Below are positions 1-33,952 of a stretch of 33,952 nt of DNA, in pieces; the first letter of the stretch is position 1; the number at the start of each line of letters is the position of its first letter. The position numbers and the translations under genes are program-made. Where the stretch lies: the NCBI GenBank assembly GCA_029001845.1, contig JAREWP010000069.1:1-33952 (forward strand), given 5' to 3'. This DNA comes from Candidatus Magnetocorallium paracelense (GTDB lineage: Bacteria; Nitrospirota; Thermodesulfovibrionia; Thermodesulfovibrionales; Magnetobacteriaceae). The notes below the pieces were generated by a model. It was not told where the DNA came from and searched no databases. It worked only from the letters and a program-made list of their open reading frames with translations.

Positions 1-78
1 GGCTCCGCTTCGCTGCGCCTTCTCAAACATGACCCGCTTCCGTCGGAAAGTGCTTCACCCCTTAAGTTAATGGTATTA
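1..78 (+). mobile_element. Family 1 MITE-like element, copy A, truncated by the window start
   Basis: This is the right-hand part of a repeat that recurs near 3.2, 11.3, 12.5 and 12.8 kb. It keeps the conserved core (GGCTCCGCTTCGCTGCGCC) and the right terminal repeat CACCCCTTAAGTTAATGGTATT. The left end lies outside the window, so a target duplication cannot be tested. The last base of the element is A where other copies have G, which suggests some decay. It has the same orientation as the other four copies. Confidence 0.75.
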
Positions 79-101
79 ATTCATAACTTATAATAATTTT
101 A

Positions 102-271
102 GTAACTGTTCATGGATATCAGGGATCGGTGGTCTGTTAAAGAGATTTGTCTTTTTTTCATGGTAAGAACTCAGAAAAGTGCTTTAATACCAATTATAAT
201 CATGACATTCAATAAAAAAGTCCCTTTTATCTTCTACTGACCTCTGACCTCAGGTCACTGTGAACTGTTAC
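102..271. mobile_element. Family 2 MITE-like element (IS66-like ends), copy 1, with 8-bp target duplication
   Basis: The element begins GTAACTGTTCA and ends TGAACTGTTAC, an inverted pair with one mismatch over the outer bases. The inner arms (GGGATCGGTGGTCTGTT on the left, CTGACCTCTGACCT on the right) are imperfectly complementary. It is flanked by a perfect 8-bp direct repeat TAATTTTA at 94-101 and 272-279. Ends beginning GTAA together with 8-bp duplications are typical of the IS66 family, so this is probably a non-autonomous IS66-related element. No open reading frame of note lies inside. It sits downstream of the chemoreceptor gene. Confidence 0.7.
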
Positions 272-291
272 TAATTTTACATTATTTACTC

Positions 292-1920
292 TCATTCATT
301 GTTGCTTAGGACTTTGCCTATATTAAAAAAACCGATTGTATCCTGAAGCTGTTGCGACTGGGACAGGAGCTTCTCCGAAGTCAGGGCCAGCTCCTTTGAA
401 GAGGTCGCATTTTCCTGAATCATGTTATTCAAGGTATGTAATGACTTGTTTATCAGATCGGAACCTGTATTTTGTTCGTTACTGGTTGCTGAAATCTCCT
501 GAACAAGATCTGCTGTTTTTCTGATATCGGGAACGATTTTATCTAAGAAGCTACCTGCTCTTTCCGATATCTCGACACTGGAATTGGACAGTTCGTTAAT
601 CTCGCCGGCAGCTGTCTGGCTCCTTTCGGCCAGTTTTCTGACTTCCGACGCCACAACGGCGAAACCTTTTCCGTGCTCTCCGGCTCTCGCTGCTTCTATG
701 GCGGCATTCAGAGCCAGAAGATTTGTTTGCCTGGCAATATCTTCTATTATTGAAATCTTTTCGGCAATTTGTTTCATCGCATTGACTGCCTCATAAACAG
801 CCTTTCCTCCTTCCTGCATATCTGCCGAAGCTTTTGTTGCTATACTCTCGGTTTGTTGGGCATTCACCGAGTTTTGCTTAATGTTTGAAACCATCTCAGC
901 CATAGAAGATGAAGCTTCCTCGGCAGACGCCGCCTGTTCGGATGCCCCGGTGGACAGTTGGTGCGAGCTGTTACTGATTTCATTACTTCCGGATGCAACG
1001 CCATTGGCGACATAGGCAATATTACCGATAACATCTCTCAGTCGTTCGACGACATCTTTTAAACATTCAAGGAGACGGCCGATTTCATCTTTAGAGTCTA
1101 CTTCCACTGCTACTGTGAGGTCGCCTTCAGCCACAAGCCCGGCAATATGAGCCGCCTTTTTTAAAGGAATCGTTATCGATACGGTTATCACGGCAGCCAG
1201 GATAATTACTAAAACAATGCCGACAAAATTCAGGATTAATGACCTGGTCGTTGAGCTTTTAACGGTTTCATTTGAAGAGGCAACGACATGATTAATATTT
1301 TCTTTTATTGTATCGTCGATATTTTTCAGCAAAAGATTCATCTTTTTTATAAAGTCATCGGCTCTGACCGTGTAAGAATCCAACGTAGACGTCAGATCCT
1401 CCACCTCAAGCTCAAGGTCATCATATTCATCGGTTCCGTATGCATATTGCATCTGTTTTTCCGTATTTACGATGACTTTATTTTTAAGCTCATAGATGGT
1501 TTTTATTATTGACAGAAAGTTATCTTTATGGAAAGCTATGGTTTCCAGGACCAACTCCTTTACCTTATCATTGCTTTCTCCTTTGAAATCCCCGTTCTCG
1601 GAGTTCACTCTGTCAAGGATTGTCTTTGCCTGCAAATTAAATCTTTCCACCATGTTTTCATGTTTGGCCCACAGGGCGTCGATGTTTTCAATGTCTTCGG
1701 CGATTATAATATACATTATTAAATTCAAGTCTCTGGCAACGGCGTATTTCATCTCCTTGGCTGCATTGCTTAAAGGAGATATTTCAATTATCTCTTTGGT
1801 CTTACCGTTTATTCTTGTTATATCAAGATAACCCAGAGCACCGACAATAATGAAAATTACGATTAATATCAGAAAACTCCCAATCAATTTGGTAGCAATG
1901 TTGAAATTTTTTAATTTCAT
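292..1920 (-). CDS. Methyl-accepting chemotaxis protein
   Basis: This is a 542-residue transmembrane chemoreceptor that passes ligand signals to CheA/CheW. Two membrane helices (about residues 11-30 and 227-250) bracket a periplasmic helical region of about 195 residues, consistent with a four-helix-bundle sensor. A HAMP linker follows at about 250-303. The cytoplasmic signalling domain contains the conserved hairpin tip, visible as [20 protein letters not shown] around residues 396-415 and then [18 protein letters not shown]. The C-terminus (KVLSNNE) has no CheR-tethering pentapeptide. The ATG start is preceded by AAGGAAT, with a GAGGAGG further upstream. No che genes are nearby, so it is an isolated receptor; its ligand cannot be read from sequence. 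Confidence 0.95.
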
Positions 1921-1993
1921 ATTCCTTCATTCCTCCTCGTGAATATTATTTTAGTGAGCTACATATCAATTTTACACCATTATTGCTAACCAC

Positions 1994-2641
1994 CTAAAGC
2001 CCTCCCTTTATACCCTGTCTTTTCACCATATGGAAATGGAGCCATAACAGCACAGTCATCAGTGAGGGGAGCCATAATATGTGTATACTGTAAAAACGAA
2101 TCAACGTCGAACCGTCGACATCCATGCCACCTCTCAAAAGGAGTATTATCTCATTGCCGATAAGGGGGACAGTGCCGGCCATAGAGGTGCCGACTTCGGT
2201 CGCCCAATAGGCCTTTTGATCCCAGGGGAGGAGATAACCTGTAAATCCTGAAGCAAAGGCTATAATCAGTGTAAGAGAGCCTACTATCCAGTTTAATTCA
2301 CGGGGAGGTCTGTAGGCGCCGGATAAAAAAACTCTTGCCATGTGGAGCAGCAGGAAAATTATCAACAGATTGGCGGACCATTTATGGGCGCTTCTTATCA
2401 GCCATCCCAGCCTGACTTCTTTTTGTATCGTTATTATACTCTTAAATGCCTGAGATTCTGAAGGGATGTAATAAAGAGAAAGCATGAGTCCTGTGGCAAA
2501 GGAGACGAGCAGGCAGGAGAATGCGAGTCCTCCAAGGCAGTAAAAATAATTCAGCCCCTCAGGAAGCGACCTTTCCAGAAATCTTTTATGGGGGGCCTTA
2601 ACCTTGAATCTATCGTCGAATCTGTTAAAAAGTCTCCCCAT
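1994..2641 (-). CDS. petB: Cytochrome b6-type subunit of a Rieske/cytochrome b complex
   Basis: This 215-residue membrane protein is the quinol-oxidising cytochrome b subunit of a bc/b6f-type complex. The four haem-ligand histidines are at 86 and 100 (H-x13-H) and 187 and 202 (H-x14-H), the b6 arrangement. Cys35 in the motif FYCLGG matches the cysteine that anchors the extra haem ci (cn) in b6f complexes. GYLLPWDQKAYWA is the conserved b-type segment. The length equals the short b6 form, so the C-terminal part (subunit IV) should be a separate protein, but none is seen; the next gene downstream is a chemoreceptor. The stop of the Rieske gene is one base from this ATG, so the two are co-transcribed. 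It probably works in anaerobic or respiratory electron transport; photosynthesis is not implied. Confidence 0.93.
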   Translation of the reverse strand: MGRLFNRFDDRFKVKAPHKRFLERSLPEGLNYFYCLGGLAFSCLLVSFATGLMLSLYYIPSESQAFKSIITIQKEVRLGWLIRSAHKWSANLLIIFLLLHMARVFLSGAYRPPRELNWIVGSLTLIIAFASGFTGYLLPWDQKAYWATEVGTSMAGTVPLIGNEIILLLRGGMDVDGSTLIRFYSIHILWLPSLMTVLLWLHFHMVKRQGIKGGL

Positions 2642-2642
2642 T

Positions 2643-3089
2643 TCAAACCTTTAAACCTATATAGACTTCACCGTTGTCTGTTTTTAAAGGGAGTCGTGAA
2701 AGAGGTTTACGAGGCGGGCCTTCCTTAATGAATCCCTTTATGTCATATACACCTCCATGGCAGGGGCAGATAAAAAGGTTTTTGTGCCTGCTCCAGTTTA
2801 CCAGGCAGCCAAGATGGGTGCAAACCGGAGAAAGAGCGAATATTTCGTTGTCGTGATTCACTATGAAAACGGCCATACTATAATGTCTGACGTTGTTCTC
2901 TATTTTTATATCTACTCTTTTCAACCCTCTTTTAGGCAAATTATACTCACTAAAAACCTTGAAGAACAAGGTTTTTTTTTCTCTTTTAACAGATGGAAAA
3001 ATAAACAATGATGCTATAGCAGAAAAAAGGGTTAATAAAAAAAAGACAGAGACTTTTAAATATTTTTTAAGAAAGACCCTTCTCTCCAT
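2643..3089 (-). CDS. qcrA: Rieske [2Fe-2S] iron-sulfur protein
   Basis: This 148-residue Rieske protein passes electrons from quinol to a cytochrome acceptor. The cluster-binding boxes are CTHLGC (Cys90, His92, Cys95) and CPCHGG (Cys108, Cys110, His111), so both ligand pairs and both disulfide cysteines are present. The N-terminus carries a twin-arginine-like RRVFLK followed by a hydrophobic segment (about residues 12-32), consistent with Tat-dependent insertion and an uncleaved membrane anchor. It is upstream of and almost touching the cytochrome b6 gene, forming a two-gene operon. No clear Shine-Dalgarno site precedes the ATG. The symbol could equally be petC; qcrA is used for the bacterial form. 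Confidence 0.93.
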   Translation of the reverse strand: MERRVFLKKYLKVSVFFLLTLFSAIASLFIFPSVKREKKTLFFKVFSEYNLPKRGLKRVDIKIENNVRHYSMAVFIVNHDNEIFALSPVCTHLGCLVNWSRHKNLFICPCHGGVYDIKGFIKEGPPRKPLSRLPLKTDNGEVYIGLKV

Positions 3090-3099
3090 AAATCAATTT

Positions 3100-3125
3100 A
3101 AAAAAGCAGTTAGCTGTCAGCCCGT
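3100..3125. repeat. Family 3 dispersed repeat fragment
   Basis: The stretch AAAAAAGCAGTTAGCTGTCAG resembles the AGCTGACAGCTGACTGCTGA-type repeats found again near 16.5, 18.8, 27.5 and 27.6 kb. It sits directly upstream of the Rieske gene start and may overlap its promoter region. Confidence 0.45.
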
Positions 3126-3182
3126 AGATTATCCCTATAGAGGGAGTCGTTAATTATTATGAAGCAGTGAATTCTTCCGACT

Positions 3183-3316
3183 TAAAGTCATTAACTAAAG
3201 GAGAAAAGCACCTTCCGCCTTCAGCGGCTAAACTCGAAGGCGCCGCTTCGCTGCGCTTTCTCAAACATGACCCGCTTCCGTCGGAAGGTGCTTCACCCCT
3301 AAAGTGAATGGTATTG
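3183..3316 (+). mobile_element. Family 1 MITE-like element, copy B, older copy
   Basis: The element runs from about TAAAGTCATTAACTAAAGG to AAAGTGAATGGTATTG. It carries the same core as the other copies (CCTTCCGCCTTCAGCGGCTA and CTTCGCTGCGC). Its ends have diverged more than those of copies C-E. The flanking decamers TCTTCCGACT (3173-3182) and TTTTCCGGTT (3317-3326) agree at 7 of 10 positions, and all three differences are transitions, which fits a decayed target duplication. Confidence 0.75.
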
Positions 3317-3601
3317 TTTTCCGGTTAATACTCTATACTTAACCCGGTGTAACCGGAACCAAACAGGTTTGATGTTAGAGAATAATTGCTGCTTTAAGGA
3401 GCTATTGCCACTTTCAGTATTATTTGGCCAAAAACGATTGTAGTGAACCGGCGGCCAATTGGTTTTAGAAAGTCCCCGGTGTGGTTTCTGTGTTGCAGTG
3501 CAATATTCAGCGTAATAAGAAAAGAGAGCGATGTGAGACAACGGAAATCTCCGTGACGTAGCATGTTTTTTTAAGTTTACAAATGATTAAGGCATGCCGA
3601 T
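3317..3601. other. Unassigned intergenic stretch between MITE copy B and ihfB
   Basis: About 285 bases hold no recognisable gene. A minus-strand open frame of 80 codons exists (3299-3541), but it runs into the MITE end, has no family resemblance I recognise and no ribosome binding site that stands out. The composition (CCGGTGTAACCGGAACC, CCGGCGGCCAATTGG) differs a little from the neighbouring AT-rich spacers and could be a remnant of an inserted sequence, but I see no defined ends. Confidence 0.4.
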
Positions 3602-3877
3602 TTACTTGAGGATGTCCCTCAGTTCTCTGCCGGCTTTAAAATGTATGACTTTTTTTGAAGGAACTTCTACCTGCTCGCCTGTTTTTGGGTTACGCGCCTT
3701 ACGGGGATTTCTCAGCTTCAGTTTAAAGTTACCGAAGCCTCTGAGTTCGACTTTTTCATCGTTTTTTAAAGAACCTATTATTGTTTGAAAAAAAGTATCT
3801 ATAATAATTTCTGTCTGGTCCCTGTTGAGGCCCGATATTTGGTTCGTTACTCTGTCTATTAGTTCAGATTTTGTCAT
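3602..3877 (-). CDS. ihfB: Integration host factor/HU family DNA-binding protein
   Basis: This 91-residue nucleoid protein bends DNA as a dimer. The whole IHF/HU fold is present. The GFGNF motif starts the DNA-binding beta arm, and RNPKTGEQVEVP carries the conserved arm tip with the intercalating proline, followed by HFKAGRELRD. The N-terminus (MTKSELIDRV) resembles IhfB more than HU or IhfA, and the position downstream of rpsA and sppA fits the rpsA-ihfB arrangement known in proteobacteria. The alpha partner is not in this window. It is probably read from the housekeeping operon; the gap to sppA is only about 30 bases. Confidence 0.93.
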   Translation of the reverse strand: MTKSELIDRVTNQISGLNRDQTEIIIDTFFQTIIGSLKNDEKVELRGFGNFKLKLRNPRKARNPKTGEQVEVPSKKVIHFKAGRELRDILK

Positions 3878-3906
3878 CTCTTTGTACAGGATTTAATTAC
3901 ATACGA

Positions 3907-4755
3907 TTAAAGAGTTAACAGATAATTCAGTTTCAACGACGGAAAATATGATGATAATTTTATCGCCAAAGTGTTCACAAGCATATCGACAATAGATAAG
4001 TCATCCTTTGGTGTAACAACATCGGGGTCACCTTCGATACCTGCCATTTCGGCGGCGACTTTTATGGAATCCTGTAAATTCCCCAGAATATCCACAAGCC
4101 CTAAATCTTTGGCCTGTAAACCGGTGAAAATCCTGCCGTCGGCAATCTCTCTTACTTTTTCTGCAGGAATTCCGCGCCCGTCGGAAACGGCTTCAATGAA
4201 CTGAGTATGCACATCATCCAGAACATTTTGCAAAAGCAGCTTTTCATTATCGTCCATCTCTCTGGTGTATGAGGCCATGTCCTTAAATTCTCCGCTTTTA
4301 ATTACTTCCGAGGCGATACCGATTTTTTCAAGCAAGCCCTTAATATTCGGTATTTCCATTATCACGCCAATAGAGCCGGTAATAGTACCGGGGTTGGCTA
4401 CTATCTTAGTTGCTGCCGCAGCTATATAATAACCTCCCGAAGCAGCGAGTGACCCCATTGAGACAATGACCTTTTTTGAAGAATACGTCTTTTTGACTTC
4501 TCTGTAAATCTCCTGGGCCGGTACGACAGCCCCCCCGGGAGTATCTATCCTCAAAACAATTGCTTTTATTGACGTATCGTCTCTAAATTCTTTTAGTGAC
4601 TCTATTGTGTCCTTAGAGCTCAAAATCGGCCCTTCTATTCTTATGAGGCCGATTTTCTCTCCGCCTTGAACTTTGTCCTGAACAGCAGTCACGAAAATAC
4701 TGATAACCAAAAGCAGCACAATTAGAAGTGAAAAAAACAAAACGATTTTCTTCAT
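3907..4755 (-). CDS. sppA: Signal peptide peptidase SppA, 36-kDa type
   Basis: This membrane-anchored serine protease degrades signal peptides after their release. One hydrophobic N-terminal helix (about residues 4-24) is followed by a single ClpP-like protease domain. The catalytic serine sits in AASGGYY (about residue 106) and the general-base lysine in SGEFKD (about residue 158). The chain is about 282 residues, the short bacterial type rather than the duplicated E. coli form. I chose the ATG at 4755 because AGGA lies six bases upstream; a TTG two codons earlier (4761) overlaps the rpsA stop and is the alternative. It lies between rpsA and ihfB and is clearly co-transcribed. Confidence 0.93.
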   Translation of the reverse strand: MKKIVLFFSLLIVLLLVISIFVTAVQDKVQGGEKIGLIRIEGPILSSKDTIESLKEFRDDTSIKAIVLRIDTPGGAVVPAQEIYREVKKTYSSKKVIVSMGSLAASGGYYIAAAATKIVANPGTITGSIGVIMEIPNIKGLLEKIGIASEVIKSGEFKDMASYTREMDDNEKLLLQNVLDDVHTQFIEAVSDGRGIPAEKVREIADGRIFTGLQAKDLGLVDILGNLQDSIKVAAEMAGIEGDPDVVTPKDDLSIVDMLVNTLAIKLSSYFPSLKLNYLLTL

Positions 4756-4757
4756 TA

Positions 4758-6323
4758 TCAATCCTGAGGTTTGTTAATCATACTCAGTCCGATTTTTCTC
4801 TGCTCCAGGTCCATTCTGATAATCCAAGCCGTTATTGTATCGCCTTCCTTATACTCACTCTCTTGCTTTACGATTTCCGACGCATATATAAGACCCTCAA
4901 CCCATTCATCAATTTCTACAAACATTCCGTGTTCGCTTATTCTCAATACTTTACACTTAACTTCTTCTCCGATTTTCAGCTTTTCAGGAATATCGTTGAG
5001 CCAGGGATCAGGTTCCATCTGCTTTATTCCCAGAGACATACGTTCTTTATCGGGCTCGAGGCTCAACACCAGAGCTTCCAGTTTTTGGCCCCGCTTAAAA
5101 ACTTCCGATGGATGTTTTATGTGCTTTGTCCATGAAATATCGGAAATATGAACCAGGGCGTCGACGTTTTCAGGAACCTCGACAAATATTCCGAAGTCTG
5201 TAATTGTTCTTACTTTTCCGCTAACTTTCTGACCTACAGAATACTTTTCAGCCACTACTTCCCACGGTTTTGGTTTTAACTGCTTAACTCCCAAAGATAT
5301 GCGGCGTTCTTTTTGATCGACCTTCAATACGATTGCATCGACCAGATCGCCTGACTCGATATATTTGGAAGGATGTTTCGGTTTTGGATTCCAGTCGAGT
5401 TCCGTAACGTGAACAAGTCCTTCGACACCCTCTTCTAATTCAATAAAAGCACCGTAATCGGTAAAACTGACAACCTTTCCTTCAATGGTTTTGCCTTCAG
5501 GGTATTTTTCTTCTACATTCAGCCAGGGATCGGATTTCTTTTGTTTATAACCGAAGGTGACTTTCTCGGAGTCTTTATCGAATTTGAGTACCAGTACCTC
5601 AAGCTCTTCACCTACCGAAAAGACCTCTGAAGGATGATTTATCCTGCCCCATGAAATGTCGGATATATGAAGCAGCCCGTCGACCTCTCCGATATCGATA
5701 AACACGCCGTAATCGGTAATATTTTTCACACGTCCCTTAACCAGCTCCCCTTCCTTTAACACTGACAGAACTTCATCTTTTTTCTGTTTTTTCTCTTCTT
5801 CTATTATTACTCTTCTGGATACTATGATATTGTTCAGTTTGTTGTTGAGTTTCAGTATTTTAAACTTTCCGGTCTTTCCGATTAAATCGTCCGAGGTTTT
5901 AACAGGTTTGACGTCATATTGAGAACCTGGCAGAAAGGCCCTGACACCGGAGATATCTACGAAAAATCCGCCCTTTGTCTTTTCGATAATTTTTCCGTCA
6001 ACAAGGCTTCCCTCTTTGTAAGCATCCTGTATTTTCTGCTGTGATTTGATTATGAGCGCTCTTCTTTTGGAAAGAGTTATTGTACCTTCGGAGTCTTTCA
6101 TTCCGGCGACGAGGACTTCTATCTCAGCCCCTGTGTCGAGATCGCTCAGTTCTTCCTGAGTAAACTCGTCAATCGGTACAAATCCCTCCGATTTGTATCC
6201 AATATCGACTACTATGGAATCCGCTTTTCTGGACACCACCTTCCCCTGCAGAATCGACCCTACCTCTATTCCTCGGAATGTATCCGCATATAATTGTTCT
6301 AAATCATTGTTCTGTACTTCCAT
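4758..6323 (-). CDS. rpsA: 30S ribosomal protein S1
   Basis: This 521-residue protein binds mRNA and helps its loading on the 30S subunit. Six S1 (OB-fold) repeats can be traced at about residues 22-88, 105-171, 192-262, 277-347, 363-434 and 450-517. The later ones show the motif DYGxF/DFGxF...GLLHISDISW. Repeats 1 and 2 are divergent, as is usual for the ribosome-binding half. The length is slightly below the E. coli protein. GGAGGA lies about 12 bases upstream of the ATG, a long spacing. It follows ispH after an 82-base gap and runs into sppA. Confidence 0.97.
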   Translation of the reverse strand: MEVQNNDLEQLYADTFRGIEVGSILQGKVVSRKADSIVVDIGYKSEGFVPIDEFTQEELSDLDTGAEIEVLVAGMKDSEGTITLSKRRALIIKSQQKIQDAYKEGSLVDGKIIEKTKGGFFVDISGVRAFLPGSQYDVKPVKTSDDLIGKTGKFKILKLNNKLNNIIVSRRVIIEEEKKQKKDEVLSVLKEGELVKGRVKNITDYGVFIDIGEVDGLLHISDISWGRINHPSEVFSVGEELEVLVLKFDKDSEKVTFGYKQKKSDPWLNVEEKYPEGKTIEGKVVSFTDYGAFIELEEGVEGLVHVTELDWNPKPKHPSKYIESGDLVDAIVLKVDQKERRISLGVKQLKPKPWEVVAEKYSVGQKVSGKVRTITDFGIFVEVPENVDALVHISDISWTKHIKHPSEVFKRGQKLEALVLSLEPDKERMSLGIKQMEPDPWLNDIPEKLKIGEEVKCKVLRISEHGMFVEIDEWVEGLIYASEIVKQESEYKEGDTITAWIIRMDLEQRKIGLSMINKPQD

Positions 6324-6405
6324 TAAAATAAATGTCCTCCTCTTTATATATGTCTAACTACTTTATATCGATAATGAAAAAAATGTTCTATTCCGCCGGT
6401 TCGTT

Positions 6406-7245
6406 TTAAGCCGCATTGGATGAGGCGATAACGTCTATTTTGGCCTTTATTTCCTCGATTATCCAATCCGGGGTGGAAGCACCGGCAGTTACTCCCACTG
6501 ATTCTACGTTGTGAAACCAGTCGGTTTGAATTTCCGAAGCTGTTTCAATATGACGGGTATTTACTCCGTTTGATCTGCACAGATTGGCCAGTTGTGAAGT
6601 GTTTGCGCTGTTTTTGCCACCAACCACCAGCATCAGGTTTACACTTCCTGAAATCTCAAAGGTCTCTTTTAATCTCAAAGCCGTTGAATTGCAGATGGTA
6701 TTGTATATTTTCAGTTCCTTTGTCTTCTCGATGATCTCTGACAGTAAACGCCTCAGTGCGTCGACAGGCTGTGTGGTTTGCACTACTATGCCGACTTTGG
6801 TCCTGATATTCAAAGGGATTTCACCATCTTTAACAACAACGACATCGTTACCGGCGAAGCTCATAATAGATTTCACCTCAGGATGATCTCTGTCCCCCAA
6901 GAGAATTACCTGGTAACCTTCGGTACTTAAGAGTTTAGCATATTGCTGTGCTTTTTTTACAAATGGGCAGGTTGCATCTACAATTTCCAGACCCATCTTT
7001 TCGATTCTTTTATACTGGTCTACCGGTATGCCGTGAGTTCTGATAATAATCGTGCCATCTTCCATGGTAGGTTCATCTATATAGTTAACTCCGTTTTGTT
7101 TCAGGCTTTCAACAACCTGGGGATTATGGATAATCGGACCAAGAGTGCAAACTTTTTCTTTGCGGCTGGCCATATCGAAGGCGATATTCACCGCTCTCTT
7201 TACACCAAAACAAAATCCCGCCCTTTTTGCTACTATTATCCTCAT
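6406..7245 (-). CDS. ispH: 4-hydroxy-3-methylbut-2-enyl diphosphate reductase
   Basis: This is the last enzyme of the MEP isoprenoid pathway, which reduces HMBPP to IPP and DMAPP with a [4Fe-4S] cluster. The three cluster cysteines are at residues 12 (GFCFGVKRA), 93 (DATCPFV) and 185 (TICNST). Substrate-binding histidines are seen at 40 (IIHNP), 71 (RTHG) and 121 (DRDHPE). VQTTQP and GASTPDW are also family signatures. The 279-residue length is normal for a stand-alone IspH. The stop codon of cmk shares one base with this ATG (TAATG), so translation is coupled. A fusion to S1, known in some bacteria, is not present; rpsA is a separate gene downstream. Confidence 0.97.
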   Translation of the reverse strand: MRIIVAKRAGFCFGVKRAVNIAFDMASRKEKVCTLGPIIHNPQVVESLKQNGVNYIDEPTMEDGTIIIRTHGIPVDQYKRIEKMGLEIVDATCPFVKKAQQYAKLLSTEGYQVILLGDRDHPEVKSIMSFAGNDVVVVKDGEIPLNIRTKVGIVVQTTQPVDALRRLLSEIIEKTKELKIYNTICNSTALRLKETFEISGSVNLMLVVGGKNSANTSQLANLCRSNGVNTRHIETASEIQTDWFHNVESVGVTAGASTPDWIIEEIKAKIDVIASSNAA

Positions 7246-7901
7246 TACTTTATGGCGCCAATTTCATCAAGCATTTTTTGAATCGTCGCTTCTACCGTAA
7301 GCTCCGAGTTATCGATTACAATAACCCCTTCACCGACTTTCAATGGCGAGATACTCCTTTTGCTGTCTCTTTCGTCCCTTTCTATAATGTCGTTCAGAAT
7401 ATCTTCATACCTTATATCGGAAAAGGCGACCTTTAATTGATTGTATCTTCTCATTGCCCTGGTTCTATCCGAAGCCGTCAGGAAAAATTTCCTCCAGGCT
7501 TTGGGGAATACAATGGTAGTCATGTCTCTGCCCTCTGTTACAATATCGTTGTTGGAGGAGAATTCTCTTTGGATATGGAGTAAAAAGTCTCTGACACAAC
7601 TGCGGGAAGAAAATATTGATGTATATCGATCGACTTCGGGAGTCCTGATCTTCTCGGAAATATCTTTATCGTCAAGAAAAACCCTCCCATTATTGTAAGA
7701 TATTTTCGTATTATTGAGAATCGTCTCGATTATCCTGTCAGGAGTGTCTTCTTTTATGTCAAGATTAAGGAGTTTCAGGGCAGTCGCTCTGTACAACGCT
7801 CCTGAGTCGAGAAAAGTATATCCCGTTTTCTTAGCAAGGAGCTTTGCTATTGTACTTTTGCCGGAACCAGATGGACCGTCTATTGCTATTACTTTTTTCA
7901 A
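7245..7901 (-). CDS. cmk: (d)CMP kinase
   Basis: This 218-residue kinase phosphorylates CMP and dCMP using ATP. The Walker A loop GPSGSGKS is at residues 9-16, so close to the N-terminus that the start can only be the TTG at 7901. FLDSGALYRA is the CMP-binding segment, and VTEGRDMTTIVFP and RYNQL are conserved. The TTG overlaps the aroA stop in the four-base string TTGA, which indicates translational coupling. The gene order aroA-cmk-ispH-rpsA is conserved in many bacteria. Confidence 0.96.
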   Translation of the reverse strand: MKKVIAIDGPSGSGKSTIAKLLAKKTGYTFLDSGALYRATALKLLNLDIKEDTPDRIIETILNNTKISYNNGRVFLDDKDISEKIRTPEVDRYTSIFSSRSCVRDFLLHIQREFSSNNDIVTEGRDMTTIVFPKAWRKFFLTASDRTRAMRRYNQLKVAFSDIRYEDILNDIIERDERDSKRSISPLKVGEGVIVIDNSELTVEATIQKMLDEIGAIK

Positions 7902-9199
7902 GGTTTAGAGAGTCTCTTTAATATGTCGAAAAATCCGGGAAAGGATATGCCGATACAGGAGCTGTCCACAATCGTGGTAGGTCCGTCTGCTATCATGGAA
8001 GCTACGGAAAAAGCCATCGCCACTCTGTGGTCTTTTCTCGATTCCGTTACTGCTCCTGTCAGTTTTACAGGTCCTTTGACAGCCATACCATCATCGTACT
8101 CATCTACATGAGCACCCATTTGTGTTAATCCCCGGGCCATGGCTGAAATTCTGTCCGACTCTTTAATCCTCAATTCCTCTGCTCCTCTGATTTCGGTTAC
8201 TCCTTCGGCCTGGCTGGCAAGTATGCACAAAACAGGAAATTCATCTATCATGGCGGGAATATCGTCTTTGCCCAGTGTAACGGATTGAAGTTCAGGCGTG
8301 AATTTGCAGATTATGTCCCCGATTATTTCGCCGGAAACACTTCGGCTGTTTACAACCTCAACGTTACCGTTCATTTTCTTTACTACATTTAAGAATCCTG
8401 TCCTTGTAGGGTTCAGACCTACATCCTTTATGATAACCTCTGATCCTTTCACCATCATGGCGGCGGCTATAAAAAAGGCGGCCGAAGAGAAATCTCCGGG
8501 GATCAGGACTTTGCTTCCATATAATCGGCTTCCCTTAGTAACTGTAACGGACAATCCTTTCACTTCGATATTGGCGCCAAAGGAAGGCAGCATTCTCTCC
8601 GTATGGTCTCTTGACTTTACAGGCTCTTCGATCACTGTGACACCGTCGGCAAACAGACCTCCCAGGATAATAGATGACTTTACCTGTGCTGAAGCAACAG
8701 GCATTTTATATGAGATAGCCTTTAAATCGCCTCCTTTTAAGGCGACAGGAGGGAATCTCCCGTTATCTCTTGCCGTTATGGCGGCGCCCATTTCTCTCAA
8801 TGGCGATGTTACCCGCAATACAGGCCTGTGAACCAAAGATTCGTCGCCTGTAAGTATCGAAAAAAAGGGGCAGGCCGACAGAAGACCGCAAAGCAGCCTC
8901 ATCGTAGTGCCGGAATTTCCGCAATCGATAATATTTTCAGGTTCCCTGAGACCGAGAAGCCCCTTACCTTTAACATCAATCGTATTGCCGGACTTGTTAA
9001 TTTCTACTCCCATCGATTTAAAGGCATTTAATGTACTTATAGGATCTTCGGCATCCAGAAAGTTTTCAATTACCGATCTTCCCTCGGAGATGGAAGCAAA
9101 AATAATAGATCTGTGAGATATTGATTTATCAGGTGGCGGGTTGAACTCTCCCTTCAGTGAAGAACATTTGGTCAAGGATATGCTGTTTTCAGTTTTCAT
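7898..9199 (-). CDS. aroA: 3-phosphoshikimate 1-carboxyvinyltransferase (EPSP synthase)
   Basis: This 433-residue enzyme joins PEP to shikimate 3-phosphate in the sixth step of the shikimate pathway. The motifs are PPDKSISHR (residues 22-30), GNSGTTMRLL (94-103), DESLVHRP and SAQVKSS (170-176). The last of these, rather than the SSQFLTA form, places it with Bacillus-like (class II) enzymes. This class assignment is by motif only. The ATG lies inside the tyrA 3' end, overlapping by 11 bases, and the stop overlaps the cmk start. Confidence 0.97.
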   Translation of the reverse strand: MKTENSISLTKCSSLKGEFNPPPDKSISHRSIIFASISEGRSVIENFLDAEDPISTLNAFKSMGVEINKSGNTIDVKGKGLLGLREPENIIDCGNSGTTMRLLCGLLSACPFFSILTGDESLVHRPVLRVTSPLREMGAAITARDNGRFPPVALKGGDLKAISYKMPVASAQVKSSIILGGLFADGVTVIEEPVKSRDHTERMLPSFGANIEVKGLSVTVTKGSRLYGSKVLIPGDFSSAAFFIAAAMMVKGSEVIIKDVGLNPTRTGFLNVVKKMNGNVEVVNSRSVSGEIIGDIICKFTPELQSVTLGKDDIPAMIDEFPVLCILASQAEGVTEIRGAEELRIKESDRISAMARGLTQMGAHVDEYDDGMAVKGPVKLTGAVTESRKDHRVAMAFSVASMIADGPTTIVDSSCIGISFPGFFDILKRLSKP

Positions 9200-10055
9200 T
9201 GTTATTTTCCCCTATCCTCCTTCTCAAAGTTCCTGCATTATCAAACTCCCTTAGTATGGATTCGACGTCTGAATCGGAGATAAATTTCGAGATGCTTTCA
9301 AGGCGGTTTTTTAATATATCTATATGTGCAAGTATATTTTTCTTGTTGTAGAGGCAAATATCCTTCCAGAGCGGGGGAGAACTCATAGCTATGCGTGTCG
9401 TATCAATAAAACCTCGGCCGGCTAAATCAAGAAAAGAGCTGTCTATCTCTTCTATGCTGTTTACAAGAGCAAAGGCAACGACATGAGGCAGATGACTTAT
9501 GGATGAAAAAATGAGGTCATGAGTTTCAGGAGTAAGTGTTTTGGTTTCCATGCCTAAGGTTTCCCATAAACTCCCGACTTTGGTAAGTGATTCTCGATCA
9601 GTATTATCCGTGGGTGTCAGTATACATCTGGCGCCTTTAAACAGCTTTGCATTTGCTGCATCTATGCCGGATTTATCGTCTCCGGCAATAGGGTGTGATC
9701 CTACATAATATGTTTCGTTGGTAAAGGTGTTTTCCAGGGAGTATACCAGTGATCCTTTTACACTTCCCACATCTGTTATAATCGTCCCTTTTTGCAGGTG
9801 AGGGGCAATGGCAGTCGAGATATCATGAAAAGCTCCGACCGGAGTTGCAAGTAAGACAAGGTCTGCATCTTTGCACAGCTCTTCCGGATTAAGTTCATAG
9901 GAGTCAATTATTCCTTTGTTACAGGCCCTTTTCAGGTTGTCTTCGCTCCTGCCAAAACCGACTATATTCTTAACTACATTCTGTTCCTTCGCCGCCATGG
10001 CGAAAGAAGCGCCCAGTAAACCCACACCTGCTATGACAATTTTTTTGAAATGCAT
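9189..10055 (-). CDS. tyrA: Prephenate dehydrogenase
   Basis: This NAD(P)-dependent oxidative decarboxylase converts prephenate to 4-hydroxyphenylpyruvate for tyrosine. The Rossmann loop GVGLLGASFA is at residues 11-20. GSHPIAGDDKSGIDAA carries the catalytic His and substrate-binding residues, and SHLPHVVAFAL is a second family signature. The 288-residue length fits a single-function TyrA without a fused chorismate mutase or ACT domain. It follows hisC by about 20 bases and overlaps aroA. The cofactor preference was not settled. Confidence 0.95.
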   Translation of the reverse strand: MHFKKIVIAGVGLLGASFAMAAKEQNVVKNIVGFGRSEDNLKRACNKGIIDSYELNPEELCKDADLVLLATPVGAFHDISTAIAPHLQKGTIITDVGSVKGSLVYSLENTFTNETYYVGSHPIAGDDKSGIDAANAKLFKGARCILTPTDNTDRESLTKVGSLWETLGMETKTLTPETHDLIFSSISHLPHVVAFALVNSIEEIDSSFLDLAGRGFIDTTRIAMSSPPLWKDICLYNKKNILAHIDILKNRLESISKFISDSDVESILREFDNAGTLRRRIGENNNEN

Positions 10056-10074
10056 ATTCCTTTGACCTCGTTCG

Positions 10075-11145
10075 TCAAAGCACCTCCCTGAATTTCCTGA
10101 TAAATTCTCTGTTTTCCTCCGGAAGTCCTATTGTAACTCTTACAGAGTGTTTACCCATTGGTCTGATTATAACGCCTTTTTTCAAAAGCTCTTCATACAC
10201 CTCACCTGTATCTCTTTTTAAAAGGATATATATGAAGTTGGCTTCGCTGGGAATGTATTCTACACCCATTTTATCAAGTTGATTATACAAATATTCCCTG
10301 CCCTGACTGTTTATGGCAAGAGATTTTTTAAGATGCTCTCTGTCCTCTAAAGCTCTAAGCGCCGCTGCCTGGGCCATGGAGTTTGTATTAAAGGGGTTTC
10401 TGATTTTATTCATTTCCTTTATTATATTTTTTTTCGCTATGCCGTATCCTATCCTCAGGCCGGCCAGACCGTAAATCTTGGAAAAGGTCCTCAAAACAAG
10501 AATATTTTTTCCGGCTTTTTGATATCGCAGGGTGTCGGGATATGAGGGATCGGAGACATATTCGTAATAAGCCTCATCGACAATGACAAGTACGTCGTCC
10601 GGAATTTGCTTCATAAAGAGATCGAGCTCGTCCGAAGCTGCGATCGTACCGGTAGGATTATTGGGGTTAGCTATAAAAACCAATTTTGTCTCTTTTGTAA
10701 CAGCCTTAAGCATGGCGTCCAAATCATGTTTGTAATCCTTGAGCGGTACCGTTATCGCACGGCCTCCCGATGATGTAATCGACATTTGATAAACTACGAA
10801 AGAGGGATCCGCCATAACAGCGTTGTTCTTGGAGGTAAAAAATGTAGATACTGCAATATCTATAAGCTCATTGGAGCCGTTGCCGAGAATCAGTTCGTCG
10901 CCTTCTACTCCGAGCATGCCGGAAAGGGTGTTTTTTAAATAATAACCTTCTCCGTCAGGATATCTGTTGAGAGTTTCTATTTTGCTCTCTAAATCCCTGA
11001 GCGCCAGAGGCGAAGGGCCCAAGGGGTTTTCGTTTGAGGCTAATTTTATGGTATCTTTAATTCCAAGTTCTCTCTCAAGTTCTTCGATTGGCTTGCCGGG
11101 TATATAGGGCTTTATTGCACTGACATATTCAGGGGCTTTTATCAA
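10075..11145 (-). CDS. hisC: Histidinol-phosphate/aromatic aminotransferase
   Basis: This is a PLP-dependent fold type I aminotransferase of 356 residues. The Schiff-base lysine is Lys223 in FSKIYGLAGLRIGYG. NPNNPTG (160-166) and the Asp of VDEAYYEY are the other PLP-binding motifs. SNENPLGPSP is typical of HisC. Placed between pheA and tyrA, it probably transaminates phenylpyruvate and hydroxyphenylpyruvate, although a role in histidine synthesis is also possible; no other his genes are near. The start is TTG at 11145, supported by GGAGG seven bases upstream. The DAHP synthase gene found here in some relatives is absent. Confidence 0.93.
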   Translation of the reverse strand: MIKAPEYVSAIKPYIPGKPIEELERELGIKDTIKLASNENPLGPSPLALRDLESKIETLNRYPDGEGYYLKNTLSGMLGVEGDELILGNGSNELIDIAVSTFFTSKNNAVMADPSFVVYQMSITSSGGRAITVPLKDYKHDLDAMLKAVTKETKLVFIANPNNPTGTIAASDELDLFMKQIPDDVLVIVDEAYYEYVSDPSYPDTLRYQKAGKNILVLRTFSKIYGLAGLRIGYGIAKKNIIKEMNKIRNPFNTNSMAQAAALRALEDREHLKKSLAINSQGREYLYNQLDKMGVEYIPSEANFIYILLKRDTGEVYEELLKKGVIIRPMGKHSVRVTIGLPEENREFIRKFREVL

Positions 11146-11167
11146 AGAATTTCCTCCGAAAAAAATA

Positions 11168-11282
11168 GTAACCGTTCACGAAGGTTAGTGATCGGTGGTC
11201 CGTTTTATTTAAATACTAAAGATGAACTCTGTTTAATAGGTTTTTTTCTTCTAACCGACCTCTGACCTTTGTAAACGGTTAC
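11168..11282. mobile_element. Family 2 MITE-like element (IS66-like ends), copy 2
   Basis: A 115-bp element has ends GTAACCGTTCAC and GTAAACGGTTAC, an inverted pair with one mismatch. Inside it shares GATCGGTGGTC and CCGACCTCTGACCT with copy 1 at 102-271 but has a shorter middle. No clear target duplication flanks it. It lies upstream of the hisC start, and its right end abuts family 1 copy C. Confidence 0.7.
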
Positions 11283-11293
11283 TATAATTAAAT

Positions 11294-11427
11294 CAATGTC
11301 ATTAACTTAAGGAGCAAAGCACCTTCCGCCTTCACCGGCTAAACTCGAAGGCTCCGCTTCGCTGCGCCTTCTCAAACATGACCCGCTTCAGTCTGAAGTC
11401 GCTTCACCCCTTAAGTTAATGGTATTG
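11294..11427 (+). mobile_element. Family 1 MITE-like element, copy C, with near-perfect 10-bp target duplication
   Basis: A 134-bp element starts CAATGTCATTAACTTAAGG and ends CCTTAAGTTAATGGTATTG. Flanks are ATAATTAAAT (11284-11293) and ATAATTAGAT (11428-11437), matching at 9 of 10 positions. The right-hand duplicate contains the pheA stop codon, so the insertion landed exactly at the 3' end of pheA, between pheA and hisC in the aromatic operon. Confidence 0.85.
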
Positions 11428-11431
11428 ATAA

Positions 11432-12508
11432 TTAGATAGCAGACTGAGGGTATGATCCCAGTACTTTCATATACAGACAATGTTTTTTCACGTCGTTTAA
11501 GGCCTTGTTAACCTTTTTGTCCTCAATATGACCTTCAAGGTCTACAAAAAAGATATAATCCCAGACCTTCTTTTTCGAAGGTCTCGACTCTATCTTAGTC
11601 AGATTAATCCTGAATTTTTTAAAAGGAGAGAGGATACTGTGGAGAGCAGAGGGCTCGTCTTTCAGGGTGAACATTATGGAGGTCTTATCGTTTCCTGTTT
11701 TTGGGTGTGATTTCCCGGATATGACAAGAAATCGTGTTATGTTATTTTTATTATCCTCTATCTGTTTTTCAATAAAATTCAGGTTATATATCTTTGCCGC
11801 AACATCGCTGGCAATAGCGGCCGCGCCCTCTTCAAGGGAAGCCAAAGAGGCGGCTTCGGCAGTACTTGGCGAATCGAATATGGGAACTCCGAGCATATTG
11901 CTCTCCAACCATAACCGACACTGAGCCGTAGCATGGGGATGGGAATATATTTTTTTTATCGAAACCCTCTCCGAGGTCTTTGATAAAAGGTTGTGCTTTA
12001 CTGTAAGGAGTATTTCCGAGAAGATGTTCAATCCGAAATCGATGAACATATCCAGTGTATAATTAACAATACCTTCATTGGAATTCTCGATTGGAACGAC
12101 GCCGTAATCTGCTTCGCCTGCCTCAACGGTCTCAAATACCTTTTTTATACTTGCAACAGGCAGAAAGACGCAGGCTGCGCTGAATTGTTTTAATGCGGCC
12201 TGATGCGTAAAGGTGGCCTGAGGGCCTAAATGGGCGATTTTAATTGCAGATGGTTGCTCAAGTGTCAGGGAGGCGCAGAAAATTTCTTTAAAAACCACCT
12301 CCAGCGTTTCATTGGGAAATCTTCCCTTATTCAGACTTTTCAGTCTGTCGACAATTGCTTTTTCTCTTTCCGGAATGTAAAAGCTGACATTATCTCTTTT
12401 CTTTACCTCAGCTATCTCCATAACGATTTCGGCGCGGTTATTCAGTAAATTGAGTATTTGTTCGTCTATATCGTCAATTTGTTTTCTGCATTCGTTCAGA
12501 TCCGTCAT
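11432..12508 (-). CDS. pheA: Bifunctional chorismate mutase/prephenate dehydratase
   Basis: This 358-residue enzyme makes phenylpyruvate from chorismate. An AroQ-type chorismate mutase occupies residues 1 to about 85 (IDDIDEQILNLLNNRAEIV). Prephenate dehydratase follows at about 90-265, with the conserved TRF motif in NNITRFLVIS. A C-terminal ACT domain carries ESRPSKK...WDYIFFVD and is the usual site of phenylalanine feedback inhibition. The domain order is the normal P-protein order. It is the first gene of the minus-strand aromatic operon, and mobile elements sit on both sides. I see no leader peptide or T-box upstream. Confidence 0.97.
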   Translation of the reverse strand: MTDLNECRKQIDDIDEQILNLLNNRAEIVMEIAEVKKRDNVSFYIPEREKAIVDRLKSLNKGRFPNETLEVVFKEIFCASLTLEQPSAIKIAHLGPQATFTHQAALKQFSAACVFLPVASIKKVFETVEAGEADYGVVPIENSNEGIVNYTLDMFIDFGLNIFSEILLTVKHNLLSKTSERVSIKKIYSHPHATAQCRLWLESNMLGVPIFDSPSTAEAASLASLEEGAAAIASDVAAKIYNLNFIEKQIEDNKNNITRFLVISGKSHPKTGNDKTSIMFTLKDEPSALHSILSPFKKFRINLTKIESRPSKKKVWDYIFFVDLEGHIEDKKVNKALNDVKKHCLYMKVLGSYPQSAI

Positions 12509-12524
12509 TTTTTTACCTTTATAT

Positions 12525-12656
12525 CAATGTCATTAACTTAAGGAGCAAAGCAGCTTCCGCCTTCAGCGGCTAACTCAAAGGCTCCGCTTCTCTTCGCCTT
12601 CTCAGACATGATCCGCCTATGTCGAAGGCGCTTCACACCTTAAGTTAATGGTATTG
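12525..12656 (+). mobile_element. Family 1 MITE-like element, copy D, with perfect 10-bp target duplication
   Basis: A 132-bp element runs from CAATGTCATTAACTTAAGG to CTTAAGTTAATGGTATTG and is flanked by ACCTTTATAT on both sides (12515-12524 and 12657-12666). The core differs slightly from other copies (CGGCTAACTCAAAGG, CTTCTCTTCGCC). It is inserted 16 bases upstream of the pheA ATG, so it separates pheA from its original promoter region or contributes to it. Confidence 0.88.
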
Positions 12657-12799
12657 ACCTTTATATTGAAATTGTATAGTATCCAGATTGATTCGTAATA
12701 ACTAATCTAACTGAAAAGTCAACATTTTTTCAAGTTCCTACCTGTAAAATTAGTATGTTGTCAATAAATTGAGTATTAAAGAAAATAATATTTCATACT

Positions 12800-12933
12800 C
12801 AATGTCATTAACTTAAGGAGTAAAGCACTTTCCGCCTTCAGCGGCTAAACTCGAAGGTTCCGCTTCGTTGCGCCTTCTCAAACATGACCCGCTTCTGTCG
12901 GAGGGTGCTTCACCCCTTAAGTTAATGGTTTTG
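12800..12933 (+). mobile_element. Family 1 MITE-like element, copy E, with perfect 10-bp target duplication
   Basis: A 134-bp element runs from CAATGTCATTAACTTAAGG to CTTAAGTTAATGGTTTTG and is flanked by ATTTCATACT on both sides (12790-12799 and 12934-12943). It lies in the divergent gap between pheA and rpsF. The remaining AT-rich sequence in that gap (12667-12789 and 12944-13170) should hold the promoters, but I could not pick a convincing -35/-10 pair. Confidence 0.88.
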
Positions 12934-13182
12934 ATTTCATACTATTAAGTCTTTATTAAAAAAAGTGGATTCCATGAGTGGGGATGTTTGGGGTTGAATC
13001 TTACATGCTCACTATTTTATTTTTCCTTCTGTCCTGTCAAGGGGAGAGTGAAAAAATAAGTTGCTTTGCCCGGGCTCTAAGATTGATTTTTAATATTTAA
13101 TTATGTTAAAAATATTGATTGTACAAAAACCTTAAACCGGAATACACACTTTTCAGCAGGTTGTTACTCTTAAGGAGGAGTG

Positions 13183-13578
13183 ATGAATTATTATGAGAAT
13201 GTAGTTATTATTGATGCGTCATTGAGCGACGATAATATCGAAGCAGCGGAGCAAAAGATTATTGACACTATTGAAAAATCCGAAGGTGAAATAATCAAAC
13301 GCGAAAAATGGGGGAGAAAAAGGCTTGCATATAATATTAACAAGCATGACAAGGGCTTTTATGTGCTTTTTGTCTTCAAGGCGCCTCCTTCAATAGTAAA
13401 AATACTGGAGAATTTATTTAAAATTTATGATCCCGTCTTTAAATTCATGATTGTCAGATTGAAGAAAAAAGAAATTCTAAAACTCCGCGAATCCATAGAA
13501 GAAGAGCAAGTCAAAACCGAGGAACAGGAGGAGAAAGAAAACGAGGCAAACGAAGACAATGAAGAAGGGGAGAATTAG
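13183..13578 (+). CDS. rpsF: 30S ribosomal protein S6
   Basis: This S6 protein binds 16S rRNA as a partner of S18 on the platform of the small subunit. The N-terminus MNYYENVVIIDASL matches the S6 beta strand, and WGRKRLAYNINKHDKGFYVLF is the conserved core. A highly acidic Glu-rich tail follows residue 105. The ATG at 13183 is preferred over the GTG three bases before it because S6 proteins begin with M-x-x-Y-E and AAGGAGG lies just upstream. It starts the rpsF-ssb-rpsR cluster. Confidence 0.95.
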   Translation: MNYYENVVIIDASLSDDNIEAAEQKIIDTIEKSEGEIIKREKWGRKRLAYNINKHDKGFYVLFVFKAPPSIVKILENLFKIYDPVFKFMIVRLKKKEILKLRESIEEEQVKTEEQEEKENEANEDNEEGEN

Positions 13579-13583
13579 AGCGC

Positions 13584-13979
13584 ATGTATAACAGAGCAAT
13601 ATTGGTAGGCAATTTAACAAAAGACCCGGAGTTACGATATACGCCTCAGGGTACACCGGTCAGCTCATTCAGAATCGCCGTGAATTCAAGATACAAGCAT
13701 GGTGACGAGTGGCGCGAAGAAACGCTGTATATCGATATTGTTGTTTTTGGGAGGCAGGCTGAAAACTGCTCGGAATACCTGAACAAAGGGAGGGGGGTAC
13801 TGGTTGAAGGACGTTTGAGGGAAAGGAGATGGGAAGCTGACGGTCAACAAAAAAGTAAAATAGAAGTTCTGGCTCAGGATGTCAGATTTTTACCGAGAAA
13901 AGGCGGTCATGATTCTCACTACGAGCCTCCCAGAGAATCTCTTCCTCCTGACGAAGCTACCGAAATAGAACCGTTTTGA
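13584..13979 (+). CDS. ssb: Single-stranded DNA-binding protein
   Basis: This 131-residue OB-fold protein coats single-stranded DNA in replication and repair. NRAILVGNLTKDPELRYTPQG is the classical SSB start, and FGRQAENCSEYLNKGRGVLVEG is the core. The acidic C-terminal tip ends in Pro-Phe (EIEPF), the docking tail for partner proteins. The linker is shorter than in E. coli SSB. It follows rpsF by five bases. Confidence 0.96.
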   Translation: MYNRAILVGNLTKDPELRYTPQGTPVSSFRIAVNSRYKHGDEWREETLYIDIVVFGRQAENCSEYLNKGRGVLVEGRLRERRWEADGQQKSKIEVLAQDVRFLPRKGGHDSHYEPPRESLPPDEATEIEPF

Positions 13980-14143
13980 TAAAAGAATTTGACACTTTAC
14001 CTTTATATAAATTGAGCGGTTCAGGGCCGGCAAGACTTTAAAGATATAAAAATAAAACGACTTAAAGGCACTTAGCCGAGAATTTTATTTTAAGTTCCGG
14101 ATATATTGCAGATTCAAAGTAAAAAACGATAGGAGCTGTTTAA

Positions 14144-14368
14144 ATGAGATATAAAAGATTTACAAGAAAAAAATTTTGTAAGTTTTGCGCCGAAAAAACT
14201 GATTTCATCGACTACAAAGACATAAGGACACTTAAATCTTACATAACCGAGAGAGGCAAAATACTGCCTAACAGAATGACCGGCACTTGCGCTCGCCACC
14301 AGAGGGAGCTTACAGGGGCTATTAAAAAGGCCAGAAGTATCGCCCTCTTATCCTTTATGGAAAAATAA
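14144..14368 (+). CDS. rpsR: 30S ribosomal protein S18
   Basis: This 74-residue S18 is the partner of S6. The N-terminus has FCKFCAEK, a cysteine pair seen in zinc-binding C+ forms, followed by [20 protein letters not shown] and [21 protein letters not shown], which are the diagnostic S18 blocks. AGGAGC precedes the ATG. The gap after ssb is 164 bases. The rplI gene that commonly follows rpsR is not here; two DUF507 genes take its place. Confidence 0.96.
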
Positions 14369-14370
14369 CC

Positions 14371-14652
14371 ATGAGAATCCCCCACTCATGGATTCCCATA
14401 ATCTCCAAAAATATCGCAGGTAACCTGATTACAAAAAGATTGATCGAACCACAGGTTTCCATTGATAAGTTAAAGCAGAGAATTGAGGATGTCCTGTTTA
14501 ATGAACTGTCCGAGGAAGACAGGCTCAATGATGAGGTGAGGGAAATACTCAAGGGGTATCAGGGGGAGATAGAAAAAAAAGGTCTTGATTACAAAAAACT
14601 ATTCGACATGACAAAACGAAAACTGATTAAAGAAAGAAATATAGTCATATAA
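14371..14652 (+). CDS. DUF507 family protein, first of a tandem pair
   Basis: This 93-residue charged helical protein matches the DUF507 family, whose function is not known to me. The N-terminal RIPHSWIPIISKNIAGNLI and the pattern of charged helices ending in MTKRKLIKERNIVI are typical. It begins two bases after the rpsR stop, and its own stop shares one base with the next start (TAATG). The pair is therefore coupled to ribosomal protein genes. It is probably a small cytoplasmic protein that acts with its neighbour. Confidence 0.8.
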   Translation: MRIPHSWIPIISKNIAGNLITKRLIEPQVSIDKLKQRIEDVLFNELSEEDRLNDEVREILKGYQGEIEKKGLDYKKLFDMTKRKLIKERNIVI

Positions 14653-14927
14653 TGTTATCGGACGATAAAATCTCTCACATCTCGCATATTCTTCTCAGAG
14701 ACCTAAATGAAAAGGGTTTTATTTCTCCAAAGACGGAGGACCACAAAATTCGCAGGGAAATTAAAAACACTATTACCTCTCAGTTAAAAATCAGTGAAGA
14801 GATTAACGAAAAGGTCAGGGCGAAACTAAAATCTTTCTCAAAAAACATTCCGGAAGGGACCCCGGAGTGGGAAATCCTTTATGAAAAATTCTATAGGGAA
14901 GAGGAAGGGAAAAAGGGCCTCGTCTAA
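14652..14927 (+). CDS. DUF507 family protein, second of a tandem pair
   Basis: This 91-residue protein is similar in layout to the preceding gene but clearly diverged. LSDDKISHISHILLRDLNEKGFI is the family N-terminus, and the rest is charged helix (REIKNTITSQLKISEEI). DUF507 genes often occur in pairs, so the two products may pair with each other; that is inference. The 3' end overlaps the HNH gene by 47 bases. Confidence 0.8.
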   Translation: MLSDDKISHISHILLRDLNEKGFISPKTEDHKIRREIKNTITSQLKISEEINEKVRAKLKSFSKNIPEGTPEWEILYEKFYREEEGKKGLV

Positions 14928-15183
14928 TGATGAATTCATAAACGGAGAGAGGCAAAAGGCCCGGGAATTAAGAAAAACCAAATGGTGGAGAAATAAAACT
15001 TCACAAGGTCATTGCTATTATTGTAATAACCCTGTCCCGCCGAGACAGCTTACCATGGACCACCTCATTCCTCTATCAAAGGGCGGCAAATCGATAAGAA
15101 GTAATCTAGTCGCAGCCTGTAAGGAGTGTAACAATAAAAAGACTCACCTCCTACCGTTTGAATGGGATGACTGGGTGCAGTAA
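14881..15183 (+). CDS. HNH endonuclease family protein
   Basis: This 100-residue nuclease-like protein has two zinc knuckles (CYYC and CKECNNKK) around the catalytic stretch MDHLIPLSKGGKSIRSNL, the HNH core with DH and N. The layout (short basic N-terminus, WW, CxxC, DH, CxxCN) is that of small stand-alone HNH proteins. The ATG at 14881 lies inside the second DUF507 gene and is the only usual start in frame before the domain. Small HNH proteins of this type are found outside introns and phages, so a homing function cannot be assumed. Confidence 0.85.
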   Translation: MKNSIGKRKGKRASSNDEFINGERQKARELRKTKWWRNKTSQGHCYYCNNPVPPRQLTMDHLIPLSKGGKSIRSNLVAACKECNNKKTHLLPFEWDDWVQ

Positions 15184-15274
15184 TTACTTATTGCCTAATT
15201 GTCACTTTTAGGTATCATGCTAATAAGGCTAATTAAAAGACGAATTCCTGTTTTTGCATTGTCACATTCAGGCA

Positions 15275-15304
15275 TTGACGTAATTGCTCCAAATCCTTTA
15301 CTAT
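15275..15304 (+). promoter_or_regulatory. Putative promoter of the tRNA-Arg gene
   Basis: TTGACG at 15275-15280 and TACTAT at 15299-15304, 18 bases apart, resemble sigma-70 boxes. The -10 ends eight bases before the mature tRNA 5' end, which would put the start just upstream of it. The -10 is weak. Confidence 0.4.
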
Positions 15305-15312
15305 AAAACTCT

Positions 15313-15389
15313 GCGCCCATAGCTCAATTGGATAGAGCGTCGGACTACGGATCCGAAGGTTGGGGGTTCGACTCCTCCTGGGCGTGCCA
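15313..15389 (+). tRNA. tRNA-Arg (anticodon ACG)
   Basis: The sequence folds as a complete cloverleaf. The acceptor arm GCGCCCA/TGGGCGT has one G-T end pair. The D arm is GCTC/GAGC. The anticodon stem TCGGA/TCCGA carries the loop CTACGGA with anticodon ACG. The T arm is GGGGG/CCTCC with TTCGACT in the loop. CCA is encoded. A34 would be deaminated to inosine by TadA to read CGU, CGC and CGA. Confidence 0.95.
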
Positions 15390-15410
15390 CTTAAAATCCT
15401 TTAAAATCAA

Positions 15411-15444
15411 GGAGTTACCGCTGTGGCGGTAACTCCTTTTTTTT
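15411..15444 (+). terminator. Rho-independent terminator after tRNA-Arg
   Basis: A perfect 11-bp stem (GGAGTTACCGC / GCGGTAACTCC) with a TGTG loop is followed by eight T residues on the plus strand. It is the clearest terminator in the window. Confidence 0.95.
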
Positions 15445-15625
15445 GCCCAAATTCAGTTTTACCTGTATGAACGCCAACAGACCAATTTATTTTTGCGCAG
15501 ATCCTAAAGAGATTCGTCTGTAATTATAGTATCGATTTCCAAGTAAATTATTCCGTGTTCTTTGTGTGATAGTAAAAACCTTTTGTAATTATTCAGCGAA
15601 GAGTATTAATCGACGTATCTGCTCG

Positions 15626-15715
15626 GGTGGCACGGACAAACTTGTTTGTCCGTGTAACGATTGCTGTATATCGAAAACGAAACGAGCACGGATAAACAAG
15701 TTTATCCGTGCCACC
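15626..15715. repeat. Nested double-palindrome element
   Basis: Two related 24-bp palindromes, CACGGACAAAC-TT-GTTTGTCCGTG (15631-15654) and CACGGATAAAC-AA-GTTTATCCGTG (15687-15710), lie 32 bases apart. The outer flanks GGGTGG and CCACCC are also complementary, so the whole 90-bp unit has 17-bp inverted ends with one mismatch and can form either two hairpins or one long one. It lies just downstream of the PIN toxin gene. Confidence 0.85.
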
Positions 15716-15750
15716 CATGCTATTAAGCGACAATTTGATTAAAGAGTCAA

Positions 15751-16179
15751 TCATTCTGTTAACTCCCATGGATTCAGGAGAGCCACTCCGCTTTCCCGTA
15801 TGTCTGAAGTGTTTCGGGTTACAATTGTTAAATGATAGGCAATTCCGGTGGCCGCAATAATAGAGTCTATAGCCGGCATCGGTTTGCCGGAAATTTCCGC
15901 CAGTCCTTGAATCTTTCCCCAGATCATTGCAACATGAGTATTAATGTTAATGATTCTGTTCCAAAACCTTTCCTTAAGATCATTTTCAACCCAATTGTGT
16001 AATTCTTCCTTTCTCTTTGATTCAGCCAGCTTCTCAATACCTTTATGAAGTTCGCCGATTGTCAACACACTAATATACAGATTATTCTCGTTTTCATTTT
16101 TTATCCATTTAGTGACCTTTCCCGAAGGCCTTTGACGGACTAACTCAGAAATGACACATGTATCCAATAAATATTTCAT
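15751..16179 (-). CDS. PIN-domain toxin (VapC/FitB type)
   Basis: This is a 142-residue PIN-domain ribonuclease, the toxin of a type II toxin-antitoxin pair. The acidic active-site residues are visible: Asp6 in LLDTCVISE, Glu43 in IGELHKG, Asp105 in PAIDSIIAATG and Asp126 in TRNTSDI. MPAIDSIIAATAxxH plus TRNxxDF-like motifs are typical of the FitB/VapC class. It overlaps the antitoxin gene by four bases (ATGA). All catalytic residues are present, so it should be active. Confidence 0.93.
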   Translation of the reverse strand: MKYLLDTCVISELVRQRPSGKVTKWIKNENENNLYISVLTIGELHKGIEKLAESKRKEELHNWVENDLKERFWNRIININTHVAMIWGKIQGLAEISGKPMPAIDSIIAATGIAYHLTIVTRNTSDIRESGVALLNPWELTE

Positions 16180-16427
16180 AACATAATATCTCTTGAAGGA
16201 CTTTTATCTCTGTCTAAATTCAGGTTTAGACCGGAAAGGGGTGATTGTTTAAAAAATGATAGTAAATCCGATGCCGGTTCGCTGAGTTTTTGATAATCTT
16301 CAATTGCGATAACAACGACCGATTTCCTACCATGCTTGGTTACAAATTGGGGCCCCTCATGATGTGCTTTATCAACCAAGTTACTGAATCTATTTTTAGC
16401 TTCTTGAAGTTGCCATACATTTCCCAT
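16176..16427 (-). CDS. Antitoxin of the Phd/YefM family
   Basis: This small DNA-binding antitoxin of about 83 residues is paired with the PIN toxin. The N-terminal part WQLQEAKNRFSNLVDKAHHEGPQFVTKHGRKSVVVIAIEDY is the Phd/YefM fold, and the C-terminal part should wrap the toxin. I chose the ATG at 16427, with GGAGGTG about seven bases upstream. A TTG five codons earlier (16442) lies at the Shine-Dalgarno itself and is unlikely. The antitoxin probably represses its own promoter. Confidence 0.92.
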   Translation of the reverse strand: MGNVWQLQEAKNRFSNLVDKAHHEGPQFVTKHGRKSVVVIAIEDYQKLSEPASDLLSFFKQSPLSGLNLNLDRDKSPSRDIML

Positions 16428-16452
16428 AGTAAACACCTCCAATCTTATATAT

Positions 16453-16498
16453 GTCTAGTCTGTCTGGATTATATCCTTTTCGGATCTATATTTGTCAA
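16453..16498 (-). promoter_or_regulatory. Promoter and possible operator of the toxin-antitoxin operon
   Basis: On the minus strand TTGACA (16493-16498) and TATAAT (16468-16473) are exact sigma-70 boxes but with a long 19-base spacer. Just downstream, AGAC-AGAC-TAGAC repeats (16453-16467) could be the site bound by the antitoxin. The long spacer suggests a weak or regulated promoter. Confidence 0.55.
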
Positions 16499-16516
16499 TA
16501 TGATTTTGCCTGTTAT

Positions 16517-16552
16517 AAAAAAACAGCGGTCAGCCTTCAGCTAAGGAAAGTT
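16517..16552. repeat. Family 3 dispersed repeat
   Basis: A 24-base stretch (GGTCAGCCTTCAGCTAAGG plus AAAGT, 16528-16551) is identical to 27494-27517, preceded by an A-run and AACAGC in both. It is probably one end of a repeat like that at 27.5-27.6 kb. The rest of the gap 16553-16742 is AT-rich without a recognised feature. Confidence 0.6.
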
Positions 16553-16748
16553 GTTTTTTTCTCCTGTCCCCTGTTTAGTCTCCCTTATGATAAGTTGTTG
16601 AATTGATTGACTGTTTGTGATATAGTGATTATATAATAGTTCACCATATAGTACATAAATATAACTCACACAGAGACACAAAGTTTTTAATTTCCTAATT
16701 TTATTGCATTAACTGTTATTAAAACTATTAAATGCTATCTCAGTGATT

Positions 16749-17279
16749 ATGTTAATAATTGAAATTATCCTTATCGTATGTACAACCTTTGCGGCCATCT
16801 CTATTGTGTTGACATCCATGAAAACCGGAATTCCCCCTGCGCCCAGTTCATATAAGACTCGTCGGGTTATTGCTGAGGCTACGGACAATTCAGGAACAGG
16901 GCCCATAGTGGATCTGGGATCCGGATGGGGAACACTTGTTGTTGAACTTGCCAAAAAGCATCCGTACAGACAAGTAAGTGGTTATGAATTATCATATGTT
17001 CCATGGTTGTTCACATGGATTCGCAAGTCTCTCTCAGGGCTGGATAACCTAATACTTTATCGCAGGGATTTCCTGGATGCCGATCTGTCTGATGCGTCTG
17101 TTCTGACATGTTACCTGTTTCCCGGAGGTATGATTTCTCTTGAGGATAAACTGAAGGATGACAATATAAGTGACGTCCTCATTATAAGCAGTACCTTTGC
17201 CCTGCCGTCAGCGGAACCAATCAGAGTTTTCCGGGTAAAGGACATTTACAGAACACCCATTTATCTATATCGTTTTTAA
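16749..17279 (+). CDS. Class I SAM-dependent methyltransferase-like protein with N-terminal membrane helix
   Basis: This protein of about 176 residues starts with a hydrophobic helix (LIIEIILIVCTTFAAISIVL), probably a membrane anchor. A Rossmann methyltransferase motif I follows, VDLGSGWGTLVVELAKKHP. GYELSYVPW resembles the acidic motif II loop, and YRRDFLDADL motif III. The C-terminal part is short for the fold. The substrate is unknown. The start could be ATG at 16749 or the GTG two codons earlier; neither has a clear Shine-Dalgarno. The isoprenylcysteine methyltransferase-like gene follows after about 170 bases. Confidence 0.7.
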   Translation: MLIIEIILIVCTTFAAISIVLTSMKTGIPPAPSSYKTRRVIAEATDNSGTGPIVDLGSGWGTLVVELAKKHPYRQVSGYELSYVPWLFTWIRKSLSGLDNLILYRRDFLDADLSDASVLTCYLFPGGMISLEDKLKDDNISDVLIISSTFALPSAEPIRVFRVKDIYRTPIYLYRF

Positions 17280-17325
17280 GCTTTCCAATCCGAAATCCGA
17301 GTGCATTCCTCAATTCTGTTGTTCG

Positions 17326-17353
17326 TTCTGAATAATTACTTCTATGTTATAAT
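17326..17353 (+). promoter_or_regulatory. Weak putative promoter
   Basis: TATAAT at 17348-17353 is preceded at 16 bases by TTCTGA, a poor -35. It lies about 95 bases upstream of the next gene's ATG. Only the -10 is convincing. Confidence 0.3.
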
Positions 17354-17447
17354 GAGTCTTGTATAGGTTAGTGATTAATGTCTTGCTGATACTTAGCTGA
17401 TTTTGTATGAAAGAATGACGCTTTCGATTCGAAAAGGGAGGTCATAA

Positions 17448-18680
17448 ATGGGCGTCTCATCGAGAATGAGCCGTTTAGGTGCGCTTATAGTTCTGGGAAT
17501 CGCTTCTGCGGAAGTTGTCATAATGATAAGTCCCTTTGCCGGTCTGTTTTATACGAGTTTTAGATACGATTCTTTTTTGGGTTTTTTTTCGAAGTATCCG
17601 CTTACGGCATGGCTCGACGGCTTTTTTCTGAACCACTCGGTCGTGACTGAATCGCCCCTCCTTGAATGGCAGCGTAAGGCAGGCAGGATAATGTTCGCTT
17701 TGGGTCTGTGGGGATTTTTTGTATCCGCCTTTCAGGTTTATTACAATAAGCTTTTTAGACGCGGAGTCGCCAAAGGGCTTCTTTACAGATACGTCCGCCA
17801 CCCCCAATACCTCTGCCTGGGGATCGCAGGCTGGGGTATCCTGACCATCTGGCCCAGATTTCTGCTCCTTTTAATCTGGATTACCATGCTCTTTCTCTAT
17901 GCTGCTTTAGCGAATTTCGAGGAGTCCCGCATGAAGGAGCGATTTGGTGGAAATTATGCGGATTACGCCGAGAATTTGGGATTTTTCTTGCCCAAGAGTC
18001 CTGTTCGGAGGATGTATCGATCCACATTCGGAAAGATCAGGCCGGGAGCGTTGGGCCTTATGGCCGCCTATGTATCCGCCCTGATTGTAGCAGCCTCTAT
18101 CGGTTTCGGTCTTCGAGCATATACGCAGGCAAGCTCGGCAGTCCTTTTTGTTCGTGAGCATAATATGGTGCTAATAAGCGCCTGGCCCCAGCCTGAGGAT
18201 TGGATGAAGGGCATCTACTCAGCTGCACTCTTGGACAAAGACGCCGAAAAGAAACTACAAAATGCCGCGGAGAAGAATCCGATCGTGGTCACGATACTTC
18301 CGCCCGGGTACATAATGAAGTCAATGTATTACAAGAAGTCATATGCCGATGGCAGGGCGAAAACCACCATGGAAGGATTCAGTTTTGCCAGGCTGGGGCG
18401 GATATCCCTCAACTTTCTCCTGCCTGTTAAGGGTATTCTTCCAAGAAATTTTATGGGCATTGATCCTGATTCGACCGACAAGCCCGTGCAAGTTGTCTTT
18501 TCCGGGGCTGTTAAGGCTTATAAGGAACGTATAGCACTTGAGGAAGCACTGGACGCAGGCGTACTCACCACTCCAATCGTCGTAATTGACATTACACCCG
18601 ATACTCATGAAATAACAGGCTCTTTCGTTCCCATAGAGCAAAACATTTGGGGGCCTAACGTTGTAATGCCTTTATTTTAA
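17448..18680 (+). CDS. Integral membrane protein with isoprenylcysteine methyltransferase-like domain
   Basis: This 410-residue protein has several membrane helices in its first half. YRYVRHPQYLCLGIAGWG, then EESRMKERFGGNYADYAENLGFFLP, is the signature of the ICMT/PEMT-like membrane methyltransferases that bind SAM through RHPxY and a downstream EE. A further membrane helix (about 205-225) leads into a C-terminal soluble region of about 185 residues that I do not recognise. In bacteria the substrate of such enzymes is usually a lipid or small metabolite. GGGAGG precedes the ATG. The extra domain makes it longer than usual for the family. Confidence 0.75.
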   Translation: MGVSSRMSRLGALIVLGIASAEVVIMISPFAGLFYTSFRYDSFLGFFSKYPLTAWLDGFFLNHSVVTESPLLEWQRKAGRIMFALGLWGFFVSAFQVYYNKLFRRGVAKGLLYRYVRHPQYLCLGIAGWGILTIWPRFLLLLIWITMLFLYAALANFEESRMKERFGGNYADYAENLGFFLPKSPVRRMYRSTFGKIRPGALGLMAAYVSALIVAASIGFGLRAYTQASSAVLFVREHNMVLISAWPQPEDWMKGIYSAALLDKDAEKKLQNAAEKNPIVVTILPPGYIMKSMYYKKSYADGRAKTTMEGFSFARLGRISLNFLLPVKGILPRNFMGIDPDSTDKPVQVVFSGAVKAYKERIALEEALDAGVLTTPIVVIDITPDTHEITGSFVPIEQNIWGPNVVMPLF

Positions 18681-19092
18681 CCTAATCCGGCAAGCCGATG
18701 AGAAGGAATAATTGGTAAAAAAAAATCTTTTGTTGGTTGCGGAACCGAAATATTTTAGCCGAAAAACAGCATTCAACTGTCAGCCCTCTGTTTTCAAGGT
18801 TTTGCATAAGAACCGGCATACCACTTTTGGTGAGTGTTGTTTGTAACGTAACGCTTTGATTTTTCTTAGCTGACTGCTGTTTTTAGTTAAGAGTCCCTCC
18901 GAAGGATGCTAATTTATTGGGATAAGCTTTGTGGGAGACATTTTAGTATACTTCTTTTTTCTGATTTTTCCACTAAAGTCTTTAATAATATACCCGATTC
19001 ATTACAAAACATTTACAATGGACAATTTTAATTTCTATATGTTAGATTAGCCAACGATATAACCCATGTTTTAAATAAAGGAGATTTCTCAA
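18681..19092. other. Repeat-bearing intergenic region
   Basis: This gap has no gene I can support. It contains a family 3 element with AAAAACAGCATTCAACTGTC on the left (about 18761) and CTTAGCTGACTGCTGTTTTT on the right (to about 18888), whose outer ends are complementary. The remaining part is AT-rich and leads to AAAGGAG in front of the oxidoreductase gene. Confidence 0.5.
18761..18888. repeat. Family 3 element with inverted ends
   Basis: AAAAACAGCATTCA at the left and TGACTGCTGTTTTT at the right are an inverted pair with one mismatch around about 100 bases of unrelated sequence. It resembles the pair of repeat stretches at 27478-27630. No target duplication was recognised. Confidence 0.5.
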
Positions 19093-20193
19093 ATGCCGGA
19101 AAAGCTGGATATTGTTATTGTAGGTTCAGGCCCCGGGGGATTGGCTGCCGGATTATTAGCCGAGAGAAGTGCAAAATCTTATGTTATCCTGGAAAAGGGT
19201 AACAATATTATGCAGGGAATCATTGAAACTTACCCGAAGGGCAAGAAGGTTTTTCCCACGATTCCCAAAAATTATACAGATCCCTTTGCCGTGGAAGAGG
19301 TAAAACCTCCGGATGAAAAAGTATCGGTGGAACAATACATCGATCAGATCAACAGTGTTGCTGCAAAAAAGAATCTTAAAATTAAGCTTAACGAACAATT
19401 TAAGGAAATTTCCGGTGCTTATCCTGACTATATAATAAAAACGGAAAGAGAGTCTTATTTTACGAAAAATATAATTCTCGCTTTTGGCAGTAATATACCA
19501 AATGAACTGGGAGTTTACGGCGAAGCAAAAACAGTGGCGAGAAATATTGAAAACGGAGAAGACTATATAGGTATCAATGTTCTTGTTATCGGTGGAGGGA
19601 ATGCCGCTGCCGATGTTGTTTCCTCTCTTTCTAAAATAAAACGCGAGGCGAACGATACGACATCCGTCTATTGGGCTCATATTAAGGAAAAATTTGAAAT
19701 CAATACTGATACGGCAAGAGACTTGGGAGAAGAGATGCTTCTGGGGGGACAGATTAAAATACTCCAAAGGGCGGTTCCGAAAATAGGGGAAGTCGACGCA
19801 GACGGTGTAGAAAGGCTTTATATTCACCAGACCACCACTTCAAATGTAGGGAACGACTTATATATGTACCAGGGAATGAGCTTTCCAATGAAAAATGTGA
19901 TTGCCTGTATAGGAACCCACGGTCCTGCGGCTATTTACGATTCGCTGAATCTGCAGCAGATTACCTGTACAGGAACAATATGCAAAATCGCAAAGGAAGG
20001 TGAGAGGCTTTTAATGCTTTCAAAGCATCTTGAGACCAGCAGTAGAGGAATCTACGCCATAGGCGGCGCCATAAGCCCGTCATACATGCAAATAGATGAA
20101 GAAGGCGTAATCAAGGAGACAAAACACTCCAATCTTATCTACACGGCCGTCATGGACGCCCGTACTGTTATAGAAAAAATTGTTAACGATTAA
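19093..20193 (+). CDS. FAD/NAD(P)-binding oxidoreductase, thioredoxin reductase-like
   Basis: This 366-residue flavoprotein has two dinucleotide-binding motifs: GSGPGGLAAG at residues 11-20 for FAD, and VIGGGNAAADVV at about 165-176 for NAD(P)H. IYAIGGAISPSY is the C-terminal FAD loop. The domain order is that of thioredoxin reductase or YpdA-like proteins, but the redox CxxC is absent, so it cannot work as a classical thioredoxin reductase. It may pass electrons to an iron-sulfur or disulfide partner encoded elsewhere. A good ribosome site (AAAGGAG) precedes the ATG. It converges with the GGDEF gene, overlapping by four bases at the stops. Confidence 0.85.
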   Translation: MPEKLDIVIVGSGPGGLAAGLLAERSAKSYVILEKGNNIMQGIIETYPKGKKVFPTIPKNYTDPFAVEEVKPPDEKVSVEQYIDQINSVAAKKNLKIKLNEQFKEISGAYPDYIIKTERESYFTKNIILAFGSNIPNELGVYGEAKTVARNIENGEDYIGINVLVIGGGNAAADVVSSLSKIKREANDTTSVYWAHIKEKFEINTDTARDLGEEMLLGGQIKILQRAVPKIGEVDADGVERLYIHQTTTSNVGNDLYMYQGMSFPMKNVIACIGTHGPAAIYDSLNLQQITCTGTICKIAKEGERLLMLSKHLETSSRGIYAIGGAISPSYMQIDEEGVIKETKHSNLIYTAVMDARTVIEKIVND

Positions 20194-21245
20194 ATCTGTT
20201 TTCCGACAGTCACCCTGTTTCTTCCTTTTTTTTTCGATTCGTATAAAGCAGCGTCAGCTCTGGAAAGAGCGTTATTAATACTCTCCGACTGGGAATCCTT
20301 TGCAAAGCAGGATATTCCGAAGGACATTGTCACGTTGATGTGTCGATCCTCCAAGCAGTCGCTGTCTGTTTCGACTCTTTTGAAAGGGTGTTTTTCAATA
20401 CGCTTTCTCAGGCGCTCAATTATTTTAAATGTCTTGGTTTCGTCGGCGCCCTCGAAGATAAGGAGGAATTCCTCACCGCCGTATCTTCCTACGAGATCGA
20501 AATTTTTCCTTATTGTTGCAGAGAATATTTCACCGATCTCCGAAAGCACCATGTCTCCCTGTATATGACCATATGTGTCGTTAACTCTCTTAAAAAAATC
20601 TATGTCACAAAGAACGATTGTCGTATTTATCTCTTTTTTACGCTGAAATCTGCTGAATACCCTTTCCAGCTCGTTTTTTATCGCCCGGCTGTTATAAAGA
20701 CCGCTGAGAGAGTCATAAATGGCAAAATGTTCGAACTGCACTTTCATTAATATGGAACTAAGGAGGTTGCACATTATCTCGCATGTTCGTACTTCATATT
20801 CTTTGACCCTGGATTCCTCTCCATAGTAATCGCCTCCAAAGAGATACCCGCCGCCCTGACTTTGAGGGAGATAGATGTAGCCGACCATATCACACCCTAT
20901 ACCTGGAACATTACTGGAAGCCGTACCTTTTTCGAGAAAGGCCTTCACTTCATTTATATATATGCTCTTCGGATTGCTTATAGATAAACAGAGTCTTGCG
21001 CCTTCAGTCAGATCTTCTCTTATCCACTCGGGATCGAATAATTTAACGACCTCTACAATAAGATCGTCTTCAATTACATTCAATATTCTGTAGAGTACAC
21101 TGATATCGAAGCCCATCGCCTTTGTCATAATATCGAGGGGCTTTTCAAAACAGTTTTCATCGGACTCCTTTATTGTTGTCAGATATAAACTCAGGTCTCC
21201 CAGTCGATCCAGAAGGTACTCAGCATCGGAAGCAGGTTTACTCAT
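20190..21245 (-). CDS. GGDEF diguanylate cyclase with N-terminal sensory domain
   Basis: This 351-residue protein should make cyclic di-GMP. The first 160 residues look like a GAF-type sensory domain. The C-terminal GGDEF domain has [29 protein letters not shown] and the active-site [12 protein letters not shown] (about residues 254-265). The inhibitory I-site RxxD five residues before GGEEF reads KNFD, so the arginine is missing. I chose ATG at 21245, with GGGAG seven bases upstream; a TTG seven codons earlier is possible. The ATG overlaps the stop of the hybrid kinase gene by eight bases, so the two proteins probably form one signalling unit. Confidence 0.93.
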
Positions 21246-23817
21246 TTTTGCTCTCCCGGTTTCCAATCAGTCTGCTTAATTCTGCAATACAACGTTCAAA
21301 AATAACACATACTTTGTCTATATCCCCTTTTCTTGAAGCCATCACTATTCTGAAGGCATCACTGCGGATCGCCTCCTCTCCGGCCTTTTGAGCGCTCTCT
21401 TTTATAAGCTGTCCGCATTGTTCTATCATTTCCATGTTATTTGTTCCTATGCCTGCCGACAGATCACTCATGTGGCTCACAGCTTCTTTCAAAAACTCTC
21501 TCTGTTGTCCGGAAATCTCATTGGTTGTCTTTATTTTTTCCAATAATTCAGTAAGGCCGATATTCCTTTCAGACTCTGTAGAAGGGAGTTGTTTTTTATC
21601 GTCGGCTCTTTTCGGTTCGTACTCTTTATCTCTTTTTTTCAAGGCGTATTGTTCTATGGTTTCTATCAGTTTTTTTGCTCTCAGCGGCTTGGTTATATAC
21701 TCATTCATTCCAGCCTCAAGACAGGTATCTCTGTCTCCTTTTATGGCGAAGGCCGTTAATGCGATTACCGGAATATTGGGATCGTTTATCCCTTCCTTAG
21801 ACGATCGAATTCTCTTTGTGGCCTCGAATCCGTCAATTTCCGGCATCTGAATATCCATTAATACAAGGTCGAATTTTTCTTTTTCCAGTGCTTTCAGAGC
21901 CTCGGCGCCGTTATTGGCAGTTGTGACAGAATGGCCGCGTTTTTTCAGTATTTCCGTTGTCAGCTTTTGACTGTGGACATTGTCTTCGGCAAGAAGTATA
22001 TTCAGCGGTTTTTCGCTTTTTTCAATGCTTTCGGTCTTTGAAGCCTCTGTTTCATATTCGTCACTTGACTCTTCAAGTACATTCTGAATAGCTTTCAGCA
22101 GATTTCCTCTTTTAACGGGTTTAAAGAGGTAGCCCGATATTTTCAATGCACCGCACCTGCCTGTATCGTCACGTCTGTGGTTTGTATTGAGCAGCATAAT
22201 AGTTTTGCCGTTAAAGCTTAAGTCCTCCTTTATATATTCGGCCAGTTCGAATCCTCCTATACACTTCATCCTGCAATCCAAAATTACCAGCTCGCATGGA
22301 TCGGAGGCGTCTACGCTTCGTTTAATCTCGGCAAGGCCGTGCTCACAGTCATCGGCCGTAGACACCAGGGCGCCGCATTCGGAAAGTATTTCAGACAATA
22401 TCGTTTTGTTTGTGTTGCTTCCCACGACCAGCAGAGTTTTCAGATCCTTCAGGCTTACATCGGGTTCGACGGAGTCGCTACTTTCTTCGCACAGGCCGAA
22501 TTTTGCTGTGAAATAAAAGGTGCTGCCCTTGTCAGGTTCGCTTTCGATCCATATCGTTCCGCCCATCAGTTCAACCAATTGTTTTGTTATTGTCAAGCCC
22601 AATCCTGTACCGCCGTACTTACGCGTTACCGAGGAGTCCGCCTGTGAAAAGCTGTCGAATATAAGTTCTTTCTTTTCGTCAGGGATTCCAATCCCTGTAT
22701 CGGTTACCGAAAACCTTAGATTAACAGAGTTGCTTTCTTTTTTATCTTCCACAGGTAACCCGCTAATTTCCCCTGCCTGTTCGGGCTCTACTTTTATAAC
22801 CACTTCACCCCTTTGAGTGAACTTAATCGAGTTGCCCGCCAGATTAATAATGATTTGCTTTAGGCGTACAGGGTCGCCTTTAAATTTGCTTCGTACTCCT
22901 CTCTTTATATGACAAAAAAGTTCGAGTCCCTTTCTGTTGGCCTGTACCGACATTCCGTCCGATATGGTTTCCAGTAATGAATGGAGATCGAAATCGGTTT
23001 CTTCAAGCTCCAGCCTGCCTGATTCGATCTTTGAGAAATCGAGGATACTGTTAAGAATCGACAACAGCGAATCGGCGGAGTTCTTTACTATTTCAAGAAA
23101 CTCCTTTTGTTCTTTAGACATCTCCGAATCGAGAAGAAGATCTGTCATCCCTATTATTCCGTTCATTGGCGTTCTTAATTCATGACTCATATGGGCAAGA
23201 AAATCGCTTTTCGCCCTGTTCGCGGCCTCTGCGGCGTCTCTGGCTTCACTTAACTCCAGGTTTCTTTCCGTAAGTTGTTCGTTGGTCTTCCTTAGTTCTT
23301 CTGTTCTTTCGTCTACAAGTTTTTCCAGGTTATTACGCAGCCCTTCAATTGTCATTATGTCGCTGAAAGATCTCAGTGAGGCAACAACAGTGGAGAATAG
23401 TTTTTCCGAGGTCAGTTCGTTTTTTGTTTTATAGTCGTTAATATCATAGCTTGTTATTACTTCTTCCTCAGGCGCTTCGCCGGGTTGGCCAGTACGGAGG
23501 ATTATTCTTACAAAATTGTTTTTAAGAGTTTCTCTGATGTGTTTAACCACATGGAGTCCCGAATTTTCCTGCTCCATTACGATATCCAGCAGAAGCAGGG
23601 CAGTGTCGGGATGTTTTTCTATCAAATCTTTTGCTTCGGCTCCTGAATATGCGCAGAGGAAATTCAGTTTCCTTCCCTCAAAGTTGATTCTTCGTAATGC
23701 GATTTTTGTTATATCATGTACGCCCGGATCGTCATCTGCAATCATGATCTTCCATGTCTCTTTATCTAATTGCGTATCTGTCTCTTCAGCGAAAATGATA
23801 TTGCTTTCCTCTTTCAT
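21238..23817 (-). CDS. Hybrid sensor histidine kinase with three receiver domains
   Basis: This 859-residue cytoplasmic hybrid kinase has no membrane segment. The order is receiver 1 (about 22-145, phospho-acceptor Asp78), a coiled coil (about 158-205), HisKA with His212 in [12 protein letters not shown], and HATPase (N-box INLAGNS, DTGIGIP, GGTGLG). Receiver 2 (about 458-582) keeps Asp514 and Lys566 but lacks the acidic pair (VVGSN). Receiver 3 (about 605-728) is canonical with AEDN, Asp655 and Lys710. The last 130 residues are helical, without a recognisable HPt histidine motif. The input comes through receiver 1 rather than a ligand domain. GAGGTAG lies just before the ATG. Confidence 0.93.
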
Positions 23818-23934
23818 AACTACCTCATATGAAACCGGTTGGAAATTATGTGACTACTCTGGAATTATATTACTTCGATTACTAAAAAAACTTGAGTAAT
23901 GACATAAAATTAATGAATCCCTTCAGAGCGGTTT

Positions 23935-24018
23935 GTGGTCAGTTTAAAATAACAGGCATCTCTATTGTTGAAAAATTTTAAAACAGACCACCGATCCCTG
24001 ACACCGATGAATGGTTAT
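23935..24018. mobile_element. Family 2 MITE-like element, copy 3, diverged
   Basis: Read on the minus strand it begins ATAACCATTCATCGGTG (GTAAC has become ATAAC), then CAGGGATCGGTGGTCTGTT, identical over 19 bases to copy 1 near 118-136. The far end is less clear (GTGGTCAGTTT at about 23936-23946), so the left limit is approximate. It overlaps the 3' end of the DNA methyltransferase gene and contributes its stop codon. Confidence 0.6.
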
Positions 24019-24844
24019 TTAACAATCTATTCTGTGATTTCGATGTTTTTTCTTTTGCGAGGTCACAATATTCCGCCAGGATTTCAATGCCAACGGAATT
24101 TCTGTTCATCTCTTGAGCTGCTTCACAAGTCGTACCCGATCCGGCGAAAGGATCGAGCACCCAATCGTGCTCCTTTGTAAAAAGCTTTATGAACCAACGT
24201 GGTAAGGCTTTCGGAAAAACAGCGCTGTGGGTTTTATTATTACATTCAGTTGCAAAATGCAAGACATTCGTGGGGTATGCTTTATCTCGATTTAACCAGT
24301 TAGAAACATTTTTGCCAAATCCGCTTCCCACATTTGAGTTATTACGGATTTTATCGGTTGCACTCAGATTTTTCAGACGACTTTTCGCCCACTCTCCCAC
24401 AGGTTCCATTACTTCCTGCTGATACATGTTAAAATTTTTCGATTTATTGAATTGAAGGCACCGTTCCCAGGCGTCTCTGAAGCGATTGGGCCATTTGCCG
24501 GGATAGCAGTTCTTTTTATGCCAGACAAACTCTTCGGTCCACAGCCAGCCATGCAGCCTCATCTCTAAAATCAACTGAAGAACATATGTATGTCTTTCTC
24601 CGTTTACCGCTTTCTCTTTAATGTTCAAGATGAATGTGCCGTCATCTCTTAAAACCCGGAGAAACTCTTTTGCTCTTGGCATAAACCATTTTACATAATT
24701 ATCGGGTTTTATCCCTCCATATGTATTATTTCTGCTGTCAGCGTACGGAGGAGAGGTGACTATCAAATGGAAGGAGTTGTCAGGATGGTTTTTTAGAACC
24801 TCCAGGCAATCTCCTGTAAGTATTTCCGTTTTTAGTTGTTCCAT
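23978..24844 (-). CDS. Orphan DNA methyltransferase (N4-cytosine/N6-adenine type)
   Basis: This 288-residue enzyme transfers a methyl group to the exocyclic amine of cytosine or adenine. The catalytic motif IV TSPPY is at residues 30-34, and motif I DPFAGSGTT is at 231-239 near the C-terminus. The order IV before I marks a beta-class enzyme; SPPY is more usual in N4-cytosine enzymes. No restriction endonuclease gene is adjacent, so it is an orphan, possibly regulatory or phage-derived. The last roughly 13 residues (NNHSSVSGIGGLF) and the stop are encoded by a family 2 element, so the native C-terminus has been replaced. Confidence 0.9.
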   Translation of the reverse strand: MEQLKTEILTGDCLEVLKNHPDNSFHLIVTSPPYADSRNNTYGGIKPDNYVKWFMPRAKEFLRVLRDDGTFILNIKEKAVNGERHTYVLQLILEMRLHGWLWTEEFVWHKKNCYPGKWPNRFRDAWERCLQFNKSKNFNMYQQEVMEPVGEWAKSRLKNLSATDKIRNNSNVGSGFGKNVSNWLNRDKAYPTNVLHFATECNNKTHSAVFPKALPRWFIKLFTKEHDWVLDPFAGSGTTCEAAQEMNRNSVGIEILAEYCDLAKEKTSKSQNRLLNNHSSVSGIGGLF

Positions 24845-24881
24845 AAACTGATCACTGTTTCCCGATCGCGGTAAACTGTTT

Positions 24882-26468
24882 TTATGGCTGTTCCAAAATT
24901 ATTGGAATTGCTATTACAAATATTGTACCTTCATTAACGACACTATTACAACTAATCGTTCCATTTAGGGTGTGCGTAACAGTGTTATATACGATGTGCA
25001 GTCCGAGGCCTGTTCCTCCCGAGCCTCGCTTGGTAGTGAAAAAGGGATCGAAAATTTTGTTTATGTGTAATTGATCGATTCCCTTTCCGTTATCGCTGTG
25101 ACTGATATGAAGGGATTCGTCGCGGACAGTTACCTCAATCACTATCTCACCTTTTTCTCTGTCTTCCAATCCGTGAATCATGGAGTTCAATATGAGATTT
25201 GTTATTACCTGCGCAAAGGCGCCGGGATAACTGTCTATCTCGATGTCGTCGGGGCAGATTATCTTTATACTGTGATTCGTTCTTTTTGTCTTTGGCTGAA
25301 GGCTTATGACAATATCTTCAAGGTAAGATTTTATATTAAAAATCCGTTTGTCATGACTTGTCTGATCTGCGGAAACCATTTTAAAACTCCTGATCAGTTC
25401 CGATGTTCGATTCAGATGAGTCAGAATTAGTCCGCTGATTTCCGATGCATCGGAAAAGTAGCTCTCCAGGGAGGACTTTGTCATCTGTTGATTTTCGTAT
25501 GAAGTTTTAATTTCAGTTGTCGTTTTCATTAAATGAGAGGCCGCTGTTACGCCTATGCCTATTGGGGTATTGATTTCGTGAGCCACGCCGGCTACCAGTT
25601 GCCCCAGAGATGCCATTTTTTCGGATTGAACAAGCTGCTCCTGGCTTTTTCTGAGTTCTTTATTGGCCTCTCTCAGAGCGTTCTCCGTTTTCCTTCGCTC
25701 CGAAAGCTCAACACTCAGTTGCTCGTTGACCTTTTCCAGCTCTTCAGTTCGCTTCTTAACCAGCTCTTCGAGTTCGTGCCTGTGTTTGAGCAGTTCACCT
25801 GTCATCATGTTAAAGGAGTTGCTCAGAATGGCAAATTCATCGTTTGTGTTTACAGGTATATTGACATTCAGCTCCCCTTTAGCAATTTTTTCCGTAGCCC
25901 TGACAAGCCTGTTAACAGGTCTGCTGACCAACAACCTGAATAAAATGGAGCTTAGTAATGAAGTCGCCAGAATCGCTCCTATTACGACTTGTATAATTGT
26001 TTTTCTCCCGTCGGACAACTCTCTGTCAAGGGAAGACGTAGATATGAAGAGGTGTATTTTACCTATTTCCTCTTTCTCGGGCTCTCCTCCGAACATCAGA
26101 TCCTCTTCCATCTCGTCACTGTTTTTTTCGGTAATGACAGACCAGACAAACTCTCTGACTCCCTCAGGAGCAGGAAGGCCGCTTTGATAGATTATTTTGC
26201 TCCTTTTGTCCGTAATCCTGCATGACTCCACATCTCTTTGAGACATAACGCCTTCCACCAACCTTGCAATATTCTCCTGATCGTTAATTAATACAGGGTA
26301 TTCCACATTATAAGCCAGATTTTTTATAAGAAGGTTCGCCCTGTCTTCCAGCTCTCCACGCAATAGCAGCGCCTGATGATGATTCATATAGTGACCGAGT
26401 GTGAGACCCAGAACTATTATGATACTTATTGTCAAAATTCCGAATTTTTTATCTATTCCTATCCTCAT
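24882..26468 (-). CDS. Sensor histidine kinase with HAMP domain
   Basis: This 528-residue membrane kinase has helices at about 9-27 and 158-181 that enclose a periplasmic sensor of about 130 residues. HAMP (180-233) and a long coiled coil (230-285) follow. The phospho-accepting His297 is in GVAHEINTPIG, and the ATPase has N424 and N428, Asp459 in DNGKGI and GGTGLGLHIV. It has no receiver domain, and no response regulator gene is adjacent. The ATG overlaps the stop of the upstream binding-protein gene in ATGA, so the two are translated together, which suggests that the binding protein feeds this kinase. Confidence 0.94.
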   Translation of the reverse strand: MRIGIDKKFGILTISIIIVLGLTLGHYMNHHQALLLRGELEDRANLLIKNLAYNVEYPVLINDQENIARLVEGVMSQRDVESCRITDKRSKIIYQSGLPAPEGVREFVWSVITEKNSDEMEEDLMFGGEPEKEEIGKIHLFISTSSLDRELSDGRKTIIQVVIGAILATSLLSSILFRLLVSRPVNRLVRATEKIAKGELNVNIPVNTNDEFAILSNSFNMMTGELLKHRHELEELVKKRTEELEKVNEQLSVELSERRKTENALREANKELRKSQEQLVQSEKMASLGQLVAGVAHEINTPIGIGVTAASHLMKTTTEIKTSYENQQMTKSSLESYFSDASEISGLILTHLNRTSELIRSFKMVSADQTSHDKRIFNIKSYLEDIVISLQPKTKRTNHSIKIICPDDIEIDSYPGAFAQVITNLILNSMIHGLEDREKGEIVIEVTVRDESLHISHSDNGKGIDQLHINKIFDPFFTTKRGSGGTGLGLHIVYNTVTHTLNGTISCNSVVNEGTIFVIAIPIILEQP

Positions 26469-27397
26469 TTTCCAAAAGTCTCCGAGGCTTTATTGATTAT
26501 TTCAGAGGGAATGGTTATGTTCATTCTGTCTGCTGTAATCATATTTAAAGAAAAGGTAATCTTTTGGGGTTTTACTAAGCTGCTCCGGCCGGACGTGTGT
26601 CCTTTAAACTTCATGAGACCAAGCTCTCCGGCCTGTCTGCCAATATTGTTATAGTCCGACTCAAATGAAATCAGAGCGCCTGCCTTTGTGTAGAGCGACG
26701 ACAAGCCGATAACAGGAAGTTTATGTCTAAGGCTTTCTGTGAGCAGATATTTTATGGATTGAGAAAAATAGATGGTGCTGTCCATTACCATTAAAAGAAA
26801 GTCGGCTTTGACTGATATTTCATTGACAGCATCGGGAAATTCGCTTTTGTCTTCAAGTTTTATTGAAATAAGCTCAAAATCCAGCTTTTTGCAGGCTTCT
26901 GTCGTTTCTTGATAATAGGGCAGAGATTTTTGAGAATAAATAATTCCCGCCTTTTTTGCCTGTGGTATTATTTCCTTAACGATTTCCAGTTTCATCTCCG
27001 TCGGTACATTGAGAGACACTCCGCTGACGTTTGGGCCAAGAAATTTTTCAGGATCGAGGACCATCGAAAAAACGACGGGGCTGTTCTTTATTTTCTTCAC
27101 TGCAAAGCGAGTGGCTCTGGTTCCGATAGTGAAAAGGATTTTGGGAGCATTTGTCTCTATTTTCCTGTAAATAACGTCAGGCGATTGCTTTTTGAGATTA
27201 TAGGAGGAAATAGAGATATCGATACTTTTGTCAGTAAAAAAACGGCGAATTCCATTTTCGATAAGTGTGTATGGTGTTCTGTTAGAGGAATATATAAGGG
27301 TAACAGGTAACGATTCTCCACTTGCATAGGGAGTGGAGAGAGATATCGTGAGAATAATAAAAAGAAGCAAAAATGTAATATATTTTTGGTTTTTCAT
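26465..27397 (-). CDS. ABC-transporter-type substrate-binding protein (ABC_sub_bind family)
   Basis: This 310-residue exported protein of the TrpX-like ABC_sub_bind family has an N-terminal signal peptide of about 28 residues (hydrophobic FLLLFIILTISL, then ASGES). Features of the fold include ILFTIGTRATRFA, SPVVFSMVLDPE, VSGVSLNVP and PVIGLSSLYTKAGALISFESDYNNIGRQAG. No permease or ATPase gene is nearby. It is followed by and overlaps the HAMP kinase gene. I infer that it is a periplasmic sensor subunit rather than part of a transporter. The ligand is unknown. No clear Shine-Dalgarno precedes the ATG. Confidence 0.85.
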   Translation of the reverse strand: MKNQKYITFLLLFIILTISLSTPYASGESLPVTLIYSSNRTPYTLIENGIRRFFTDKSIDISISSYNLKKQSPDVIYRKIETNAPKILFTIGTRATRFAVKKIKNSPVVFSMVLDPEKFLGPNVSGVSLNVPTEMKLEIVKEIIPQAKKAGIIYSQKSLPYYQETTEACKKLDFELISIKLEDKSEFPDAVNEISVKADFLLMVMDSTIYFSQSIKYLLTESLRHKLPVIGLSSLYTKAGALISFESDYNNIGRQAGELGLMKFKGHTSGRSSLVKPQKITFSLNMITADRMNITIPSEIINKASETFGK

Positions 27398-27477
27398 TGT
27401 ATGCGATTAAGAGATAAGGCAACAAGCGCAAGGCATAAGTTTAAAAATATTGTGACCCTTTTGCGCACGTTTTATCT

Positions 27478-27517
27478 AAAAACAGCTGTCAGTGGTCAGC
27501 CTTCAGCTAAGGAAAGT
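27478..27517. repeat. Family 3 dispersed repeat, left part
   Basis: AAAAACAGCTGTCAGTGGTC and the following bases share a 24-base identical block with 16528-16551. It lies in the 250-base gap between the TonB receptor and the binding-protein gene, and may pair with the stretch at 27588-27630. Confidence 0.6.
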
Positions 27518-27587
27518 AACGATATTATGCCAATAACAGGCTTCATCTTACGGGTGAATGTGTTTTGAACTGTAAGGCGCTGCAAAT

Positions 27588-27630
27588 AAAAAAAGCTGAC
27601 AGCTGACTGCTGATAGCTGAATGCTTTTTT
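27588..27630 (-). terminator. Repeat hairpin acting as probable terminator of the TonB receptor gene
   Basis: An A7 run and a T6 run flank GCTGAC...GAATGC, with inner CAGCT/AGCTG complementarity. On the minus strand it reads as a hairpin followed by TTTTTTT, 18 bases beyond the receptor stop. The sequence belongs to the family 3 repeat (AGCTGACTGCTGATAGCTGA). It could work in both directions. Confidence 0.5.
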
Positions 27631-27648
27631 AGGTTCATTTATAAGCGA

Positions 27649-29700
27649 TTAAAATCTGTATCTTAAAATGGCTGTAAATTTACTGCCGATTTCTTTACTT
27701 CTGTCGTCATAAAAGATGGAGTATTCATAGTGCTCGTTATTAAAGATGTTAAAGGCTGAGAGAGAGATGTCTCCTTTGTCTTTCAAAAAGGGATAGTTGA
27801 GGCTCAGATTAAAAATTGCGTAATCCTCTGTTTTAATAATATATTCAGCCCCCTCTATATCGAATACATGATTCTCCGTTTTATCTACCCAGTGCATATA
27901 GAAATTAACAAATAAATCGTTTTTAAACCTCATTTTAATGCCGGCGTTTACTTTATTCTCCGGATTTTCTCTACGTTCTCTGTCATGTTCGTCTATGATG
28001 GTCGTATAGGGATCGTCTTTTTTATCGGTGATTTCAAGGTAGGAGTAGTTTGCATAAAGGGATAACCACTTATATATAGAGACATTAATATCGAATTCTC
28101 CGCCTATGCCTCTTGCCTGTTCTCCGTTTTTGGCGATAAATTCAAGTTGCATTTCCTTTGGAATGGTGTCGGGCGGGGAGCCGGGGTATAATTCGTTTGC
28201 GTCATAGTAATTGAAATAGACGAATGTGTCATAGGTAAAAAGGTCTTTATACTTATTATAAAAGAGATTGAGATTTGTGCTGACCCTTCCGGACCACCTG
28301 GAGAAGTATCCGAATTCATAGGAAGTAATACCTTCGGAATCAAGATCCTTGCTCCCGCCGGCGCTTACTTTAAAAGGAATCTCTGTACCCGGCATGATCT
28401 CGGTAAGCTTCTCGCTTTCCGTATATTGATAGGAATCGATAAAAGTGGGATTTCTGAAGGCCTTTGTAAAAGACAACCTGAATACATGATCCCTGACAGG
28501 CGTATAAGACAGGGACAGCCTGGGCGAAAAATGGCTGTCAGCAAGGGGGTGGATATCATATCTGGCGCCTGCCGTAAATCTGACTTTTTCGGTGATCCCG
28601 ATATGGTCTTCAAAAAACAGTGACCAAAGGTCCTGATTGGAAGTGTCAGGAATGATTCTGTTTTTATCTACTCTGTAATGGCGATAACCGGCGCCGGCGA
28701 TAACCGAGTGTTTCTCTCCCGCCAGAGAGAATTCTTTATCAAAGTCATGGGAGTATTGCAGCTCTGTATCGTATGTAGATGTGCTTAGTGTAATGTCATT
28801 GCCCGACATTAGGGCCGTTGAATTGATGTCTTCATTTTTATAGTATGTATGAATTTTAAAATCGGAATATTCATAGTCCAGTTTAAGGTAGTCAAAATCT
28901 CCTTTGATTTGCGTCAGCCCCGATCGTTCGTTCGGGAATATTGCGGCGTCTTCGAAGCTGACTCTGCCGCCTGACAGCGAGACTTCGCTTTTTTCGTTCT
29001 CTTTGTATCTGAGAAGAAAATTTCCTTTCCTGATTTCGCCGGCGTCGTCGTCGGATTCCCACTCGTCGGTTACATTCCAGCCGATAGAGATTTTGTAATC
29101 GACTTTCCCGGCCATTGCCGAGTGAATTAAAGAAAATCCGAGACTGTCTCCCTCTCCGCCTGTTAATGTAAGACCGGCTCCGGGGAGCTTGTCCGGAGAT
29201 TTTGATATTATGCTGATAATTCCGCTAAAGGCGTTTGCTCCGTAAAGAGAGGACACAGGGCTTTTAATTATTTCAATGCGATCGATCTCGTCGAGATCGA
29301 TTGGAAACATTTGCCAGAAGACATTGCCGAATCCGTCCCAGTAAACCGATCGTCCGTCTATCAGTACGAGGAGTTTGTTATTCAGATTTTCGTTAAAACC
29401 GCGAATGCTCACCTGTTGATCCCTTGCAGATTTCGTCATGACATGCACTCCCGATACGGAACGTAATAAATCGGGGATGTTGGAAGCCCCGGACTCTTTA
29501 ATATCTTTGCTTGTGAGGACAGTCACGGCGGCAGGGGACTCGGTAATGGGCTGTTCTTTTTTGGAGGCTGTTATAACAAGAGGTATCTCCATGAATAGGA
29601 GCTCTTCTTCGGTTATTTCTTCATTATCGGAAAGCTGTGCGTTACAGATATTTGGGAAAATAAATAGAAATAGAAAAAGAGCGCAAAAAACTCTACTCAT
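27649..29700 (-). CDS. TonB-dependent outer-membrane receptor
   Basis: This 683-residue outer-membrane barrel has a signal peptide ending near CNAQ (about residue 21). The plug domain follows: PLVITASKKEQPITESPAAVTVLTSKDI is the TonB-box/plug entry, and SVSGVHV, VSIRGFNENLNNKLLVLIDGR and LYGANAFSGIISI are conserved. The rest is a beta-barrel ending in FTAILRYRF with the terminal Phe required for assembly. The substrate is not evident; small plug-type receptors of this kind often take siderophores, vitamin B12 or haem. GGAGG precedes the ATG. It lies upstream of the binding-protein and kinase genes on the same strand. Confidence 0.95.
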   Translation of the reverse strand: MSRVFCALFLFLFIFPNICNAQLSDNEEITEEELLFMEIPLVITASKKEQPITESPAAVTVLTSKDIKESGASNIPDLLRSVSGVHVMTKSARDQQVSIRGFNENLNNKLLVLIDGRSVYWDGFGNVFWQMFPIDLDEIDRIEIIKSPVSSLYGANAFSGIISIISKSPDKLPGAGLTLTGGEGDSLGFSLIHSAMAGKVDYKISIGWNVTDEWESDDDAGEIRKGNFLLRYKENEKSEVSLSGGRVSFEDAAIFPNERSGLTQIKGDFDYLKLDYEYSDFKIHTYYKNEDINSTALMSGNDITLSTSTYDTELQYSHDFDKEFSLAGEKHSVIAGAGYRHYRVDKNRIIPDTSNQDLWSLFFEDHIGITEKVRFTAGARYDIHPLADSHFSPRLSLSYTPVRDHVFRLSFTKAFRNPTFIDSYQYTESEKLTEIMPGTEIPFKVSAGGSKDLDSEGITSYEFGYFSRWSGRVSTNLNLFYNKYKDLFTYDTFVYFNYYDANELYPGSPPDTIPKEMQLEFIAKNGEQARGIGGEFDINVSIYKWLSLYANYSYLEITDKKDDPYTTIIDEHDRERRENPENKVNAGIKMRFKNDLFVNFYMHWVDKTENHVFDIEGAEYIIKTEDYAIFNLSLNYPFLKDKGDISLSAFNIFNNEHYEYSIFYDDRSKEIGSKFTAILRYRF

Positions 29701-29736
29701 AAAGTTCCTCCGAATTTTAATAAATAGGCCTTGACA

Positions 29737-29775
29737 ATTATCTCTCTTTTTTTTTCAAATAGTCAAGTTGTTGAC
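29737..29775 (-). promoter_or_regulatory. Putative promoter and operator of the TonB receptor gene
   Basis: On the minus strand TTGACT (29761-29766) and GATAAT (29737-29742) are spaced by 18 bases, and the start lies about 37 bases downstream of the -10. GTCAA-GTTG-TTGAC (29762-29775) is a palindrome over the -35, and another TTGACA lies at 29731-29736 next to the -10. These TTGAC half-sites could bind a repressor. Confidence 0.5.
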
Positions 29776-29870
29776 TTGCGATCATTGGGGTGTGTTTTGT
29801 AAGAGGATTTAAAGATATGCTTTAATTCAGTCGGTAGTAGTTTACTCCGTAAATAAACGAATGCGCACCG

Positions 29871-29956
29871 GAAGTAGCAGTGATGTCCTGCCAGAACAAG
29901 CTGAAACTCGTAAACTCAAACACCACCTTGTTCTGGCAGGACATCACTGCTTCTTC
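29871..29956. repeat. Long inverted repeat with 30-bp arms
   Basis: The left arm (29871-29900) contains GATGTCCTGCCAGAACAAG, and the right arm (29927-29956) is its complement with one mismatch in 30. The loop is 26 bases (29901-29926). There is no T-tract on either side. It sits between the aldo/keto reductase 3' end and the TonB promoter, both on the minus strand. A smaller perfect hairpin, TGGCCC-GGA-GGGCCA, lies at 29979-29993. Confidence 0.9.
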
Positions 29957-30000
29957 TAACCATTTTCATGCTTTGTGGTGGCCCGGAGGGCCATGGACGT

Positions 30001-30939
30001 TTACTCCAAAATTATGGAATTGATTTCATTGCAGTCTTCATCGGATATGCTTATTTGCAAACCCTTTATTGCTTCCTCTATATGGGCCGGATTAACGGAG
30101 CCTGTCAGGGCTGTTGTAATATGGGGTTGAGATATTGTCCAGGCTATGGCAAAGGAGGCCAGAGGAATTTCATATTTAGCGGAAATTTCTTTAATCTTCT
30201 CGACCTTGCTATGTTTGGATTCATCGGTTTTTTTTATGAAGTATTGTATTGCCCTTTGACGGGATTTCTTTAATAAATCAGGGGATTTGTCGGTCAGCAG
30301 GCCCCTTGCCAGCGGCGAGTAAGCCTGAAAGCCTATTCCGTTATTGCCGCAGTAGGGGAGTTCTTTCTCCTTCACTTCATGAAAAAGCATACTGTATTGA
30401 GATTGAAGGCATGAAATGGCTCCGTATTGTTGCGCCTCCTTTATCTGGTCTAAATTAAAATTGGAAAGGCCGTAATATCTGATCTTGCCGGCCCTTTGAA
30501 TAGTTTCCAACGTTTCTATGGTCTCGCCCAATGGCGCCATTGTGTCATTGTCCGGCCAATGAACAAGATAGACATCTATATAATCGCTTTTCAATCTTTC
30601 AAGGCTCAAGTCGATTTCATGAAGTATAGACTGTCTGCTTCCGTTTTTATATATGCTGTTTAATTTCTCCTCTTTCCAGCGGAGTCCGCATTTGGTGGTT
30701 ATTATAATTTTATCTCTGAACCCTTTTACTGCTTTGCCAACGATTTTTTCCGATCTGCCGAAACCGTAAACCGGTGCGGTGTCAAAGGCGTTTATTCCGG
30801 CTTCATAGGAGTGTCGGATTACCTTGACAGCCTCTTTTTCGGGCAGATCGAAAAAGAAAGGAGCGCCTCCAATCTCCCAGGCGCCATATGTAAGGGGAGT
30901 TGTATATATATCGGTATTGCCCAGTTGTTTTAGTTCCAT
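30001..30939 (-). CDS. Aldo/keto reductase
   Basis: This 312-residue NADPH-dependent oxidoreductase has a TIM barrel. The catalytic tetrad is Asp53, Tyr58, Lys83 and His127 (AFDTAPVYG, ITTKCGL, YLVHWPD). FDTAPVYGFGRSEKIVGKA and the closing TGSVNPAHIEEAI are family marks. It resembles the YajO/Tas-like bacterial group, whose natural substrates are rarely known. It begins inside the last codons of the GDT1-type gene (10-base overlap), so it is part of the same operon. Confidence 0.93.
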   Translation of the reverse strand: MELKQLGNTDIYTTPLTYGAWEIGGAPFFFDLPEKEAVKVIRHSYEAGINAFDTAPVYGFGRSEKIVGKAVKGFRDKIIITTKCGLRWKEEKLNSIYKNGSRQSILHEIDLSLERLKSDYIDVYLVHWPDNDTMAPLGETIETLETIQRAGKIRYYGLSNFNLDQIKEAQQYGAISCLQSQYSMLFHEVKEKELPYCGNNGIGFQAYSPLARGLLTDKSPDLLKKSRQRAIQYFIKKTDESKHSKVEKIKEISAKYEIPLASFAIAWTISQPHITTALTGSVNPAHIEEAIKGLQISISDEDCNEINSIILE

Positions 30940-31487
30940 GCGCTGTAAAGCCCTGCCAGGCCAAAGGAGATAAAGACCGTTGCGGCAATGTATCTTAATG
31001 CTTTATCGGGTATTCCCTTACCCATTATCGTTCCTGTTACGATTCCGATTATGTTGGCTAAAACCATTCCTAAGGTTGCTCCCAGCCATGTCAGTATATA
31101 ATAGTTGTGTTTCGCCGCCAGCGCCAGTGTCGCCAGTTGTGTTTTGTCGCCCAGTTCGGCAAGAAAAAAGGTTCCTGAAATCGTCCAAAATGGGCTGTAA
31201 TTAGAGGATTTGTTTTCGCAAGCAAAGTTTTCTGCTTTTAAACTTAAAATTCCAAACAGAATAAATAACAGGGACGCTGCAATTTTAATGTAAAAAAAGG
31301 GGATAACAGATGCAAGCGTTCCGCCGGCGGCAACAGCAAGGAGATTACTTACCGAGATTGCGGCGAATACGGCTATCGCCACGGTTTTCCACGGATATTG
31401 GGACGCAAAACACATGGTCATCAGTTGTGTTTTATCCGCCATTTCGGCAATCAACACGATGCTTAAAGAAGAGATCAGGGCATTCAT
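30930..31487 (-). CDS. GDT1/TMEM165 (UPF0016) family cation exporter
   Basis: This 185-residue membrane protein has six predicted helices in two halves. Each half carries the family motif E-x-G-D-K-T: EMADKTQ (residues 15-21) and ELGDKTQ (111-117). In the first half Ala replaces the Gly. Bacterial members such as MneA and Mnx export manganese, and others handle calcium, so this is probably a manganese or calcium exporter. The ATG is two bases after the stop of the nuclease-like gene, whose last codons (GGGGAG) serve as its ribosome site. Confidence 0.93.
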   Translation of the reverse strand: MNALISSLSIVLIAEMADKTQLMTMCFASQYPWKTVAIAVFAAISVSNLLAVAAGGTLASVIPFFYIKIAASLLFILFGILSLKAENFACENKSSNYSPFWTISGTFFLAELGDKTQLATLALAAKHNYYILTWLGATLGMVLANIIGIVTGTIMGKGIPDKALRYIAATVFISFGLAGLYSAWN

Positions 31488-31489
31488 TA

Positions 31490-32350
31490 TTATTCTCCCC
31501 TGAGTTTTCGTTGTAGTTGTTCAATTAATCTTTCTTTTTCCTCTATTGCTTTATCCTTCTCCATAATCGTCTTATTTTTCTCTTCGATTGTTTTATCTTT
31601 CTCTTCGATTGCCTCCAAATGCTCTCGCTCCTGCTGCTTTATCATCTTTTCCACTTCTTCTTCCAGTTCCAGCTTGTCTCTGAGCTCCTTATCCATTGCC
31701 GCTCTCTCCAGTCTTTGCGCTACCGGCAGGAATTCATCGGGCAGTTCTTCCTTAATCTCCAATATGTACCTGTCATCCCTCTTACAACTCTGGTCAAAGA
31801 CTCTTAATAACCACTCCAATTTTGTTCTTCTTTGAGGTTTTAGTCTGGGTATCTGTATGACATAGCTGTCATGGGTTAATTGCTCTATAAAATCGTTTCG
31901 TTCCTCTATCTCCTCTTTCGTTATAGCGTCAATGTATTCTCGGTTGTTTTTTACGGCCTGTGATTCTATGCCGTTCAGTTCAAATCCGAGAAAGTATATG
32001 GTTATTATAGGCAGAGCGCGTTCTTTACCATTTCCAATCGTCACATCGGGCTTTATATATTGCTCTCCCAGGTATTTTCTGAATCTCATGATATCAGCAG
32101 GATATCCGGCCTTTTGTATCTCTATGAGTACATTTTTATATTCCCCTTTTCTATTCTTTATCCTTACTGCAAAGTCAATTCTGTATATCTGTATTGAATA
32201 CACTCCGAGAAGAGTCGTCCTTTCCTGAGGTCTCAACTCTATCTCGCTTATCTCTTCTTCAATGATTGTGGAAATAATCACTTTCGCTATTCGATTATCT
32301 TCCATTAAATACTTGAATACGGAGTCATATATGGGATTGGCTATTATCAT
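31490..32350 (-). CDS. PD-(D/E)XK nuclease family protein (Rpn/transposase-type) with coiled-coil tail
   Basis: This 286-residue protein belongs to the Rpn/PD-(D/E)XK nuclease family transposase group. NPIYDSVFKYLMEDNRIAK is the family start. Asp59 (YRIDFAV) and Glu77/Gln79 (LIEIQKAG, an E-x-Q form) make the nuclease core. The tail from about residue 225 is a charged coiled coil with a seven-residue repeat (EEKDKTI, EEKNKTI, MEKDKAI, EEKERLI). Members are reported to promote recombination or to be mobile. It heads the operon with the GDT1 and aldo/keto genes. No clear Shine-Dalgarno is seen. Confidence 0.85.
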   Translation of the reverse strand: MIIANPIYDSVFKYLMEDNRIAKVIISTIIEEEISEIELRPQERTTLLGVYSIQIYRIDFAVRIKNRKGEYKNVLIEIQKAGYPADIMRFRKYLGEQYIKPDVTIGNGKERALPIITIYFLGFELNGIESQAVKNNREYIDAITKEEIEERNDFIEQLTHDSYVIQIPRLKPQRRTKLEWLLRVFDQSCKRDDRYILEIKEELPDEFLPVAQRLERAAMDKELRDKLELEEEVEKMIKQQEREHLEAIEEKDKTIEEKNKTIMEKDKAIEEKERLIEQLQRKLRGE

Positions 32351-32358
32351 TTTACTAG

Positions 32359-32386
32359 TCTATACGTTTTGTCCGGTTCAGGTCAA
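32359..32386 (-). promoter_or_regulatory. Putative promoter giving a near-leaderless nuclease transcript
   Basis: On the minus strand TTGACC (32381-32386) and TATAGA (32359-32364) are 16 bases apart. The -10 ends eight bases from the ATG, so the transcript would have almost no leader, which agrees with the lack of a ribosome site. Confidence 0.35.
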
Positions 32387-32576
32387 ATTAGAAGGTTTCG
32401 GCAGTTTTTTGTTGAGTAGCGTTAAGAAATCACAAGATACGCAGGAGAGGCGTCTCGTCAGTCCTTTCTGCAAGTGAAATCTCAAACTGTCGCGAATGAA
32501 GGCGGTTCGTTATACTGAAACGGACAGGCGGGACGGTGGAGAAGCGTTACCGTATCGACTACCGCAACGTACCGTA

Positions 32577-32604
32577 CCCTCTCCCCCTTCAAAGGGGGAG
32601 AGGG
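32577..32604. repeat. Perfect GC-rich palindrome
   Basis: A 13-bp stem (CCCTCTCCCCCTT and its complement) with a 2-base CA centre. It is the only strongly GC-rich piece in the intergenic region 32351-32935. It has no T-tract after it, so it is not a standard terminator. Confidence 0.8.
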
Positions 32605-32718
32605 AGTAAGAGAAAAGTCGCTGCTTTTGCAGCTTAATTTCAGTCTCTCAGGATAGTAAAGAAACTTTAAAAATATCTGCTGATTTATTGATTAATTGTG
32701 GGTTGACTTTTTTGTCTA

Positions 32719-32752
32719 TTTTTTTTTTTTTTTTTCTGAGATATTGTATAAT
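32719..32752 (+). promoter_or_regulatory. T17 tract and -10 box upstream of the actin-like gene
   Basis: A homopolymer of 17 T (32719-32735) ends 11 bases before an exact TATAAT (32747-32752). The -35 position falls in the T-tract, so the tract length would set promoter strength. The predicted start is near 32759, leaving a leader of about 175 bases before the ATG at 32936. Confidence 0.4.
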
Positions 32753-32813
32753 AGCGTCTGAAATAGCATATTTACGCTACGATATAGCATAAAAAATGAG
32801 GCAGCCTTTACCT

Positions 32814-32878
32814 GACTTTATTTTAATTGACGATTTTCGATTGACGAATGACGATTTAAAGATTGTCAATTAATAAGC
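32814..32878. repeat. Imperfect inverted/direct repeat in the leader of the actin-like gene
   Basis: TTTTAATTGACGATTTTCG and TTAAAGATTGTCAATTAATA are inverted with a few mismatches, and TTGACGA/TGACGATTT units repeat in tandem in between. In the RNA this may fold as a hairpin in the leader. Confidence 0.5.
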
Positions 32879-32935
32879 CTACAGTCTATACACCTTAGTA
32901 GTTACAATAAATTCAGAAATTAACAGGAGGAGAAC

Positions 32936-33952
32936 ATGCCTGAAGGTAAGGAGATTAATGATTACAGAAATGAAATCCAGAAGCTGAAGCAGCGTCTTGT
33001 GGAGATCGAGGACAAAAAAGATGTAGATGTACAGATGAGTCCTCCCTCTTCACCGCCCGTATCCGCACCTGCTGAGATTAGAACGAGCCAGGTAATTGAT
33101 GCCGCTCAAAAGCCTGTCACTGCCCCTGAAGCGGCTGTCGGAACGGACGTTGCCGTTCCTCAGGGCCCTGTCGGTCTGGATGTCGGGACGAGCAATTTGG
33201 TAATGACGCAGAATCAGGGCAGTTCTGTTCATGTGGTAAAGCAGTTAAACGCCTTTTTTACGGTGCCGCAATCCAATTTTACAAGAGACATTTTGTTGAA
33301 GAACAATGTACTCTTTGTTGAACACAACGACGAGTATTATATCATCGGGTATTCTGCCGAGGGATTCGCCAATATGTTTAACGCCAACACCCGGAGACCC
33401 ATAGAGAGGGGACTGCTGAGTCCTTTGGAGAACGAGGGGATAATGATCATGCAGTCTCTGATAAACTCTATTCTGCAGAAGCCCAAAAAGTTCGGAGAGT
33501 CCGTCTGTTTCAGCGTACCGGGGGAGCCCGTTGAGGGCGGCGCCTATGTGGCGGGTCATGAGATGATCATAAAGATGTATTTGGAGAGTATGGGGTTTTC
33601 TCCCATATCGATAAACGAGGGACTGGCTGTGGTGATGTCCGAGCTTGCAGAGGATAATTTTACCGGTATAGGAATCAGCATGGGCGGGGGCATGTGTAAT
33701 GTCTGCCTGGCCTATTTGTCAGTGCCTGTCATCTCTTTTAGTATAAGGAAGGCGGGAGACTATATAGATACGATGGTGAGCAGGGATGTGGGAATGTCGG
33801 CGACCAAGATCAAGACGATAAAGGAGGAGTCTCTGGATTTGTCGGTGTTGCCCAGGGACAAGGTGGGAACGGTGTTGCACATCTACTATACCGATCTTAT
33901 AAGCGTGTTGATCCGTACGTTGCAGGAAGTCATATCCTCTTCCGACAGAGTG
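32936..33952 (+). CDS. Actin/MreB-like ATPase with N-terminal coiled-coil and Pro/Ala-rich extension (partial, 3' end outside window)
   Basis: At least 339 codons are open to the window edge. Residues 5-28 are a charged helix likely to form a coiled coil; 35-78 is a Pro/Ala-rich linker. The actin-like core starts with phosphate loop 1, GLDVGTSNLVM (80-90), as in MreB. RRPIERGLLSPLENEG matches the MreB RPMKDGVI segment, INEGLAVV the EP-x-A segment, and RKAGDYID (271-278) the GGDxxD segment. In phosphate loop 2, SMGGGMCN replaces the usual DIGGGTT, so the metal/water-binding Asp is Ser248. AGGAGGAG precedes the ATG. It could be a filament-forming protein or an Hsp70-fold regulator; the missing C-terminus prevents a finer call. 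Confidence 0.82.
   Translation, partial: MPEGKEINDYRNEIQKLKQRLVEIEDKKDVDVQMSPPSSPPVSAPAEIRTSQVIDAAQKPVTAPEAAVGTDVAVPQGPVGLDVGTSNLVMTQNQGSSVHVVKQLNAFFTVPQSNFTRDILLKNNVLFVEHNDEYYIIGYSAEGFANMFNANTRRPIERGLLSPLENEGIMIMQSLINSILQKPKKFGESVCFSVPGEPVEGGAYVAGHEMIIKMYLESMGFSPISINEGLAVVMSELAEDNFTGIGISMGGGMCNVCLAYLSVPVISFSIRKAGDYIDTMVSRDVGMSATKIKTIKEESLDLSVLPRDKVGTVLHIYYTDLISVLIRTLQEVISSSDRV

Follow-up and report, generated by a model that had tools for sequence, protein, structure and literature searches.

Deep-branching magnetotactic bacteria possess a second actin, described under the name Mad28, and studies in other bacteria show that it forms filaments and places magnetosomes (PMC10653835, PMC12713370, PMC12748827). 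Awal et al. (2023) distinguished Mad28 from MamK by Ser in place of Asp in the phosphate-2 motif (xxxSxGxGxx) and by xExx in place of xEPx (PMC10653835). Filament formation in E. coli and AMB-1 was lost when the N-terminal region of RS-1 Mad28 was removed (PMC12713370). Published studies disagree as to whether Mad28 can take the place of MamK: it did so partly in MSR-1 but not in AMB-1. In MamK itself, filament dynamics are lost upon introduction of the D161A mutation (PMC5059902). Another actin, the volactin of the archaeon Haloferax volcanii, polymerizes and depolymerizes in cells, where its role is in cell shape and the change from rod to disk (PMC10869688).

The window, by which we mean the whole 33.9-kb stretch of DNA that was analyzed, is the complete contig C32 of a genome of 6.0 Mb that is 99.6% complete. 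The 5' part of a mad28 gene (339 of about 402 codons) occupies positions 32936–33952 of the plus strand as a frame that stays open up to the last base of the contig; direct reading of the sequence places a ribosome-binding site (AGGAGG, 32925–32930, plus strand) 5 bases ahead of its ATG. A second mad28 copy is truncated likewise at the end of contig C4 (C4:51624-52640). The missing 63 codons were found on two contigs, and the matching 3' part lies at the start of C51 and at the end of C96, its first 255 bases being identical between them. Sixty-two bases (33891–33952, plus strand) are exactly common to the window, the 3' end of C4, the 5' end of C51, and the 3' end of C96, and they mark the repeat where the assembly broke. 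Joining the window to C51/C96 across this exact overlap of 62 bases yields a full-length protein of 402 amino acids. Thus, the gene is truncated at the contig end because the assembly broke inside a near-identical repeat formed by the two mad28 copies. In a comparison of conserved gene order meant to link the window to C51 or to C96, relatives had a FeoB-mad28 locus as well as a mad28-mam locus. The break in the assembly explains why the first-pass annotation saw the sequence after the gene as cut off. The open frame speaks against an artefact or frameshift, as does a core in which no codon change relative to the second copy is non-synonymous.

Profile searches, which had been proposed as a check, returned a single match in Pfam: Volactin (PF25216; E=1.4e-62; residues 79–335), with 212.5 bits against a cut-off of 35 bits. 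The same model matched 38 of 38 aligned members. The NCBIfam scores for MamK (27 bits; cut-off 400 bits) and mreB (17.2 bits; cut-off 365.75) fell far below what these models require, and neither Pfam nor NCBIfam contained a ParM-family match at E up to 1. A separate, true MreB is encoded on C30 (504 bits to PRK13927). Homologs that are 56–62% identical to the window protein occur in 'Ca. Magnetobacterium casense', 'Ca. Magnetominusculus', and other Nitrospirota, with further homologs in Desulfobacterota-type and Bdellovibrionota genomes. In a maximum-likelihood tree whose Mad28 rows do not include those of RS-1, BW-1, and Mbav, all 65 Mad28 rows split from MamK and MreB with branch support of 100/99, and the window protein groups with Mad28-type proteins of magnetotactic Nitrospirota. 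It matches the published Mad28 signature (xxxSxGxGxx and xExx) exactly. Judged by sequence, the window gene is a new member of the published family Mad28 and not a new family. The first-pass description of an actin/MreB-like protein holds, as does that of a coiled-coil head and of a loop with Ser in place of Asp, but the suggestion of a new family does not. That annotation had itself named a clear match to a known, characterized family as the finding that would count against it; Mad28 is such a match, and its Ser loop was already published (PMC10653835).

The nucleotide-binding motifs were compared in an alignment of 65 Mad28, 19 MamK, and 5 MreB rows. The phosphate-1 loop (GLDVGTS, residues 80–86; 33173–33193, plus strand) contains the invariant residues G80, D82, G84, and T85. 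The phosphate-2 loop (GISMGGGMCNV, residues 246–256; 33671–33703, plus strand) contains Ser248, Met253, Cys254, and Asn255. S248, M253, and N255 are each found in 65/65 Mad28 rows, whereas all 19 MamK and 5 MreB rows have Asp in the Ser248 column; this Ser, whose conservation among homologs had been proposed as a check, is thus conserved. Asn255 stands for a second former Asp at the end of the loop. Ser248 aligns with D161 in the sequence of the solved MamK filament, a position counted by hand from the alignment. Loop 1, the Ser and the Met-Cys pair of loop 2, and a GGDxxD-type motif (AGDYID, residues 273–278) are all present as the first reading had them. That reading erred in aligning an EP-x-A segment. 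The equivalent of the MreB/MamK EP is NEG (N227-E228-G229) in the connecting region INEGLAVVM (33611–33637, plus strand), where Glu228 is invariant (65/65) but the Pro has given way to another residue. An actual EP does occur at residues 197–198, in a different part of the protein, and its E197 is variable. The proposed catalytic Glu, E228, and the phosphate-1 Asp, D82, are conserved throughout. At the level of these alignments, the changed nucleotide loop is a signature of the Mad28 family. What appeared to be a new actin is a filament protein already published for its part in positioning organelles, and the unusual loop is the hallmark of the family.

The first-pass annotation had also described a coiled-coil head and linker of about 78 residues, and the predicted structure agrees. 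AlphaFold2 (38 sequences; mean pLDDT 80; pTM 0.66) predicts a head helix at residues 4–27 (32945–33016, plus strand), a disordered Pro/Ala/Ser-rich linker at residues 30–72 (33023–33151, plus strand; pLDDT below 50), and an actin fold from residue 79 onwards (33170–33952, plus strand), with the C-terminal 63 residues off the contig. The heptad scan shows that hydrophobic residues of the helix (I7, Y10, I14, L17, L21, and I24) follow a 3-4-3-4-3 spacing. This strict form is found in 9/65 Mad28 rows. Many long Nitrospirota Mad28 proteins have a looser version of it, which neither the short type nor Desulfurivibrio shows. A sequence search of solved structures with the window protein gave a chance antibody match only, and we therefore turned to fold comparison. 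The best solved structure (VIA-align) is the MamK filament 5ljv (Z 17.1, rmsd 3.6, 240 residues aligned), with MreB about 1 unit behind; the structure prediction suggested as a check thus gave an actin fold closest to MamK. By extension from other bacteria, the N-terminal region of this Mad28 would be needed for filament formation.

In comparing the two mad28 copies of this genome, we noticed a marked difference between head and actin domain. Identity between the heads is 61% for DNA and 51% for protein. Between the actin domains, DNA identity reaches 98.8%, with 11 synonymous and 0 non-synonymous codon changes, a comparison in which the last 63 codons come from one common 3' piece and are identical by construction. 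The 795 bases present in both contigs (the window and C4) are 98% identical, and the DNA upstream of the two genes is unrelated. For the copies in three relatives (G083, G099, and MYR-1), core DNA identity is 85–88%. Identical actin domains under diverged heads, with an abrupt transition where the domain begins, suggest gene conversion. The identity of the actin-domain protein would also fit a need for the copies to polymerize together. With the same actin domain and different heads, the two proteins could co-polymerize yet contact different partners.

Judging from its gene content, the genome appears to belong to a magnetotactic bacterium. On C96, the 3' part of mad28 adjoins genes for MamP (with magnetochrome domains), MamM (over the cut-off), a MamB/MamM-type transporter, and model matches to MamA, MamI, MamE, and MamQ; two MamK genes over the cut-off lie on C39 and C82. 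The C4 copy of mad28 neighbors FeoB/FeoA genes, an arrangement also seen in other magnetotactic Nitrospirota. MamK was found in 11/13 Mad28 genomes versus 27/283 others of the phylum (Fisher p 2e-9) and, in a second phylum, in 7/12 versus 6/383 others (Fisher p 4e-9), genomes being counted regardless of relatedness in both tests. A Mad28-type sequence alone is no proof of a magnetosome role, since some homologs occur without MamK over the cut-off. We are nonetheless confident that the window holds one of the two mad28 copies of a Nitrospirota genome equipped with magnetosome genes, and that Mad28 is a filament actin that works beside MamK and helps to place magnetosome chains. Extrapolating from other bacteria, Mad28 would polymerize into filaments beside MamK, interact with it, and help to position magnetosomes along the side of the cell that has positive curvature.

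Several further observations concern these loci. Twenty-seven Nitrospirota genomes pass the MamK cut-off without a strong Mad28 match (L081-L089, L092, L094, and others), and those of them that were sampled group on a MamK branch of their own, apart from the one that holds the magnetotactic family. In Desulfurivibrio sp. AMeS2 (L034, G302), a Mad28-type gene lies close to two MamK-type genes, but no magnetochrome domain was found there. A small protein of about 140–190 amino acids, akin to the response-regulator-like neighbor of the C4 copy, adjoins mad28 in many Nitrospirota loci (e.g., L016, L018, L037, and L100, and L003:6759-7217 in the genome studied here). Where the mad28 is of the short type, it forms one portion of a longer protein that can reach about 740 amino acids. 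Within the window, the minus strand at 31490–32350 encodes a 286-residue protein that, by eye, has a charged heptad tail and resembles an Rpn/PD-(D/E)XK transposase-type nuclease.

The surroundings of the window copy raise the question of whether it still belongs to the magnetosome system. No magnetosome genes were recognized upstream of mad28 in the 33.9 kb of the window, and none on C51, one of the two possible continuations. Homologs without MamK exist, and haloarchaeal volactin acts in cell shape, so the gene could be imagined as a Mad28-family actin that left the magnetosome pathway and became a volactin-like filament for shape or curvature, lying outside the magnetosome cluster. We consider this improbable. 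The actin-domain protein is identical to that of the C4 copy, with its FeoB/FeoA neighbors typical of magnetotactic Nitrospirota. Moreover, the location of the window copy says little, because Nitrospirota mad28 genes usually or often lie scattered outside the main magnetosome cluster (PMC9840458). Far less credible still is a ParM-type DNA segregation actin borne by a plasmid or other element, in line with the plasmid-like segregation system floated in the first-pass annotation. The protein does have an actin fold, and ParM structures are among the Foldseek matches, but the best fold match is MamK, followed by MreB, and the profile searches described above gave no ParM family. The neighbors in the window look chromosomal and include none of segregation type, and no relatives on plasmids were found other than the haloarchaeal volactins. 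A plasmid segregation system was rejected on these grounds.

What the Ser in loop 2 means for the filament is a separate matter. On the analogy of MamK D161A alone, Mad28 should be a slow filament. However, Ser alone does not show slow turnover, because volactins carry the same Ser and Haloferax volactin is dynamic in vivo. By tblastn, proteins of Haloarcula and Natrinema megaplasmids are 37% identical to the window protein over about 326 residues; they score 447–466 bits against Pfam Volactin and have the same Ser loop as Mad28 (GLGISFGAGMTNVCL). The loop itself was read in these Haloarcula and Natrinema proteins, and the Haloferax genome matches the Volactin model over the cut-off. The earlier suggestion of a scaffold or slow filament may therefore still be right, but Ser as evidence of slow turnover was not accepted. 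Two volactin-type actins of haloarchaeal megaplasmids (L133:4007-5041 and L134:3998-5026) are annotated as hypothetical and have a Ser phosphate-2 loop as in Mad28.

When the tree is rooted on MamK as outgroup, the haloarchaeal volactins and the actins of G244 and G260 nest inside Mad28, beside Bdellovibrionota (98/92), a position for which the program warns of long branches meeting and from which we claim neither transfer nor its direction. G244 and G260 (L068, L069) are Nitrospirota without MamK over the cut-off or magnetochrome matches; their actin is 46–48% identical to haloarchaeal volactin and nearer to it than to Mad28.

One possibility, which we put forward tentatively, is that Mad28 and haloarchaeal volactin constitute one actin family with a Ser phosphate-2 loop (GIS-x-G-x-GM-x-NVC) whose filaments are dynamic without the Asp that MamK needs for turnover (D161), nucleotide being hydrolyzed or released in another way; in bacteria, duplicated copies would keep one homogenized actin domain under varying heads and so form co-polymers that contact different partners. 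A connection between volactin and Mad28 was not found in the literature searched on volactin and on mad28. The Ser loop common to volactins and the homogenized copy pair appear to be the most useful new elements, neither having been found in that literature. Volactins belong to a genetically tractable archaeon and are reported to be dynamic, which makes turnover with Ser at the phosphate-2 position directly testable; the answer would bear on the behavior of Mad28 filaments in bacteria that are hard to grow.

Among described systems, Mad28 is the closest to the window protein. The two have in common the clade, the Ser phosphate-2 loop, the connecting-region-1 Glu without Pro, and the N-terminal extension, as well as several copies per genome and MamK in the same genome. 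Particular to the window copy are an actin domain nearly identical to that of the second copy, a diverged head, and a gene cut by the contig end. MamK resembles it in the actin fold, as the best solved-structure match (5ljv, Z 17.1), and belongs to the same organelle system; it differs in having Asp161 where the window protein has Ser248 and in its intact EP motif. MreB has the actin fold and the general order of motifs but an Asp loop. Volactin (VolA, PF25216) has the GIS-x-G-x-GM-x-NVC loop and, in Haloarcula and Natrinema, the 37% identity over about 326 residues, but it is without the coiled-coil head, and its described role is the rod-to-disk change of shape and not the placement of magnetosomes.
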